Shown one piece after another: positions 1 to 64,000 of a stretch of DNA of 64,000 bases; positions within the stretch are counted from its first letter, which is position 1, and every line of letters begins with the position of its first letter. The notes beneath the pieces were generated by a model. That model saw only the letters and a list, made by a program, of their open reading frames with translations, was not told the origin of the DNA and searched no databases. A program made the translations under genes and the position numbers. The stretch covers positions 124,001-188,000 of the forward strand of contig NZ_PPCN01000011.1 in the NCBI RefSeq assembly GCF_002906165.1, written 5' to 3'. The DNA is from Roseibium marinum. GTDB taxonomy: Bacteria; Pseudomonadota; Alphaproteobacteria; Rhizobiales; Stappiaceae.

Positions 1-827
1 TCCTGCAGATGAAACGCCGCAAGGGTATAGAAATCGACATTGTCGAGGACGACGCGAGCGGACAGATCGATCTGAAGGGCGTGAAAGCGGCCATCGGCGC
101 GCGGACGCGCCTGATTGCCCTGACCCATATTCCCACTTTCTCCGGACTGATCAACCCGGCGGAAGATGTCGGGGAAATCGCCCGGTCGGCGAAAGTTCTC
201 TACCTGCTGGATGCGTGCCAGTCCGCCGGGCAGATACCCGTCAGTGTCAGCGAAACCGGCTGCGACATGCTCTCCGGGACAGGCCGTAAATATCTGCGTG
301 GGCCGCGCGGCACCGGTTTTTTGTATGTCAGGGACGAGGTTCTGGACCAGCTCGATCCTCCCTTCGTCGATCTTCAATCCGCGGACTGGATTGATGAAAC
401 GTCCTATGAACTTGTCCCGCATGCGCGGCGCTTCGAAACCTGGGAACGCTATGTCGCCGGTCAGATCGGTCTCGGCGTTGCCGTCAGCTACGCGATCGGC
501 TTTGGAATGGAACGGATTGGCAATCGGGTCTGCGCTCTGGGAGCCCAAATGAGATCGGAGCTTTCCGGGCTGGCGAATGTCACACTGCATGACAAGGGCC
601 AGCGGAAGGGCGGGATCGTAACTTTCACCGTTGAAGGCGAAGCGCCGGCCCATACAAAAGCCCGCCTCACAGCGGCGCAAATCAATGTGTCTGTTAGCAA
701 TGCCGGCTCTGCCAGAATTGACCTGCCCCACCGCAATCTCGACGCGGTGGTGCGCGCCTCCGTGCATGCCTTCAACACCGAAGCCGAAATAGAGACATTC
801 GTCAAAGTGCTCGGCAACCACACCTGA
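1..827 (+). CDS. Class V PLP-dependent aminotransferase, 5'-truncated
   Basis: The reading frame is already open at the window edge (from base 3), so the start lies upstream; at least 274 codons are visible against about 370-400 for the family. The segment LLDACQSAG carries the Asp that contacts the PLP pyridine nitrogen. GRKYLRGPRGTGF carries the Schiff-base lysine context typical of cysteine desulfurase-like class V enzymes. The protein is probably cytosolic. No desulfurase active-site Cys loop is evident, so an aminotransferase or lyase acting on a small amino acid is more likely than sulfur transfer. The substrate cannot be read from this fragment, and its operon lies outside the window. 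The family call is firm and the function open. Confidence 0.85.
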   Translation, partial: LQMKRRKGIEIDIVEDDASGQIDLKGVKAAIGARTRLIALTHIPTFSGLINPAEDVGEIARSAKVLYLLDACQSAGQIPVSVSETGCDMLSGTGRKYLRGPRGTGFLYVRDEVLDQLDPPFVDLQSADWIDETSYELVPHARRFETWERYVAGQIGLGVAVSYAIGFGMERIGNRVCALGAQMRSELSGLANVTLHDKGQRKGGIVTFTVEGEAPAHTKARLTAAQINVSVSNAGSARIDLPHRNLDAVVRASVHAFNTEAEIETFVKVLGNHT

Positions 828-1171
828 AGCCGCCTTTTCCCGGGCCCGGACCCAAACCACCGGCGTCGAACCTAGGTGTGAGGCATGAACGCGGGAAAGC
901 GCACGAATACACTGCAACAAAGCGCAGAAACAATACAAACAACTTCTGCGCGTACCCACATCAAGAGATGAACAAGTTCTTTCAGCTTAATCCGGCATTG
1001 TTGTATTTGGCATTGATAAAAAATTTACTTATGGAACGTTAAGATAGCAGCATAAGCTACCTATGTAATACCACCCATATCCTCATAAATTGTTTGTCCA
1101 TATATTTCCCATTACATATCATTCGGTGACAAGAGCCCGCCAGGCGCGGCGGCTTCCAACAGGATTTTAGA
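828..1171. other. Intergenic region upstream of the diguanylate cyclase
   Basis: A 344-base stretch with no supportable gene. Its second half (about 980-1110) is clearly AT-richer than the neighbours and probably holds the promoter of the downstream GGDEF gene. I could not assign -35/-10 boxes with confidence. Confidence 0.5.
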
Positions 1172-2713
1172 TTGACCGAATTCCGGCGGAGATACAGCGA
1201 TCAGACCGCGAGTGTAGCGCGGCAGCATATTTCGCGGCTCGCATTCCTTCTTGCCGGCCTTTTGATTGCTGTTACATCCGCTTCCCTGCTGTTCGTCGGA
1301 TTTATTGCCTCGCAGGCATCGACGGAGCAGGCAATCGCCAACGAAAAGCGGCTGTTCCGAAATACGCTTGCGCATCGCATGCGCGCTCTGGTGCGCGAGC
1401 AGATCACCGTTACTTCGTCAGATAAGTCCGTAGCCGGACTAGTGCTGAATTTCGACGCCGACTACGCATACAAGGTGATCGATACACTGTGGTCCGACTA
1501 CCGGCACAGCAAGGTTATGGTGATCTCCGGAAACGGCGATGTTCTTGCGGAAACCTTCGAACACTACACGCATATTCTGAAGAGACCGATTGCCGAGGCG
1601 CCCGAACTGGAAGCCTTGTTCGGAAAAATCAAAAGCCTGTTTGAAAAGAACCGGGTGCGCGTCCCCGGAGGATACGGCCACCGGTCCCTTCAGGGGATGG
1701 ATCCGGAGGAATACGCCCTTATGGGGTTCACCCGCATTGACGGAAAGCCCGCCATGTTCGGTGTGATGCCCGTCATTCCGGACGATTATGAAAATGTGCT
1801 CCCGGACGGTCCGCCGACTGTGGTTCTGTCCGCCCATTACATTGACGAGACCTTGCTCGGGCAAGTGAATGCCCAACTGAATTTCGCGTCTCTCAAGTTC
1901 GTGGAGGAAGCGCCGGCGGGCTCGGCTGCATTTCATGCGATCTCGAATCCGGATGGAGAAACCATCGGCCTCTTCACATGGGACAGCCAGACCGTCGGCA
2001 ACGCCATATGGCCGACGATTATCCCGGTCATATTGCTGTTGAGTGTCGCGCTTGCGGCGCTGGCATTCGGCATCGCGTGGAGAATCGGCCAGCTGACCTC
2101 GTCATTGCAGGCAAGTGAGCAGCAGAATCGCCACCTTGCCCTTCATGACACCCTGACGGGTCTGGCGAACAGATTGCAGTTCAACCGCGTTCTGGCGACG
2201 TCGGTGACATCGCTGCCGGGAAAACCGTTTGTCATCATCCAATGCGATCTCGACAAGTTCAAGGCGGTCAACGACACATTCGGACACGCGGCGGGAGACC
2301 TGGTCATCAAGACCATGGCCGGGCGCCTGAAGAAAGTGATCGGCCACGAGGGCCTTGTCAGCCGTGTCGGCGGCGACGAGTTCATGATCATTTACCGGAA
2401 GGCCACAGACAGAGCCAGCCTGCACAGCCTGTGCACGGCGCTGGTGGAGACGGCCAAGGCACCGATCGAGATCCGGGACGAAGGGGTAGCGCATATAGGA
2501 CTGAGCGTTGGAATCGCGGTTGCTCCCGACGACGGGACGACGGCCGAAAGTCTCATCGCACGGTCCGACGCCGCGCTCTATCGATCGAAGAATCTCGGCC
2601 GCAATCGCTATTCGCTGTTTTCCGATTTCTTCGACAGCAACAGCGACCCAAACGAGCCGCCGCTTTCCCTTGAGGATCCAAGACCGTACGCGCGCGCCGG
2701 CAAAGCCCGGTAG
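1172..2713 (+). CDS. Membrane diguanylate cyclase (GGDEF protein)
   Basis: Predicted to make cyclic di-GMP from two GTP. Layout: an N-terminal membrane helix (about residues 22-45), a periplasmic sensor region of about 230 residues (CHASE4-like in size and position), a second helix (about 280-303), then a GGDEF domain with an intact GGDEF motif at residues 400-404. The RxxD inhibitory I-site expected five residues upstream of GGDEF is absent (the stretch reads GHEG), so classic product inhibition is not expected. There is no EAL or HD-GYP domain. The start is TTG, supported by AGGA about 8 bases upstream; no better ATG precedes the first helix. It is monocistronic and converges on gor. The sensed ligand is unknown. 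A PilZ-bearing chemoreceptor lies 3.4 kb away, so both producer and reader of c-di-GMP occur in this stretch. Confidence 0.9.
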   Translation: MTEFRRRYSDQTASVARQHISRLAFLLAGLLIAVTSASLLFVGFIASQASTEQAIANEKRLFRNTLAHRMRALVREQITVTSSDKSVAGLVLNFDADYAYKVIDTLWSDYRHSKVMVISGNGDVLAETFEHYTHILKRPIAEAPELEALFGKIKSLFEKNRVRVPGGYGHRSLQGMDPEEYALMGFTRIDGKPAMFGVMPVIPDDYENVLPDGPPTVVLSAHYIDETLLGQVNAQLNFASLKFVEEAPAGSAAFHAISNPDGETIGLFTWDSQTVGNAIWPTIIPVILLLSVALAALAFGIAWRIGQLTSSLQASEQQNRHLALHDTLTGLANRLQFNRVLATSVTSLPGKPFVIIQCDLDKFKAVNDTFGHAAGDLVIKTMAGRLKKVIGHEGLVSRVGGDEFMIIYRKATDRASLHSLCTALVETAKAPIEIRDEGVAHIGLSVGIAVAPDDGTTAESLIARSDAALYRSKNLGRNRYSLFSDFFDSNSDPNEPPLSLEDPRPYARAGKAR

Positions 2714-2752
2714 AAGGCGCGGTCCGACCTCCCCACTGGCGCTTTCCCGGTC

Positions 2753-4129
2753 CTAACCGCGCAAACGCTCTGTCGGTTCACGCAAGGTCACGAGTTCTTC
2801 AGCGGCTGTCGGGTGCACGGCAATGGTCCGGTCGAAATCCGCCTTGGTCGCTCCCATTTGCAGCGTCACGCCCAGAATCTGCGCCAGCTCGCCGGCATCG
2901 GGTCCGACAATGTGCACACCCAGGACCTTCTGGCTATCGGCATCCACGATCATCTTCATGAGCATTTTCTCGTCCCTGCCGGACAAGGTGTGCTTCATTG
3001 GCCGGAAACCGGACTTGTAGATATCGAGGTTGGGAGTCCGGCCCTGGGCTTCTTCCTGCGTCAGTCCAACCGTGCCCATTTCGGGCTGGGAGAAAACCGC
3101 GGTGGCGATAAGGCTGTGATCCACCGTCCACGGATTGTTGCCGAAAACGCTATCGGCGAAGGCATGGCCTTCCCGGATCGCCACGGGTGTCAAATTGGCG
3201 CGGTTGGTCACATCGCCGACCGCATAAATGGACTCGATGTTCGTCCTGGAATCCGCACTGACCCTGATCGCGCCGGATGCGTCCGTCTCGACCCCGGCCT
3301 TTTCAAGACCAAGGTCCCTGGTATGCGGGTTGCGGCCGATGGCGAACATGATCTGTCCGGCTTCCAGCATTTCGCCGCCCCTGGTCTTGCCGCTCAGGGA
3401 ACCGTCAGCGTGCTTCTCTATGCCGGTGAACACATCATTCAAAATCACCCTGATCCCCTTCTTCTCCATTTCCTCGCGGACCATGGTCCGCAAATCCATG
3501 TCGAAGCCGCGCAGGATTTCCTCGCCGCGATAAATCAGTGTCGTGTCGACCCCGAGGCCGTTGAAGATGCCGGCGAACTCGACGGCGATATACCCGCCTC
3601 CGGCGACCACGATCTTCTCGGGAAGCTCATCGAGATGAAACGCCTCATTGGAGGTAATGACGTGTTGAACGCCGGGCAGGCCGGTATCCACATTCGGAGA
3701 GGCTCCCACAGCGACAAGGATATATCTGGCGGTAACCTCCTGCCCTGTCGTCAGCAGGCGCACCTTGTGCGCGCCCTCGATGACGGCGCGGCTATCGTGC
3801 ACTTCAACGTTGGTGCGTTCCAGGTTGCGCCGGTAAATGCCTTCGAGACGAGTGATCTCCTGGTCCTTGGCGGCGACCAGCTTGCTCCAGGAAAAGCCGC
3901 GCTCGCCGACAGTCCAGCCGAACCCTTCCGCATCTTCGAATTCCTCGGAGAACTTGGAGGCGTAGACAAAGAGCTTTTTGGGCACGCAGCCGCGGATCAC
4001 GCAGGTCCCGCCGTATCTGTGTTCTTCGGCGATCCCGACGCGGGCACCGTGTGTCGCCGCAATCCGCGCGGCCCGGACACCGCCGGAGCCGCCGCCAATA
4101 ACAAAAAGATCGTAGTCGTACTCGCTCAT
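2753..4129 (-). CDS. gor: Glutathione-disulfide reductase
   Basis: FAD-dependent, NADPH-linked reduction of oxidised glutathione in the cytosol. 458 residues, the usual length. An N-terminal dinucleotide fold (VIGGGSGG) is followed by the redox disulfide GTCVIRGCVPKK, a central NADPH-binding fold (VAGGGYIAVE) and a C-terminal interface with the catalytic HPTAAEE motif. The start at 4129 (MSEYDYDLF) fits the family and has GAGAGG upstream; the frame stays open further upstream but that extension matches nothing. It is the last gene of rpiA, DUF2059, gor on the minus strand, although 283 bases separate it from DUF2059, so it may have its own promoter. The pairing with the NADPH-generating pentose phosphate pathway (rpiA) makes physiological sense. 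Confidence 0.96.
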   Translation of the reverse strand: MSEYDYDLFVIGGGSGGVRAARIAATHGARVGIAEEHRYGGTCVIRGCVPKKLFVYASKFSEEFEDAEGFGWTVGERGFSWSKLVAAKDQEITRLEGIYRRNLERTNVEVHDSRAVIEGAHKVRLLTTGQEVTARYILVAVGASPNVDTGLPGVQHVITSNEAFHLDELPEKIVVAGGGYIAVEFAGIFNGLGVDTTLIYRGEEILRGFDMDLRTMVREEMEKKGIRVILNDVFTGIEKHADGSLSGKTRGGEMLEAGQIMFAIGRNPHTRDLGLEKAGVETDASGAIRVSADSRTNIESIYAVGDVTNRANLTPVAIREGHAFADSVFGNNPWTVDHSLIATAVFSQPEMGTVGLTQEEAQGRTPNLDIYKSGFRPMKHTLSGRDEKMLMKMIVDADSQKVLGVHIVGPDAGELAQILGVTLQMGATKADFDRTIAVHPTAAEELVTLREPTERLRG

Positions 4130-4412
4130 TTCTGGCCTCTCGATATGTCTTCCACAGCTTTGGAGCATCCCGCATTTGGATAAGCACCGACCGGCCGGCG
4201 GTATTCCAGACCCGCCCCACATAAGCGGTTGCCGTCGCCATGCAAGAGCGGCGCAGAAACGCCCTGTCCCGCATGTACCGGCCAATTGCCCGCTAAAAAG
4301 CGAATCGGGCCGCATTCGCGGCCCGCGGACCGGCAATCAAGCCGGCCTCACTATCCTGTGTAACACCCGTACTTCGGCAAAAGCACACCGCCGTCGCCGC
4401 AAACGGAGACCA

Positions 4413-4928
4413 TCACTCCACGACGTTCCGCTTCGCCAGTTCTTCCTGAACCATCGTTACCATTTCCGTGGAAATCTTGTCCTGCCATTCGCGGGCCGCG
4501 CCTACGGAATACTGGGTGATGGCGGGGATGGTAGTGGTCAGCTTCTTGCCCAGGTCCGTGCTGTAGAACTCGGCCAGATCATTGAGCTCTTCTTCGGTGA
4601 AGGAATTTGCCCAGGCCTTGTAGACGATATCGTTCAGTTCAGCGCGCTTGGAAGCCAGATTAATGGCGACTTCCTGCGTGACCTCGATGATCTCTTCCGC
4701 ACGGGTCGGATCGGTCTGGATAAACGCCGTGCGGGTCTGTTCGGCGAGAATCGGCAGAATATCGTCGAAGGGTTCCAGAACCTTTGTCGCAGCGGCCACC
4801 TTTTTCGCGGCGGCCATGTGGCTTTCGGAAACAGCGTCCTGAGCGGATACGGCGGTTGAGAGAAACCCGGCGGCAATCATGGCTGCGCCCACTACAGCTG
4901 CACGCTGGAAAGTCTTGACAAGTTTCAT
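4413..4928 (-). CDS. Secreted DUF2059 domain protein
   Basis: 171 residues with a Sec signal peptide (hydrophobic core about 10-25, cleavage likely after the Ala-rich VSAQ). The rest is an all-helical DUF2059 domain, whose hallmark is FTEEELNDLAEFYSTDLGKK followed by a short C-terminal helix. DUF2059 proteins are periplasmic and of unknown biochemical role. It lies 45 bases downstream of rpiA on the same strand, with an AGGAG ribosome site, and upstream of gor. This linkage recurs in alphaproteobacteria, which hints at a periplasmic stress or redox role, but that is inference only. Confidence 0.9.
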   Translation of the reverse strand: MKLVKTFQRAAVVGAAMIAAGFLSTAVSAQDAVSESHMAAAKKVAAATKVLEPFDDILPILAEQTRTAFIQTDPTRAEEIIEVTQEVAINLASKRAELNDIVYKAWANSFTEEELNDLAEFYSTDLGKKLTTTIPAITQYSVGAAREWQDKISTEMVTMVQEELAKRNVVE

Positions 4929-4973
4929 TTTTCTACTCCTAGGCGGCTTTCATCGCTCGTTCGGAAAGCCAAA

Positions 4974-5675
4974 TCACACCACTTGGATGGGCAAGACGGT
5001 CTTTACCCCATCTGTACCGGCCACGTAAGCTTTTGTTGCAAGATTGATGAAGAGGCCGTGCTCGACGACGCCGGGAATTGCCACCAGACGGTCTGCCAGC
5101 AACTCGGCTTGTTTGATTTTTTGAAGATGCGCGTCAAGGATGAAATGGCCGCCATCCGTTTTGAACGGCCGGTCGCTGCCGCCTCGCAATTCCAGCTCCG
5201 GAGGCAGGTCCAGGGCATCCAGAACCTTCAGAATAGCGTGCCTGGTTGCCTCCAGGCCAAACGGAACGACCTCGATCGGCAAAGGAAACCGCCCGAGCGT
5301 TTCAACCTGTTTGCTGCTGTCGGCAATGACGATCATTTGCCCGGAAGCCGCCGCGACGATTTTTTCCCGCAAGAGAGCACCGCCTCCGCCCTTGATCAGC
5401 ACCAGTTGCGGATCAAGTTCGTCGGCTCCGTCCACCGTCAGGTCCAGTTGCGGCATTTCATCCAGTGTCGTCAGCCTGATGCCCAAGCTGGAGGCCAGCT
5501 CCGCGGTCCGTTCGGACGTCGGTACGCCGATCACATCCAGCCCTTCCCCGACCCGCCTTGCAAGCGCGTGGACAAAAAACTCGGCCGTCGATCCGGTACC
5601 AATACCCAGACGCATGCCGGAAGTAACGTCTTCCGCGGCGCGGTCAGCGGCTTGCTTCTTGAACTCGTCGCTCAT
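4974..5675 (-). CDS. rpiA: Ribose-5-phosphate isomerase A
   Basis: Interconverts ribose 5-phosphate and ribulose 5-phosphate in the non-oxidative pentose phosphate pathway. 233 residues, full length for RpiA. Diagnostic segments are the phosphate loop [11 protein letters not shown] near the N terminus, DGADELD with catalytic acidic residues, and [11 protein letters not shown] with the catalytic lysine/glutamate region. A good GGAG-type ribosome site precedes the ATG. It heads the minus-strand cluster rpiA, DUF2059, gor. In related genomes gph often sits directly upstream; here gph (8083) is separated by a chemoreceptor gene. Confidence 0.96.
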
Positions 5676-6122
5676 TCAACGCTCCTCTGGCGCCCTTCCT
5701 CCAGCACCGTTGCCGGTGGACCGCATCCTTGTCCAATCCATTGTCCGGCGATTGTCCGGCGGGCGGGCGAACCATGACAGGTTATCTCGATTTGGCCGCC
5801 GGGTGCTTAACATGGCCGGGCTCGACCGGTCCAGTGACATTCCCCACTTCACCCAGGGAAACGAAACGCATTCCGGCGTGTCCGACACCAACAGTAGTGA
5901 ACAGGTAACCGTCTGACCGCATTTGGAGACTGTTCTGCCGAATCTCACGTCTTGACTGGTGAAATACACCGTCCTGCGATACGCGCCTCGCCGGCAAACC
6001 GGGAAAATTCCATCAAATGAGGCCCTGTTAACTTCGGCCCGCATACCCATAGTTAACCATACCTTTAGACAGACCAAGCATATTAATGAGAACAATCTAG
6101 GGATCGGAAAGAAAAGATTCGA
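5676..6122. other. Divergent intergenic region between rpiA and the chemoreceptor
   Basis: 447 bases between divergently transcribed genes, so it must carry both promoters. The part nearest the chemoreceptor (about 6020-6110) is AT-rich. Open frames across it have no family resemblance or ribosome sites. Nothing else was recognised. Confidence 0.5.
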
Positions 6123-7895
6123 ATGAACATACTTCGACTTGGATCACGGCAAAAAACACGAGACAATTTCTCGCATGATATTTTGCCTACCCTTGAGGCA
6201 ATTGACGATAGAGCCGCGTCCGTTCCTGAAGACGCCAATTCCTCAGGCCGGATGAGTTTCGTTCTGGACAGTCTCGAGGACGACCTGAAGGTGGCGGCGA
6301 AAGCCATCAGTTCGGCCGCGGAGAAAGTTCAGGACCAGCTTGACAGCCAGATGGACAAACTGGAAACCATCCGCAGCGACAGCCAGTCGCTTGCCGACCA
6401 GTCGGCGAGCGCCGGGGAAAACGCCTCCGGACTGGCGGACTCCATTCAGGAACTGTCATCTTCCAGCGGCGAGATCGGCAACCAGGTCGGACTTTCCAAT
6501 CAGCTCGCCAACGAAGCCCGCGATGTGGCCGATCAGGCCAACAACGGCGTGATGGAACTCAAACAGGCCATCGCCGACATTGCGAATGTGGTCAACCTGA
6601 TTTCAGACATTGCCAAGCAAACCAACCTGTTGGCCCTGAACGCCACCATCGAAGCCGCCAGGGCCGGAGAGGCCGGCAAGGGTTTTTCCGTGGTGGCAAG
6701 CGAGGTCAAGGCGCTGTCGGTGGAGACACAGTCGGCAACGGAGCAGATCAGCGCCAATATCGACCGGCTCAATCAGTCCGCCGAAAGCAGTCTCGGGTCG
6801 GTCAACCGGATCATCGAAGTTATCGGACGGATCCGGCCGAGCTTTGCCGCCGTCGAGGACGCCGTGCAGACCCAGGTCGAAACGACCAATCTGATCGGCG
6901 AACAGGCGCAACAGACCGCGAGCTTCGTTCAGGAAGTGGTGCGGAAGGTCAATACGATTACCGAGTCAGCCACCTCCGCCGAGCAGGGAGGAACCCATGC
7001 CCGGAACCTGGGGACGGAGATGAGCACCGCGGCGCATTCCCTGCAGTCGCGCTTCACCATGATGATCCGGCAGACCGAGATCGGTGACCGGCGGCAGCAT
7101 GACAGGCTTCCCGTCAAACTGGGCGGGACCATCACGAACGAGGGAACGGCCACGAAGATCGAAACACTGGATATTTCAGAAGGCGGTGTCCTGTTCAAAC
7201 CGGGCCGGGACGGGCTTCTGCGGACGGGAAGCAAGACCCGCCTTGAACTTGACGGTATTGGCCCGGTCGACATTTCGGTCGTCGCCGTATCCGACTATGG
7301 CTGTCACTGCCGTTTTGACGATCCAAGCAGCACCTTTCAGGAAAGTCTCGCCGCCAGGATCGCTTCCATTCATGCCGCGCACGCGAAGGAAGTCGACCTG
7401 GCGCAGTCCGGCGCGGCGCGGATCATCGCCGTCATGGAAGATCTTCTTGCAAATCGGCGGTTGACCCAGGACGACCTGTTCGACACCGGCTACAAGCCGA
7501 TCGAGGGTACCGATCCCCTGCAGGTTTCCACCCGCGCCCTTGCCCATCTGGAAAAAGTGCTGCCGGAAATCCAGGAGGCAATCCTCGGCGCCGGTCACGC
7601 CATGGTCTTTTGCGCCGCGATCGACCGGAACGGCTATCTGCCCGTTCACAACCTGATCTATTCGAAACCGCAAAAACCCGGCGATCCGGCCTGGAACACC
7701 GCCAATTGCCGTAACAAGCGGATTTTCGACGACAGGGCCGGCCTCAGCGCGGCGCGCAACACCCGCCCATTCCTGATCCAGTCCTACGCCCGCGACATGG
7801 GGGGTGGAAAAATCGTCTGGATGAAGGAAATCGACGCGCCGATCATCGTTGGGGGACGCCACTGGGGCGGCTTCCGCACGGCTTACAAACTTTGA
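6123..7895 (+). CDS. Soluble methyl-accepting chemotaxis protein with PilZ domain
   Basis: 590 residues with no membrane segment, so a cytoplasmic receptor. Residues about 60-310 form the coiled-coil signalling domain, with the CheA/CheW-contacting tip around 160-190 ([20 protein letters not shown]). Residues about 322-400 are a PilZ c-di-GMP-binding domain with both signature motifs: RRQHDR (323-328) and DISEGG (350-355). The C-terminal part (about 480-590; [31 protein letters not shown]) matches the conserved tail of many alphaproteobacterial MCPs, a small Cache-like or haem/ligand sensor of unknown ligand. The order MCP, PilZ, C-terminal sensor is inverted relative to membrane MCPs. The gene is solitary, and a 109-bp inverted-repeat element starts right after its stop codon. 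Confidence 0.9.
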
Positions 7896-8004
7896 AGCGT
7901 ATCGCGTTAAATCGAATTCAGGAATTCGCCCGAACGCATTTGCCATGCAAACGCTGCCTCGGCCGTCTTCCCAAATCCATGAATCGGCTTAAACGCAACA
8001 CGCT
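7896..8004. repeat. 109-bp terminal-inverted-repeat element, copy 1
   Basis: Begins at the base after the chemoreceptor stop. The ends AGCGTATCGCGTT and AACGCAACACGCT are imperfect inverted repeats. An inverted full copy of the same length lies at 46907-47015 and an internally deleted copy at 12571-12628. It has no coding potential and resembles a miniature palindromic (MITE-like) intergenic element. Confidence 0.8.
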
Positions 8005-8082
8005 TTAGGACGCGGAAAGGACCTTGCGGCGGATGCCCAATGCCGCTAGGCAAAGCTTCGTTTCGTCTTTGCCGGAGTTTTC

Positions 8083-8766
8083 ATGTCTGTTCTGGTGTTC
8101 GATCTCGACGGCACGCTGGTGTCGTCCATGGAGGATCTGGTTGCCACGCTCAATGTCGTGATGACCACGGCCGGTCATTCCGCCATCCCGCAGGAGGATA
8201 TCGCCCACATGGTCGGCATGGGGGCGAAGGTTCTCATCCAGCGCGGGCTGGACTACAACGCCATCCCCTGGACAGAAGACGACATCGCGCCGCTCTTCAG
8301 CCATTTCCTGGATCATTACGCAGCCAATATCGCCGTTCGGACAAGACCGTTCGAAGGCGTGGTTGCGGCCCTGGAAACCTTCAGGAACGAGGGCTGGAAA
8401 CTGGCGGTCTGTACCAACAAGGCCGAAAGACTGACCCTTCCGCTTCTCAAGGAGCTTGATCTGGGCAAATATTTCGACGCCGTTGTCGGCGGCGACACAT
8501 TTGCCGTTTCCAAGCCCCACGCCGAACCGGTTCACGGCGCCATAGAGCGCGCCGGCGGTCAGGTGGCGGGCTCCATCATGATCGGCGACAGCGGCACCGA
8601 CATCAGCGCCGCCCGCAACGCGGGCATTCCGGTGATCGCGGTCGATTTCGGCTACACGCCCGTGCCGGTGCGCGACCTGGCGCCCGACCGGGTGATTTCC
8701 CATTTCAACGAACTGGCCGCAGCCGTTGCCGAGCTTTCGACGCAACGTCCCGACGCCACAGACTGA
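8083..8766 (+). CDS. gph: Phosphoglycolate phosphatase (HAD superfamily)
   Basis: Hydrolyses 2-phosphoglycolate to glycolate, salvaging a product of DNA 3'-end repair or oxygenase activity. 227 residues. HAD motif I is FDLDGTLVSS with nucleophile Asp near residue 6. Motif II is in VCTNKA, and motifs III/IV are K174-like SKPHAEP and IGDSGTDISAARNAGI. The cap domain lies between motifs I and II, as in Gph/PGP enzymes. GGAG precedes the ATG by about 5 bases. Gph is commonly next to rpiA/gor in this class; here it lies downstream of the chemoreceptor. Other small phosphate esters cannot be excluded because HAD phosphatases are promiscuous. Confidence 0.88.
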   Translation: MSVLVFDLDGTLVSSMEDLVATLNVVMTTAGHSAIPQEDIAHMVGMGAKVLIQRGLDYNAIPWTEDDIAPLFSHFLDHYAANIAVRTRPFEGVVAALETFRNEGWKLAVCTNKAERLTLPLLKELDLGKYFDAVVGGDTFAVSKPHAEPVHGAIERAGGQVAGSIMIGDSGTDISAARNAGIPVIAVDFGYTPVPVRDLAPDRVISHFNELAAAVAELSTQRPDATD

Positions 8767-8810
8767 ACCCTGCCGCCTCCCCGCCCTGGGATTGGCGACA
8801 GGGCTCAATT

Positions 8811-10793
8811 TCAGAACGTTCTGATTGCTTCGCCCAGCGTCGCGCGTATCTCCGCCTGCCGATCCTTCGCCGATGCGCTCCGCGTGTCGATATCCTCGAT
8901 GCGCGTTTCGGAGTCCGCCAGATTGCGCGCGGCACGCTTGTAAAGATCGGCTCCCGGCTGAACGGCGGTCAGATTGGCACGATGGCGTTCCTGATCCCTT
9001 GTCTCTTCGTCCTTGCGCTCAACCAGTTGCCGCAACTGCCTTTCGATCTGGGAGATTTCGGCCTGCAACCCGGCCAGTTCCCGCAGTTTGCCGGCGGTTT
9101 CCGCATCCGGAGACCGCACGGCCAGGTTCAGAAGCAGGTGTTCATCGCTCGAGATCAGCGCGTAGGTTTCCGAAATCGTGCGCTCGGCAAGCGCGCTCAC
9201 AGTTTCAGACCCACCTTCGGGCACCTGGATCCTGAGACGATGGTGTGTTGCCGTTGCCTCCATTTCCTGCGGAGAGGTGAACTTCCAGCCCGGCCGTTTG
9301 GGGTGTTCGATGATGATCGAGCGCTCCGCGTCCGGAGCCCCCTGGATCGCATAGACGGTTTGCGCGCGCTGACGGACGGAGGCGGTGAGAACACCGTCGG
9401 CGACCCTGATCGAAACGACCCTGTCGTCCGGCTCCGTCTTTTGCGCGATGCGGACCTTCCTGTCGGTTGCAAAGCTCGCCATGCGGCCTTCGCCGGAAGG
9501 CATTCCGCCGATCTGTGCATCGCCGACATAGCCTTCGCGTTGGTCATAGACGGTCAGGATGCCCTTCGGCAGGCTGGTATCGGTTTCGTTCTCGATCAGG
9601 ATGGCCGCGACCGGATGCTCCAGGCCGCTTTCCGGTTGAAACACGGAAACGGTTTCGGCGCTGACCACCTGGTCGACGATTGGCGCGGAGAAGGTATCAC
9701 CGCTTTGCAGGGTCACCAGGTAAGGCAGCGTGAAGGCGGCCGTGACCGTGCCTTCGACCGCCTCGCCAACATTGGCGGCGGCCATGCCTGCAGGCGCTTC
9801 CCGCGCGGGGACCGGCGCGGCAAGAAAAGCGCTCGCGGCAGCACCGCTTCTTTTCAGGCGGCCTTCCGCCTCGGCCATATCGAACACGGGTTCAGCGCCG
9901 CTGTCCGGTCTGGGGACATAGCCTTCGGACACATCGACCGGAACTTCGCGCCGTTCTTTCCAGTAAAGGTCGTGCAGGCGCTGCTTAAGCGTGACCGGCG
10001 CGCCGGAGGACAAGGTGACGCTCACGTTCCGCCAATCCTCGCCGCTGGCGTTTTCCAGAACGGCCCAGGCTTGCAGCCGGGCCTTGCCCGCCGGCATGGT
10101 CACCACCCGGTAGGCGGTTTTCCAGATCGGCGCCGGCACCACATAGGAGACAGCCACCTGGCGTTCGCCCTCCCCGGCCACTTTCAGCGCGAGAGTGCGC
10201 GCACCGTCCGATTTACCGTTGCCGACCGCGGCCAGAGCCCGGGCAACCTGCTGGCGGATCTGTTCTTCAAGGAAAGTGATTTCCGTTTCCGGTGTCAGCT
10301 CCACACCGACGATCCGCCCGTTACTCAGCAAGGAAACGATATCCGCCTGGCCCTTGTCCCCCAGGTCCTTCACGGAGACGCCCAGCACAAGGCCCTCGAT
10401 CGTCGTGCCCGCCTTTTCCAAGCGTACGCGGGTGCCCTGCAGTTGCGCCAGGAGACGGGCCGGAGACTGAAGATCCTCTTGCGAGAACGGCAGGTTCTTG
10501 AAGGTTTCTGCGCGAGGATCGGGACCGGGCAGCGTAAGTCCCTCAACGACGCCCTTGCCGTCATAGACGACGATGCTTTTCAGGACGTCGTTCACCTGGT
10601 CGAGAGGCACCGTCATTTCAATAAGGCCTGTGCTGTCGATGTCGGCCTTGCGCACCACCTCGGCGAGGCCGCCGGAGGACAGCGTGATGCTGGTGACCGG
10701 TCCGTTGCCGGCGGCCCATCCGGCGGTGGACAGGCAGAGGAAAAATATGGCGGCGGGCGAAAAGAATGCTGCGGAAGACTTAAGGAAAATCAT
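8811..10793 (-). CDS. Secreted DUF4139 domain protein
   Basis: 660 residues beginning MIFLKSSAAFF, a signal peptide ending near GWAAG. The start is at 10793 with GGAG about 10 bases upstream; the frame is open for 66 further codons but those lack a signal sequence or family match. The body is a beta-rich DUF4139 region (about 190-560), and the C terminus (about 570-650) is a predicted coiled coil rich in Glu, Gln and Arg. The family is found in bacterial envelopes and some eukaryotes, without a known reaction. It probably acts in the periplasm or outer envelope. It is monocistronic, converges on gph, and shares no obvious pathway with its neighbours. Confidence 0.88.
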   Translation of the reverse strand: MIFLKSSAAFFSPAAIFFLCLSTAGWAAGNGPVTSITLSSGGLAEVVRKADIDSTGLIEMTVPLDQVNDVLKSIVVYDGKGVVEGLTLPGPDPRAETFKNLPFSQEDLQSPARLLAQLQGTRVRLEKAGTTIEGLVLGVSVKDLGDKGQADIVSLLSNGRIVGVELTPETEITFLEEQIRQQVARALAAVGNGKSDGARTLALKVAGEGERQVAVSYVVPAPIWKTAYRVVTMPAGKARLQAWAVLENASGEDWRNVSVTLSSGAPVTLKQRLHDLYWKERREVPVDVSEGYVPRPDSGAEPVFDMAEAEGRLKRSGAAASAFLAAPVPAREAPAGMAAANVGEAVEGTVTAAFTLPYLVTLQSGDTFSAPIVDQVVSAETVSVFQPESGLEHPVAAILIENETDTSLPKGILTVYDQREGYVGDAQIGGMPSGEGRMASFATDRKVRIAQKTEPDDRVVSIRVADGVLTASVRQRAQTVYAIQGAPDAERSIIIEHPKRPGWKFTSPQEMEATATHHRLRIQVPEGGSETVSALAERTISETYALISSDEHLLLNLAVRSPDAETAGKLRELAGLQAEISQIERQLRQLVERKDEETRDQERHRANLTAVQPGADLYKRAARNLADSETRIEDIDTRSASAKDRQAEIRATLGEAIRTF

Positions 10794-11002
10794 CAAAACC
10801 ACTCCAAGGACCACTCGGGAAGAGCAGAAAGAACGGTCAATCCGATAGGCAGAAATTGCGGCTATTCTACGAAACTTTACCCGGGAAGCTGTTGGAGCGG
10901 GACCGAAAGCCGACGGGGCCTGAAACAGCGCTTGAGGCTGCAAAAAGGCCTTGCCAAGTCCCGCCGCATCCCTTAGACACCCGCCATCCAATTTCGATCT
11001 TG

Positions 11003-11077
11003 GGGCGATTAGCTCAGCGGGAGAGCACTCCCTTCACACGGGAGGGGTCACTGGTTCAATCCCAGTATCGCCCACCA
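11003..11077 (+). tRNA. tRNA-Val (anticodon CAC)
   Basis: A full cloverleaf can be drawn: acceptor GGGCGAT/ATCGCCC, D arm GCTC...GAGC, anticodon stem CTCCC/GGGAG around the loop TTCACAC (anticodon CAC at 34-36), T arm ACTGG/CCAGT with TTCAATC, discriminator A and an encoded CCA. It reads valine GTG codons. Confidence 0.97.
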
Positions 11078-11221
11078 TTTTCCAATGGTTACAATGTCTC
11101 AGGCCATATCCGGCAACTGGATAAGTGGAGCTGTCCACTTATTCCTTCCTGGCTGAAGAATGACATGAGGGTTCGATCAGGCGCCGTTCCATGTTTCGAT
11201 ACGCCAGATGCGGGAATTCGC

Positions 11222-11260
11222 AAGAAACCCCTCGGCCTGCGGCAGAGGGGTTTCTTTTTT
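11222..11260 (+). terminator. Rho-independent terminator after tRNA-Val
   Basis: Perfect 12-bp stem AAGAAACCCCTC / GAGGGGTTTCTT with an 11-base loop, followed by a T tract on the plus strand. It ends the tRNA-Val transcript and lies just past the stop of the converging GFA-fusion gene. Confidence 0.85.
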
Positions 11261-11279
11261 CACATAGCGCTGCCTTGCC

Positions 11280-12206
11280 TCAGGCGCCTTGCGGCCAGAC
11301 GAAATCGGGGCGCAGTCCTTCATAGACCGGTCGGCCATCCTTGGGCCGGGCATATCCCTTGCTGTCGTCATAGAACGCATGATAGTCGGCGGGCATCGCC
11401 TCGTCATCCATCCCCATCAGGTTGGGCACGATCACCCGGATGCGTTTCTGCTTGTCATCCAGCATGATCGGTGTGCCGCAATCCTTACAGGTGCAAAGCT
11501 CGAGCGGACCATTGGGGTTGTCCGCATTGAACGGCTGACGGTTCAGATTGCCCTCGTTCGACACTTTGACATCACCATGTTTGAAGAAGACGACATGGGT
11601 TGTCAGCTGACCGGTCACGTTCTTGCACACGTTGCAGTGGCAGGTGTGATTGTCGATCGGAGCCCCGGTCGAGGAGGTCTGGACATGTTCGCAGCCTCCC
11701 GCATATTTCCCCTTCTTGGTGAGCGCACCGACGATCTCGCCGGAAATGTACCCAAGCACGTTACCGATCACCATGGAAACCGCGATTGCCACGCCGACCA
11801 TCACGATGCCTGCCGCGCCCACGCCATAGGCCGCGCCGCCCAGAAGGAACAGCGCCGCTGTCGAGGCATACCCATAAACGCTCGCCGGGATCGCGCCCAG
11901 AAGAGGGATATAGGCTCCCAGAATCATGATCAGCACCGTGACACCAACGCAGATGCCCGCATTCACTGCTGTCACACCCAGGGTGGTCAATGCGATGAAG
12001 GCAACGACCGCCATTACAGCGCCCCAGATGTTGGCCGCGATCGATGACTTTGCCCCCTCAGTTCCGCCACCGCAGTGAAAGAAGCTCCCCCAGCCAACGA
12101 AAATCGCCCAGATAAGAACAAAAGGACTTCCTAAAGTCACAGCCGCCCAGGTGGCGATGCCGCCCATCACGCCGATGACCAATGCCAATGCTTGGACCTT
12201 TTTCAT
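11280..12206 (-). CDS. DUF1097 membrane domain fused to a GFA-type zinc domain
   Basis: 308 residues. Residues 1-165 are five or so hydrophobic helices rich in Gly/Ala with the GWGSFFHCGGG segment of DUF1097 inner-membrane proteins. Residues about 168-300 form a glutathione-dependent formaldehyde-activating (GFA/CENP-V) fold with zinc-binding cysteines: CHCNVCKN (C189, C191, C194) and CTCKDCG (C238, C240, C243), plus GGC at 172. GFA-fold proteins bind two zincs and a thiol. Here the domain is tethered to the membrane, probably facing the cytosol. Stand-alone forms of each half are common, and I do not know this fusion as a described protein. The ATG is preceded by GGGAG. A perfect palindrome lies about 40 bases upstream. 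Enzymatic activity is uncertain. Confidence 0.82.
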   Translation of the reverse strand: MKKVQALALVIGVMGGIATWAAVTLGSPFVLIWAIFVGWGSFFHCGGGTEGAKSSIAANIWGAVMAVVAFIALTTLGVTAVNAGICVGVTVLIMILGAYIPLLGAIPASVYGYASTAALFLLGGAAYGVGAAGIVMVGVAIAVSMVIGNVLGYISGEIVGALTKKGKYAGGCEHVQTSSTGAPIDNHTCHCNVCKNVTGQLTTHVVFFKHGDVKVSNEGNLNRQPFNADNPNGPLELCTCKDCGTPIMLDDKQKRIRVIVPNLMGMDDEAMPADYHAFYDDSKGYARPKDGRPVYEGLRPDFVWPQGA

Positions 12207-12244
12207 GTTTTCACTCCCTATCCTTGATGTGCGCTAGAGCATCC

Positions 12245-12262
12245 TGCGTTCAGTTGAACGCA
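12245..12262. promoter_or_regulatory. Candidate operator palindrome upstream of the DUF1097-GFA gene
   Basis: TGCGTTCAGTTGAACGCA is a perfect 8-2-8 inverted repeat about 38 bases upstream of the start codon, in the promoter zone. This is the geometry of a dimeric repressor site. No cognate regulator is adjacent. Confidence 0.4.
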
Positions 12263-12570
12263 GACAAGATCCTCGACCAGTTTGAAACCGATCAACTTTC
12301 AGACTTCCAATCGATTCCGCCTGGAGGCCCGTTGATCTCGAGCGATTGTTCCCCCGCCCTTCACGCCGCATGATTGCGACTTTTTATTTGCCGCGGGTCA
12401 ATCTGGGCATAAGTCTGTATTCTGGTGATTGGCGAAGTCATCAAAGACCATGGATTTTCTGCTGATCCAGCGTCAAAAAACGGCGAATACGACCGGCGAC
12501 GAGTCGGGTGATCGTGCCTCACGCCAAAACAGGTCAAGCGCAGCGGCCTTCGCAATTCAGGTGACGGCAA

Positions 12571-12628
12571 AGCGTGCTGCGTAAAATTGAATTCAGGAAT
12601 TCGTGAATCCGCTTAAACGCAACGCGCT
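12571..12628. repeat. TIR element, copy 2 (internally deleted, 58 bp)
   Basis: Carries both ends of the 109-bp element (AGCGTGCTGCGTAAAATTGA at the left; AAACGCAACGCGCT at the right) but lacks about 50 central bases. It is in the same orientation as the 7896 copy. An internal deletion that keeps both ends fits a mobilised or recombined palindromic element. Confidence 0.7.
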
Positions 12629-12805
12629 ACAGTACCGAAAGCGGCTGATTGGGCGGCAATCAACGGCCGAACTTCACGCAGGCTGAGCCTGGCAACCGCC
12701 TCGCGCGCAATCCCCAGACGATTTGGCTGAATTGGCCGGCGAACCTTTGTTTCGGACGGGCTCCTGCTATTCTTAGAACCGTGATTCCATGAGGATAGAG
12801 ACAAG

Positions 12806-14659
12806 ATGGCAACGCAAACCGCTCCGAACCCTATCCGGGAGAAGATGCTGAAGGGACTCGCCCTGCAAAAGGCAGGAGAGGTCAAACAGGCGCAGCGGTG
12901 CTACAAGCAGATCCTCAAGAAAACTCCCAACAATCCGGATGCGCTCAATCTGCTGGGGGTCACATACCGGCAACTGGGCAATCCAAAGCGGGCTATCGAG
13001 TTCATTCAAAAGGCCATCGCCGCCAACAACAACCATGCTCCGTTTTACGCCAATCTGGCGCGGGCCATGCTTGACATCGGGACGGATTCAGAAAGCCTGC
13101 TGCTCGTTTGCGACAAGGCGCTGTCGCTCAATCCGAAAGAGCGCGAAGCGCGGAACATGAAGTCCATCGCGCTTACCAACCTGAAAAGATACGAGGAGGC
13201 CGAACTCATTCTGCAATCCCTCCTCGTCGAGGATCCGGAATACCTTGAGGCCTACCAGAACTACGCGGTCTTGCTCATGAACGCCGACAAGGCGGAGCAT
13301 GCCATCACCTTCTTCACCAAATCGATCATGCTCGACCCGACCAATCCCGTCAATTTCATTCACAGATCCCGCTGCCGGCAGAAACTCAAGCAATTCGAGC
13401 CTTCCCAATATGAGCTGACCGAAGCGTTGGAGCGCTTTCCCGACAACAGCGATATCCAGCACGAGGCTGCCCGGCTGCTCTTCAGCATGAACGAGACCGC
13501 GAAAGCCATTCAGTACGCGCGCAAGAGCTATGAAACCGACCCGCGCAATTTCCACAAGTGCGTGACCCTGGGCGTGATCTTGCTGATGCACGGCGATCAG
13601 GTGGAATCGCTCGAGATGATGAAGCTGGCCGAAAATCTGTCGGGAGGTTCGAACCAGACGGTCAACTGGAACCTCTCGCTCGCGTATCTTGCCAACGGCG
13701 ATCTGGAGCACGGCTGGCGGTTGCACACGGCCCGTTTCGACGACCCCTCAGCCCAGGTCACACGCAGAAAATTCGACGTGCCCGCCTGGGAAGGCGAGGA
13801 CATTTCCGACAAGACGGTTCTCGTGTGGGCCGATCAGGGGCTCGGTGATGCCCTGAAAGCGGGAACAATGCTGCCACAGCTGGCCGAAAAGGCAGGAAAG
13901 GTCATCGTCGAGGTTTCGCAAAAGGGCGCGACCTTCATGCAGCACTCCTTCCCTGAAATCGAATGCCGTACTGCCCGGATGAATGCACAATTCGAATCGA
14001 CCGCTTCGGATTTCGACGTGACCGCCAATATCAGCGATCTGGTCGATTTCTTCCGCCCGGATCTGGAGTCGTTCAAATCCGCACCCAGCCCCGTCTATTC
14101 CTTTCAGAAAGACCGGGCCCGGGCGTATCTGGAGCGGTTGCAGGGTTATGGGGACAAGCCGGTGATCGGTTTTTCCTGGCGGTCCAAGAACCTGGCCGCG
14201 CACCGGGCGAGATATTATCTCTCCGCACCGGCGATTTCGCCTGTCCTGGAATCGCGCGACGCGATCTTCGTGAACCTGCAGTACAAGGCGATTCAGAAGG
14301 AAATCGAGTTCTTCCGGACGAAGTTTCCCGGAAAATTCGAGTTTTTCGAGGAGGTCGATCTTTTCGACGACCTGCTCGGCGCGGCGGCCCTGACTGCTAT
14401 CTGCGACTTTGTCGTTTCCGCCAATACGAGCGTTGCCGATATGGCGGGTATCCTCAACATCCCCTGCATCCGCTTCGGTCAGCAGGAACCGGCCCTGCTT
14501 CTCGGGCAGAAAAACCCGCCCTGGTATCCGTCCATGACCTACATGCGGCCCTATACGGACCGGCCGTGCGCGGAATTCGTTCCGGAAATCATCGCGGAAC
14601 TGGATCGCCAGATGGAGAACTGGACGCCGGAGCCGAGGAACAAGCGCCTCGGCCTTTAG
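12806..14659 (+). CDS. TPR protein with C-terminal glycosyltransferase-like domain
   Basis: 617 residues. Residues about 10-290 are successive tetratricopeptide repeats (LNLLGVTYRQLGNPKRAIEF and similar 34-residue units). Residues about 310-610 resemble the GT41/GT9-like C terminus found after TPRs in many bacteria: VLVWADQGLGDALKAG, then VIGFSWRSKN, then ANTSVADMAGILNIPC as the nucleotide-sugar-binding half. There is no signal peptide, so it is cytosolic. Such TPR transferases often glycosylate proteins such as flagellin, but acceptor and donor are not readable here. It converges (30 bases apart) on the four-gene sugar operon at 14690-19158, whose CMP- or GDP-sugar product could be its donor. 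A purine-rich GAGG...GAGA tract precedes the ATG. Confidence 0.82.
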   Translation: MATQTAPNPIREKMLKGLALQKAGEVKQAQRCYKQILKKTPNNPDALNLLGVTYRQLGNPKRAIEFIQKAIAANNNHAPFYANLARAMLDIGTDSESLLLVCDKALSLNPKEREARNMKSIALTNLKRYEEAELILQSLLVEDPEYLEAYQNYAVLLMNADKAEHAITFFTKSIMLDPTNPVNFIHRSRCRQKLKQFEPSQYELTEALERFPDNSDIQHEAARLLFSMNETAKAIQYARKSYETDPRNFHKCVTLGVILLMHGDQVESLEMMKLAENLSGGSNQTVNWNLSLAYLANGDLEHGWRLHTARFDDPSAQVTRRKFDVPAWEGEDISDKTVLVWADQGLGDALKAGTMLPQLAEKAGKVIVEVSQKGATFMQHSFPEIECRTARMNAQFESTASDFDVTANISDLVDFFRPDLESFKSAPSPVYSFQKDRARAYLERLQGYGDKPVIGFSWRSKNLAAHRARYYLSAPAISPVLESRDAIFVNLQYKAIQKEIEFFRTKFPGKFEFFEEVDLFDDLLGAAALTAICDFVVSANTSVADMAGILNIPCIRFGQQEPALLLGQKNPPWYPSMTYMRPYTDRPCAEFVPEIIAELDRQMENWTPEPRNKRLGL

Positions 14660-14689
14660 CCCACCAGCAATTTGGCTAGAGGCCCTCGA

Positions 14690-15568
14690 TCAGACCTTGC
14701 GGGCAATCGCCACGAGGGTATCCGTCGCATCGATCCGGTTGAGCGCCGCTTCATAGGCCTCGGTGAGGGCCGGCGTATCAATGGCCGCCATCGGCAACTT
14801 GTGTCCACCGGGCCGATTGGACGATAGCCAAGTCAAATGGTTGGACAGGGGATAGCGCTGTACCCCCTCAATTACAATCTGCCCGAAGCCACTGAAATGC
14901 AGCAGGTGCAACAGGCTCTCACGCGTGTGCAACACCAGGTGCTGGCTCCACAGTGTAAACGCCTTGAACGCCTCGCTCTGAAGATGGGTTAGAAGAAAAT
15001 CATTTGCATGCGGCACTTCGAAAACGGCAGTTCCGCCCGGCTTGAGCACCCTCTTCATGTCATCCAAGACGGGAAGCGGCTGGGGCAAATGCTCCAGCAC
15101 ATGGAAACAGACAACCGTATCGAGGCTTTCGTCGGGAACATCATCAAGCGACGTGACGCAGGGAATGCCGACTTCGTTCAACGCGTCCAGATAGTCCTGC
15201 TGTAACTCGACGCCGCAACAATATGTTGTTGTGTGCTGCAAGGCTTTGAGGAATGCTCCATCTCCGCAGCCGAAGTCCAATGCTCGGCGTCCTGCAACAT
15301 ATGCGCGGTAGTCGCGAATACGCCGCTCCGCATCGAGCGTTGCTTCGTAGCTCCGAGTTTCGGTTTTGCTTGGCCCCTCTGATCTGCGGTATTCTGCGTC
15401 TGTGTATATTTCTTCACCGCCAAAGTGTTCGTCAATATAAATAACACCCGACTTTCGGTCCCGATAAACCTTCAGATTGTTCATATCGCGAGTACTATCT
15501 GAAAAGATTTCGCGATTTTCGACAGAAGCCACACCAATTTGGGACAAAGTCTCAAATATGTTGTTCAT
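14690..15568 (-). CDS. Class I SAM-dependent methyltransferase
   Basis: 292 residues. An unusual N-terminal 80 residues precedes a Rossmann SAM-binding core: motif I LDFGCGDGAF at 97-106, the acidic end of strand 2 in GVELQQDYLD, then a conserved CFHVLEHLP. The Methyltransf_11/23-type fold acts on small molecules or glycans. It is the last gene of the minus-strand NeuB/GMD/CMP-synthetase operon, 38 bases after its neighbour, so it probably methylates the sugar or glycan made by that operon (inference). The ATG is preceded by AGGGA. The N-terminal extension contains YRDRKSGVIYIDEHFG, which I do not recognise and which may be a substrate-recognition or dimer segment. Confidence 0.85.
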   Translation of the reverse strand: MNNIFETLSQIGVASVENREIFSDSTRDMNNLKVYRDRKSGVIYIDEHFGGEEIYTDAEYRRSEGPSKTETRSYEATLDAERRIRDYRAYVAGRRALDFGCGDGAFLKALQHTTTYCCGVELQQDYLDALNEVGIPCVTSLDDVPDESLDTVVCFHVLEHLPQPLPVLDDMKRVLKPGGTAVFEVPHANDFLLTHLQSEAFKAFTLWSQHLVLHTRESLLHLLHFSGFGQIVIEGVQRYPLSNHLTWLSSNRPGGHKLPMAAIDTPALTEAYEAALNRIDATDTLVAIARKV

Positions 15569-15606
15569 TCTTTTTCCCTAATTTCATTATTTGTAGATCA
15601 ATGCAC

Positions 15607-16290
15607 CTAACCCTCAAACGCCGAGGCATACGCCTCCAGCACTTTCCAGTCTCGTGGTGTATCCAGATCGATCTCGGTTGCGTCCGATAACACGACAGGA
15701 ACGCTTTTTCCGAAGAACCGCTGCCCCGCTTCGATGAACCCGCTTTTGCGCAGCGCATAGATCGCTCCCGTTTCCCTGAATTGTTCCGGCCGATCCTGAC
15801 GGCGCTGGCGAGGTTTCGAAGCGTCGTGGTTGACGCCGATCCCCGTGCCGTCGGACGCGATTTCCCAAAGAAACGCATGCACTTCAACGACCGAAAAAGC
15901 CGTATCGGCGGCCAGACGATCCCTTGTGCGCACCACCAGATCGATCTCGTCCGGCGTGGTCAGCGGAGACGTGCATTGCAGGAAGACGATCGTTTCGGCA
16001 TCTTCACACGCTCTGCAGGCTTCGACCGCGTGCAGAAGCGCGGCTTCCGAGGAGGCTTCGTCACCGGCAATCTCCGCCGGCCGCAACACGCCGATCGCGC
16101 CATATCTGGCGGCAACATCGAGAATCCCGGGATCATCGCTGGAAACGACGACATCACTAACGGTCTCGGCGGCCAGCGCGGCGCGTATGGCATGGGCAAT
16201 CAGGGGCTCTCCCAGGAAGGGTTTGAGGTTCTTTCCCGGAATACCCTTGGACCCGCCCCGCGCGGGAATGATCGCAACTGCGCGCTTCAT
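15607..16290 (-). CDS. CMP-sugar synthetase (acylneuraminate cytidylyltransferase family)
   Basis: Activates a 3-deoxy-ulosonic or nonulosonic acid with CTP to a CMP-sugar for glycosyl transfer. 227 residues, typical of NeuA/PseF/KdsB-like enzymes. The N terminus carries the nucleotide loop IIPARGGSKGIPGKN (about 6-20). Further hallmarks are FLQCTSPL, RPEQFRETGAIYA and the terminal acidic EIDLDTPRDW that ligates magnesium. The start at 16290 (MKRAVAII) is chosen by homology. A TTG three codons upstream (16299) has the better-spaced GAGGGA site and may be the true start. It lies 20 bases after the GDP-mannose dehydratase gene. The NeuB fusion in the same operon implies a nonulosonic acid substrate, but NeuA, PseF and legionaminate specificities cannot be told apart by eye. 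Confidence 0.9.
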   Translation of the reverse strand: MKRAVAIIPARGGSKGIPGKNLKPFLGEPLIAHAIRAALAAETVSDVVVSSDDPGILDVAARYGAIGVLRPAEIAGDEASSEAALLHAVEACRACEDAETIVFLQCTSPLTTPDEIDLVVRTRDRLAADTAFSVVEVHAFLWEIASDGTGIGVNHDASKPRQRRQDRPEQFRETGAIYALRKSGFIEAGQRFFGKSVPVVLSDATEIDLDTPRDWKVLEAYASAFEG

Positions 16291-16310
16291 GGCATTCAAT
16301 CCGAGTTCCC

Positions 16311-17342
16311 TCAAAGGCCGGGGTTGCTGACGGCTGCCTTTTTCAGGTCGTAGATCGCCATGCGGCGGGCAATCTCCGGAGCAAGGGTCTCCGGCTTCCA
16401 GCCGAGAAGTTCCTGCGCCTTGCTGTTGTCGCCGCGCAGATAGACTACATCGGAGGCCCGGAAATAGCGGGGGTCGACATAGGCGACCAGTTTGCCCGTC
16501 TTGCGATTGTAACACTTCTCCTCAAGGCCCTCGCCTTCGGAGTAGAGGTCGAAACCCACTTCCTGCGCCGCCATGAAAAGGAAATCTCGAACCGAATACT
16601 CGGTGTTCGTGGAAATAACGAAGTCGTCCGGCTCACCGTGATCCAGCATCTTGATCATCATGTCCGTGTATTCAGGCGCGTAGCCCCAGTCACGCACGCT
16701 GCTGAGATTTCCCAGCGGCATGGCTTCGGCGTCCTGCAACTTGATGCGGGCGAGCCAGCTGGTGATTTTCCTGGTGACGAACTCATAGCCGCGCAACTCG
16801 GACTCGTGATTAAAGAGAATGCCGGACGTCGCGAACATGTCATAAGCCTGCCGGTAGTTCACCACCAGGGAATGGGCAGCCAGCTTTGAAACCGCATAGG
16901 GGCTGAGCGGGTTGAACGGCGTCTTTTCCGATTGCGGCTTTTCCAGCACGTCGCCGTACATTTCCGATGTCGATGCCTGATACAGCTTTGCATCCAGTTT
17001 CAGAAGACGCATGGCTTCCAGGATGTTCAACACGCCCATGTAGTTCACATCGGACGTGTAGTGCGGGAACTGAAAACTGTCCGCGACAAAACTCTGGGCC
17101 GCGAGATTGAAAATCATGTCCGGGCGGATCTCGTTCAGGACATTCTGCACATTGGCGAATTCCGTGACCTCGAGCGTGCAGAGTTTCACTTTCTCGCGGA
17201 TGCCGAGTTCCTTCAGCCGCCCCGTCTTGGAGGTGCTGCCCCGCCGCATGGCGCCGTAAACGTCGTCGCCGCGCTCAATCAGGGCGCGCGCCAGAAAAGC
17301 ACCGTCCTGCCCGGAAATGCCGGTGATCAGTACCTTAGCCAT
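16311..17342 (-). CDS. gmd: GDP-mannose 4,6-dehydratase
   Basis: Converts GDP-D-mannose to GDP-4-keto-6-deoxymannose. 343 residues, an extended SDR fold. The NADP loop is ITGISGQDGAFLA (about 6-18). The catalytic Ser/Glu are in STSEMYGD and Tyr/Lys in SPYAVSK. NHESELRG and TRKITSW are the GMD-specific substrate segments. The start ATG at 17342 overlaps the end of the upstream NeuB gene by 8 bases, implying translational coupling. No fcl, rmd or per gene that would consume the 4-keto product is adjacent, which is notable because the next genes are NeuB- and NeuA-like. Related GDP-N-acetylglucosamine dehydratases (LegB-type) look similar, so substrate identity needs testing. Confidence 0.9.
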   Translation of the reverse strand: MAKVLITGISGQDGAFLARALIERGDDVYGAMRRGSTSKTGRLKELGIREKVKLCTLEVTEFANVQNVLNEIRPDMIFNLAAQSFVADSFQFPHYTSDVNYMGVLNILEAMRLLKLDAKLYQASTSEMYGDVLEKPQSEKTPFNPLSPYAVSKLAAHSLVVNYRQAYDMFATSGILFNHESELRGYEFVTRKITSWLARIKLQDAEAMPLGNLSSVRDWGYAPEYTDMMIKMLDHGEPDDFVISTNTEYSVRDFLFMAAQEVGFDLYSEGEGLEEKCYNRKTGKLVAYVDPRYFRASDVVYLRGDNSKAQELLGWKPETLAPEIARRMAIYDLKKAAVSNPGL

Positions 17343-19158
17343 GTTGTTCTCCCAGTTGCAGGATCGCTTTTTCAAATCCGTCACCTTCGGACAGATGACC
17401 TTGCCAGACTTCCAGCACCTTGCGGCCCGGTCCGTCGATATAGGCTCCCGGATCTCCGAGATCGCCCTTGCCGAATTCGATGCCTTCGCCGTCGATGCCG
17501 ACGGCGTCGGCTATGTGCAGGTGCCGGGCCAGCGGCACGAGCTTGTCGTACCAGTCATGCCAGTCCTGCTTGGCGTAGTTCGCGGACAGGATAAGATGGG
17601 ACAGATCCAGGCACAGCTCCATGCCGATGTCATTGAGAATCTCGATGTCATCCGCCCCGCAGAACATGTCCAGTATATCCGCGCCGCCGAAGTACCAGGC
17701 GATGCGCGGCAGCCACTGCGGATAGACAGGTATACCCCTTTGCCGGCCGGTCCGGTCCAGATAGTCCTGCAGACGGCTGTAAGTTTCCCGCTTGCCCTCC
17801 TCCAGCAGTCTGGAGAAACTCCCGACGACAGGAACCGCTGCGCCGGTCCTTGCCTCCAGTTCCAGCGCCAGATCAACGCAGGTGCCGATAACCCGGTCGC
17901 TGCCCGCGAATGTCGTCTCGTCGCCCGAGAGCGGATCGATCAGCGTCTTGCTGTCGATATAATCGGGAATGTGAATGGAATAGTGCCGCGACAGGTCGAG
18001 CCGCGCGAGCCCCTCCTCCATCGTACCGCCGAAGGTTGCGACCTCTTCATACGACAGATGCAGTTCGTAGTTTTCTATCGGAAAACGGGTCTGCAGGGTC
18101 TTGGCGTCATGCAGGCGCACGGGGATGGAAAGCTGTTTTTCATTGCAGAACCTGATCAGCTTTTCGCTCAGCGGCGGTTTGGGATCGCTGAAATGGAGGT
18201 CCGAAATGGCGGAGCCTTCGGTTATCCGCCGTTTGACCGCTTTCAACCCGCGTTGTTTCACATCCGCCCAGGTCAGGCCTTTCCGCGGCGCCTTGATGAC
18301 GGTGTTCCGCGCATCGAGCGTTTCGCCCGGCGCGATGTCCCGGCTGGCGTAGAGCGACGAGCCGAGGTTTTGCATATTGATGCGTTCCCCCTGATTCACG
18401 TCGCGCCGTCCGGTCCCCTGAACCGTTTCATAGGCATTGAGAAGTCTGCACATGCGACGAAATTCTTCAGGATCGGAACTCGAGCTGTCGTCGATGCCCT
18501 TGCCCAACTTGTCCATCGTCAGATGGCGTTCGAAAACGGTCGCGCCATTGGCCGCGGCTACCAGGCAGACTTCCCAGTCCTGATCGTGACTGGAATAGCC
18601 GACAGGCGATGCGGTCCGTTCCTTCAGGGTCCGGATAAAGCCCATCTGCTGGTTGCCGAGCAGGACCGGATAATTGGAGATGCAGTGAAGATAGATGACG
18701 TTCGGGATGGAGCGGGTCCTCTCGACCGCGCTGAAGATATCCTCTTCCGAGTGGCCGCCGGTGCTCAGGATCAAGGGTTTTTTGAACCCAGCCATGGCCG
18801 AGATCAGGTCCTCGTTGAGGAGTTCCGCCGACGGGACCTTGAAGAAGTCGAAGCGGGCTATGTCATCGCCGAAATCAGCGGCGTCCTCTGACTTGAAAAA
18901 ACTGATTCCCGCAGCCATTCCCTGCTGCTTTATCAGGTCCACCAGTTGCAGAACACGCTCGGGCGGGATGTAATTGTCGTCGATCTCCCTCGACAGGATC
19001 TCGTCACCGATCTCATTCGTCGCCTGATAGAAACCGTGTTTTGCCCGGTACTGGAATTTCGCTCCCCAGGCACCGGCTTCCGCGGCGATTTTTATGAGCT
19101 GTCCGGCAATATCGGTAGACCCGCGGTGGTTGATGCCAAGTTCAGCAATGATTTTCAT
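17335..19158 (-). CDS. NeuB-family nonulosonate synthase fused to a sugar isomerase TIM barrel
   Basis: 607 residues, nearly twice a normal NeuB. Residues 1-250 are a NeuB PEP-condensing barrel: IAELGINHRGS, GAKFQ, FFKVPSAELLN, STGGHSEEDI, LHCISNYPV, VGYSSHDQ and FERHLTMDK. Residues about 265-325 are the SAF/antifreeze-like domain (ASRDIAPGETL). Residues about 345-600 are a xylose-isomerase-like TIM barrel with the metal-ligand pattern LDLSH (517-521), HIAD (548-551) and DGEGIEFGKGDL (556-567), as in sugar-phosphate isomerase/epimerases. The SAF arginine that contacts the N-acetyl group in sialate synthases appears replaced by Ser267. The ATG at 19158 is chosen on homology; its ribosome site is weak and a GTG eight codons upstream is possible. 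It is the first gene of the operon. The fused barrel may make or isomerise the hexose acceptor. Confidence 0.85.
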   Translation of the reverse strand: MKIIAELGINHRGSTDIAGQLIKIAAEAGAWGAKFQYRAKHGFYQATNEIGDEILSREIDDNYIPPERVLQLVDLIKQQGMAAGISFFKSEDAADFGDDIARFDFFKVPSAELLNEDLISAMAGFKKPLILSTGGHSEEDIFSAVERTRSIPNVIYLHCISNYPVLLGNQQMGFIRTLKERTASPVGYSSHDQDWEVCLVAAANGATVFERHLTMDKLGKGIDDSSSSDPEEFRRMCRLLNAYETVQGTGRRDVNQGERINMQNLGSSLYASRDIAPGETLDARNTVIKAPRKGLTWADVKQRGLKAVKRRITEGSAISDLHFSDPKPPLSEKLIRFCNEKQLSIPVRLHDAKTLQTRFPIENYELHLSYEEVATFGGTMEEGLARLDLSRHYSIHIPDYIDSKTLIDPLSGDETTFAGSDRVIGTCVDLALELEARTGAAVPVVGSFSRLLEEGKRETYSRLQDYLDRTGRQRGIPVYPQWLPRIAWYFGGADILDMFCGADDIEILNDIGMELCLDLSHLILSANYAKQDWHDWYDKLVPLARHLHIADAVGIDGEGIEFGKGDLGDPGAYIDGPGRKVLEVWQGHLSEGDGFEKAILQLGEQHG

Positions 19159-19365
19159 CTCAAGCAACCCAAACCAAAACACGCACCACAGAGTTGGGAC
19201 CCATGTTTTTCAAAGCAGTTTGGCCGCAGAGTATTGCATGGCCCAAGCAGTTGATATTGATCCGGGCGCCCCGCAGCGCACCTTCCACAGATAAGCGAGC
19301 AATTTTGCACGCATTTTTCCCAAACCCGGCCGCGAACCGGTTTGCGGGGCGTTTTCGAAGAGCGG

Positions 19366-19398
19366 AAAAACGAAAAAGACCGGACTGATCCGGCCTTT
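19366..19398 (-). terminator. Rho-independent terminator after ferredoxin-NADP reductase
   Basis: Read on the minus strand, AAAGGCCGGA / TCCGGTCTTT form a 10-bp stem with one G-U pair and a TCAG loop, followed by a T-rich tract. It separates the reductase transcript from the NeuB operon, whose promoter must lie between it and 19158. Confidence 0.8.
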
Positions 19399-19425
19399 AG
19401 GTGATTCTTCTGTCCAGGTTTCCAG

Positions 19426-20238
19426 CTAGCCGACAAACGCCCGTTCGACGACGAATTCTGCAGGCTTGTTGTTGGCGCCTTCGTTCAGACCGGCATCTTC
19501 CAGAAGCGCTTTCGTGTCACGGAGCATGTCCATGGAGCCGCAGATCATGCCGCGGTCGATGGCCGGATCCAATGGCGGCACACCGAGATCCTCAAACAGT
19601 TTCCCGGATTTGATCAGGTCGGTGATCCGTCCCTTGCGCGGAAAATCCTCGCGCGTCACGGACGTATAATGAACCAGCTTGTCCTTTGCGAACTCGCCGA
19701 TCAGAGGATCGTTGATGGTTTCCCGGACGAGGTCCTCACCGTATTTCAGCTCGGCGACTTCCCGGCACGTATGGGTCAGGATGACCTGATCGAATTTTTC
19801 ATAAGTGTCCGGGTCGCGGATCAGGCTGGCGAAGGGCGCGATGCCGGTTCCGGTGGAGAACATATAGACCCGCTTGCCGGGAACGAGCGCGTCATTGACG
19901 AGCGTGCCGGTCGACTTTTTCTTCATCAGAACCGCGTCGCCGGGCTGGATTTTCTGCAGATGCGATGTCAGCGGCCCGTCCGGAACCTTGATGGAGAAGA
20001 ACTCCAGCTCTTCATCCCATGCCGGGCTCGCGATCGAGTATGCCCGGTAGAGCGGCTTGCCGTCGATCATTAGGCCGATCATCACAAATTCGCCGGACCG
20101 GAACCGGAAGCTCGCCGGACGGGTCATGCGGAAGCGGAACAGATGATCCGTGTAATGCTGGACTGTCTTCACTTCCTCAACAAACACACCGGCTGGTGCG
20201 GCGGCTTCCAGATCTGCGGGTTTGGCAAGTACATTCAT
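19426..20238 (-). CDS. fpr: Ferredoxin--NADP+ reductase
   Basis: FAD enzyme that exchanges electrons between NADPH and ferredoxin or flavodoxin, important in oxidative stress and iron-sulfur metabolism. 270 residues. The FAD motif RAYSIASP and the phosphate-binding region precede the NADP motif GTGIAPFASLIRD. The C terminus ends in VERAFVG, the short tail typical of bacterial subclass FPRs, where it stacks on the flavin. The start at 20238 (MNVLAKPADLE) is chosen because the upstream 26 codons are unlike the family. It is followed by its own terminator, and a long AT-rich upstream region is shared with the divergent GlxA-type regulator. Confidence 0.95.
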   Translation of the reverse strand: MNVLAKPADLEAAAPAGVFVEEVKTVQHYTDHLFRFRMTRPASFRFRSGEFVMIGLMIDGKPLYRAYSIASPAWDEELEFFSIKVPDGPLTSHLQKIQPGDAVLMKKKSTGTLVNDALVPGKRVYMFSTGTGIAPFASLIRDPDTYEKFDQVILTHTCREVAELKYGEDLVRETINDPLIGEFAKDKLVHYTSVTREDFPRKGRITDLIKSGKLFEDLGVPPLDPAIDRGMICGSMDMLRDTKALLEDAGLNEGANNKPAEFVVERAFVG

Positions 20239-20688
20239 TTCAATCGGCTTCCGTGGGTCATCGCATAAATTACGTCCTGCCTCATGTACCACCACTCGCG
20301 CCTTGACTTGAAGCAACCTGGATCCATGAAATCGTCTTTACGCAAAAAAAACATTCTAAATATGCACCTTTTTGCGGTGGCCGGGCAGCCCCGCGCACCC
20401 GTTGCAGACATTTCACGCTTTTCGACCCGAAAATCGCGCATAGCCGTTCACGCGCGACGGAGAAAGTTTTTCCGGTGCGGACATCCTTGAGCCGGTAAAA
20501 AAACGGCACTGCCTGATGAAAAAGTGCTCATCGGGGCGACCGCATGTGCAAACGAAAGCGTTTAATTGTGATAATTTCAAGAATATTCATTATTCGGTCG
20601 TTTTTTATTTGACAGATAAATACAAAATGCAAAACTTACTGGAAATAAAAGATAATAAGAAATAATACCTTCCAGCGAGGTCAAGTAA
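20239..20688. other. AT-rich divergent intergenic region
   Basis: 450 bases between fpr (leftward) and an AraC-type regulator (rightward). The part from about 20560 to 20680 is strikingly AT-rich for this genome and includes TTGACA at 20609-20614, a possible -35 element, without a well-spaced -10 that I can defend. No gene is supported. Confidence 0.5.
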
Positions 20689-21723
20689 ATGTCCGGACGC
20701 GCCCACGAAGAAGCAGGCCAGAGAATAGCATTCGTGTTGTTCGACCGGTTTTCCATGAACGCATTCGCCAGCGTGATTGAGCCGCTCCGAATAGCAAACA
20801 GGCTGTTGGGCAGAGACTATTATGAATGGACAACTTATTCCCTCGACGGGAATTCAGTCCTGGCAAGTAACTCCTGCGAAGTATCCGTAAATAAATCTAT
20901 TCGTGACCTCCATGACGCCGATGTTACGCTTCTTTGTACTGGTATTGACGTCGAGCGACTTCCGCTGGACCCCGATCTTGGCAGCAAGCTGCGCCGTCTC
21001 AACGCGATGGGCCGGACTTTTGGCGCGATCTGCACAGGGGCCTATCTGCTTGCCCGCTACAATCTTCTGGACGGCCGGCGCTGCACCATTCACTGGGAGA
21101 ACCTGCGTTCGCTCAGGGAGGAATTTCCGAATGTGGAAGTTACTTCCGACATTTTCGCGATCGACCGCAACTGCATCACCTGCGCCGGCGGCATGGCGTC
21201 GCTGGACATGATGCTGCGGCTGATCGCCATTCAGCACGGCGCCTATCTCGCCCATGAAGTGGCCGAGGTCGCGCTTTACCAGAACATGCGGTCGGGTGAA
21301 TCCGCGCAGAGGCACGACATCGAGGCGCGCACCGGCATCTCCAACGCCAAGATCCTCGATGCCATCCGCATCATGGACCTGCATATCGAGGATCCGTTGA
21401 GCTGCCAGCAGCTTGCCATGACCGTCAATCTGTCTCCGCGCCAGCTGGAACGCCTGTTCCGCCGTCACTTCAACTGCACGCCGGGCCAGTATTACCTGCG
21501 CCTGCGGCTGGAGACGGCACGCGACCTGCTGCGCCGGACCAGCCGTCCGGTTCTGGATGTCGCCCTTGCCTGCGGCTTCGCCTCGACCTCGCATTTCACC
21601 AAATGCTACCGCGAGCGCTTCCTGTGCACGCCGACCGAGGAACGCCAGTCCTATCAATGGGCCAACACCAAACCGACCTCCGGTGTGGGCACGGCAACAC
21701 CGATGCGTCTCGTCGCCAAGTAG
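20689..21723 (+). CDS. GlxA/GbdR-like AraC-family transcriptional regulator
   Basis: 344 residues. Residues about 10-200 are a DJ-1/PfpI-like amidotransferase fold used for ligand sensing (GAICTGAYLLA, CTIHWENL, CAGGMASLDMML). Residues about 230-330 are two AraC helix-turn-helix units (LSPRQLERLFRR; ALACGFASTSHFTKCYRERF). The overall pattern, including the IHWEN and CAGG segments, resembles the GbdR/CdhR/ArgR group that senses glycine betaine, dimethylglycine, carnitine or arginine. The ligand is not determinable. The ATG has GAGG about 9 bases upstream. It is divergent from fpr. A C1/corrinoid demethylation module lies 10 kb downstream, making a methylated-amine ligand an attractive but unproven idea. 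Confidence 0.88.
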   Translation: MSGRAHEEAGQRIAFVLFDRFSMNAFASVIEPLRIANRLLGRDYYEWTTYSLDGNSVLASNSCEVSVNKSIRDLHDADVTLLCTGIDVERLPLDPDLGSKLRRLNAMGRTFGAICTGAYLLARYNLLDGRRCTIHWENLRSLREEFPNVEVTSDIFAIDRNCITCAGGMASLDMMLRLIAIQHGAYLAHEVAEVALYQNMRSGESAQRHDIEARTGISNAKILDAIRIMDLHIEDPLSCQQLAMTVNLSPRQLERLFRRHFNCTPGQYYLRLRLETARDLLRRTSRPVLDVALACGFASTSHFTKCYRERFLCTPTEERQSYQWANTKPTSGVGTATPMRLVAK

Positions 21724-21774
21724 GTAGCGCTCGCCGCTTTCCTGATTGGAAAGTACCGTAAAAGGCAACCGCCG

Positions 21775-21830
21775 CCCCGGCCCTGAGCCGGGGTCCCGTT
21801 GCCGATTGCGAATCCCGGCGCAAAGCCGGG
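21775..21830. repeat. Two tandem CCCGGC hairpins between convergent genes
   Basis: Hairpin 1 (21775-21793) is CCCCGGC/GCCGGGG with a 5-base loop. Hairpin 2 (21814-21830) is CCCGGC/GCCGGG with a 5-base loop. They share the same stem, lie between converging genes and probably act as transcription end structures or belong to a dispersed palindrome family. There is no T tract. Confidence 0.55.
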
Positions 21831-21869
21831 GCAGCGCGATGAGTGGTGCTTGTCGCGCCGTAAACTATC

Positions 21870-22640
21870 CTAATGCATCAGCCGCCAGAGCCCCAGGGGA
21901 ATGAGGTACAGGCCGAGCAGCAGGATCGAGGCGAGGATCAGCCTGCGGAATGCGGTCTCGGAAATCCGCCGGCGGATTTTCTGACCCGCCAGGACGCCGG
22001 CGAGCGACGGCAGCACCAGTGCCAGGGACGCCAGAGCTTCGTGTGCCCCCATCATTCCAAAGCCGCCCAGCGACGCCCCGAGAGCGATGGTCGACAGCAG
22101 GAACAACAGTCCCATGGCCTGAATGAACTCGTCCCGTTTCAAGCCGAGCGACTGAAGATACATGACGCCGGGCACCGTATAGGAACCCGTCAGCCCGGAG
22201 AGGATACCGTTGATCAGCCCCAACGCAACTCCGACCGGGACTTCCAGCCTTGCGGGAATAGTCAGAACAACGCCGACAAGCATGGGAACCGCATAGGCGA
22301 CCATCAGCACACCGAGCAGCAGGTCCGCCGCTCCATCGGGTATCTGCGTCAGAATAAAGGTGCCGGCGGACAGCATCGCGACGGCAGCCGCCAGAAACGG
22401 CCACAAGCGGCGCAGCAGCGGTTTCAGATATCCGCCTGACATTGCTTGCCAGACATTGACGAGAAACGCCGGCCAGAGGATCAGCACCATGGCCTTCTCG
22501 ACGCCGACGAACACCGTCATCAGGCCCAGACCGATCGTCGGCAGGCCAAAACCGACCAGTCCCTTGACGAAGCCCGCCCAGACGAAGACCAGCACCGCCA
22601 CAAAAACAAGCTCAGGTGATACCGCCGTCAGCCCCGTCAC
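21870..22640 (-). CDS. TauE/SafE-family sulfite/organosulfonate permease
   Basis: 256 residues with about eight hydrophobic helices, two TauE/SafE repeats and the signature glycine patches GFVKGLVGFGLPTIGLG near the N terminus and GILSGLTGSYTVPGVMYL in the middle. Members move sulfite, sulfoacetate or related C2 anions across the inner membrane, often outward. The substrate cannot be read. The start is a GTG with AAGGA about 10 bases upstream. It is monocistronic, with no sulfonate catabolic genes nearby. Confidence 0.9.
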   Translation of the reverse strand: MTGLTAVSPELVFVAVLVFVWAGFVKGLVGFGLPTIGLGLMTVFVGVEKAMVLILWPAFLVNVWQAMSGGYLKPLLRRLWPFLAAAVAMLSAGTFILTQIPDGAADLLLGVLMVAYAVPMLVGVVLTIPARLEVPVGVALGLINGILSGLTGSYTVPGVMYLQSLGLKRDEFIQAMGLLFLLSTIALGASLGGFGMMGAHEALASLALVLPSLAGVLAGQKIRRRISETAFRRLILASILLLGLYLIPLGLWRLMH

Positions 22641-22842
22641 AACCCGGTTATCCTTCTCATCCGTGCCCTCTCATTGCTTTCCGCCTGGTATTTTCCAAAT
22701 CACCGGGTCCAAAACTCCGATGTGCTGAATCAGTCCTGAATAGAACCAACCCGCGGATTGATAAAGTCCTGGCCGCAAAAGATGTTCTGGACGAAAGCCC
22801 GGTGGCGTTTCACCCTCGGAATGAAGGTGCTAACGTCCCGCC

Positions 22843-24051
22843 ATGACGTCCCTCAAGCTTCCGAGGCTGCCGAACGCTTCCGCCCGGCGCCTGTTCCTCG
22901 ACAAACACGGCCTTGGCAGCGCTCCGAAAGGAAGCGGCAAGGGTGACGATCTGTCGGCTGTGATCGACGGGCTCGGTTTCGTGCAGGTGGACAGCATCAA
23001 CACGGTCGCCCGGGCCCATCACATGATCCTTTCGGCCCGCAGGCCCGCCTACAAGGAAGAGAACCTGAAACGGCTGCTGGAGCGGGACCGGCACCTGTTC
23101 GAGCACTGGACCCACGACGCAGCCGTGATCCCGGCGGCTTTCTTTCCCCATTGGCGCCTGCGGTTTTCGCGCGACAAGGAAAATCTCATCGAGCGCTGGC
23201 GGCTTTGGCGGCGCAACGGATTTGAGGAAAAATTCGATGAGGTTCTCAAACAGATCAGCGCGCACGGACCGGTTACCTCGGCAACGGTCGGCGAAAACGA
23301 AAAGCGCAGCAGCGGCGGCTGGTGGGACTGGCACCCGTCAAAGACCGCGCTGGAATTCCTCTGGCGTACGGGAGAATTGTCCGTCTGCGGGCGGGACGGG
23401 TTCAAGAAGGTCTATGACCTGACCGAACGTGTCATTCCGGCGGACCATCTTGCCACGCGTATCGACGCCGAGGAGACGATCGACTGGGCGGCCCGTTCCG
23501 CGCTCGACCGGCTCGGGTTCGCCACCTCGGGGGAAATCGCCGCCTTCTGGGACCTGATCACACCGCAGGAAGCAAAACTCTGGTGCCAGAGCGCTCTTGA
23601 GACGGGCTCCATCGTAGAGATCGAGATTGAGTGCATCGACGGACCGCCGCGCAAGGCCTTCGCCTATCGCGAAACGCTGGATACGCTGGACACCCTGCCG
23701 GAACCTCCCGCGCGCATCCGCATCCTGTCGCCCTTCGACCCGGCGCTGCGCGACCGCAAACGCGCGGAGCGACTCTTCGGGTTTTCCTACCGCATCGAAA
23801 TCTTCGTTCCCGAACCCAAACGCAAATACGGCTACTATGTCTTTCCGGTCTTGGAACGCGACAGGATGGTCGGCCGGATCGACATGAAGGTCTTCAGGGC
23901 CGAAGGGCGGCTGAACATCCGTGCGTTCTGGCCGGAAGACGGCATCCGCATGACCAAGGGCCGCCTGGCGCGGCTGGAAGCCGAACTGGCCAGGACCGCC
24001 CGGTTTTCCGGCTGCACGGACATCAGCTTCGAGACCGGCTGGCTGCGCTGA
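22843..24051 (+). CDS. YcaQ/AlkX-like winged-helix DNA glycosylase
   Basis: 402 residues of the HTH_42 family, built of three winged-helix units plus a C-terminal barrel. The sequence VQVDSINTVARAHH near residues 46-60 has the QxD catalytic motif that unhooks interstrand crosslinks and alkylated bases in E. coli YcaQ (the Streptomyces AZL branch has QxQ). Other family marks are FEHWTHDAAVIP and ILSPFDPALRDRKRAERLFGF. Expected role: removing bulky alkylation damage. The ribosome site is weak (AAGG about 13 bases upstream). It diverges from the TauE permease and is followed by a small membrane protein gene. Confidence 0.86.
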   Translation: MTSLKLPRLPNASARRLFLDKHGLGSAPKGSGKGDDLSAVIDGLGFVQVDSINTVARAHHMILSARRPAYKEENLKRLLERDRHLFEHWTHDAAVIPAAFFPHWRLRFSRDKENLIERWRLWRRNGFEEKFDEVLKQISAHGPVTSATVGENEKRSSGGWWDWHPSKTALEFLWRTGELSVCGRDGFKKVYDLTERVIPADHLATRIDAEETIDWAARSALDRLGFATSGEIAAFWDLITPQEAKLWCQSALETGSIVEIEIECIDGPPRKAFAYRETLDTLDTLPEPPARIRILSPFDPALRDRKRAERLFGFSYRIEIFVPEPKRKYGYYVFPVLERDRMVGRIDMKVFRAEGRLNIRAFWPEDGIRMTKGRLARLEAELARTARFSGCTDISFETGWLR

Positions 24052-24134
24052 AATGGCGCGCAGTTCCACTGGCATTTCTCCGTAAAAGGGAATAGTTTCA
24101 GAATATCGAAATTATTCGTCAAACGGAGGCTGTC

Positions 24135-24338
24135 ATGACAGTGGAACGTGGAATTATGTTGGTCGTCGGCGTGCTGGTTCTCGCCTCGGTGCTGCTGGCC
24201 GTCTACGTCAACATCAACTGGCTTTGGCTGACCGGCATCCTGGGCGCACATCTGATACAGGCGTCCTTCACCGGGCTCTGCCCTGTGGTGATGATCCTGA
24301 AGAAGCTGGGTCTACCGCAGAAGGCAGGGTTTTCCTGA
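24135..24338 (+). CDS. Small DUF2892/YgaP-like membrane protein
   Basis: 67 residues: a short cytosolic N terminus (MTVERGIM), two membrane helices (about 8-25 and 28-45) and a CPV-containing loop (GLCPVVMILKKLG). This is the typical DUF2892 unit, also found as the membrane tail of the rhodanese YgaP. GGAG lies 6 bases before the ATG. It lies 84 bases after the glycosylase gene on the same strand. No rhodanese is attached here. The function of stand-alone members is unknown; a link to sulfide or thiol handling is only inferred from YgaP. Confidence 0.85.
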   Translation: MTVERGIMLVVGVLVLASVLLAVYVNINWLWLTGILGAHLIQASFTGLCPVVMILKKLGLPQKAGFS

Positions 24339-24450
24339 AGGGATATTTCTCTTCCGCCACCTTTGGGACTGGCAAGGCTCGCGTCTGGCCGGCCAGCGTG
24401 GTGTTGTGAGAAACGATCGTTTCGGACCGGGGCTCCTTCCCGCCCACTCT

Positions 24451-25491
24451 TCACCTCCAGTTGAGAACCACCTTGCCGGCCTCGCCGGATTTCATCGCGG
24501 CAAAGCCCTTCTCAAAATCGTCGACGGCAAAGCGGTGGGTGATGACCTTGCGCACATCAAGGCCGTTCTGGAGCATGGCGATCATCTTGTACCAGGTCTC
24601 GAAGATCTCGCGGCCATAGACGCCCTTGATGGTGATCGCCTTGAAAACGATCTTCGACCAGTCCACCGGTGATTTGCCCGGCGGAATGCCGAGCAACGCG
24701 ATCCGTCCACCCATGACGAGATTGTCGACCATCTGATCCAGAGCCGCCTGGCTTCCGGACATTTCCAGCCCGACATCGAAGCCCTCGCGCATGCCGAGTT
24801 TCTTTTCCACGCCCTTGAGATCGTCTTCTCCGACATTGACCGGAACGACGTCCGCGACCCTGGCCGCCAGATCGAGCCGCGCCTGGTTGATGTCGGTGAT
24901 GACGACATTGCGGGCGCCGGCATGACGGGCAACCGCCGCGGCCATGATGCCGATCGGCCCCGCACCGGTGATCAGCACGTCCTCTCCGATGAGGTCGAAG
25001 CTGAGCGCCGTATGCACAGCGTTACCGAGGGGATCGAGAATGGCGCCGATCTCATCGTCGATTTCGTCCGGCAGAGGCACGACATTGAACGCCGGCAGAC
25101 GCAGATATTCAGCGAAGGCACCCTGTTCGTTGACGCCGATACCGCGGGTTTCCGGATCGAGATGAAACTTTCCAGCCCGCGATTGGCGTGAGTGCTTGCC
25201 GATCAGATGCCCCTCGCCGGAGCAGCGCTGGCCGATCTCGAAGTCGGTTACATTTCTGCCCAGTTCGACGATCTCACCGGCAAATTCATGACCGGTGATC
25301 AGCGGCACGGGGACGGTTCGTGCCGCCCACTCGTCCCAGTTCCAGATATGGATGTCGGTGCCGCAGATGCCGGTCTTGTTGATCCTGATCAGAACGTCGT
25401 CCGGGCCGATTTCCGGCACCGGCGCCCGTGTCATCCATAGGCCTTCCTTCGGCTCGGATTTGCAAAGAGCCTTCATCTGGTTGCTGTTCAT
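24451..25491 (-). CDS. tdh: L-threonine 3-dehydrogenase
   Basis: Oxidises threonine to 2-amino-3-ketobutyrate with NAD+, the first step of threonine breakdown to glycine and acetyl-CoA. 346 residues, zinc-dependent MDR fold. The catalytic-zinc cysteine lies in [22 protein letters not shown] has the second ligand region, and the NAD loop is [10 protein letters not shown]. The MDR structural-zinc loop is present in length, but its four cysteines are replaced (the segment reads [15 protein letters not shown]). The ATG overlaps the kbl stop (ATGA), so the pair is translationally coupled. The promoter is upstream of kbl or the XRE regulator. The family call is confident; the loop change is unusual relative to E. 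coli Tdh. Confidence 0.95.
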
Positions 25492-26675
25492 GACAGGGTA
25501 CCCGTCGCCTTGCCGGCTTTTTCGAAAGCTTCGAGCGCGCGGTCCAGATCGTTCCGGGTCAGCGCAGCGTTCATCTGCGTACGGATGCGTGCCTGTCCTC
25601 GCGGCACCACCGGGAAGAAGAAACCGGAGACATAGACGCCTTCCTCGAAGAGTTGCGAGGCCATCGCCTGCGCCAGATGCGCTTCGCCCAGCATGACCGG
25701 AATGATCGGGTGTTCGCCCGGCAACAGCGTGAAGCCAAGCTGCTCTAGGCCGGCGCGCCAGTAGCGGGCGTTGTCGAAGAGGGCCCGGCGCAGTTCGTCG
25801 CCCTCCTCCACCAGCCGGATCGCCTCAAGGCCGCTCATGACGACCGCAGGCGGCAGAGAATTGGAAAAGAGGTAAGGCCGCGCCCGCTGGCGGAGAAGGT
25901 CGATGACCGGCTGGGGTCCGGCGATGTAGCCGCCGATACCACCGCCCAGCGCCTTGCCGAGCGTCCCGGTGAGGATATCGACATCGACGCCAAAATGGGC
26001 GGCCGTGCCCTCACCCTTCGGACCCATGAATCCGGTCGCATGGCAGTCGTCGACCATCACCACGGCGTCATAGCGTTTGGCGAGCGCGGTGACGCCAGGG
26101 AGATTGGCCAGATAGCCGTCCATAGAAAAGACGCCGTCGGTGGCGATCATGATGTGGCGGCATCCGGCCTCGCGCGCTTCCTTAAGTTTATCCTCAAGAT
26201 CCGCCATATCGGAATTGGCGTAGCGAAAACGCTTGGCCTTGCACAGGCGGATGCCGTCGATGATGGAGGCATGATTGAGCGCGTCCGAAATGATCGCGTC
26301 CTCGGGACCGAGCAACGGTTCGAACAGCCCGCCATTGGCGTCGAAACAGGCGGCGAAGAGGATGGAGTCCTCCTTGCCGAGGAATTTTGCCAGACGCTGC
26401 TCGAGTTCACGGTGAATGTCCTGGGTTCCGCAGATGAAGCGCACGGACGCCATGCCGTACCCCTTGGGGCCGAGCGCCTCGCGCGCCGCCTCTTCCAGGG
26501 CCGGATGATCGGCAAGGCCGAGATAGTTATTGGCGCAAAGGTTGATGACCTCCCTGCCCCCGACCGTGATACGCCCGCCTTGCGGCGAGGTGATCAGCCG
26601 CTCGCGCTTGTAAAGTCCTTCGGCTTCGATCTCTTTCAGGGTCTCGGTGATATGGGTCAGGAAAGCGTCGGACAC
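25488..26675 (-). CDS. kbl: Glycine C-acetyltransferase (2-amino-3-ketobutyrate CoA ligase)
   Basis: PLP enzyme that cleaves 2-amino-3-ketobutyrate with CoA to glycine and acetyl-CoA, completing the Tdh pathway. 395 residues, the family length, of the alpha-oxoamine synthase type. Markers are [35 protein letters not shown], and [11 protein letters not shown] with the PLP lysine. The start chosen is GTG at 26675 with GGAGAAG close upstream; an ATG ten codons further up lacks such a site. It is transcribed with tdh. The region between it and the XRE gene holds two inverted repeats that look like operators. Confidence 0.96.
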
Positions 26676-26727
26676 GGGGCTTCTCCGGCAAAATGGATCT
26701 TTCATCCACTATGCCGGATTTTCATTC

Positions 26728-26742
26728 GGAATAAAAGATTCC
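26728..26742. promoter_or_regulatory. Candidate operator A upstream of kbl-tdh
   Basis: GGAATAAAAGATTCC is a 5-5-5 inverted repeat in the 104-base gap between kbl and the XRE-cupin regulator. It resembles the two other inverted repeats flanking the regulator gene. Confidence 0.45.
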
Positions 26743-26755
26743 CTTTCCAGTATGA

Positions 26756-26771
26756 CGGAAATTTATTTCCG
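26756..26771. promoter_or_regulatory. Candidate operator B upstream of kbl-tdh
   Basis: CGGAAATTTATTTCCG is a perfect 7-2-7 palindrome 14 bases before operator A ends the gap, just downstream of the XRE stop codon. Its GACGGAA arm is repeated at the regulator's own start (27341), suggesting one regulator binds both. Confidence 0.5.
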
Positions 26772-26779
26772 GGGCGGTT

Positions 26780-27340
26780 CTAGAATTTCACCACAAGCAA
26801 TATGGCCCGCGCAGGTCCGTTGACCGCCTCGATGCAATGGGGAACGTCGGCGGCATAGCGGGCCGTATCGCCCTTGCTGATGATCCCCCTGGCGACGCCG
26901 GAGGTCACCTGCAACTGCCCGTCCTCGGCGATCAGCTGCTCGCGGGTTCCCCGTTCATGCGGCCTGCTGTCGAGCACACCGCCCTCGGTGAATATCAGCT
27001 CGTAGACCTCGCAGCGGCCGGCGTCCTGCGGCGGCGAGAGAATGCGGATCTTGCAGCCGTCTCCGGCTCGGTCCAGCGCCGGCGTTTGATGCTCATGCAG
27101 GATCTCGACCCGGTCCTCCGCGGTTTCCTCGCCGAGCAGACCGGCAAAGTCGACATTCAGCGCCCGGGTCAGATTGAGCAGCGTCGCGACGGTGGGATTG
27201 GATTCGCCGCGTTCGATCTGGCTCACCATGGAGCGGGAGACGCCCGAAAGCTTTTCAACCGCCTCAAGCGACAACCCCTGCGCCCGGCGGGCCTTCTTCA
27301 GCCGCTCGGGCAAGCGTGAGAGAATATCCTTATCTGCCAT
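26780..27340 (-). CDS. XRE-family regulator with C-terminal cupin domain
   Basis: 186 residues. Residues about 12-68 form the lambda-Cro/XRE helix-turn-helix (LSLEAVEKLSGVSRSMVSQIERGESNP). Residues about 110-186 are a small cupin barrel likely to bind an amino acid-type effector. This architecture is common in regulators of amino acid, polyamine or amine catabolism. It lies directly upstream of kbl-tdh on the same strand (104-base gap) and is therefore their probable regulator. An inverted repeat ACGGA-N7-TCCGT overlaps the zone just upstream of its ATG, which fits autoregulation. There is no strong Shine-Dalgarno, so translation may be weak. Confidence 0.9.
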   Translation of the reverse strand: MADKDILSRLPERLKKARRAQGLSLEAVEKLSGVSRSMVSQIERGESNPTVATLLNLTRALNVDFAGLLGEETAEDRVEILHEHQTPALDRAGDGCKIRILSPPQDAGRCEVYELIFTEGGVLDSRPHERGTREQLIAEDGQLQVTSGVARGIISKGDTARYAADVPHCIEAVNGPARAILLVVKF

Positions 27341-27341
27341 G

Positions 27342-27358
27342 ACGGAAGTAAAATCCGT
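27342..27358. promoter_or_regulatory. Candidate autoregulatory operator of the XRE-cupin gene
   Basis: ACGGAAGTAAAATCCGT (ACGGA, 7-base spacer, TCCGT) abuts the start codon at 27340 and shares the GACGGAA arm with the palindrome at 26756. Binding here would block transcription or translation initiation of the regulator. Confidence 0.45.
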
Positions 27359-27481
27359 TTGGGCAGATAGTGCAATTCCTCTTTTTCGATAGTCGGCTTT
27401 TTAAAAACCATGATAATTTCCGCGGCCGCCGCGTGGACGGATTTTTGACATCGCGGCGGATCTTTTCAGGAGGGAAATATT

Positions 27482-27850
27482 ATGCAGTTCATACCACGCT
27501 TGTTTTTTGCGTCCGCCGTCATATTCGTGCTGATCGGCATGATGTGGGGCATTCACATGTCGATGACCACCGATCATGTCCTGGCGCCCGCGCACGGGCA
27601 TCTCAATCTGATCGGTTTCGTGGCAATGGCGGTTTTCGGCACCTATTATGCACTTGTTCCCCAGGCTGCGGCAGGACGCCTTGCCATCGTTCATTTCGCG
27701 CTGGCGGTCCTGACTGTCGTGGTGCTGGTGCCAGGCATCGTGCTCGCCATCAACGGGGACGGCGAAGCGCTGGCCAAGATCGGCTCAGTGCTCGCGGTCC
27801 TGACCATGCTGCTGTTTCTCATAACCGTGCTGCGCCACAAGGCGGTTTGA
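27482..27850 (+). CDS. Small four-helix membrane protein resembling a heme-copper oxidase fragment
   Basis: 122 residues, four hydrophobic helices. It contains WGIHM (H25), APAHGHLNLIGF (H38, H40), GTYYALVP and RHKAV, a spacing reminiscent of the first helices of cytochrome oxidase subunit I, in which paired histidines bind heme. Stand-alone proteins of this kind are common in proteobacteria and usually left as hypothetical. A strong GGAGGG ribosome site sits 8 bases before the ATG. It is monocistronic, divergent from the XRE regulator, and followed by a stem-loop. Whether it binds heme is unknown. Confidence 0.7.
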   Translation: MQFIPRLFFASAVIFVLIGMMWGIHMSMTTDHVLAPAHGHLNLIGFVAMAVFGTYYALVPQAAAGRLAIVHFALAVLTVVVLVPGIVLAINGDGEALAKIGSVLAVLTMLLFLITVLRHKAV

Positions 27851-27865
27851 TCTTTCAGACGACAA

Positions 27866-27900
27866 GCCACGCCGATAGTGCGGGTTCACGACGGCGTGGC
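27866..27900 (+). terminator. Stem-loop after the small membrane protein gene
   Basis: GCCACGCCG and CGGCGTGGC form a 9-bp perfect stem with a 17-base loop, starting 16 bases after the stop codon. Only a short pyrimidine tail follows, so intrinsic termination is plausible rather than certain. Confidence 0.4.
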
Positions 27901-28083
27901 CCTTTCAATCCAAACAACGATCACAGTCTCACCTTATGAAGCCGCGATGCCGTCGCTTCCGGAGCCCATCCTGTCGCATATGAAACAATTGCTGCACCGC
28001 CCTCACCCATAGCGTTTACGCAAAGGGGGTAAAGCGGTCACAATCCCCCGACGAGAATCAGGAAACGCTTGGAGCAAGAGCCA

Positions 28084-29754
28084 ATGGCCAGCGACATCGA
28101 CATTGCCCGTGCCGCCAGCATGAAACCCATCACGGAGATCGGCGCGCGGCTGGATATCCCGGAGGAGGCGCTCCTGCCCTACGGCCGGACGAAAGCGAAG
28201 ATTTCCGCCGACTTCCTTAAAAATCTCAATGGCCGCAGGGACGGCAAGCTGATCCTGGTCACCGCCATCAACCCGACACCGGCGGGTGAAGGCAAAACAA
28301 CGACCACGGTCGGGCTCGGGGACGGTCTCAACCGGATCGGCAGGAACGCGATGATCTGCCTGCGGGAGCCCTCGCTCGGGCCGTGCTTCGGCATGAAGGG
28401 CGGCGCGGCCGGCGGCGGTTATGCCCAGGTCGTGCCGATGGAAGACATCAACCTGCATTTCACCGGTGACTTCCACGCCATAACCTCGGCGCACAACCTG
28501 CTCGCGGCGCTGATCGAAAATCATATCTACTGGGGCAATGAACTTAGCATCGACCAGCGCCGGGTCACCTGGCGGCGCGTCGTCGACATGAACGACAGGG
28601 CGCTCAGGTCCGTCGTCTGCTCGCTCGGCGGTGTCGCCAACGGCTTTCCGCGCGAGTCCGGGTTCGACATCACCGTTGCTTCGGAGATCATGGCGATCCT
28701 GTGCCTGGCGACCGATCTCGAAGACCTGCAGCAACGGCTCGGCAATATCATCGTCGCCTACTGCCGCGACCGCTCGGCTGTTACCGCCCGGGACCTGGAA
28801 GCGGACGGCGCGATGACCGTTCTTTTGAAGGAAGCGCTGCAGCCGAACCTGGTCCAGACCCTGGAAAACAATCCGGCCTTCATCCATGGCGGCCCCTTCG
28901 CCAATATCGCCCACGGCTGCAACTCGGTGACCGCCACCGCCACCGCCCTCAAGCTGGCCGACTTCGTCGTCACCGAAGCCGGGTTCGGCGCGGATCTCGG
29001 CGCGGAAAAATTCTTCGATATCAAATGCCGCAAGGCCGGACTGCACCCGGACGCCGCCGTGATCGTCGCAACCGTCAGGGCGCTGAAAATGAACGGCGGC
29101 GTCGGCAAGGACAGTCTCGGCAGCGAAAACGTCAAAGCCGTGACGAAAGGCTGCGCCAACCTTGGCCGGCACATCGAGAACGTCAAGCAGTTCGGCGTTC
29201 CGGCTGTAGTCGCCATCAACCACTTCACCGCCGATACCGAGGCCGAAATCCAGGCGGTGAAGGACTATTGCGCCGAACTCGGCGTCGAGGCGATCCTTGC
29301 AACGCACTGGGCCGACGGTTCCGCGGGCACCGAAGCCCTGGCGACCCGCGTTGCAGAACTCGCGGAAAGCGGTATCGCCCAGTTCGCCCCGCTTTACGAC
29401 GACACGATGCCGCTTTTCGAGAAGATCGAGACCATCGCCAGGCGGATCTACCGGGCGAATGAGGTGCTGGCCGACAAGTCCGTGCGCGATCAGCTCAGGC
29501 GCTGGGAGGCCGACGGGTTCGGCCATCTGCCGGTGTGCATGGCCAAGACCCAGTATTCCTTTTCGACAGATCCGCAATTGCGCGGCGCCCCGATCGGCCA
29601 CAGCGTGCCGGTGCGCGAAGTGCGCCTTGCCGCCGGCGCCGGTTTCATCGTCGCCGTCTGCGGCGACATCATGACCATGCCCGGTCTGCCGCGCGTGCCT
29701 GCGGCCAACCACATCGGGTTGGATGACAAGGGGCAGATCGAGGGGCTGTTTTGA
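28084..29754 (+). CDS. fhs: Formate--tetrahydrofolate ligase
   Basis: Interconverts formate, ATP and THF with 10-formyl-THF; it can run backwards to release formate and ATP when C1 units are oxidised. 556 residues, full length. The ATP loop [16 protein letters not shown] lies near residues 63-78. [32 protein letters not shown] and [13 protein letters not shown] are family blocks, and the C terminus is [10 protein letters not shown]. The start is at 28084 with GGAG about 9 bases upstream (a TTG five codons earlier is less likely). It is monocistronic with its own terminator, and lies 1.8 kb from a corrinoid/methyl-THF module, for which it would be the final step. Confidence 0.97.
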
Positions 29755-29771
29755 GGTCAGCATAGAATTGC

Positions 29772-29797
29772 GCGGGCTGGTTAGCCCGCCCATTTTT
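29772..29797 (+). terminator. Rho-independent terminator after fhs
   Basis: GCGGGCT/AGCCCGC stem with a GGTT loop, followed by CCATTTTTC. It lies 17 bases after the fhs stop codon, between convergent genes. Confidence 0.8.
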
Positions 29798-29817
29798 CTA
29801 CCCACGAGAAACGGCTG

Positions 29818-31329
29818 TCAGCACTTATGTCTCAGGGCACGAAACTGTTTTGTGAAACCCAAAGCTGAGAAACTTGCCAAAACGTCTGTTCCAAACTCGG
29901 TTTTGTAATGAATTTCGAAGCCGTTTGCCTTCGCGACCGCTGAGATAAAATCACTGTACGCGCTCCCTTCGTCCGACAGTTTTGAACCATCTTTGGCAAC
30001 AAAAACCGGATCGGTGCTGGTTCCAGCCAAATGAAAGACCCGGCCTGCAACTTGGATTTCAGCTAACGTATCCATATCCCAGTTAACCAGATCCAGGCTC
30101 CAGTTCACCTGATTATTGGGCCAGTCAGCATTGTGGAAAAAATGGATTGAAGGCATCTTTTTATTTCCGAGAAAACCGTCGAGATCAACAGCCGATGTCG
30201 CTATTTCACACTTGTTGAACTCTTGTATTTTCCAGCGTTTCCAATCCTTGACCGATGAGATCAAACGAGGCTGTAGCATTGCCAGCCGGGAGTGCACCTC
30301 GCCAAAGCTTGCATTCAGTCCGAGTTCCTTCGCCCGTTCCAGCAATTCCTCCGAAATATATCCAGTTGCAGGCAGTTCCAGAAGCCCTTGCAGCATGGTG
30401 ATTTCTAGCTTGAAGTTCCAATTTTCACCGAACTCGGCTGTGGTCGCCCGGGCCATCTTGCTCCAGGCTTCGAGACGCTTCTCGTCAACAGGGCCTTTTT
30501 CAGGAGCTGAAAGGTGCATCATGTAAGGAGCTAGGTTCGCATCTACAGTAGGAGCGATAGCGAATTCCTGAGCAGCCACCTGTGACAAGAAATCTGTAAC
30601 GGCTTCTTCGCTGTATTTCTCGAAAAGAGCTTCCTGAATTTCGTATGGAGTGGGTGTTGCTTTGCGTCTGAGGAGGATCTTAACCTGTGCTTCGGTCAGA
30701 AAACCGCTCGCTGGAGCACCACGTTCTTTTTGAAAATACGCAACAGCTTGGATGAGGTCCATCCTGTTCATAAAGTCGATTACCGGCTTAGGATCGTTGA
30801 CGTATCCACGCTGGTAAAGTGCTCGATAGAGGTTCGTTTTGGTATCCTTGGGCAGGGCTAGGTTTTTCCATTGCTGCTTTTCCTTCGAGCCACTGTTTTC
30901 TGAAAAGAGTTTTTTCCTTACTTCCTGTTTCAAATCCGGGTTGCGCTGCCAAGGCGTCAACTGACCCGGAGCCGCCAGCAGCTCCTCAGTTTGGGAGCGG
31001 CTCAGGTAGCCGGTTCTGCAGGCCGCGATAGACGCCTGATACCTTTCGACGGCATTTCGCAATCTGGAGCTTGTAAATTCGGTTGAAACGACGCTGTCAT
31101 AAACGAAACGGCGATTATAGAGCGCCCTATACAATGCGGCTTTTTCTGCCCTCGAGTACCCGGCTTGTTGCCATGCCTGAAACGCATCGTTTTTTTCAAG
31201 TTCGATCTCAATGCAGCTTTCGGCACCATGCGCTTGGCTCGTACCAGGAAGGGCGTGCGGAACAACAAATGATGCCAGGGCTAACGCTACGAACGTCAAC
31301 CAGCGTCCGGTTCCAACGGCGTAGTGCAT
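29818..31329 (-). CDS. Secreted protein with peptidoglycan-binding-like repeats, unknown function
   Basis: 503 residues with an N-terminal signal peptide (hydrophobic 11-28, cleavage near AHGAES). Two imperfect repeats are visible at about 58-120 and 155-225, each with LYRALYxRxxVxD then a helix and GxLxxxQxxxLL. This resembles PG_binding_1 three-helix units; a weaker third copy (about 300-345, LQGLLELPATGYISEELL) may exist. The C-terminal 150 residues, with Trp- and Asn-rich HFFHNADWPNNQVNWSLDL, match nothing I know. AAGGGA precedes the ATG. Base composition is lower in GC than both flanks and codon choice differs, hinting at transfer. The neighbours (fhs, corrinoid module) give no clue; it interrupts an otherwise C1-related stretch. 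Confidence 0.7.
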   Translation of the reverse strand: MHYAVGTGRWLTFVALALASFVVPHALPGTSQAHGAESCIEIELEKNDAFQAWQQAGYSRAEKAALYRALYNRRFVYDSVVSTEFTSSRLRNAVERYQASIAACRTGYLSRSQTEELLAAPGQLTPWQRNPDLKQEVRKKLFSENSGSKEKQQWKNLALPKDTKTNLYRALYQRGYVNDPKPVIDFMNRMDLIQAVAYFQKERGAPASGFLTEAQVKILLRRKATPTPYEIQEALFEKYSEEAVTDFLSQVAAQEFAIAPTVDANLAPYMMHLSAPEKGPVDEKRLEAWSKMARATTAEFGENWNFKLEITMLQGLLELPATGYISEELLERAKELGLNASFGEVHSRLAMLQPRLISSVKDWKRWKIQEFNKCEIATSAVDLDGFLGNKKMPSIHFFHNADWPNNQVNWSLDLVNWDMDTLAEIQVAGRVFHLAGTSTDPVFVAKDGSKLSDEGSAYSDFISAVAKANGFEIHYKTEFGTDVLASFSALGFTKQFRALRHKC

Positions 31330-31515
31330 AAAGTTCCCTTACCCAGAAATTCGACCAATGCAAGGTCTACTTGCATACTGGATCGCCTACAGCAACCCCA
31401 GAGCGCCCTGTCGCGTAAACGACTGGCCGTGTCGCATTGGAGATATCGGCTAAACCGGCTTGCGGCATAAGGTTTTGCGGTAGATTGCTGGCCCTCGCGC
31501 CCCTTGGAGCTGCCC

Positions 31516-32220
31516 ATGTCTGACGAAGACGATATCGACCTCGCCTCCCTGTCCGACGACGAACTCGTCGAACAGATGCACGATGACCTTTATGACGGTC
31601 TGAAGGAGGAAATCGTGGAAGGGGTCAATATCCTGCTGGAGCGCGGCTGGACCCCCTATGACGTTCTGACCAAGGCTCTCGTGGAAGGCATGCGCATTGT
31701 CGGGATCGACTTCCGGGACGGCATCCTGTTCGTGCCCGAAGTTCTCCTGTCGGCCAATGCCATGAAGGCGGGCATGGGCATCCTGCGCCCGCTGCTGGTC
31801 GAGACCGGCGCGCCGAAGGTCGGCAAGATGGTGATCGGCACCGTCAAGGGCGACATCCACGACATAGGCAAGAACCTGGTGTCCATGATGATGGAAGGCG
31901 CCGGCTTCGAAGTCATCGATATCGGCATCAACAATCCGGTCGAAAACTATCTCGCGGCCATCGAGGAACATCAGCCCGACATCGTCGGCATGTCCGCTCT
32001 TTTGACCACGACGATGCCCTATATGAAGGTCGTCATCGACGAGATGAAGGCCAAGGGCATTCGGGACGATTATATCGTGCTCGTCGGCGGTGCGCCGCTG
32101 AACCAGGAATTCGGCGACGCTGTCGGCGCGGACGGCTATTGCCGGGACGCGGCGGTCGCTGTGGAGATGGCGAAGGACCTGATCGCACGCCGTCACAACC
32201 AGCTTGCCAACAAAGGTTAG
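31516..32220 (+). CDS. Methyltransferase corrinoid protein (B12-binding)
   Basis: 234 residues. Residues about 12-95 are the helical B12-binding-2 cap. Residues about 100-225 are the Rossmann-like cobalamin domain with DxHxxG at D113/H115/G118 (GDIHDIGKN), the histidine being the lower axial ligand, and VGMSALLTTTM and LVGGAPLNQEF further on. Such proteins carry a methyl group on cobalt between a substrate methyltransferase and a methyl-THF transferase. The ATG at 31516 has GGAG directly upstream. It is the first gene of a plus-strand run with DUF1638, virulence-factor family, MetF-like, methyl-THF transferase and ASKHA activator genes. No substrate methyltransferase (MttB/MtgB type) precedes it. 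Confidence 0.94.
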   Translation: MSDEDDIDLASLSDDELVEQMHDDLYDGLKEEIVEGVNILLERGWTPYDVLTKALVEGMRIVGIDFRDGILFVPEVLLSANAMKAGMGILRPLLVETGAPKVGKMVIGTVKGDIHDIGKNLVSMMMEGAGFEVIDIGINNPVENYLAAIEEHQPDIVGMSALLTTTMPYMKVVIDEMKAKGIRDDYIVLVGGAPLNQEFGDAVGADGYCRDAAVAVEMAKDLIARRHNQLANKG

Positions 32221-32252
32221 GTCACGGACCCATGTTCCAGGAGGCTGCCGAT

Positions 32253-32900
32253 ATGCGTGCGGGTGAGCCTCTCTTTCCGCTCGAGAGCGATGACAGCGCG
32301 GACGACAGGATCGGCCGTGTTCTGGTCATCGCCTGCGGCGCCTTGGCCCGGGAAATTGTCGCCATCCGCGACATCAACCGGCTCGACCATGTCGATCTCA
32401 CCTGTCTGCCCGCCAAGCTGCACAATTCGCCGGAGAAAATCCCCGACGAGGTGCGCCGCGTCATCCTGGCGAACCGGGACATCTATTCGGACATACTGGT
32501 CGCCTATGGCGATTGCGGCACTGGCGGTCTTCTGGACAGGGTGCTTGAGGAAACCGGCGCGCGCCGGATCGAAGGCGCGCATTGTTATGCCTTCTTCTCC
32601 GGTCCGGACGCCTTCGACCGGATGGAGGAGGACCAACTCGGAACCTTCTACCTGACGGATTTCCTCGCCCGGCATTTTCAGACCATGGTGATCGAACCGC
32701 TCGGCCTCGACTGGCACCCGGATCTCAGGGACATGTATTTCGCCCATTATACGCGGGTATTGTATCTCGCACAGACCGATGATGCCGCGCTGGAAGACGC
32801 CGCCCGCCGGGCCGCGGAGCGGCTCTCGCTGCCGTTTGAAATGCGCCGCACAGGATATGGGTTGCTGGCACCGTTTCTCGGTCCTCGAACCAGAACATGA
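32253..32900 (+). CDS. DUF1638 protein of a corrinoid operon
   Basis: 215 residues. Conserved cysteines and histidines of the family are all visible: IACGALA, LTCLPAKLHN, YGDCGTGG and GAHCYAF, suggesting metal or cofactor binding. The start at 32253 is set by AGGAGG eight bases upstream; an earlier in-frame ATG at 32232 lacks a site. DUF1638 proteins are repeatedly linked to corrinoid methyltransferase genes, but their biochemical role is, to my knowledge, not established. Expected cytosolic. It lies 32 bases after the corrinoid protein gene, so co-transcription is very likely. Confidence 0.88.
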   Translation: MRAGEPLFPLESDDSADDRIGRVLVIACGALAREIVAIRDINRLDHVDLTCLPAKLHNSPEKIPDEVRRVILANRDIYSDILVAYGDCGTGGLLDRVLEETGARRIEGAHCYAFFSGPDAFDRMEEDQLGTFYLTDFLARHFQTMVIEPLGLDWHPDLRDMYFAHYTRVLYLAQTDDAALEDAARRAAERLSLPFEMRRTGYGLLAPFLGPRTRT

Positions 32901-33013
32901 AACATCCCGCAAAGTCCTTGGGACAAGTCGGTTTTTCACGTGTTTCTGACGCTATCGAGCGGACCGCAAACCAGGATTTCCTGCATTCATGGTCCCAAGA
33001 GGAATAAAAGACC

Positions 33014-33316
33014 ATGGCGCAGAAGATCATCGTCTACTGGCGGGATATCCCGGCACAGATCCTGGTGAAGAAGGGTCGCAAATCCGCCCGCCGGGAAATG
33101 CCGGCCGTGTTCATGGAAGCGATCGATGCCTGCGCCATGCGCATCGGTGCGAAGGACAGCGACGCCTATATGGCCGAGTGGCGCCGCGCCGACCCGGTCG
33201 ACGTCTCGGACGATCTTGAAGCGGAAGCGGAAGCAGCCCTGAGCGAACTCGCCTCCGCCTATCCGAAAGAGCGATTGAAAACCCTGCTTGCAAGCGGAGG
33301 CACGGAAAATGAGTGA
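33014..33316 (+). CDS. Virulence-factor family small protein in the C1 operon
   Basis: 100 residues, beginning MAQKIIVYWRDIPAQI and containing KRxR-type basic then acidic helices. It matches the short 'virulence factor' Pfam family, named historically and without demonstrated virulence function. It overlaps the start of the MetF-like gene by 8 bases, so the two are translationally coupled. This supports a role in the methyl-THF oxidation step, perhaps as a small subunit or chaperone (inference). No signal peptide. Confidence 0.85.
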   Translation: MAQKIIVYWRDIPAQILVKKGRKSARREMPAVFMEAIDACAMRIGAKDSDAYMAEWRRADPVDVSDDLEAEAEAALSELASAYPKERLKTLLASGGTENE

Positions 33317-34202
33317 TCAGCGCCCGTCGGCGACCGGGCGGCTCGCCGCCTCCACCGAAATGTCGCCCAGACAGGTGGTCGAAAAGACCGAACTGCTTGC
33401 CCATATCCCCGCAGGCACGCAGGTTTACGTGACCGATCTGGGCAACGCACCGGAGGAGATGATCGTCGCCGCCGCCCGCATGCTGACCGAAAACAATCTC
33501 ATCGCAGTGCCGCATATGGCCGCGCGGCGCTATCCGAGTTTCGAGGCGTTCGAGACGCGGATCAAACGCCTCACCCAGGAAGCCGGTGTTACCGAAGTGC
33601 TGGCGATCGCCGGAGAAGCGGAAACGCCCGGCCCCCTCACCTCATCCCTCGACCTGCTGGAATCGGATCTTTTCGGCAGGCTCGGGATCCGGAAGATCGC
33701 TGTTGCGGGTCACCCTGAAGGCGCACCGGATATCAGTCCCGAGGTGATCAGGTCCTTCCTCAGCCGCAAACATGAGATCGCCGCGAACAGCGACGCGGAA
33801 TTCCGGATTGTCACCCAGTTCGGCTTCGATCCGCATCGCGTCAGCCTGTGGCTGGACGAGCTTCGTGCCTGGGGCAACAGGTTCCCGGTGCATGTCGGCG
33901 TCGCCGGGCCGGCCAAGATGACGACACTGCTCAAATACGCGGCCTTCGCGGGGGTTGAAAACTCGCTGAACTTTCTGAAAAAGCGCGGCGGCGCCGTGGT
34001 TTCCCTGCTGTCGGGCTACGATCCGGAAACGATGGTCGGTCCGCTGGAGAAACGCCTCACGAGCCAGCCGGAATGTCAGCTCGCGCAGATCCATGTCTAT
34101 CCGTTCGGCGGCATCGAAAAGACCGCCAACTGGCTGCATGACCGCAAAAGCTGGTCTTTTCGCACACCTTCTTCATCCCTGACCGTCACCGAGAGCGCCT
34201 GA
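33309..34202 (+). CDS. Methylenetetrahydrofolate reductase-like protein
   Basis: 297 residues, a TIM barrel of the MTHFR/FAD-linked oxidoreductase superfamily. Segments include VYVTDLGNAPEEMI, VPHMAARRYPSFEAFE, IAVAGHPEGAPDI, TQFGFDPHRVSLWLDE (the FAD/folate-facing TQxxFD-like motif) and HVYPFGGIEKTANWL. The start at 33309 has GGAGG 8 bases upstream and overlaps the preceding gene. It is divergent from housekeeping MetF. In this operon the likely direction is oxidation of methyl-THF to methylene-THF, the reverse of methionine biosynthesis. It is followed without a gap by the methyl-THF:corrinoid methyltransferase. Confidence 0.9.
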   Translation: MSDQRPSATGRLAASTEMSPRQVVEKTELLAHIPAGTQVYVTDLGNAPEEMIVAAARMLTENNLIAVPHMAARRYPSFEAFETRIKRLTQEAGVTEVLAIAGEAETPGPLTSSLDLLESDLFGRLGIRKIAVAGHPEGAPDISPEVIRSFLSRKHEIAANSDAEFRIVTQFGFDPHRVSLWLDELRAWGNRFPVHVGVAGPAKMTTLLKYAAFAGVENSLNFLKKRGGAVVSLLSGYDPETMVGPLEKRLTSQPECQLAQIHVYPFGGIEKTANWLHDRKSWSFRTPSSSLTVTESA

Positions 34203-35159
34203 ATGACCCGCACCCTTGTCGCCTCCGCCACCAAGGAAATCATCATCGGCTTCGATCAGCCGTTCTGCGTCATCGGCGAGCGGATCAATCCGACCGGCCG
34301 CAAGAAACTGGCCGCCGAAATGATCGAGGGAAATTTCGACACCGTCAGGGCCGACGCGCTGGCCCAGGTCGCCGCTGGCGCGACCATGCTCGACATCAAC
34401 GCCGGGGTGACGGCGGTCAATCCGAATGAGACCGAACCGCCGCTTCTGGTCAGAACCCTTGAGATTGTTCAAGAGCTTACCAACGTTCCCTTATCCATCG
34501 ATTCATCCGTAACCGCCGCGATCAAGGCCGGTCTTGAAGTCGCCAAGGGCCGTCCGCTCGTCAATTCGGTCACGGGCGAGGTGGAAAAGCTGGAAGCGAT
34601 CCTGCCACTCATCAAGAAATACAACGTGCCGGTTGTCGCGATCTCCAATGACGAGACCGGCATTTCAGAAGACCCGGACGTGCGCTTTGCCGTCGCCAAG
34701 AGAATTGTCGAACACGCCGCTGATTACGGCATCCCCGCGCATGACATTGTCGTCGATCCGCTGGTGATGCCGATCGGCGCCATGGGAACGGCCGGCAGGC
34801 AGGTGTTCCATCTGCTGCGCCGCCTGCGCGAGGAACTTAAGGTCAATACGACCTGCGGCCTGTCCAACATCTCCTTCGGCCTGCCGCACCGCCACGGCAT
34901 CAATGCCGGTTTCATACCGATGGTGATCGGCGCCGGCATGACCTCGGCCATCATGAACCCCTGCCGCCCGCAGGAAATGGAAGCGGTGCGCGCCGCGAAC
35001 GTGCTGAACGGCACCGATCCGAATTGCCAGACCTGGATCCGGACTTACCGGGATCACCAGCCGGCATCCCCCGGGGCGGCCGCCGCGCCACAGGAAAATC
35101 CCGCTGGTTCCGGCGGCCGCCGCAGGGGCGGACGCGCCGGGCGCCGTGCGGCGGAGTAA
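34203..35159 (+). CDS. Methyltetrahydrofolate:corrinoid methyltransferase
   Basis: Moves methyl groups between the corrinoid protein and THF. 318 residues, a pterin-binding TIM barrel: VIGERINPTGRKKL at the N terminus, MLDINAGV, IDSSV, NSVTGE, ISNDETGISEDP and TTCGLSNISFGLPHR with the folate Asn/Asp contacts. The last 40 residues are a low-complexity Pro/Ala/Gly/Arg tail (GGRRRGGRAGRRAAE) not needed for the fold, possibly for nucleic-acid or partner contact. The ATG follows the previous stop directly (TGAATG). It is related to MtrH/AcsE/MtgA enzymes; with the upstream corrinoid protein it would act as an MtgA-like transferase. Confidence 0.92.
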   Translation: MTRTLVASATKEIIIGFDQPFCVIGERINPTGRKKLAAEMIEGNFDTVRADALAQVAAGATMLDINAGVTAVNPNETEPPLLVRTLEIVQELTNVPLSIDSSVTAAIKAGLEVAKGRPLVNSVTGEVEKLEAILPLIKKYNVPVVAISNDETGISEDPDVRFAVAKRIVEHAADYGIPAHDIVVDPLVMPIGAMGTAGRQVFHLLRRLREELKVNTTCGLSNISFGLPHRHGINAGFIPMVIGAGMTSAIMNPCRPQEMEAVRAANVLNGTDPNCQTWIRTYRDHQPASPGAAAAPQENPAGSGGRRRGGRAGRRAAE

Positions 35160-35208
35160 TTGCCGGAAATGGAGTTTGCACGGTGAGCTGTCGCGGTGAA
35201 GGATGGGA

Positions 35209-35366
35209 CCCCCACCCCAATCCCCTCCCCACAAGGGGGAGGGGTTTTGCGCGTTGAGAGGCGGTGCTTCCATCAAGCGATCAAAGCCGCTGAAAAGATG
35301 ATGCGGTAGCGGCAAATATAGAGCGTATTCCCCTCCCCCTTGTGGGGAGGGGTCAGGGGTGGGGGT
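35209..35366. repeat. Inverted pair of C/G-rich palindromes between C1 genes
   Basis: Two copies of an approximately 40-base element in opposite orientation (about 35209-35252 and 35323-35366) share CCCCTCCCC...GGGGAGGGG cores and CCCCACCCC flanks. Each copy can fold on itself, and the two can pair across the 70-base spacer into one large hairpin. The element sits between the methyl-THF transferase and the ASKHA gene, and may attenuate or insulate expression of the latter. Confidence 0.7.
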
Positions 35367-35422
35367 AATCCCCGCAAAGACGAACAACACAACTTTGAAT
35401 CAGCGAAACCCACGCAGACCCG

Positions 35423-37459
35423 ATGACCGAAACCGCCAAACTCGCCAAAGTCGTCTTCCAGCCCAGCGGCCGCCGGGGAACGTTCGCGCTTGGAACGCCG
35501 CTGCTCGACGCGGCGCGCTCGCTCGGGGTCTATGTGGAATCGGTATGCGGCGGGCGCGGGATATGCGGGCGCTGCCAGATTTCCGTTTCCGAAGGCACGT
35601 TTGCCAAGGAGAACCTGACCAGTTCGGCGGAACACCTGGAGGGCGCGAGCGAAGCGGAGAACCGCTATGCCAGTCTGCGCAACATGGCCGCCGACCGGCG
35701 CCTGTCCTGTCAGGCGAAGATCCTGGGCGATCTGGTGGTGGATGTGCCTACCGATGCGCAGACCAACCGGCAGGTCGTGCGCAAGCGGGCGGAAGCCAGA
35801 CATATTGAACCGGACAGTGCGATCTCGCTGGTCGGCATCGGGATTGACGAACCGGACATGGAAACCCCGCGCGGCGATATCGACCGGCTGCGCGAAGCAC
35901 TCGCAACAAAAACCGGCCTTGCCGATCTCACTTTCGACCCCATCCTTCTGCCGCAGGTCCAGTCGATCCTGCGCAAGGGGAAATGGCGGGTCACCGCCGC
36001 GATCCATCAGCACCTGAACGCTCCGCCGGTTCTGGTCGCGCTCTGGCCGGGTGAGAAAGAAGCCGTCTACGGCATTGCCGTCGATATCGGCTCCACCACC
36101 ATCGCCGCTCACTTGTGCAATCTCCAGAACGGGCGGACCGTCGCCTCGGCCGGGACCTCGAACCCGCAGATCCGCTTTGGCGAGGATCTGATGTCGCGCG
36201 TCTCCTATGTGCAGATGAACCCCGCCAAACTGCCGGATCTCACCAGGTCGGTGCGCGATGCCATCAACGCCCTGGTCGGCAAACTGGTTGACGATGTCGG
36301 CGCGGAGCGCGCCGATGTGCTTGACGCCACCTTTGTCGGCAACCCGGTGATGCATCACCTGTTTCTCGGCATCGACCCGGTGGAACTGGGCGGCGCGCCC
36401 TTCGCGCTGGCGGCCTCCGACGCCATGGTGCTCAATGCGCGCGACCTCGCCCTGGATCTCAACCCCGGTGCCCGGGTCTATATGCTGCCCTGCATCGCCG
36501 GGCATGTGGGCGCCGACGCGGCGGCGGCGACGCTTGCCGAAAGCCCCTATAGCCGCGACGACATCACCCTGCTCGTCGATGTCGGCACCAACGCGGAAAT
36601 CATCCTGGGCAACCGGGACCGCCTGCTCGCCGCCTCCTCCCCCACCGGGCCCGCCTTTGAGGGCGCGGAGATATCCTCAGGCCAGCGGGCTGCCCCCGGC
36701 GCCATAGAACGCCTCCGTATCGACAAGGAAACGCTTGAACCGCGCTTCAAGGTAATCGGCGTCGATGAATGGTCGGATGAGGAGGGTTTCACCGAGAAGA
36801 TCGACAGTGTCGGCGTCACCGGCATCTGCGGGTCCGGGATCATCGAAGCGGTGGCCGAGATGTTTCTGGCCGGTCTCATCACCGAAGACGGCGTGATCGA
36901 CGGCGCCATGGCGGAGCGGACACCGCGCGTTCAGGCGCGCGGCCGGACGTTCTCCTATGTGATCGCGGAGGACGGCGTGGAGATTTCCATCCTGCAAACC
37001 GACATCCGCGCGATCCAGCTTGCCAAGGGCGCGCTATATGCCGGTGTGAAGCTGCTTCAGGACAAGCTCGGTACCTACCGGCTCGACCGCATTCGCCTTG
37101 CCGGAGCCTTCGGAAGCTATATCGATCCGAAATACGCAATGATTTTGGGCCTGATCCCGGACTGCCCTCTGGACGGCGTCGCCGGCGTCGGCAACGCGGC
37201 GGGAACCGGCGCGCGCATGGCGCTGTTGAACCGCGGCCACCGCCGCGAGGTCGAACAGACCGTACGGGATATCGAAAAGATCGAAACCGCGCTGGAGCCG
37301 AAGTTCCAGGAGCATTTCGTCAACGCCATGGCGCTGCCGAACAAGGTGGATCCTTTCCCTAACCTCAGAACCGCTGTTGATTTACCGCCGCGCGACGCGC
37401 TTCCCGAAGTGGGCAACTCCGGCGGCGAAAGGCGCAGACGCCGCCGCAGGAGCGGTTAG
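35423..37459 (+). CDS. Corrinoid-activating ASKHA protein with [2Fe-2S] domain (RamA-like role)
   Basis: 678 residues. Residues about 8-105 are a plant-type ferredoxin domain with cysteines C42, C48, C51 and C96 (VCGGRGICGRC...LSC). Residues about 215-640 are the DUF4445/ASKHA ATPase domain (AVDIGSTTIAAHL, TFVGNPVMHHLFLG, LLVDVGTNAEI, AGAFGSYIDPKYA). Such proteins use ATP and a low-potential electron to reduce inactive Co(II) back to Co(I) in corrinoid methyltransferase systems. It lies downstream of the corrinoid module, separated by the inverted C/G-rich pair. The last 78 bases overlap the converging thioesterase gene. The C terminus is Arg-rich. Confidence 0.93.
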   Translation: MTETAKLAKVVFQPSGRRGTFALGTPLLDAARSLGVYVESVCGGRGICGRCQISVSEGTFAKENLTSSAEHLEGASEAENRYASLRNMAADRRLSCQAKILGDLVVDVPTDAQTNRQVVRKRAEARHIEPDSAISLVGIGIDEPDMETPRGDIDRLREALATKTGLADLTFDPILLPQVQSILRKGKWRVTAAIHQHLNAPPVLVALWPGEKEAVYGIAVDIGSTTIAAHLCNLQNGRTVASAGTSNPQIRFGEDLMSRVSYVQMNPAKLPDLTRSVRDAINALVGKLVDDVGAERADVLDATFVGNPVMHHLFLGIDPVELGGAPFALAASDAMVLNARDLALDLNPGARVYMLPCIAGHVGADAAAATLAESPYSRDDITLLVDVGTNAEIILGNRDRLLAASSPTGPAFEGAEISSGQRAAPGAIERLRIDKETLEPRFKVIGVDEWSDEEGFTEKIDSVGVTGICGSGIIEAVAEMFLAGLITEDGVIDGAMAERTPRVQARGRTFSYVIAEDGVEISILQTDIRAIQLAKGALYAGVKLLQDKLGTYRLDRIRLAGAFGSYIDPKYAMILGLIPDCPLDGVAGVGNAAGTGARMALLNRGHRREVEQTVRDIEKIETALEPKFQEHFVNAMALPNKVDPFPNLRTAVDLPPRDALPEVGNSGGERRRRRRRSG

Positions 37460-38545
37460 AGCGGTCCTGTTTGCGCGCTCCAGCCGCCGGCTGATGTCCT
37501 GGCCGAGGGCAACCCCGTTCTTCCCGACGATGACGCTCAGATGATTGCCGCGCACGTCCACCCATTCTGCATTCGGCAGAAAAGGCTGCCAGATGAGGCG
37601 CTGGTCGCACTCGGTCGGGTCTCCCCCCTTCGCCCGGTAATAGACCAGCCTCCCGTCATAAACGGTCGGGCGGTAGAGGCCCTTCATCCGGAGCAATTGT
37701 GTTCCGACCCTCTGATAGTCCGGTGTGTACCCCCCTACCCATTCGGGTGCGAGTTCCGGGTAGATATCCGATTTTGGACTGCAAAAGCGGAAGATGAGCG
37801 GCCTCAGGCGGTGGAGGAGCATGCGCCGAGGCTGAATTTCCGTTTTTTGAGAGACGGAAACCGGGCTTGTACGGGACGCTCGTAAACCGGCCTTCACTTT
37901 TCGCAGGCGCCGGCGGAGCCGATGGAGGACGTAGCCGATCCAGACCGGCAGGGGCCAGACATGCTCGCTTTGCGGCGTATCGATCAGTCCAAGCAAGCGG
38001 ATTTCCCTGCCGGAGGCGCGCAGTTTTCTGGCCAGTTCCAGCGCGAAAATTCCACCGAGCGAATAGCCAAGCACGCAGACCGGGCCGTCAATTCCCTGCC
38101 TTTCGAGCTCCGCGAGACAGGCATCGATTTCATCGGAGACAGTCGCGGGACGAACGTTCGGAAAATCGAAATCCGTCAGGTTCATACCGTAAATGGCGCC
38201 CTCGTGGGTGATCCCCTGCAGAAGGCTTTTGATTTCCAGAAAACAGCTCACGCCGCCCGCGAAGATGATCATAGGCGGTTGCGTGCCGCCATCGCTGAGT
38301 TTCAGCAGCTTCGGAACATCGTTGTGGACGCCCCGGCAAACCGCTTCGGCAAGTTCCCCGACAGATTTGTAGAGATAGACGCTGTTCACGTTCAGCTCTA
38401 TTCCGAGCCTGCCATGAACGCCCTGGATGAAAGCGAGCAACTTGTTGATGTTCAAATGCTCGTGCAGGTTCTCGTCGCGGTCAATCTCGCGATGGAGTAT
38501 TCTCGACGCCTCCTCCAACATGGATTGTTCTATGTCGAGCGACAT
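37382..38545 (-). CDS. Thioesterase-domain protein with a degenerate carrier-like N terminus
   Basis: 387 residues. Residues about 20-75 resemble an acyl/peptidyl-carrier fold (helix pattern and GIELNVNSVYLYKSVGELAEAV), but the phosphopantetheine Ser is missing (HLNINKLLAF in place of GxDSL). Residues about 90-370 are a type I/II thioesterase: nucleophile Ser162 in GYSLGG, Asp in LIDTP and His in GNHLSVI. PKS/NRPS thioesterases release or edit acyl chains, yet no synthase is in this window. Expected cytosolic, or acting on a membrane lipid or siderophore intermediate elsewhere. Three tandem 26-bp repeats abut the start codon. The 3' end overlaps the ASKHA gene. Confidence 0.83.
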   Translation of the reverse strand: MSLDIEQSMLEEASRILHREIDRDENLHEHLNINKLLAFIQGVHGRLGIELNVNSVYLYKSVGELAEAVCRGVHNDVPKLLKLSDGGTQPPMIIFAGGVSCFLEIKSLLQGITHEGAIYGMNLTDFDFPNVRPATVSDEIDACLAELERQGIDGPVCVLGYSLGGIFALELARKLRASGREIRLLGLIDTPQSEHVWPLPVWIGYVLHRLRRRLRKVKAGLRASRTSPVSVSQKTEIQPRRMLLHRLRPLIFRFCSPKSDIYPELAPEWVGGYTPDYQRVGTQLLRMKGLYRPTVYDGRLVYYRAKGGDPTECDQRLIWQPFLPNAEWVDVRGNHLSVIVGKNGVALGQDISRRLERANRTALTAPAAASAPFAAGVAHFGKRVARR

Positions 38546-38546
38546 T

Positions 38547-38624
38547 CAAAACCCCGAAAACACAAGATCTGGCAAAACCCCGAAAACACAAGATCTGGCA
38601 AAACCCCGAAAACACAAGACCTGG
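38547..38624. repeat. Three tandem copies of a 26-bp repeat before the thioesterase gene
   Basis: Unit CAAAACCCCGAAAACACAAG followed by ATCTGG at 38547-38572, 38573-38598 and 38599-38624 (the third has one change, ATCTGG to ACCTGG). The array ends one base before the thioesterase ATG on the minus strand. Each unit read on that strand carries a GGGG that could serve as ribosome-site core. Confidence 0.9.
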
Positions 38625-38757
38625 CAACACTTTCCCGTCATACCTGCATCCGTTAAAGTGCGGAACCACAATCTGCGAATGAAGTTTACAAATTCTCTAT
38701 CTATGTAAAAGCAGGATCCGGAAACGCCCCCGGATTTTTTTATCCGGACCTTTTTGG

Positions 38758-39993
38758 TCAGTGTCCGCCGAAGAGCCCCGTACCGATCTGGAAAAACGCG
38801 ATCGCAAGACAAAGGCATGCACCGGCCAGCCCCCACCAACGGTATCTATGCAGACTTCCCGTTTTCGCGAGGCCGCCGAGCCTGAAGAGCGCCAGATTGA
38901 CCAGTGCGAAAACGCCGAGGGTGACGAGACTCGTTGCTTCCGCAAGCCGCACCAGCGGAAACAGGAACGTGAGCATGAGAATAGCGGCGGCGACTATCAG
39001 CGTGGCCCGTACCGGGGTCTGCCTGCGACTGTCGACCTTCGCCAGCCACATCGGGGCGAGGCCCTCGTTCGCCATGCCGTACAGGACACGGCTGGCCATG
39101 ACGATCTGGACGAGGATACCGTTTATCATTGCGATCGTCGCGGCGGCGGCAACGGGTTTTCCGGAAAGGCCGGAGACGGATTCATACAAGCGCGCCAACG
39201 GTGCCGTTGACGATACGATCGCCTGACGGTCCTCAGCCAATGAGGCGATGACCGCGAGCAGAACATAGACGAAGACGGTAATTCCCAGGGTAAGGAAAAT
39301 CGCGCGCGGCACGGTCCACTCGGGCCGCAGGGTCTCCTCGCACATGTTTTCTATGTCTTCAAATCCGATGAACGCGAAAAACGCCAGGACACCGCCGGAC
39401 GCGATGCCGGCCAACGGCACAACGCCGAGCGTCGGCGTGAATGACCCGGCCACCGCGCCGAGATCGCCGAACAGCGGCAGGCCATAGAAGATCACAACGA
39501 GCAGCGTGCCCAGTTCCAGCACTGTTATGGCCGCGGCGAAATAGATGCTTTCCCGCACGCCGTACCAGGCAATGGCGGACAGGACCGCGATGACGGCAAT
39601 GACGAGAAGGGGCTGCGGAAGCGGGACAAGCTCCTGGATATAACCCGCGAACGCCAGTGCGATCACACCGCTTGAAATGATCCCGGTGGCGACGACACCA
39701 TAGCCGGTAAGACGCGCGAACACCCGCCCCAGCCCCCTGTTCACAAAGACTGCCTCCCCGCCCGCCTTCGGAAATTTCTGGATCAGAACCGCGTAGGAGA
39801 TGCCGGTAATCCCGGCGATTGTGCCGGCCAGCAGGAACGACAACGGCGCCTGGTCTCCGGCGAGCGCCAGAACCTCGCCGATCAGCGCGAAAATACCCGC
39901 GCCGATCGTGACGCCGACACCGTAGAAAACCAGCCAGGGCAAGGTGAGCGTGCGCTTGAGATGGCCGGCGGTGCCGCGTTTTTCCTTGAGCAT
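38758..39993 (-). CDS. APC-family amino acid permease
   Basis: 411 residues, about twelve hydrophobic helices. The first helix has GVGVTIGAGIFALIG, the broken-helix glycine motif of APC transporters; PKAGGEAVFVNRGLGR and FFAFIGFEDIENMCEE (TM6, the substrate-site helix) are also typical. Related to the cationic amino acid/YhdG-like group. The substrate is unknown. The start is ATG at 39993; a GTG at 40002 is equally open and neither has a strong ribosome site. It is monocistronic. Downstream, at 38716-38735, an ATCCGG/CCGGAT stem-loop lies next to T and A tracts, a possible transcript end. Confidence 0.88.
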   Translation of the reverse strand: MLKEKRGTAGHLKRTLTLPWLVFYGVGVTIGAGIFALIGEVLALAGDQAPLSFLLAGTIAGITGISYAVLIQKFPKAGGEAVFVNRGLGRVFARLTGYGVVATGIISSGVIALAFAGYIQELVPLPQPLLVIAVIAVLSAIAWYGVRESIYFAAAITVLELGTLLVVIFYGLPLFGDLGAVAGSFTPTLGVVPLAGIASGGVLAFFAFIGFEDIENMCEETLRPEWTVPRAIFLTLGITVFVYVLLAVIASLAEDRQAIVSSTAPLARLYESVSGLSGKPVAAAATIAMINGILVQIVMASRVLYGMANEGLAPMWLAKVDSRRQTPVRATLIVAAAILMLTFLFPLVRLAEATSLVTLGVFALVNLALFRLGGLAKTGSLHRYRWWGLAGACLCLAIAFFQIGTGLFGGH

Positions 39994-40094
39994 GGTCCGC
40001 ACACTGGCCGATATGGCGGAACCGTCCTATCCGGGAATATACGTAGAGGCCTGCCGCTGACAATGCCGGTTGCCGCTCCAGCGAAAACAGAGGC

Positions 40095-40922
40095 CTACTG
40101 GTCCCAGAAATATTGCTCGCGCATCTGCCGCCAGATCCTCTCGCCTACCAGGCAGTCATAAGGTTCGCCGAAGGTGATTTGCGCGGGAATGATCTTTGGC
40201 ACCTCTGGCGGCATCAGGCCGCCGATCTCCAGGATCAGCTTGCGCCGGACGGCCTCGGGAAACTGGGCCCAGTCATTGACCGGGATCACGAAGCTTGCCG
40301 GACCGCCGATCACGCAGCGCCGGTAATATTCGTCCAGGTCCGGAATGTTGAACTGGAAACCGACGCCGCCTTTGGTCATCAGGGGCAGACCGTTGATGAC
40401 AAGACCGCTCTCGACCGCTGCGTCGCGCGCCAGGGTCACCGGGGTCCCCTGATTATTGGGGCCGTCGCCGGATATGTCGATCACGCGCCTGTCGGCGGAA
40501 TAGGTCGCTTCCCTCAGGAGCGAGGCGGCGTGCCGAATCGCGCCCGATATGGAGGTTCGGCGCTGTCCGTATGTGCTGTCGGCGAGGATCTTTTCGGCAA
40601 ACCCGAGTGCATCGGCCTGATTTTCGATGACCGACCATTCGACAATCTCGCGGGCATGACCATCGTTGGCCCATTCGAACATCATCATCGCGATCCGGCC
40701 ATAGGCGCCGAGCTCGATGGCGCGAACGACGTCCGGACTGGAGACCGCCACCGCATAGCCCTTGCGCTGGATGAGAAGTTCTTCCGGAGACATGGAGCGC
40801 GAGACGTCGACCGCGAGCACGAGCGCAACATCCACCTGTTCCCCGGCCTTTGCGGAAGACAGGGCAAGAAAGACGCCCAGAAGTGCGCAGAATGGAAAGC
40901 GGAGGGTAACGAACCTGCACAT
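40095..40922 (-). CDS. Secreted von Willebrand factor A protein (DUF1194)
   Basis: 275 residues. The signal peptide is at 1-26 (MCRFVTLRFPFCALLG...AKAG). A vWA domain follows with the metal-ion site DVSRS (D39, S41, S43) plus ISGAIRHA and DISGDGPNNQG for the remaining MIDAS residues. DUF1194 proteins are alphaproteobacterial periplasmic proteins of unknown partner. The start at 40922 is chosen because it gives a clean signal peptide, although no strong ribosome site is visible. It is divergent from the crotonase gene. There is no adjacent MoxR ATPase. Confidence 0.85.
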   Translation of the reverse strand: MCRFVTLRFPFCALLGVFLALSSAKAGEQVDVALVLAVDVSRSMSPEELLIQRKGYAVAVSSPDVVRAIELGAYGRIAMMMFEWANDGHAREIVEWSVIENQADALGFAEKILADSTYGQRRTSISGAIRHAASLLREATYSADRRVIDISGDGPNNQGTPVTLARDAAVESGLVINGLPLMTKGGVGFQFNIPDLDEYYRRCVIGGPASFVIPVNDWAQFPEAVRRKLILEIGGLMPPEVPKIIPAQITFGEPYDCLVGERIWRQMREQYFWDQ

Positions 40923-41085
40923 GGCGAAAAAGGATAGCCTATCGCCGGGGAACCGCCAGCGGCTTGATGATCTTCGCCGATAAACGATCTGTGATCGGCA
41001 GAGGGGAAGTTGCGCCTTGTCTATCGCGGTGCGGTGCTCATCGGCTATAATATCCGCAACAACAAGGATCAGCAGGGAGCGCTCC

Positions 41086-41907
41086 ATGTCCGAAACCGCC
41101 GCAAATGACGACGTCCAGAAACCCATGCTCGCGACTCTTCTGCATGAAGGTGTCTACCGGATCGTTATGCAGCGCCCGGACCGGATGAACGCCCTTTCCA
41201 CGGAGATGATGACGGCGCTCTCCGGCGAACTTGCCAAGGCCGCGGAAGATCCGCAAGTGCGTGTCATTCTGATTGGCGCGGAGGGCAAGGTGTTCTGCGC
41301 CGGTCATGACCTGAAGGAGCTGACCGCCGCGCGGGCCGAAGCGGATGGCGGCAGGGCCACCTATGAAAGGATCATGCGGCAATGTTCCGATCTGATGCAG
41401 CAGATCGTCCGCCTGCCCAAACCGGTGATCGCGGTGGTCACGGGTGTCGCCACAGCGGCGGGCTGCCAGCTTGTCGCGTCCTGCGATCTGGCGATCGCCA
41501 CGGATACGGCGACTTTTTGCACACCCGGCGTCAATATCGGCCTGTTCTGCTCGACGCCCATGGTGGCCCTTTCCCGCAATGTTGCGCCGAAACAGGCGAT
41601 GGAAATGCTGCTGACCGGTGAAAGCATCGATGCCTCGACCGCCAAGGATTTCGGCCTCATCAACCGGATCGTGGCGGCGGACTATCTCGAACAGGTCGTT
41701 CAGAAATACGCTTCAATGATCGCGTCCAAATCGGCCAAAACACTCCGGATCGGCAAGGAAGCCTTCTACCGTCAACTCGAAATGCCGCTTTCGCAGGCCT
41801 ATGATTTCGCCGCCCAGACCATGGTGGACAACATGATGGCAAAAGACGCCGAAGAAGGTATCTCGGCCTTCCTCCAAAAACGCAAGCCGGATTGGACCGA
41901 CAGCTGA
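41086..41907 (+). CDS. Crotonase-family protein, ECHDC3-like
   Basis: 273 residues with the crotonase fold. The oxyanion-hole segment FCAGHDLKEL and the second segment VVTGVATAAGCQLVASCDLAIA are both present. The two catalytic glutamates of true enoyl-CoA hydratases are not (Gln in AAGCQL; PGVNIGLFCSTP in place of the second Glu). This is the ECHDC3-type pattern, so classical hydratase activity is doubtful; hydrolase, decarboxylase or other CoA-ester chemistry remains possible. The start at 41086 has GGGAG upstream. The stop overlaps the ATG of the DUF3052 gene (TGATG), so the two are coupled. Confidence 0.9.
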   Translation: MSETAANDDVQKPMLATLLHEGVYRIVMQRPDRMNALSTEMMTALSGELAKAAEDPQVRVILIGAEGKVFCAGHDLKELTAARAEADGGRATYERIMRQCSDLMQQIVRLPKPVIAVVTGVATAAGCQLVASCDLAIATDTATFCTPGVNIGLFCSTPMVALSRNVAPKQAMEMLLTGESIDASTAKDFGLINRIVAADYLEQVVQKYASMIASKSAKTLRIGKEAFYRQLEMPLSQAYDFAAQTMVDNMMAKDAEEGISAFLQKRKPDWTDS

Positions 41908-42344
41908 TGCCTCAGGCGGGCTATTCCGGTCGGCCCCTTTCGGCCAAGCTGGGCCTGAAACCCGCAATGACCTGCTGGCGGCACGAGATGCCGGCACAGA
42001 TCGCGGACCTGCTGGACCGTGAAGTACCTGGCCAGACGCTCCTAGCCGCACCGGATCCAGGACTGGGCTGCGCGCATGTCTTTGTCACGAGGCGGAACGA
42101 TCTGGTTCACTGGCTCGGCCAGCTCCGCGCGGTTCTTCACCCGGATGGCATGATCTGGGTCTCCTGGCCCAAGAAGTCGAGCAAGGTGCCGACCGATGTC
42201 ACCGAGGACGTGATCCGCGAGATCTGCCTGCCGATGGGACTTGTGGATGTGAAAGTTTGCGCGGTCGATGCCGTGTGGTCAGGCCTTAAGCTGATGATCC
42301 GCAAGGAGTTCAGAAAGGAACAGGCGCGAGCGCTTGCCGGATGA
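41907..42344 (+). CDS. DUF3052 family protein
   Basis: 145 residues. Typical DUF3052 sequence: GYSGRPLSAKLGLKP at the N terminus, WVSWPKKSSKVPTDVTED in the middle and GLVDVKVCAVDAVWSGLKLMIR near the C terminus. The fold resembles a small alpha/beta domain of unknown function, widespread in alpha- and actinobacteria. The ATG at 41907 overlaps the upstream TGA by one base; an in-frame TTG five codons earlier is less likely. Translationally coupled to the ECHDC3-like protein. Confidence 0.9.
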   Translation: MPQAGYSGRPLSAKLGLKPAMTCWRHEMPAQIADLLDREVPGQTLLAAPDPGLGCAHVFVTRRNDLVHWLGQLRAVLHPDGMIWVSWPKKSSKVPTDVTEDVIREICLPMGLVDVKVCAVDAVWSGLKLMIRKEFRKEQARALAG

Positions 42345-42498
42345 GGCCGTTCTTTTTGTCAAACCGATCCCATCTCTCCGACCCGCGAAGCGCCTTTCCA
42401 GCGGCATTCCGCTTGTGACCTTTTGCGCACCTGGCCGCTCTTGCGGTGTGGCTGTATTTCGCATTGGATAGCGCGGCCTATCGAAGGACCTCCAGCGC

Positions 42499-43029
42499 AT
42501 GAATCACGACAGCTATTCCAACACCTACATCAAGAGCATTCTGGACGAGGTGAAAACCGTCGCGATGGTGGGCGCCAGCGCCAACAACGTCCGCCCGTCG
42601 TATTTTGTGCTGAAATATCTTCTGTCCAAGGGCTATGAGGTCTGGCCGGTCAATCCCGGCCAGGCAGGCAAGGAGATCCTGGGACAGACTGTCTACGCCT
42701 CCCTCGACGACCTGCCGGGTGTACCGGACATGATCGACATCTTCCGAAATTCCGCGGCCGCCGGACAGATCGTCGATGAGGTTCTTGCCGGAGGCAAGCT
42801 GCCGAAGGTGATCTGGATGCAGCTTACCGTGCGCCACGATGAAGCCGCCGAACGGGCGGAAGCCGCTGGCATCAAGGTCGTCATGGACCGCTGCCCGAAG
42901 ATAGAATATGGCCGTTTGTCCGGTGAGATCGGCTGGGCAGGCGTCAATTCCAGAACACTGTCTTCCAAACGGCCTTCCCTCAAGTCCGGCTTCCAGCACC
43001 GCGGCCTTTCCGGGAAAAAGCCCGGTTAG
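42499..43029 (+). CDS. CoA-binding Rossmann-fold protein
   Basis: 176 residues. The core is a CoA_binding domain: VAMVGASANNVRPSYFVLKY near residues 20-40, VWPVNPGQAG, IDIFRNSAAA and VVMDRCPKIEYGRL. It resembles the N-terminal domain of succinyl-CoA synthetase alpha subunits and YccU-like proteins, which bind CoA without a demonstrated reaction. The C-terminal 35 residues are Ser/Lys/Arg-rich and probably disordered. AAGGA lies about 10 bases before the ATG. It sits between the DUF3052 gene and a run of tiny membrane proteins. Confidence 0.9.
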   Translation: MNHDSYSNTYIKSILDEVKTVAMVGASANNVRPSYFVLKYLLSKGYEVWPVNPGQAGKEILGQTVYASLDDLPGVPDMIDIFRNSAAAGQIVDEVLAGGKLPKVIWMQLTVRHDEAAERAEAAGIKVVMDRCPKIEYGRLSGEIGWAGVNSRTLSSKRPSLKSGFQHRGLSGKKPG

Positions 43030-43209
43030 AGCGTAAAGCGTCGATTTGGAAGCATTTGATGGCGGAAGGCAGCCTATCGGCAGCGTTGCGCCGCTTGCCC
43101 GAGGCACCTTCCCTTTACACCAGCTTCGCACAATACGCGCCTGATAGCCCTTTGTCCGGGTTCGCGCCTGTCGGACCCGCGATCGGATTTGTCTGCTGGA
43201 GAGCGTGAA

Positions 43210-43416
43210 ATGACACAGGACCCGACCCTGTTTACCGCGATAGAATGGGTGTTGATGGCAATGGCCGGCCTGATTGCCCTCGTCCTGTTCGCGGTCGTCC
43301 ACCGCGCCGAGCCAGGGTCGCCCTTCGCCGAGCGGGAGGAGCACTGGTTGCCGGACGATTCCGCATCGCAGGATAGTTCCGAAGATCGAAATCGCCACGG
43401 TCGCATACTGCGATGA
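43210..43416 (+). CDS. Small single-pass membrane protein 1 (hypothetical)
   Basis: 68 residues: a short N terminus, one membrane helix (about 11-33, WVLMAMAGLIALVLFAVV) and an acidic, Ser-rich cytosolic or periplasmic tail. The ATG is preceded by GGAG at suitable distance. No family recognised. It is the first of three consecutive small membrane-protein genes on this strand. Confidence 0.55.
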   Translation: MTQDPTLFTAIEWVLMAMAGLIALVLFAVVHRAEPGSPFAEREEHWLPDDSASQDSSEDRNRHGRILR

Positions 43417-43585
43417 AATCGAAACCCGCCTTCGAATCAGGATGTTGATCGAAAATCCACAGGAATGAAGTTCCCTCGGCTTCTCAACCTATGCGTGTTT
43501 TTGCTAAGGTCACTGCGGAAATACGCAATACTTGGGCGGAACTCAGCTCAAGTGATATCGGAAGATTTGCCGGGGACTTCAGCAA

Positions 43586-43759
43586 ATGTTCAACATCTAC
43601 TCCGGCCTTGCCTTCCTGGCCCTGATCACATGCCTCATTCTGCTGATCCGCCTGGACCGGAAGAGTGGCAGGAAAAGCCGCCCGATGCGGTTGCTGAATG
43701 CCGGCCCCGTTTCATCGGAGGACCAAACCGCTTGCACCGACGCGGACCGGCCAGACTGA
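43586..43759 (+). CDS. Small single-pass membrane protein 2 (hypothetical)
   Basis: 57 residues from ATG 43586 to TGA 43757-43759. It starts MFNIYSGLAFLALITCLILL, forming one membrane helix at about 4-22, then a basic stretch (RLDRKSGRKSRPMR) and an acidic end. GGGGA lies about 9 bases upstream. The positive-inside rule suggests the tail is cytosolic. No family recognised. Confidence 0.5.
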   Translation: MFNIYSGLAFLALITCLILLIRLDRKSGRKSRPMRLLNAGPVSSEDQTACTDADRPD

Positions 43760-43894
43760 ATCAGGGCGAACCATCCGGCTTCATTCAAATTTTAAATTAA
43801 TTAGCTGAAAACTCTCATCGATTTCTTCTCACTTCTTACATCTCCAGCCGTTTAATACTGATGCAAGCGAAAAAGAACGTCCCTGGAGACTGTC

Positions 43895-44026
43895 ATGCTC
43901 ACTGTGCTCGGTAACACCGCCACTCTGGCCTGGTGCTTGCCCTTATTGGCCGCCTTTTTGCTTTTTGCCGTCTATTTTCTGGCAAAGGTCGACGTCCGGA
44001 AACCACAGTCCGGCCGCCGGGGTTGA
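43895..44026 (+). CDS. Small single-pass membrane protein 3 (hypothetical)
   Basis: 43 residues from ATG 43895 to TGA 44024-44026. A membrane helix at about 10-30 (LAWCLPLLAAFLLFAVYFLA) is followed by a basic tail ending GRRG. CTGGAGA sits about 7 bases before the ATG, a good ribosome site for so short a frame. No family recognised. It resembles its two upstream neighbours in layout, though not in sequence. Confidence 0.5.
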   Translation: MLTVLGNTATLAWCLPLLAAFLLFAVYFLAKVDVRKPQSGRRG

Positions 44027-44198
44027 TTGGCGATAGCTGTAAATTCGCTGAAACCGCGTGTGCCACGGCCGTGTAGATCCGCCCTAACCTATTGACGCCA
44101 AAATTTTTTCCACTGATCGCCAAAACCGCAATTTCCTGCTTTGACCTCCCCTTCCGCTTCCGCCAAACTGGCCGAAATTCAAACAGGGAGGTTTTTTG

Positions 44199-45479
44199 AT
44201 GAGCGATAAAATTCCGGGTTTTTCAACTCTGGCCATTCACGCCGGAGCGGCACCCGATCCGGCAACGGGAGCCCGGGCAACACCCATCTACCAGACGACG
44301 TCATTTGTGTTCGACGACGTCGACCACGCGGCCTCCCTGTTCGGCCTGCAGGCTTTCGGCAATATCTATACAAGGATCACCAACCCCACGACCGCCGTTC
44401 TGGAAGAGCGGGTTGCAGCGCTCGAAGGCGGAACCGCGGCACTCGCCACGGCCTCGGGCCATTCCGCCCAGCTTCTGTGCTTCCACACAATGATGCAGCC
44501 GGGCGACAATATCGTCGCGGCGAACAAGCTTTACGGCGGCTCGATCAATCAGCTCAACCACTCGTTCAAAAGTTTCGGCTGGAACGTGAAATGGGCCGAT
44601 CCGGCAGACATCGCCACCTTCGAAGCCGCAATCGACGACCGGACCCGGGCGATCTTCATCGAAAGCCTCGCCAATCCGGGCGGTATCGTCGTCGATATAG
44701 AAGCGATTGCGGCGCTCGCCAAAGCCAAGGGTGTTCCGCTGGTTGTCGACAATACGATGGCGACCCCCTATCTGTGCCGTCCGATCGAGCATGGCGCGGA
44801 CATCGTCCTGCACTCGCTGACCAAGTTCATGGGTGGCCATGGCAATTCAATGGGCGGTATCATCGTCGACGGCGGCAGTTTCGACTGGTCGGCAAGCGGC
44901 AATTACCCCCTGCTGTCCCAGCCGCGCCCCGAATATCAGGGCATCGTTCTTCATGAGACTTTCGGCAATTTCGCCTTCGCGATCGCGTGCAGGGTTCTCG
45001 GTCTGCGCGACCTGGGACCCGCGATTTCGCCGTTCAATTCCTTCCTGATCCTGACAGGCATTGAAACGCTGCCGCTGCGCATGCAGCGCCATTCGGACAA
45101 TGCCAAGAAGGTGGCGCTGCACCTGTCGGGCCATGACAAGGTCAACTGGGTCTCCTACGCCGCCCTGCCTGAAGACAAGCATCATGCCCTGCAGCAGAAA
45201 TACATGCCCAAGGGCGCCGGCGCGGTCTTCACCTTCGGTGTCGAGGGCGGCTACGAAGCCGGGGTAAATCTGGTGTCAAAGGTCGAGCTGTTCTCGCATC
45301 TGGCCAATATCGGCGATACCCGCAGCCTGATCATCCACCCGGCCTCCACCACCCACCGCCAGCTCACGGACGAGCAGAAAACGGTAGCGGGTGCCGGACC
45401 GGACGTTGTGCGGCTTTCCGTCGGTCTGGAGGACGTCGACGACATCATCGCCGATCTGGACCAGGCGCTGTCGGGTTGA
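44199..45479 (+). CDS. metY: O-acetylhomoserine sulfhydrylase/aminocarboxypropyltransferase
   Basis: Makes homocysteine from O-acetylhomoserine and sulfide (direct sulfhydrylation route to methionine). 426 residues, Cys/Met metabolism PLP fold. Markers are [51 protein letters not shown] and [16 protein letters not shown] with the PLP lysine; the long central insert ([13 protein letters not shown]) is the MetY mark. GGAGG lies 8 bases before ATG 44199. A strong terminator follows. I looked for a SAM-II type leader upstream and did not find one. Cystathionine gamma-synthase is less likely given the length and insert. Confidence 0.93.
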
Positions 45480-45504
45480 TCCCGCGACGTATCGCGCAAA
45501 AGGC

Positions 45505-45534
45505 AAAGCCCGCCGGTTGGCGGGCTTTGTTATT
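45505..45534 (+). terminator. Rho-independent terminator between metY and ctaA
   Basis: Perfect 10-bp stem AAAGCCCGCC / GGCGGGCTTT with a GGTT loop, followed by GTTATTTT. The A tract before the stem lets it act for the converging ctaA transcript as well. Confidence 0.9.
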
Positions 45535-45549
45535 TTACAGCCTCGCCGC

Positions 45550-46647
45550 CTATCCCCGGATCGGGAATGCGCCTTTCAGGATGGCCAGATAATCTATCGA
45601 CGCGGCAAGAACCACCACCGCGAAACCCTGGTGGAGCAGAGCGACCGGCAAAGGCACCATCCAGACAAGGGTCAGGATACCGAAGACCGCCTGCAGCAGG
45701 ACGAAGCCGCCGAGATGAGCGCCTGCCCGCCGCAACTCCGCGCGGCGGCTGACCCTGAATGTGCTGTAAGCCAGCGCCAGACCGATAACGACCAGAAGGT
45801 AGGCCGTCATCCGGTGCTGGAACTGAACGGTCATCACGTTTTCAAAGAAGTTCAGCCAGACCGGCTGCATGACGAGGAGTCCGTCCGGAACGATGCGCCC
45901 ATCCATCAATGGCCAGGTATTGAACGTGAGCCCGGCATTGAGGCCGGCGACGAGACCGCCCAGAAACATCTGCAGGAAAACCAGCCCGAGAAACAGCCGG
46001 CTGAGGCCCGCAAGGCGCGCCAACTCTTCCGGCTCCGGTTCAGCCAGTGGCACCAGGCGGCGGGCAATCCAGAACAGATAGGCGAATATGATCAGGGCCA
46101 GCGTCAGGTGGACGGCAAGGCGGTACTGGCTGACGTCCACCCGTTCGACGAGACCGGACGCCACCATCCACCAGCCGACAAATCCCTGCAGACCGCCAAG
46201 CGCAAGCCCGATCAGCAGCCTGGGTTTCAGCCAGGGTTCGATCCGCCCGGCGGCCCAGAAGCCAAGCATCGGAACGAAAAACGCTATTCCGATGAAGCGG
46301 CCCAGCAGACGATGCGCCCATTCCCACCAGAAAATGAATTTGAACTCTTCAAGGCTCATGCCCTTGTTGATGAGCTGGTACTCCGGGATCTGCCGGTATT
46401 TCTCAAGCTCATCTTCCCACTCGGCTTCGCTGAGCGGCGGGATGACACCGTGGATCGGCTTCCACTCGGTGATGGACAGGCCGGATTCGGTCAGACGGGT
46501 GGCACCGCCCACGACGACCATGGCCAGGATCAATGCACACACACCATAAAGCCACCAGCGGATCAGCTTCCGGTTCTGCCTTATGCGCGCCAGCCTGACC
46601 GGAGACACGGATGCCGCCACGCCGTTTGTGCTTGCCGCTACCGTCAT
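45550..46647 (-). CDS. ctaA: Heme A synthase
   Basis: COX15/CtaA inner-membrane monooxygenase that converts heme O to heme A for cytochrome aa3 oxidase. 365 residues, about eight helices. Conserved blocks are GGATRLTESGLSITEWKPIHGVIPPL (start of the first periplasmic region), FIFWWEWAHRLLGR with a heme-ligand His, LAVHLTLALI and QFQHRMTAYLL with further His ligands. The start at 46647 has GGAGAAG immediately upstream; an earlier in-frame start adds only six residues. It is transcribed towards metY and shares the terminator. No oxidase subunits are in the window. Confidence 0.95.
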   Translation of the reverse strand: MTVAASTNGVAASVSPVRLARIRQNRKLIRWWLYGVCALILAMVVVGGATRLTESGLSITEWKPIHGVIPPLSEAEWEDELEKYRQIPEYQLINKGMSLEEFKFIFWWEWAHRLLGRFIGIAFFVPMLGFWAAGRIEPWLKPRLLIGLALGGLQGFVGWWMVASGLVERVDVSQYRLAVHLTLALIIFAYLFWIARRLVPLAEPEPEELARLAGLSRLFLGLVFLQMFLGGLVAGLNAGLTFNTWPLMDGRIVPDGLLVMQPVWLNFFENVMTVQFQHRMTAYLLVVIGLALAYSTFRVSRRAELRRAGAHLGGFVLLQAVFGILTLVWMVPLPVALLHQGFAVVVLAASIDYLAILKGAFPIRG

Positions 46648-47043
46648 GTTTCTTCTCCGGCCCAATTGCCTTCAGTTTAGTCAGGGCTATCAAGGTGCGG
46701 AAATATAGAGACTATTGCAAAACAGCAAGTGCGTGAGCGCGTTTTGCGGCAATCTGCCCCTCGTGAGTGGATGAATTTTCTTCCGAATTAAAAGCTGTAC
46801 CGCATCCTATCCGGACGTTGCGACCTGGCAGGCAAGCAGGCTATAAGCGCCGCCAGATCCTTCCGCTTGGATGTGGAAGCATACACAAGCGCTCAAATTC
46901 GTTTAGAGCGTGTCGCGTTTGAGCGGATTCATGGATCTAGGAGGACGCCCGAGACAGCGTTTGCGTTGCAAATGCGTTCGGGCGATTTCCTGAATTCGAT
47001 TTAACGCGACACGCTTCAGCCAGGTCACGGACACGCTTCCAAT
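46648..47043. other. Divergent intergenic region with a TIR element
   Basis: 396 bases between ctaA (leftward) and the DUF2842 gene (rightward). The proximal part is AT-richer and likely holds the ctaA promoter; the distal third is occupied by the 109-bp repeat element. No gene is supported. Confidence 0.5.
46907..47015. repeat. 109-bp terminal-inverted-repeat element, copy 3 (inverted)
   Basis: Reverse-complement copy of the element at 7896-8004, same length. It has near-perfect terminal inverted repeats (AGCGTGTCGCGTT / TTAACGCGACACGCT). It ends 28 bases before the DUF2842 start, so it could influence that gene's leader. Confidence 0.85.
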
Positions 47044-47259
47044 ATGGTTCCTTCGTTCAGAAAATTCGTCGGCATGGTGCTTCTGGTGGTTTTTGTCGTG
47101 GTCTATGCCCTCATCGCCATGGTGATCGGCGACATGACCCTGCAGAACGCATCGACGCTCGTGCGCTTCATCTATTTCGCGATTGCCGGATTGATCTGGG
47201 TGATCCCGGCCGGCGCCATTATCTGGTGGATGGAAAAAGGCGGGAAAAACCCGACCTGA
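47044..47259 (+). CDS. DUF2842 small membrane protein
   Basis: 71 residues with two membrane helices (about 7-28 and 43-64) joined by a short polar loop. The pattern RKFVGMVLLVVF...YFAIAGLIWVIPAGAII matches DUF2842, an alphaproteobacterial inner-membrane family without known function. The last 41 bases overlap the converging polysaccharide deacetylase gene. The ribosome site is poor. Confidence 0.88.
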   Translation: MVPSFRKFVGMVLLVVFVVVYALIAMVIGDMTLQNASTLVRFIYFAIAGLIWVIPAGAIIWWMEKGGKNPT

Positions 47260-48340
47260 GGCCGAAACCAGAGGCCGCCCAGCGGGCCGCGCGGTAAAGC
47301 GCGAAGGGTGCGCCGGTCAGATACTGGTCAACCACCGCCGGGTCCTGAAAATGTCCGTTCAGAGAGACCCGCGGCAGCATCATCAGTTCCCGCGCATTCA
47401 CTGACTGAAGCACACCGGGAGCCGTCGTCACCGACGACGCGAAACCGACTTCGCGCAAAATGTTCGCATCGCGCGGACTGACCGCATGCGAATAGCCGTA
47501 CGGATAGGCAAAATGCTTCGGTCGCATGCCGATTTCCTGTTCCAGACGCGCCACGCCCTTGAGAACGTCCGCGCGCGCCGCGCCAGCGTCCAGACGCGCC
47601 ATGGCGAAATGATCGTGCGTATGAGCCCCGATGGTCACCAGAGGGTCGGAAGCCAGTTGCCGGACTTCGTCCCAATTCATCACCAGTTCATCGGCCAGGG
47701 CTTCCAGATCGACATCGTAGTATTCACACAGCGCGCGGATGATCTTCCTCTGGTCCGGTTCACTGACCTCGAGCGTCAGATAGTTGACCAGCCGCTTGAA
47801 ACAGGCCTCTTTTTCCGCGGTGGTCCGGCACGGAACGCCACCCGTTTCGCCGCTCCCCGAAAAGACGACCTCGTCGTTTTGGGCGATGATACGCTCAAGC
47901 GCGACCCACCAGAGTTCCGTCGTCCGGTCGACCAGACCGCTCGCGACGAACACCGTGAACGGCGCCTGAAGGTCCTTCAGAACGGGATAGGCGACTTCCA
48001 GATTGTCCCGGTAGCCGTCATCGAAGGTCAGGACCGCGTAACGCTGATCCCCGTAACCGGTTTTCAGAAGATCGATGGCCTCATCCAGTGCGATGATCTC
48101 GTAGCCGTTCGCCCGCGTCCGCTCAACGGCAAGACGCAGGAATTCCGGCGTGATCTCCAGGTGGCGGTTGGGTTGAAAAGCATCCGGCCGCGCGGCCCGG
48201 ACATGGTGCATCATGAAAACCGCGCCGCAGCCCCGGGTGAACGGAGCCAGCAACCGGCTGAGCCCTGTTTTTTCCAGAACACCGAAAGCGTGCGATACCG
48301 CGTTTTGACGTTTGCCCATGCGTTCGAGACACCCAAACAT
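47219..48340 (-). CDS. Polysaccharide deacetylase family protein
   Basis: 373 residues with a NodB homology domain: VLTFDDGYRDN (about 106-116, catalytic and metal Asp) and GAHTHDHF (the His pair). The C-terminal HFAYPYGYSHAV and MMLPRVSL are also typical. It removes acetyl groups from N-acetylated glycans; here probably an exopolysaccharide step, as it sits at the edge of the EPS locus. No clear signal peptide, which suggests a cytosolic or peripheral location. Start at 48340 (alternative ATG at 48319); neither has a strong ribosome site. The 3' end overlaps DUF2842 by 41 bases. Confidence 0.9.
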   Translation of the reverse strand: MFGCLERMGKRQNAVSHAFGVLEKTGLSRLLAPFTRGCGAVFMMHHVRAARPDAFQPNRHLEITPEFLRLAVERTRANGYEIIALDEAIDLLKTGYGDQRYAVLTFDDGYRDNLEVAYPVLKDLQAPFTVFVASGLVDRTTELWWVALERIIAQNDEVVFSGSGETGGVPCRTTAEKEACFKRLVNYLTLEVSEPDQRKIIRALCEYYDVDLEALADELVMNWDEVRQLASDPLVTIGAHTHDHFAMARLDAGAARADVLKGVARLEQEIGMRPKHFAYPYGYSHAVSPRDANILREVGFASSVTTAPGVLQSVNARELMMLPRVSLNGHFQDPAVVDQYLTGAPFALYRAARWAASGFGLRSGFSRLFPSTR

Positions 48341-48511
48341 GAAACGGATACCAGATAGGCACGGTTTCTTTAATATTTATTGCTAAATCTATCGAGACTT
48401 CGCCCGATCCGCCAGCAACACTCCCAGTGTGTTCCGATGCTCGTTCAAAACCGTTTATCTCACGTTGACGCCTTCCCGCCTCCTTCCTCCACCAGGACGG
48501 ATGGACAGGAT

Positions 48512-49657
48512 ATGAGCGGGAAGGATGCCGCGCTGAAAGTCTCCGTCTTCACGCGGCTTTCCGACGCCAGAACCGACTGGCAGCATCTCAAGGACGCGGG
48601 ATACGTCAACCCGTATCAATCCTATGAATGGGTCTCGGCATGGTATGAAACCCTTGGCAGGGAACACGGAATAGACCCAGTGATCGCCGTCGTCCATCGG
48701 AGAGATAAAGCGGTTCTTCTCCTGCCGATGGGCGTTGAATGCTCCGCCGGGATCAGGACGCTCAGCTTCCTTGGACATCAGAACGGCAATCAGAACACCG
48801 GTTGTTGGGACGCGGATTTTTATGCGCAGGCCGGACGGGAAGAGATAGAGGAAATTCTGGTCAGCCTTTGCAGGCAGGCAGGCACGGACCTTCTGGCGCT
48901 TCACAACGTTCCGGAAAACTGGCACGGCCGCTCGCATCCGTTCGTGCTTCACCGGGCCGCACCAAGCCCCAGTCCGGTTTTCATGCGTTCCCTGCCCTCG
49001 GATTTCCAGGTTCTGTTCACCGAAACCCACAGCAAGTCCGCGCGCAAGAAACTGCTGCGCAAGGAAAGGCTGTTGCGTGCCGCCGGACAATACAGGGTGG
49101 TCAAGGCAATTACGCCGGAAGAAATCCGCCAGGGTCTCGACGCCTTTGTGGACCAGCGCGCGAAACGGGCAGCGAAGGCAGGCATACCCAATGCCTTTTC
49201 CACGGCCGTTTCAGTCGATTTTCTGTCGCGTCTGCTCAATACGGAAACGAAGGTCCGGCCGCTCGATGTCTGGTTCCTGGAAACCGGTGGCACGATCCGC
49301 GCCACCTATCTGTGCATTGAGCACGCCGGTACGATCTACTCCTACAGCAACAGTATTTCCCACGACGACATGGAGGCTTACAGCCCCGGAAATATCCTGT
49401 TCCTGGAAATTCTCCGCAGCGCCTGCGCGGCCGAAGGCGTGAACATGCTGGATTTCGGTCTCGGCGCAGAGCCCTACAAGAGAGCCTGGGCAGATCCTGT
49501 TGCTCTGAAGGACAGCTTCCTTGCGGTTACCTGGAAGGGCGCCCTGAAAAAAGGCCTCGACCGGACGCGCACCCATGCGAAGTCCGCAATCCGCAATTCC
49601 GATTTCCTGTGGCCACTCGTTCGCCAGCTACGGAAGTGGAAAGCCGGCCTGAGCTGA
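48512..49657 (+). CDS. GNAT/FemAB-like acyltransferase of the EPS locus
   Basis: 381 residues with the CelD/BcsL-type acetyltransferase_6 pattern: a variable N terminus with SYEWVSAWYETLG and a C-terminal GNAT core (YSNSISHDDMEAYSPGNILFLE; MLDFGLGAEPYKRAWAD). Such proteins probably acylate sugars or lipid carriers in polysaccharide synthesis. Start ATG 48512 chosen over more upstream frames because the family begins here; its AGGA site is close-spaced. It diverges from the deacetylase and converges on the Wzz gene. Acyl donor and acceptor unknown. Confidence 0.85.
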   Translation: MSGKDAALKVSVFTRLSDARTDWQHLKDAGYVNPYQSYEWVSAWYETLGREHGIDPVIAVVHRRDKAVLLLPMGVECSAGIRTLSFLGHQNGNQNTGCWDADFYAQAGREEIEEILVSLCRQAGTDLLALHNVPENWHGRSHPFVLHRAAPSPSPVFMRSLPSDFQVLFTETHSKSARKKLLRKERLLRAAGQYRVVKAITPEEIRQGLDAFVDQRAKRAAKAGIPNAFSTAVSVDFLSRLLNTETKVRPLDVWFLETGGTIRATYLCIEHAGTIYSYSNSISHDDMEAYSPGNILFLEILRSACAAEGVNMLDFGLGAEPYKRAWADPVALKDSFLAVTWKGALKKGLDRTRTHAKSAIRNSDFLWPLVRQLRKWKAGLS

Positions 49658-49672
49658 ATTAGAGCAGCTACC

Positions 49673-52144
49673 CTATGCCGCGTGACCATCGTCATTGCGA
49701 CGCGGGTCGGAGCCGGTTTCTCCCGAAATCACGACTTCCACACTCGCACCCGTGTTGTGGGCAAGCAGGTTGGCCGCGCTTTGCAGTTCATGACTGTGGT
49801 CGGGCGCGCTCGCGGCGATCAGAACGCGGTCGGCAAAACTCAACATGCGGGCACTGGCAAGCGTTCCGTCGATCGCTCCCAGATCGACCACAATGGTCTG
49901 ATAGGTGGATTTGATCGCTTCGAGTGCCAGCTTGAAGCGATCCGAATTGACCATGTCGTCGGTGATCGCCAGGCGGCCGGCTTCAATGATATGAGCTTTG
50001 GTGGCCGCATCCCTGTAGACCACCTTTGCGAACGGCGCGTTGCCGGCGATGATATCGGAAAACCCTTCGGCCGCCTTCTTGTCGTGCTGTTCGGGAAACA
50101 CTTCCATGATCAGCGCGGATTTGCCGGCTTTCGCGGCTTTACGCACCAGATCGAATGCCAGATCGTGAGAAAGCGCATCGTCATCGACGCTCAGGACGAC
50201 AATCCGCCCCGCCGCCTGGACATCTTCCGCCAAGGTTGTGGGGACCGGTTCGCCCGCACTGGTATCCCTGGCACTGATCTCCCTGGCACTGATCTCCCTG
50301 GCACCGGTCTCCCCCGCAACAGTTTCGCCGGCCTCGAGCTCCTGTTCATAGACCGGTGCTTTCGGGACCGGAGCCTTTGGATCTTCTCTGCCGGCGCCCC
50401 GGACCCAGTTGCGGGCCCAGCCGGGGGCCCAATCGGGGGTCCGATCGGGGGCAGCGTCATGATCGTCACGCGAGCGCACGCTCCGGCGCCTTTTTCGCTC
50501 AAGGACCTCCTTGAGCGGTGAAAGCCGCCCGGGAGTTTCTTCCGCCGCTGCCTCGGGTTCGTCTTCGATAAACGGCTGCTTTTCTTCCTCAAGCGGCTTT
50601 GGCGAAGACAGGTTTTCCCGGAATTCCGCATCCATACGGTAGTTCGAAAAGGTCTGGGAGTAGCCGCGTCCCCAGTCATTTCCCTCATTGTGGGGTGCCA
50701 CCGGTACATCCCGGACGTTGACGCCGGCGGCGTCATTCATGCGGTAAAGCGCGTTTCCGCTCAGGAATTCGCGCATCAGCACGAAAGCGCATCCCAGAAT
50801 AAAGGTCACCAGCGCCGCTATGATCGTGGTGGAGACGATCTTCGGCGAAGACGGTTCGGCCGGAACGCTCGCACGGGAAATGATGCGCGCGTCGGCGGGA
50901 AGAACCTGCGCCCTCAATCGGGAATCGGCTTCCTGAAAGCTCAACATCAGTTGATCCAGTTGGGCGGCCTTGGCATTGGCCTCGCGTTCCAGTTCGCTCA
51001 GGCGGGCCTGATCCGCATTCGAGCGCGCCGCCGCGGTTTTCAGCTCATTGAGGCGTTTTTCCAGCGCCAGTGCCTGCTGGTTGGCGACTTTCGCGTCATT
51101 TTCCAGCCCCTGAAGAATCCGTCGCGCTTCGTTCCTGATCTGCCGGTCGTAGTCACCAAGCTGCGACTGAAGCGCCTTGAGCTGCGGATGGTTCGGCAAC
51201 AGCGTTATGGACAGCTCGGCGACGTTCGACTGGATTTCGACCTGCCGCTCGCGCAGCCTTTGGATCAGCGCGGACCCGAGAACTTCGCTGGCGCTTTCCA
51301 GCGAACCGCCGGAATTCAGAATCTCGCGGATGAGACCGGCCTTGGCCTGCGCTTCCGCCTTGGTCGCCTGGGCGGCGGAATAGTCGCTGCTCGTCTCGGC
51401 GAGCTGCTGCTGATTGAGCGGAATGTTGTCGGCTCCGATCAGCAAATCGGCCCGCGCCCTGAAATCGGAGACGGCCTTGCGGGCAGCCTGAACATCCTTG
51501 CGCAATTCGACGATCTGAGGCTCAAGGGCGGCGGAGGCCTGCTCGGTTGTCACCCGCTTGGCGCTTGACTGGATGGAGAGGTATTCGTCGACGATGGCAT
51601 TGGCCACCCGCGCCGCCAGAACGGGATTTTCCGCCTGGTAGTCGACGGCAATGACGCGCGAGCCTTCCAGCCGGTAAATCTGCAGGTTCTCGTAAAAATG
51701 CTTGAGGACCTGTTCTTCCGCGCTGTTGGCGGTGGTCTTTCCGCCCAGACCGATCAAGGACATGAGATTGCTGACAAGTGTGCCGGTCCCGTCGGCATCG
51801 AATTCGGGGATCGCCGCGAGATTGAGTTTGTTCGCCACCCGCCGCGCCAGATCCGCGGACATCAGGAGCTGAACCTGGCTGGCGACGCCCTCGCTGTCGA
51901 GAACCGCCCTTTCCTCTTCCACCCCGCGCGAGCCGCCCGGAAACTTGTTGTCGGTGCTCTCGATGAGGATCCTGGCTTCGGCCTTGTATTTGGGAGCGAC
52001 GAATTGCAGCCCGAGGAATACAGCGACCGCCACGAACAAGGTCAGCGGCAAAAGCCAGCCCAGGGAACGGCCGATCGTCCGCAGCAAACCGCCCAGGTCC
52101 ACCGCCATGTCATCATCGGAAACTGTCCGCCGCTCAGCATTCAT
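49673..52144 (-). CDS. Exopolysaccharide co-polymerase (Wzz/ExoP-like) with degenerate kinase domain
   Basis: 823 residues, inner membrane. Residues about 10-90 hold the Wzz N-terminal helix (LGWLLPLTLFVAVAVFL) and the polysaccharide chain-length motif. About 200-400 is a long coiled coil, and 410-440 the GNVR/proline-rich segment and second helix ([27 protein letters not shown]). About 490-620 is a charged, repeat-rich linker, and 635-823 is a P-loop-like BY-kinase fold (IVVLSVDDDAL, IVVDLGAI). The Walker A GKS/T loop of a working kinase is missing, so it is probably a pseudokinase. The start at 52144 has GGAG nine bases upstream. It regulates EPS chain length with the divergent Wza-like exporter. 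Confidence 0.9.
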   Translation of the reverse strand: MNAERRTVSDDDMAVDLGGLLRTIGRSLGWLLPLTLFVAVAVFLGLQFVAPKYKAEARILIESTDNKFPGGSRGVEEERAVLDSEGVASQVQLLMSADLARRVANKLNLAAIPEFDADGTGTLVSNLMSLIGLGGKTTANSAEEQVLKHFYENLQIYRLEGSRVIAVDYQAENPVLAARVANAIVDEYLSIQSSAKRVTTEQASAALEPQIVELRKDVQAARKAVSDFRARADLLIGADNIPLNQQQLAETSSDYSAAQATKAEAQAKAGLIREILNSGGSLESASEVLGSALIQRLRERQVEIQSNVAELSITLLPNHPQLKALQSQLGDYDRQIRNEARRILQGLENDAKVANQQALALEKRLNELKTAAARSNADQARLSELEREANAKAAQLDQLMLSFQEADSRLRAQVLPADARIISRASVPAEPSSPKIVSTTIIAALVTFILGCAFVLMREFLSGNALYRMNDAAGVNVRDVPVAPHNEGNDWGRGYSQTFSNYRMDAEFRENLSSPKPLEEEKQPFIEDEPEAAAEETPGRLSPLKEVLERKRRRSVRSRDDHDAAPDRTPDWAPGWARNWVRGAGREDPKAPVPKAPVYEQELEAGETVAGETGAREISAREISARDTSAGEPVPTTLAEDVQAAGRIVVLSVDDDALSHDLAFDLVRKAAKAGKSALIMEVFPEQHDKKAAEGFSDIIAGNAPFAKVVYRDAATKAHIIEAGRLAITDDMVNSDRFKLALEAIKSTYQTIVVDLGAIDGTLASARMLSFADRVLIAASAPDHSHELQSAANLLAHNTGASVEVVISGETGSDPRRNDDGHAA
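50258..50460. repeat. In-frame short tandem repeats in the Wzz linker
   Basis: Two arrays: 15-base units around 50258-50326 (CTGGCACTGATCTCC and variants, coding repeated AREIS-like pentapeptides) and a GC-rich array of similar period around 50402-50460. Both keep the reading frame. Confidence 0.65.
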
Positions 52145-52341
52145 CACTTGAATCTCCACAATTCCGGCAAACTATGTCGAATTAGGGTAAGCGATCGGTT
52201 AAGGCGCATGCAATTGCACAAAGAGGCCTGTTAATTAATGCATGCGCAGTTCTGACGATATACGCGCAGACAGTTTTTCCCCATTCACCCTCAATTAACC
52301 ATAACACGCGATGCTGTCTGCGAATTGTAGGAGAGTCGTAG

Positions 52342-52899
52342 ATGCCAATGAAAGCGCTTCTTGTCCTGGGTCTTTGCCTGGGTCTCGTTGCTTGCAGCGG
52401 GTACAGGCAGCCGCCGACAGCTTTTCATGAGACGTTGACACAGCCTTACCGCTTGGATTCAAGCGACAAGCTGCGCATCATCGTGTTTGGACAGGACGAT
52501 CTCTCAAACACCTATGTCATTGATCAGGCTGGATATATCTCCTTTCCATTGGTAGGCAGCGTCGCCGCCCGAGGTAAAACACAACAAAGCCTGGCAGCCG
52601 AAATCGCCACGAAATTGCGGCAGGGCTATATCCGCGATCCGGACGTTTCCGTCGAGGTCGATACCTACCGGCCGATCTTTGTGATGGGTGAAGTGCAAAA
52701 CTCGGGCCAGTACAATTATGTGGCGGGCATGACGGTGCAGAACGCCATCGCGACCGCGGGCGGATTCAGCTCAAGGGCACAGCAGGTCGATGTGGATATC
52801 ACCCGCCAGATCAACGGCGAAATCCTAAACGGACGTGTGCCCATTTCGGACCCGGTCCGTCCCGGAGACACAATTTACGTCCGCGAACGCTATTTCTAG
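52342..52899 (+). CDS. Wza/ExoF-like polysaccharide export lipoprotein
   Basis: 185 residues. The lipobox LVAC puts the lipidated Cys near residue 18. A Poly_export domain (YRLDSSDKLRIIVFGQDDLS) is followed by SLBB-like beta-grasp units (FVMGEVQNSGQYNYVAGMTVQNAI) and ends RPGDTIYVRERYF. It is shorter than E. coli Wza and lacks the C-terminal outer-membrane helix, as in rhizobial ExoF-type proteins, so it probably forms the periplasmic part of the export channel. GGAG lies 8 bases before the ATG. It diverges from the Wzz gene across a 197-base promoter region, and heads a plus-strand EPS run. Confidence 0.92.
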   Translation: MPMKALLVLGLCLGLVACSGYRQPPTAFHETLTQPYRLDSSDKLRIIVFGQDDLSNTYVIDQAGYISFPLVGSVAARGKTQQSLAAEIATKLRQGYIRDPDVSVEVDTYRPIFVMGEVQNSGQYNYVAGMTVQNAIATAGGFSSRAQQVDVDITRQINGEILNGRVPISDPVRPGDTIYVRERYF

Positions 52900-53004
52900 A
52901 GTGATGGTCAGTTAACCGGAGACTCACCTCCCTTTGCTAGGGTGCAGCTACCGAGCCTCACAGGTCCAAAAGAAACCTGGGGGTGGTAACAGGGATACTG
53001 CACC

Positions 53005-54234
53005 ATGACGACGAACCCCATGCGGATCGTTCATTGTGTCCGCTCGCCTATTGGCGGAATCTTCCGCCATATTCGCGATTTGGCCACCGCCCAGGCGGAA
53101 GCCGGACATGATGTCGGACTTATCTGCGACAGCAGCACTGGCAGCACTTTCGACAACCGGTTCCTGGAGGAACTGCGGCCGAAACTTACCCTTGGCCTGG
53201 CGCGCTTTCCCATGCAGCGCCAACTCACGCCCAAGGACATGTCGGCGACCCTGGCGATCTACCGCCATATCCGCGACCTCAATCCGGACATTCTGCACGG
53301 ACACGGCGCCAAGGGCGGCGCCTACGCCCGCCTGATCGGCAGCGGCCTCAGACTGTTCGGAAGCAAAGTGGCCCGCATCTATTGTCCCCATGGCGGCAGC
53401 CTGCATTACGATCCGAACCGTCTCGAAGGACGCGTCTATCACACGCTGGAGCGCCTGCTTGGACGGATCACGGACGGTCTGGTGTTCGTCTCCGATTATG
53501 AATCGGCAGCTTACGAGAGCAAGGTCGGGCAGCCGAAAGCCAAATCGCGGATTGTCTACAATGGACTGACACCGGAAGAATTCGCTCCGGTCACCGTGAA
53601 CAAGGACGCCGGCGACTTTCTCTATATCGGCATGCTCCGCGACCTGAAGGGTCCGGACCTGTTCATCGAAGCGCTCTACAACATCCGCCTGAAAACCGGA
53701 ACCGCGCCCCGGGCCCACATTGTCGGAGAAGGTCCCCAGGAAGAACGTTACCGCAACATGGTCAGGAAACTCGGCCTGGAGGACGCCATCACGTTCCATG
53801 GCGCCCTGCCCGCACGCGAAGCGTTCAAACTTGCCAGGAACGTGGTTATTCCCTCCCGCGCGGAAGCCATGCCCTACATCATCCTTGAAACGGTCGCGGC
53901 ACAGCGTCCTCTCATTGCGACACGGGTCGGTGGTATCCCGGAGATTTTCGGCCGCTATGCCAGCCGGCTGATCGAACCTGGACATATCGGCAAACTGACG
54001 GTCGCAATGGAAGAAGCGCTGGAAGACCCTGTCCGGATGGAACGGGAGGCCAGCGAATTGCAGAGATGCCTGGCCGCGACCTTCTCCACCGATCTGATGA
54101 ACGACAGGATCACCACGCTCTACCAGGACGTACAGGGTATTGCGCCGGCCGACGAAGCCACGCCCCAGGCGGCGGAAAGCGCTTCAGCCGACAGCAGCGC
54201 CCAGGCGGTCTATGCCAGATCAGGCAACAGGTGA
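53005..54234 (+). CDS. Glycosyltransferase family 4
   Basis: 409 residues, GT-B fold. The N-terminal acceptor half has VRSPIGGIFRHIRDLA and LHGHGAKGGAYARL. The C-terminal nucleotide-sugar half has FLYIGMLRDLKGPDLFIEA, HIVGEGPQEERY and the EX7E-like PSRAEAMPYIILETVA. It adds a sugar to the growing lipid-linked EPS unit on the cytosolic face. The specific sugar is not readable. The stop overlaps the next gene's ATG (TGATG), so it is coupled to the initiating transferase. Confidence 0.92.
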   Translation: MTTNPMRIVHCVRSPIGGIFRHIRDLATAQAEAGHDVGLICDSSTGSTFDNRFLEELRPKLTLGLARFPMQRQLTPKDMSATLAIYRHIRDLNPDILHGHGAKGGAYARLIGSGLRLFGSKVARIYCPHGGSLHYDPNRLEGRVYHTLERLLGRITDGLVFVSDYESAAYESKVGQPKAKSRIVYNGLTPEEFAPVTVNKDAGDFLYIGMLRDLKGPDLFIEALYNIRLKTGTAPRAHIVGEGPQEERYRNMVRKLGLEDAITFHGALPAREAFKLARNVVIPSRAEAMPYIILETVAAQRPLIATRVGGIPEIFGRYASRLIEPGHIGKLTVAMEEALEDPVRMEREASELQRCLAATFSTDLMNDRITTLYQDVQGIAPADEATPQAAESASADSSAQAVYARSGNR

Positions 54235-55841
54235 TGAGCAATCAGGCTTTCAAACCGACCGATCCGGTCGATCCGGCTCTACACGCAAGCGATGGATCAG
54301 GTTTGCGGCGCCGGCTGGAAAAGCATCTGCGGCAGACGGTCGGCGGTGTTACAGGATCGACAAACGTCGAAATCCTGCCGACGGCAACAACGGGCCTGAC
54401 CGCCGAAGCCTGCGAGATCGCGCAGGGCCTCGGCGGCAAGGGTCTGTCCATTCCGGTCCTGACCGGCATGGTCCGCCTGACGGATATTCTGCTGATAGCA
54501 TCCACCGCGCTCATCGCCGCCTATACCGGTTCAAGCGCGACTGCATTCAGCCTGACGCAGGGCGTTGCAATCGGAATTTCCATCCTGTTCGCTCTCGCCT
54601 TTTTTCAGGCGGCCGACTGCTATCAGGTACCCGTCATGCGCCAGGGTCTGTCGCAGTTCGGACGTGTCGCGGCCGGCTGGACCCTGGTTTTCGCCATGTT
54701 CGCGGTTCTCAGATCCACGACAGGCGTCGGCGCGGGCTTTCCCGATGCGTGGATCGGGTCGTGGTTCGCTCTCAGCCTGACAGGCCTGTGCGCGTCGCGG
54801 CTGATCGTCTTCCTGCTGGTGCGCCACTGGATGAATTCCGGCCGCCTGGAACGGCGCGCCATCATCGTCGGCGGCGGCACGGCAGCGGCCGAACTGATCC
54901 ATGACATCGAGGCCCAGGCCGACAACGACATCCGCATCTGCGGCATTTTCGATGACCGCTCGAACGACCGGTCGCCGCCGGTGGTGGCAGGCTATCCGAA
55001 ACTCGGCAACATCAACGCGCTGGTCGAGTTCGCCCGGCTCGCCCGCATCGACATGCTCATCGTCTGCATTCCCTTGCGCGCCGAACAGCGGGTTCTGGAA
55101 CTGCTCAGGAAGCTTTGGGTCCTGCCGGTCGATATCCGTCTGTCCGCCCATACCGACAAGGTCCGCTTCCGCAGCCGCGGTGCGTCCTTCATCGGCACGG
55201 TGCCGTTTGTCGATGTCGTTGAAAAGCCGATTGCCGACTGGGACATGGTCGGCAAGCGGATTTTCGATCTGGTGTTCGCGACGCTCGCGCTCGTGACGCT
55301 GTTCCCGGTGATGATCGCCGCGGCGATCGCCATCAAGCTCGACAGCAAGGGACCGGTCCTTTTCAGGCAGAAGCGCTACGGCTTCAACAACGAGATCATC
55401 GAGATCCTGAAGTTCCGTTCCATGTATACGGAACAGGCCGATCCGGACGCGAAAAAGGTGGTGACCCGGGGCGATACGCGCGTGACACGCGTGGGCCGGT
55501 TCATCCGCAAGACATCGATCGACGAGCTGCCGCAGCTCTTCAACGTTCTGGCCGGCAGACTGTCTCTGGTCGGACCGCGCCCGCATGCCGTCAACGCCCA
55601 TACCGACAACAAGACCTGGGACGATGTGGTCGACGGCTATTTCGCCCGCCACAAGGTGAAACCCGGTGTCACCGGCTGGGCCCAGATCAACGGCTGGCGC
55701 GGCGAAGTGGACACGCCGGAAAAAATTCAGCACCGCGTCGAGTGCGACGTCTACTACATCGAAAACTGGTCGATCATGTTCGATCTGAAAATCCTGCTGC
55801 TGACGCCCTTCCGTCTGCTCGATACGGAGAATGCCTATTGA
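54234..55841 (+). CDS. Undecaprenyl-phosphate sugar phosphotransferase (WbaP/ExoY type)
   Basis: Starts EPS synthesis by moving a hexose-1-phosphate to undecaprenyl phosphate. 535 residues: a long polar N terminus (about 1-80), four or so membrane helices (about 82-200), a CoA-binding-like nucleotide fold (IIVGGGTAAAELI), then the catalytic bacterial sugar-transferase domain (about 335-530; KRIFDLVFATLALV, LFRQKRYGFN, LKFRSMYTE, TSIDELPQLFNVL, KPGVTGWAQI). The start at 54234 overlaps the preceding stop by one base. Sugar specificity (glucose or galactose) is unknown. The next gene begins 4 bases before this stop. Confidence 0.93.
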   Translation: MSNQAFKPTDPVDPALHASDGSGLRRRLEKHLRQTVGGVTGSTNVEILPTATTGLTAEACEIAQGLGGKGLSIPVLTGMVRLTDILLIASTALIAAYTGSSATAFSLTQGVAIGISILFALAFFQAADCYQVPVMRQGLSQFGRVAAGWTLVFAMFAVLRSTTGVGAGFPDAWIGSWFALSLTGLCASRLIVFLLVRHWMNSGRLERRAIIVGGGTAAAELIHDIEAQADNDIRICGIFDDRSNDRSPPVVAGYPKLGNINALVEFARLARIDMLIVCIPLRAEQRVLELLRKLWVLPVDIRLSAHTDKVRFRSRGASFIGTVPFVDVVEKPIADWDMVGKRIFDLVFATLALVTLFPVMIAAAIAIKLDSKGPVLFRQKRYGFNNEIIEILKFRSMYTEQADPDAKKVVTRGDTRVTRVGRFIRKTSIDELPQLFNVLAGRLSLVGPRPHAVNAHTDNKTWDDVVDGYFARHKVKPGVTGWAQINGWRGEVDTPEKIQHRVECDVYYIENWSIMFDLKILLLTPFRLLDTENAY

Positions 55842-57169
55842 GCATCGCGGCCGCCCCTTATGGCGGCGCGCGGTTCGCGCGTTCGCCCGCCGGGCTTCCG
55901 GCAAGGAGCCTGGGCAATGGCGCCCTGTGGCTGGCGGCATTTCTGTCGGGTTTCGTCATCGAGGAACCGGCGCCCTATGAACTCTACATGGCGCTTGTCA
56001 CCGTCGTCTGGCTCGCCTGCGGCCTGAAGCTGCGGCGCGAATTCGGACCGCTGATCATCTGCCTGATGCTCTATATCGCCGGCGGTATGGCCTCCATTCC
56101 GATGGCCCGGGAAATGGGCGAAGCGATGATGTATATCGCGATCTCCGGCTTTCTTGCGGTCACCGCCATCTTCTACGCCGCCGTTCTGGCGGACGATCCG
56201 GACAGATTCAGGATCATCCAGAGCGGCTACACGATCAGCGCGGTCCTGGTGGCGGCAATCGGCATCGCCGGCTATTTCCAGCTGTTTCCCGGCGCCGGCT
56301 ATTTCACGCTGTATGACCGCGCCCGTGGCACCTTTCAGGACCCGAACGTGTTCGGCCCGTTCCTGGTCCTGCCGACCGTCCTTCTGCTGCAGCGGCTCCT
56401 GAAGGACTCCGTCCTGAAAAACCTGCACCTGCTGGTGCCGCTCGCCATCCTGCTGCTCGGCGTTTTCCTGAGTTTCTCGCGCGGTGCCTGGGGGCTTCTG
56501 GTCGCCGCCGTCCTGACGGTCTATATCCTGGCGCTGATCACGGAGCAAAAGCGCCAGCGGCGCGCGCGGCTGATCTTTCTGGGCGCGGCCGGGATTCTGG
56601 CCGTTGCCGCCCTGATCGCGGCGGCGCTGTCCATCGACAGCGTGGCGGAGATGTTCAGCCAGCGGGCCAGGCTCGTTCAGGAGTATGACGGCGCCCGCCT
56701 CGGCCGCTTCGCCCGCTATTCGCTCGGCTTCCAGATGGTGATGGAGCATCCGCTCGGCATCGGCGCGATGGAATTCAACAAGTATTTCCCGGAAGACGAG
56801 CACAATGTCTATCTGAAGGGCTTCACGACCTATGGCTGGCTCGGCGGCACGATCTATATCCTCCTGGCGCTCTGGACACTCATCGCCATGGTTCCGCTGC
56901 TGTTCAAGGCCCGGCCGTGGACGGCGTTCACCCAATCGATCTTCGCGGTTTTTGCGGGTCATCTCATCCTGTCGGTGTTCATCGACACCGATCACTGGCG
57001 GCACATGTACATGCTTTACGGTCTCGCCTGGGGCATGATCGCGACGGACAAGATGGAGCGCAGGCAACAGCGCAAACAGCTTTCCTCGCGCCGCGCCGCT
57101 TGTCATCCAGGTCCGGCGATACTCTCCGCAACAAGCGGCTTGCGCTCGGCAGGCGAACAAGCTAGGTAG
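55838..57169 (+). CDS. O-antigen ligase/Wzy-like polymerase
   Basis: 443 residues, about twelve hydrophobic helices. The Wzy_C-type segment is in the second half (LSFSRGAWGLLVAAVLT followed by a large periplasmic loop with the EHPLGIGAMEF and EDEHNVYLKGF motifs and catalytic-type Arg/His). It joins repeat units or ligates chains on the periplasmic face. The start is TTG at 55838, overlapping the previous stop (TTGA) with GGAGA eight bases upstream. The C-terminal 40 residues are basic and variable. No flippase gene is adjacent, and tRNA-Pro follows within 10 bases. Confidence 0.9.
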   Translation: MSIAAAPYGGARFARSPAGLPARSLGNGALWLAAFLSGFVIEEPAPYELYMALVTVVWLACGLKLRREFGPLIICLMLYIAGGMASIPMAREMGEAMMYIAISGFLAVTAIFYAAVLADDPDRFRIIQSGYTISAVLVAAIGIAGYFQLFPGAGYFTLYDRARGTFQDPNVFGPFLVLPTVLLLQRLLKDSVLKNLHLLVPLAILLLGVFLSFSRGAWGLLVAAVLTVYILALITEQKRQRRARLIFLGAAGILAVAALIAAALSIDSVAEMFSQRARLVQEYDGARLGRFARYSLGFQMVMEHPLGIGAMEFNKYFPEDEHNVYLKGFTTYGWLGGTIYILLALWTLIAMVPLLFKARPWTAFTQSIFAVFAGHLILSVFIDTDHWRHMYMLYGLAWGMIATDKMERRQQRKQLSSRRAACHPGPAILSATSGLRSAGEQAR

Positions 57170-57177
57170 GGTCCGTT

Positions 57178-57254
57178 CGGGCAGTAGCGCAGCCTGGTAG
57201 CGCACTTCACTGGGGGTGAAGGGGTCGTCGGTTCAAATCCGGCCTGCCCGACCA
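57178..57254 (+). tRNA. tRNA-Pro (anticodon GGG)
   Basis: Acceptor CGGGCAG/CTGCCCG; anticodon stem CTTCA/TGAAG around CTGGGGG (anticodon GGG); T arm GTCGG/CCGGC with TTCAAAT; discriminator A and encoded CCA. A run of six T follows. Base composition drops downstream, so it is a candidate integration point. Confidence 0.97.
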
Positions 57255-57764
57255 TTTTTTCCGAAAATTTCGCGATAACCGCTTTCCATGCGATGTAGTG
57301 AAAGCGCAGGGACACATTGCGTTCCTGGTGTGGCGCGCGACTTCGGTTGGCATCCAGATTTTTTAGTAATCAGAGCATAAATGCACTTTAATGGTCCTTT
57401 AATGGTCGAAACCGTGTTGATGGTAACTCGGACCCAACTACGTATTATCTGCTCACTGTTATTTTTTGGTTGGACACTAAAATCGCCCTTGCCCAACAAG
57501 TCATCTACTGTTTTGAAATGTCAAAAGCTGGCATTCGCTGCGAGATGATCGGGCGTCAGATACGGGGCCGTGTCCTGAAAGTCTGCTCTTAGTCGACCGT
57601 GAAGGAAAGCAGCCTTTCGTGTATCTGTAGGTCCAATGCCAGCTCACGACCCCAATGCGAGCGTCCGACTGACATACCTATCGTCGATGTCCGATCGCGC
57701 ACCGCGCCGGATGCGCATGAGCGAGAGAGATTGCCAAGTGTTCATAAACGGCTAGCTATGCGAA
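57255..57764. other. 510-base AT-rich region after tRNA-Pro
   Basis: Clearly lower in GC than the EPS locus. It holds a short direct repeat (TTTAATGGTC twice around 57388-57407) but no recognisable integrase remnant, gene or clear promoter. Small open frames across it lack ribosome sites. Confidence 0.5.
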
Positions 57765-60700
57765 ATGACCACCCAGATTAAGCATGGAAGGTGCGCCTTG
57801 AGCCAAACACCAAGCGAGAACGAGCCTAACCTCTACGAGCACGGGAAAGCCGCTGTTCGGCTGCTATGGAAGAACTGGAAGGATCGACCGCAAGTTAACG
57901 ACCCCCAAGACCCCGAATTTGCGCGAGGAGCACTGGAAGAGATAATTCGGCTGTTGGTCAATTCCGATGACGTTTACAAGGAAATCCGCGAGTATTCCGA
58001 AGCAGCGGCCGAGCAACTGACCAAAGCTGACCGCACCATCCTTGAGGTCATCCAGAACGCTGATGATCTTGAAGCTTCGACATTGAAGATGTCAGTACGC
58101 CGCAAGGGCAAAGGAGAGCTTCTCGCCGTTCATGACGGCAGACCCGTTGTCGTTACAGATGTCATTGCGATGACTCTCGCCTTTCTTTCGATGAAGCGAG
58201 ACGATGCTAGGTCGAAAGGAAGGTTTGGCATCGGCCTCAAGACACTCAACCAAATCGGTGCTAAGCTAAGCGTACACTGTCCACCCTACCATTTTGCCAT
58301 AGAGAAAGGCGTACTCCACGCGATCGAGCCGGCGAGAGCGATTAAGGGTCTATATCAGCCGTCGGGCCAGCAGACACTCTTAGCCATCGATCTCGATGCA
58401 GAATATGGCCCTGACGATGTTGTAGGTTGGATCCGGCGCTTGGACGCGAGTCACTTGGTCTTTTTAGACCACCTGCGATCACTGTCTCTGATTGATCGCC
58501 GCAAAGGCAGCGCTGAGTGGGAAGCCGAACTCGTGCAAAGCGAGCAGCCTCCGGTTGAAATAGAGATGAAGCCCGGGACTCGCATTACTGCGAATTGCAC
58601 CCTGTTCTCTGAGCCAAGCAAGAAAGGACGAATATGGACCCGTTATTCACTCGAATACCCAGTGCCCCTAAAATACAAGAGAGCCCACAAAGCGACTGCT
58701 AAAGAAACCACGATTTCGGTCGCGATCTCAGAGTCTGCTGAACCTGGCATTCTAGCTGCTGGACTGCCGCTCGACTTCGCAAATACTCTCCCAATCAGCC
58801 TGAACGCTCAATTTGATCCGGACCTTTCGCGCAGAGGCGTTCGAGAGCTGAGGTGGAATGAATGGTTATTCGGCCGTCTAGCTGCACTTGCTTCGGGCGT
58901 GGCCATGCATCGCTTTCAAAGTGACGCTAGGACTGGTTGGCAAGCTGTGCCCTTGCTCGATGAGAATGTTGGGGACGAAGATTGGACGCAAACGCAGATC
59001 GTCGAACTTATCGAAACCGTGCAGGATCGCATAAGGTCGAAACTGCAGTTGGCCATTGATGGCGACACGGTGCGGCTCAGCGACCTTTCCTATCTTTCGA
59101 ACAGCGTGGAGGTCCTTCTGACACTTGAGGATCAGAAAAAGCTCCAACCGGAATTCAGTCCCTTGCCCAACTCACACTGCGACAAGATTGGCAGGTGGCG
59201 ACAGGTACTGGATGAGCTAAAACAAGGGCATCGCTTCACCACACTAGATGCGCTTCGACTTCTGGAATTAGATGATGTTGAGCTTGGCCAGCGTCCCGAA
59301 GGCTGGTTTTTGGCTCTTGCCGATGCGGCGCTTCAAGCTGGATATGATCACGCTCTATCGAACGCGAAATCAGTCCTTGCGGCAGATGGATCGCGGTATT
59401 GCCCAAATGGAGAGATTTTACTCGTCCGTAAGGTAGTGGACGGGAGCATTGCTGAGCGCTTGGGCTTGGAAGTACAACTAGCTGCTGGTTACTTCAGTCC
59501 AACGGTCTCTAAGCTAGTGCAGTCGTGGCTTGAGAAACACTGCGTGACTGACACTTTCCAAGGCGGTGTCCGCATCTTGGATGCACTCTCGCGGAGGAGT
59601 GCAGAAGAACCGCTTTACCTAGACGACAAGGCGCTTCTGACTTTGCGAGACGCGCTTCAGGATACCGACGATGTTCGTCGCCTGTCGCTTGCTGCCACTG
59701 TTGGAAAAGTGATTTGCGTTAATGGGTACGAATTCCGAAAAGGGAAGAAGGTCAACCGCAAGGTTCAACCGGCATTAGCGTATCTGCCAACGTCGATCGC
59801 CAAAGACACGCTTGGATGGGCGGCCGCCGCAAAGTCCACCGAGGAGTTGTTTTGGATAGACAACCGCTATGCTGCGTTGCTTCGCAAAGGCACAAAGGGC
59901 GAGTTGAGCGCGAAGAAGTTCTTTTCCCTTCTTGGTGCCAAAGCAGGCCCTATCCTGGTACGAGCTTCCGATGGCCCGCATATCGAAATCGGAACGGAGA
60001 GACCCGCCACGCAGGTCGACGCACTTCGAAAGATCAGCAGGCCCAACCGGCCGACGCATCTGCGCAATGACTATGTTTCACCCGATCTCGATCGCGTGGT
60101 TGCAAATATCGCCAAGCAAAGGATTGACCCCAATCGGCGCGCAAGAGCCCAAGCTTTGATCGTAACTTTGGATAGAGAATGGGAACACAATCTATCTGAA
60201 CACGCTGAGGCGGGGGCTGAATATTTCTACTACACTTGGCGTCATGTGGGGCACGTACCCGCGACCTGGCTTGCCCGCGCAGCTTCCGAACGATGGCTGA
60301 GCAGCAAATCCAAGCGCAAAGTAGCGCCACGAGAGACCGCAATTGAAACAGCCACCACTCGACTCACTCGCGGCAACAAGCCTTCGCAGTTCGTCCATGA
60401 GCTTAAGGAGTCAGATTCCGCCAGTCCCTTAGTTGCGGCACTTGAAATCAAGGGCACTCCGCCTGCTTCCGAACTCATCGCCGAGCTAGAAGCCCTCAGA
60501 CGCGAACACACTTCAAAGGTTCACCCCGGCGACGTTTACCCACTCTACGCCGCTCTTGCATCCTTAGTCTCTGGCGAGCGTGCTCAAACCGTTGGCGATA
60601 TCGCCGCAGCAGATATCCGAAGTTCATTCGAAAACGCTGGTCTACTGCTCACCAATCAAGGTTGGACATCACCGAGCAAGGTATACCGCGGCAGACCCAT

Positions 60701-62231
60701 ATTTGGCAAACTGCGAATCTTCGTCCAAGAGCCACGAGCATTGTTGCCCCTTTGGCAAATGCTGCAGATTTTCCAGCCAAGCGTCGAAGACTGCATCGGG
60801 GTCTTGCAGGAATTGGGCGACCGAAATGCCACACCTGACGCTGAAGAGAAGAGCATCATTGTCGATGTGCTTAGAAGGTTGGCTGAGTCAGACGGCGGAG
60901 CAAGGAAAAGGGACTCTCGAAAGCTTCTGAGCTTGCCACTTTGGACCTCTCAAGGTTGGCAGACGGCGCGCCCCATCTATGCGGTCACTGATGAAACTTT
61001 GGAGCAATCACTCGGAAAGAAACTTCCGTTGTGGGCCCCTCATTGCGCACTCCAGAGCCTTGGTAGCCTCCCCGAGATGTTGGGCGTTGATATCCTCACT
61101 GATGCCGACTTTTCACTGTCAACCACCACCAAGTTTGAGCCTGCAGACGAATTCACTGAGCTTTGCTTCCGTGGCGCGGTTTCCAGGTTAAGAGCAACGC
61201 TCGCAAAAAAGAGCCAGGAGTTGTGGAACGCGTTCGACTGGAAGGGTTTGGAGAGCGCACAGCTATTTCGGGCTGATGATTTGTCGACCACTGCTAAGAT
61301 CGCCAGCAGAAGGGTTACAGTTTCCCGCGAAGTGCATGTCGAAGGGAAACAGCAAGTCTACTTTGCTAACCCAGATGAGATTGGAGCGCCTGAAGCTGGT
61401 CGAGCTATCCTCGTCCCATTCGTTGATGGAGACTTGCCTGAGATGGTGGACTTTGCGTGGTCATATGCTTGGCACCAAGCGGAGGATGGTTCTCAACTGG
61501 ACGACGAACTCAACTTAGCCTCGGAAGATGCTAAGGACGACGACCCACTCGAGAAATTTGAGGCAGGCGGCAAGAAGGCTACTGGCAACAGGCTGTTTGC
61601 TGGAGGAGCCCTTGGGCACAACAAGAAGGGCGGGAACAAGAATCTGCCCCCTGCCCCGAAGCCTAGGAGACTCAAGGATTTCGATGGTGCGGTGATCGCT
61701 GAAGTAACCGTCGTCCAATCAGATAAAGAGCCAAAGGGCATCAAGCCGAAGAAGCGGCCACTCCTGGTGAACCCCAAGACTCGAAATCCTGCACAGGAGA
61801 CGAAGGCATCTCCTGCCGGTGTAAGGGAATGGACTGAAAAGGAACGCGAGCGTCGGGGATTCGAGTTATTGGCGGCCGCACTGAAACAAATCGACAATAT
61901 CGATCTAGATGATTACAGCGCACTGAAGGGTATTGGAGCTGACTCGATGGACAACTTATCTCGTTACTTCGAGTTGAAAGTGTTCTCGGGCGAAGCCACT
62001 GACGAAGTGAGGTTCGAGCACAGTGAGTTCCAAAGGGCTGTGAAAGCGAAAGGCGACTACTTTCTCGCCGTCGTGTCGGGCCTTGAAGAGGGAAGAACTA
62101 CCGAGATAATGATCTTCGCTGACCCTATTCGTACATTAGATTGGAAACGTATTCCTCAAATTCGGTTGGGTGGAATTCGCTCTGGAGGGAAGTCGGCACT
62201 CAGGATTAGGATTGATACACCTGAGAATTGA
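57765..62231 (+). CDS. Large sacsin-like HATPase protein with C-terminal DUF3883 (NO VEIN-type) domain
   Basis: 1488 residues. The N-terminal GHKL ATPase region (about 85-190) has the N-box EVIQNADD (94-101), VHDGRPVVV (G1-like, 122-130) and GRFGIGLKT (152-160). The middle 1000 residues match nothing I can name. A charged linker (about 1245-1350, GNKNLPPAPKPRRLK) precedes the C-terminal domain (about 1350-1488), in which YFELK (ExK at 1403-1405) and DYFLAVVSGLEEGR match DUF3883, a nuclease-like fold. Plant NO VEIN proteins have the same two ends. ATG 57765 lacks a ribosome site; TTG 57798 has GGAAGG seven bases upstream and may be the true start. Lower GC and different codon choice point to transfer. 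A defence role is inference. Single gene, no partner seen. Confidence 0.85.
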   Translation: MTTQIKHGRCALSQTPSENEPNLYEHGKAAVRLLWKNWKDRPQVNDPQDPEFARGALEEIIRLLVNSDDVYKEIREYSEAAAEQLTKADRTILEVIQNADDLEASTLKMSVRRKGKGELLAVHDGRPVVVTDVIAMTLAFLSMKRDDARSKGRFGIGLKTLNQIGAKLSVHCPPYHFAIEKGVLHAIEPARAIKGLYQPSGQQTLLAIDLDAEYGPDDVVGWIRRLDASHLVFLDHLRSLSLIDRRKGSAEWEAELVQSEQPPVEIEMKPGTRITANCTLFSEPSKKGRIWTRYSLEYPVPLKYKRAHKATAKETTISVAISESAEPGILAAGLPLDFANTLPISLNAQFDPDLSRRGVRELRWNEWLFGRLAALASGVAMHRFQSDARTGWQAVPLLDENVGDEDWTQTQIVELIETVQDRIRSKLQLAIDGDTVRLSDLSYLSNSVEVLLTLEDQKKLQPEFSPLPNSHCDKIGRWRQVLDELKQGHRFTTLDALRLLELDDVELGQRPEGWFLALADAALQAGYDHALSNAKSVLAADGSRYCPNGEILLVRKVVDGSIAERLGLEVQLAAGYFSPTVSKLVQSWLEKHCVTDTFQGGVRILDALSRRSAEEPLYLDDKALLTLRDALQDTDDVRRLSLAATVGKVICVNGYEFRKGKKVNRKVQPALAYLPTSIAKDTLGWAAAAKSTEELFWIDNRYAALLRKGTKGELSAKKFFSLLGAKAGPILVRASDGPHIEIGTERPATQVDALRKISRPNRPTHLRNDYVSPDLDRVVANIAKQRIDPNRRARAQALIVTLDREWEHNLSEHAEAGAEYFYYTWRHVGHVPATWLARAASERWLSSKSKRKVAPRETAIETATTRLTRGNKPSQFVHELKESDSASPLVAALEIKGTPPASELIAELEALRREHTSKVHPGDVYPLYAALASLVSGERAQTVGDIAAADIRSSFENAGLLLTNQGWTSPSKVYRGRPIFGKLRIFVQEPRALLPLWQMLQIFQPSVEDCIGVLQELGDRNATPDAEEKSIIVDVLRRLAESDGGARKRDSRKLLSLPLWTSQGWQTARPIYAVTDETLEQSLGKKLPLWAPHCALQSLGSLPEMLGVDILTDADFSLSTTTKFEPADEFTELCFRGAVSRLRATLAKKSQELWNAFDWKGLESAQLFRADDLSTTAKIASRRVTVSREVHVEGKQQVYFANPDEIGAPEAGRAILVPFVDGDLPEMVDFAWSYAWHQAEDGSQLDDELNLASEDAKDDDPLEKFEAGGKKATGNRLFAGGALGHNKKGGNKNLPPAPKPRRLKDFDGAVIAEVTVVQSDKEPKGIKPKKRPLLVNPKTRNPAQETKASPAGVREWTEKERERRGFELLAAALKQIDNIDLDDYSALKGIGADSMDNLSRYFELKVFSGEATDEVRFEHSEFQRAVKAKGDYFLAVVSGLEEGRTTEIMIFADPIRTLDWKRIPQIRLGGIRSGGKSALRIRIDTPEN

Positions 62232-62438
62232 TGAAACCATTTTGCCGTCATGACCTGCCACTGATCTTTCATCCAGCAGCGATTTGAGCCCGGTTGGGTG
62301 TGCTTGGAGCATCCAACCCTGGAGCGCCGGAAGCTGGAGTTTTCGGGCTCTGATCACAATGCGAACGGAATGGATGGGAGCGAGCAAACGCCCCCATCCT
62401 TGCAACACAGGATAGACCTGATAGCCGCCGGTCCCTTC

Positions 62439-63242
62439 TTAGGCGCGGGTCGACTTCACAATGTCCATGAATTCGCGCGCGCGGACCGGGTCGACCGCAT
62501 TCCAGGTATGCCCGTCAACTTTCAGCGACGAGCCCACGATGCAGCCATCCGCGATCTTGAGCACATCGGCCACTGTTGCATGTTTGACGCCGGTATTGGC
62601 GAGCACGGGCGTCTCGGGCAGCGCTTTCTTAACCGCTTCGAGATCATTCATCTTGGCCGCCTCACCCGTGATCGCGCCGGAAACCAGCACCGCATCGGGG
62701 ATCGAGGAGAAGACAGCTGAACGTGCGCGATCCGGCAATGAACGGGCGTCGAGCGAGTGGGCGAATTCGGCCGATACGTTGTTCAGGAGCACCAGGTCCT
62801 TGCGATCAAGCCGGCGCGCCTCACGCATCGCGCGCCCGGCATTCGGCGTCCAGGGGCCCATATCCGACGCGTAGGTGCCGGTGAAGATCTCGCGCACGAA
62901 AGAGGCGCCAGTGGCCGCGGCCAGCGCAACAGTCGCGTCCGGATCCCAGAGCACGTTGACGCCAAAGGGGTTCTGGATCTTGTCGCGCAGGCGTCCGATC
63001 ACGAAGGCCATCGACGAAGTGGTCGCGACATTGACCTCAAGCTCATAAGGCCGATCGTTCTCGTTGCCGAACATCACCGCGTCGACATCGGCGGCCTGAA
63101 GCGCATCAAGGTCCTTCAGCGCGGCCTGATAGATCCCCTCGACGCCCGCATCGGCATCGTAAAGCGGGGTGCCGGGCATGGGGTTGAGGTGGACCATCGC
63201 GATAACGGGCTTGATGCCCGGGAAAAGCGACCCGAATTTCAT
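62439..63242 (-). CDS. BtpA/SgcQ family TIM-barrel protein
   Basis: 267 residues: VIAMVHLNPMPGTPLYD at the N terminus, AVMFGNENDRPYEL, VNVLWDPDATVALAAATGASFVRE and ANTGVKHATVADVLKIADGCIVGSSLKVDG at the phosphate-binding end. BtpA was linked to photosystem I assembly in cyanobacteria, and SgcQ to a sugar operon in E. coli; the phosphate-loop pattern suggests a sugar-phosphate or nucleoside-related enzyme. AGGAGAG sits just upstream of the ATG. It lies 63 bases downstream of an ABC sugar permease gene and is probably co-transcribed, so a sugar-catabolic role is likely. No terminator is obvious after the stop. Confidence 0.9.
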   Translation of the reverse strand: MKFGSLFPGIKPVIAMVHLNPMPGTPLYDADAGVEGIYQAALKDLDALQAADVDAVMFGNENDRPYELEVNVATTSSMAFVIGRLRDKIQNPFGVNVLWDPDATVALAAATGASFVREIFTGTYASDMGPWTPNAGRAMREARRLDRKDLVLLNNVSAEFAHSLDARSLPDRARSAVFSSIPDAVLVSGAITGEAAKMNDLEAVKKALPETPVLANTGVKHATVADVLKIADGCIVGSSLKVDGHTWNAVDPVRAREFMDIVKSTRA

Positions 63243-63305
63243 GGCAAGTCTCTCCTTTGTCCCCGCCGCGGGCGAGGTTCGATTGAAGCGGAAACGGACG
63301 CGATC

Positions 63306-64000
63306 TCAGTTCTTTCTGCGTTCGAGCAGGAAGAAGAAGACCACCGTGATGAGAAGAACGATCAGGAGCAGGATGAAGGCTGCGGCACTGCCCTCGTTCA
63401 ATGCCAACCCCTGGAAAGCGCGTTTATAGGCAAAAAAGGACAGCAGCTCGGTCGAGATGCCGGGGCCGCCCTTGGTCAGGATGTAGATCAGGTCATAGGT
63501 GCGGAATTCGTTGATCAGCTGGATCACCACCGCGATCATCGCGACCGGACGCAAAAGCGGCAGGGTGATATACCAGAACTGCTGCATCGGACTCGCGCCA
63601 TCTACCTCGGCCGCCTCGTAAGGTTCGCGTGGCAGCGAGGCGAGACCCGCCGAGAGCAGCAGGATCACGAATGAAGTCTGCTGCCAGATGTCGATGAAGA
63701 TCATCGTCTTGAGCGCCAGACCCGAGTTGCCCAGCCAGTCCACCATCGGCAGGCCGAGCCCTGCCAGCGTCTGGTTGACGATCCCCAGATTGGGCTGCAA
63801 CAGCATCCGCCAGATCAACGCAACAGCGACCGGCGACATCGCCATCGGCAGGGTAAGCACTGCGAAATAGACGCCACGCATCGCGATCACCTGGCGCAGC
63901 ATGAGCGCGATCCCCAGCCCGGCAATGAACTCACCCGTCACCGTGGCAACCGAATAGCGCAGGGTAATCCCGAGGGAGTTCCAGAACAGCGGCTCGGACA
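63306..64000 (-). CDS. Carbohydrate ABC-transporter permease (MalF/UgpA type), truncated by the window
   Basis: The frame is open to the window edge, so the 5' end lies outside. About 231 residues are visible. Five hydrophobic helices are seen, plus the permease EAA loop (EAAEVDGASPMQQFWYITLP) that contacts the ATPase; FRTYDLIYILTKGGPG follows, typical of binding-protein-dependent sugar permeases. The C terminus ends LLERRKN. It is co-directional with the BtpA/SgcQ gene. The binding protein, second permease and ATPase are presumably outside the window. The sugar is unknown. Confidence 0.93.
   Translation of the reverse strand, partial: SEPLFWNSLGITLRYSVATVTGEFIAGLGIALMLRQVIAMRGVYFAVLTLPMAMSPVAVALIWRMLLQPNLGIVNQTLAGLGLPMVDWLGNSGLALKTMIFIDIWQQTSFVILLLSAGLASLPREPYEAAEVDGASPMQQFWYITLPLLRPVAMIAVVIQLINEFRTYDLIYILTKGGPGISTELLSFFAYKRAFQGLALNEGSAAAFILLLIVLLITVVFFFLLERRKN

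Follow-up and report, generated by a model that had tools for sequence, protein, structure and literature searches.

A divergent tmtA-family gene beside tRNA-Pro in Roseibium marinum, encoding predicted Hsp90/sacsin-type ATPase and nuclease-like domains

The large open reading frame that follows a tRNA-Pro gene in Roseibium marinum is very probably a member of the TmtA/Tiamat family with a role in phage defence. It lies within the 64,000-nucleotide stretch analyzed here (the window; positions 124,001 to 188,000 of contig NZ_PPCN01000011.1, forward strand). Taken as a whole, the best explanation of our results, in which we have reasonable confidence, is a solitary tmtA gene that was gained laterally at the tRNA-Pro site and whose product works by the mechanism proposed below. 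It is a genuine and probably functional gene of its family, a divergent one that adds to an already named system.

The assignment rests on comparison with the 5027 models of the PADLOC profile set. The best match is to TmtA model PDLC03968 at 1411 bits, running from residue 19 to 1483 of 1488 and from profile position 5 to 1482 of 1486. The window gene resembles Tiamat in this full-length match and in being solitary, but scores no more than 69 bits with other TmtA models: six of these follow at 69 to 13 bits, and the lowest matches (11–13 bits) are to LmuA, NsnC and a further TmtA model. Among other proteins found in the database, the nearest shares 63% identity. We take the TmtA models to represent the one-gene system Tiamat, reportedly named by Millman et al. 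in 2022. A sequence-only reading of this DNA could name no standard system that contains this gene alone; Tiamat is just such a system. Passages of PMC10482375 and PMC12926258 count Tiamat with the defence systems whose mechanism is unknown, and passages of PMC12629846 report it as one of the commonest occupants of a hotspot for defence in islands of Pseudomonas. A literature search, to which most subscription journals and bioRxiv were out of reach, returned no title on the mechanism of Tiamat.

The reading frame begins with ATG and contains no internal stop, in agreement with the 1488 residues described earlier. The version in the protein database is the 1477-residue form starting at TTG 57798, the M1 of which is nearly invariant in one alignment and not so in another; inspection by eye finds GGAAGG immediately 5′ to the TTG. 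Residues are numbered here from the ATG, and alignment numbering is 11 lower. The low GC content noted previously is borne out, at 53.5% compared with 59.0% for the window, and among 533 overlapping windows of equal length upstream no value is as low. The gene does follow a tRNA, the end of tRNA-Pro(GGG) lying 510 nt before the ATG. The absence of a metabolic neighbour, also claimed, does not hold: the next gene is of the BtpA family, a metabolic type, and beyond it is a sugar ABC transporter. The BtpA-family gene is nonetheless convergent with tmtA, and thus the two do not form one operon. The layout is that of a single gene, with the tRNA on the 5′ side and the convergent gene on the 3′ side. 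The features are collected in Table 1.

Table 1. Features of the tmtA region in the window, and of partner genes at homologous loci elsewhere.
Feature	Position	Strand	Remarks
tRNA-Pro (GGG)	57178..57254	+	ARAGORN; 3′ end marks the near edge of the variable segment
tmtA-family ORF, 1488 codons	57765..62231	+	alternative TTG start 57798 gives 1477 codons
GHKL (Hsp90/sacsin-type) ATPase domain, residues ~68-256	57966..58532	+	
N box E94-x-x-Q-N98-A-D-D101	58044..58067	+	E, Q, N, A, D, D each 36/36
G1-box equivalent H123-(D/N)-G125	58131..58139	+	H, G 36/36; middle position D 19, N 16, G 1
G2 box G152-R-F-G-I-G157	58218..58235	+	six residues each 36/36
Hsp90 middle-domain-like part, residues ~257-427	58533..59045	+	
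R356	58830..58832	+	36/36; candidate Hsp90 R380 / sacsin R474 catalytic-loop arginine
Middle region, alternating helices and beta-hairpins	59046..61493	+	
Low-confidence linker, probably flexible	61494..61658	+	pLDDT <50 at model residues 493-547
PD-(D/E)xK nuclease-like domain (NOV_C/DUF3883-like)	61821..62210	+	
Nuclease-type site E1362 ... G1391-x-D1393 ... E1403-x-K1405	61848..61979	+	E, G, D, E, K each 36/36
BtpA-family gene, convergent to tmtA	62439-63242	-	downstream neighbour
RecB-like (TM0106-type) helicase-nuclease upstream of tmtA	L084:5246-9613, L085:5270-9673, L107:5227-9637, L080:3551-7989, L083:2158-5292, L090:6109-9582, L180:2834-7280		

A single-sequence search of the contigs of species-representative genomes gave no relatives, and an alignment-based search found at least 80 loci. 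We used the 36 of 80 listed loci that cover ~70% or more of the query; of the 44 left out, one is a fragment and 43 are weak matches, most of them confined to the ATPase. Among solved structures a sequence search yields no relatives up to an E-value of 1. N98 and K1405, the residues singled out for mutation by the sequence-only reading, are both kept in all 36 aligned sequences.

The GHKL character of the N terminus, as read earlier, is supported by conserved motifs, by the predicted structure and by NCBIfam NF047352 (sacsin N-terminal ATP-binding-like; 61 bits, above the cut-off of 50), while Pfam HATPase_c_3 (PF13589) stays at 15.9 bits, under its gathering cut-off of 25. The top fold match of the ATPase part is sacsin SR1. 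The protein shares with SR1 the Bergerat-type ATPase fold and, behind it, a middle part in which an arginine is conserved, and sacsin too carries the H-(D/N)-G motif. The protein differs in being bacterial, in its PD-(D/E)xK-like C terminus, and in the absence of any J or HEPN domain (Pfam, up to an E-value of 1). In the predicted structure R356 is found between a strand and a long helix, and is a candidate equivalent of the Hsp90 and sacsin arginines. The same strand–arginine–long helix arrangement is described for sacsin in a passage of PMC9880540.

The region that follows was earlier put at about 1000 unassigned residues. Unassigned it is, but since an Hsp90-middle-domain-like part comes after the ATPase its length is nearer 900. 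Compared as part of a larger model it has no convincing fold match. Comparison of 66 segment pairs detected no internal repeats (top probability 29%, next 2%).

The nuclease-like C terminus with its ExK motif is likewise supported, by conservation and by a predicted structure with the core fold of the PD-(D/E)xK superfamily and a D...ExK site. The fold match is drawn from a model of pTM 0.54, and Foldseek alone gave no match for the C-terminal half at E ≤0.001. The Pfam domain NOV_C (PF13020), which we take to be the later name of DUF3883, falls below threshold (12.7 bits, gathering cut-off 22.1). The domain thus departs from NOV_C of the plant NO VEIN proteins in its score, while resembling it, as judged from the Pfam family profile, in C-terminal placement and E-x-K site. 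A passage of PMC3710099 terms DUF3883 a novel REase domain. The PD-(D/E)xK nucleases Hjc, DpnI, NhoI and SPARDA are 7–14% identical to the window domain, which, unlike them, is joined in one chain to an ATPase and an extensive middle region.

How might such a protein act? In the mechanism that we propose, ATP binding by the Hsp90/sacsin-type ATPase and middle domain would lead to closure. The long helix-hairpin region would recognize something made or exposed by a phage during infection, ATP-driven closure would recruit or unmask the PD-(D/E)xK domain, and this would cut DNA, either that of the phage or all DNA as an abortive response. Worded in this way, from closure through sensing to cutting, the mechanism is put forward tentatively, at slightly under an even chance. 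Our computations show the family match, the intact motifs, the predicted folds, the accessory distribution and the defence-rich contexts of homologues, and we infer the ATPase and nuclease activities of the window TmtA, their coupling, the trigger and the target. The main rival is a clamp of the MORC kind, in which ATP-driven dimer closure traps or compacts invading phage or plasmid DNA and the C-terminal domain binds DNA rather than cutting it. However, sacsin SR1 and Hsp90 both rank above MORC as fold matches, and the invariant nuclease-type residues would be superfluous for mere DNA binding; a clamp is therefore unlikely.

The surroundings of the homologues point to defence. Within 6 kb of the homologues lie 286 ORFs of 150 aa or more. 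We scanned all of these with PADLOC (E ≤1e-20), and in three batches 128, 98 and 26 models were matched (112, 112 and 62 ORFs, respectively). Among the best 25 matches listed for each batch are PglZ, BrxHI, SspC/F/G/H, MzaC/E, AbiEi, Dsr1/2, JukA/B and LmuB, together with type I, IIG and IV restriction enzymes and type I and II methyltransferases. For the control, one fixed region was taken from each of 20 of the same genomes, and 112 of the 182 ORFs so obtained were scanned; they matched 9 models, including mad3, PDC-M37B, DolB, GajB, PDC-S68 and a RecD model. The enrichment near defence genes proposed earlier as a check is thus seen, as a strong trend rather than a rate because models and not genes are counted and related models match the same protein. 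The closest fetched relative (Mesorhizobium, 49%) adjoins MzaC, MzaD and MzaE.

The gene is also patchily distributed. Matches to tmtA occur in three of 201 genomes (its own and 200 relatives), these being its own, one of the same family at 28% identity, and one of the same order matching at the C terminus only; none of the 44 congeners within this set, as judged from shared genome labels, has a match. This leads us to reject a core housekeeping gene, the outcome named beforehand as telling against the defence reading. With no match in 50,697 phage records we also reject a phage-borne gene. Six of 72,556 plasmid records match, and in two of these the match spans 80% or more of the query.

Comparison with congeners places tmtA in a variable segment. 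The tRNA-Pro flank has matches in all 45 genus genomes, in several of which the gene part and the tRNA part match apart, and the downstream flank in 12 of 45, four by only 28–37 nt. In base-by-base comparison with six of 19 fetched congener loci, homology ends 0–4 nt beyond the tRNA-Pro end in every case. It returns 21.5 kb after the tRNA against G035, which has an insert of its own of 3.4 kb, and 25.9 kb after it against G017 (own insert 4.3 kb). The other four loci do not regain homology in the stretch examined, save for second copies of the tRNA 3′ end in G011 and G034 (48 and 65 nt), the latter matching 13 nt past the tRNA. From the break at the tRNA end and the return ~21.5 kb on, tmtA is the first gene of a lineage-specific segment, and lateral gain at this site forms part of our best explanation. 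The BtpA-family gene and sugar ABC transporter (window 62439-64000) lie within the same segment; in G033 and G035 a BtpA/ABC stretch of 85–86% identity is on a different contig from the tRNA-Pro match. What lies at tRNA-Pro(GGG), which adjoins polysaccharide genes, varies among the compared congeners (loci L058-L077).

Ten ORFs of the segment were scanned with Pfam and ten with PADLOC, nine being common to both. Among its ten ORFs Pfam finds no integrase; besides BtpA and a sugar ABC transporter there are regulators of the DeoR and LuxR types, an FGGY kinase, an SDR and unknowns. A second tRNA-end copy with the same last 12 nt was not found in 60 kb of the contig from C11:181001, and on these two grounds an integrase island with a duplicated tRNA end is disfavoured. 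PADLOC gives only generic matches in its ten ORFs: mad3 (108 bits) and mad8 in an ABC-transporter ATPase, mad3 being matched in the control also, and a weak WYL match (30 bits) in the DeoR-type regulator. Among these ten there is no clear defence neighbour, nor any partner gene of multi-gene systems such as Mza or Mokosh. The tRNA-Pro site as a defence hotspot of the genus is unsupported: the 127 ORFs that follow it in 19 congeners match 10 models, about the control level (PycC and mad3 in three ORFs each; AbiU, ThsA, DrmD, Avs2 and others in one each).

A sacsin-like chaperone of protein quality control, without any defence role, would accord with the sacsin domain as top fold match and with the lack of a clear defence neighbour in the segment. 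Against it are the patchy distribution, the defence-rich surroundings of homologues relative to the control and the conserved nuclease-type site, and we regard it as very improbable. The earlier suggestion had two parts: a single-gene anti-phage system, which is favoured by the TmtA match, the distribution, the variable tRNA site and the homologue surroundings, and a DNA-related chaperone outside defence, which is less likely.

Is tmtA always a one-gene system? At six of the 36 loci a gene of 1044–1157 aa lies 0.3–4.7 kb upstream in the same direction; the two of these genes that were scanned have RNase_H_2 and AAA_11/12 domains. Four of the six loci have a further gene in common upstream of it, WYL-type in the two scanned by name. 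In several alphaproteobacterial genera such TM0106-type genes stand upstream of tmtA, frequently together with a WYL-type regulator, as a possible multi-gene Tiamat. An Aminobacter plasmid carries, in this order, WYL, 'TM0106 family RecB-like putative nuclease', DUF4258, PD-(D/E)XK nuclease family protein, ATP-binding protein and tmtA; a tyrosine recombinase is close by. Three genes of this cassette are 94–99% identical to a Mesorhizobium locus (L083:5629-13441, L180:7617-16461), which we read as recent transfer between genera. The tmtA frame of this Mesorhizobium locus stops early (1161 aa), and the tblastn match continues beyond it. The literature search found no paper on a WYL/TM0106 pairing.

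A near-full-length single helicase match is present in eight of 31 tmtA-carrying genomes, and in two pieces in a ninth. Full-length copies occur in 6 of 14 alphaproteobacterial carriers (sorted by record titles) versus 8 of 385 genomes of the class, a comparison that is not independent because it was suggested by the same loci, its Fisher p of ~1e-6 being descriptive, as the pattern was noticed in those loci and the query taken from one of them, the groups were drawn differently and kinship is ignored. The genome of the window contains no full-length copy.

These associations would fit a TmtA that is one component of a multi-gene system, the window copy being a remnant from which the WYL and TM0106-type partners are missing. 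Yet the partner family is absent from the fetched flanks, in some cases short, of 30 of the 36 loci, the window ORF is intact with its catalytic-type residues complete, and Tiamat is scored as one gene; a remnant is improbable. A bolder and still doubtful proposal is that in Alphaproteobacteria a mobile cassette of WYL regulator, TM0106-type RecB-like helicase-nuclease, at times a UvrD-like helicase, and then TmtA has the last of these as its effector, that solitary copies such as the window gene are self-sufficient offshoots, and that the nuclease is gated by a complete ATPase cycle of the sacsin/Hsp90 type, middle-domain arginine included.

Our analysis provides a residue map (E94, N98, R356, E1362, D1393, E1403 and K1405) that makes the model of an ATP-gated nuclease directly testable. 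For R. marinum itself the gain is one probable defence gene only. For the family, the helicase-nuclease that recurs beside tmtA suggests that more than one gene makes up some of the Tiamat loci.
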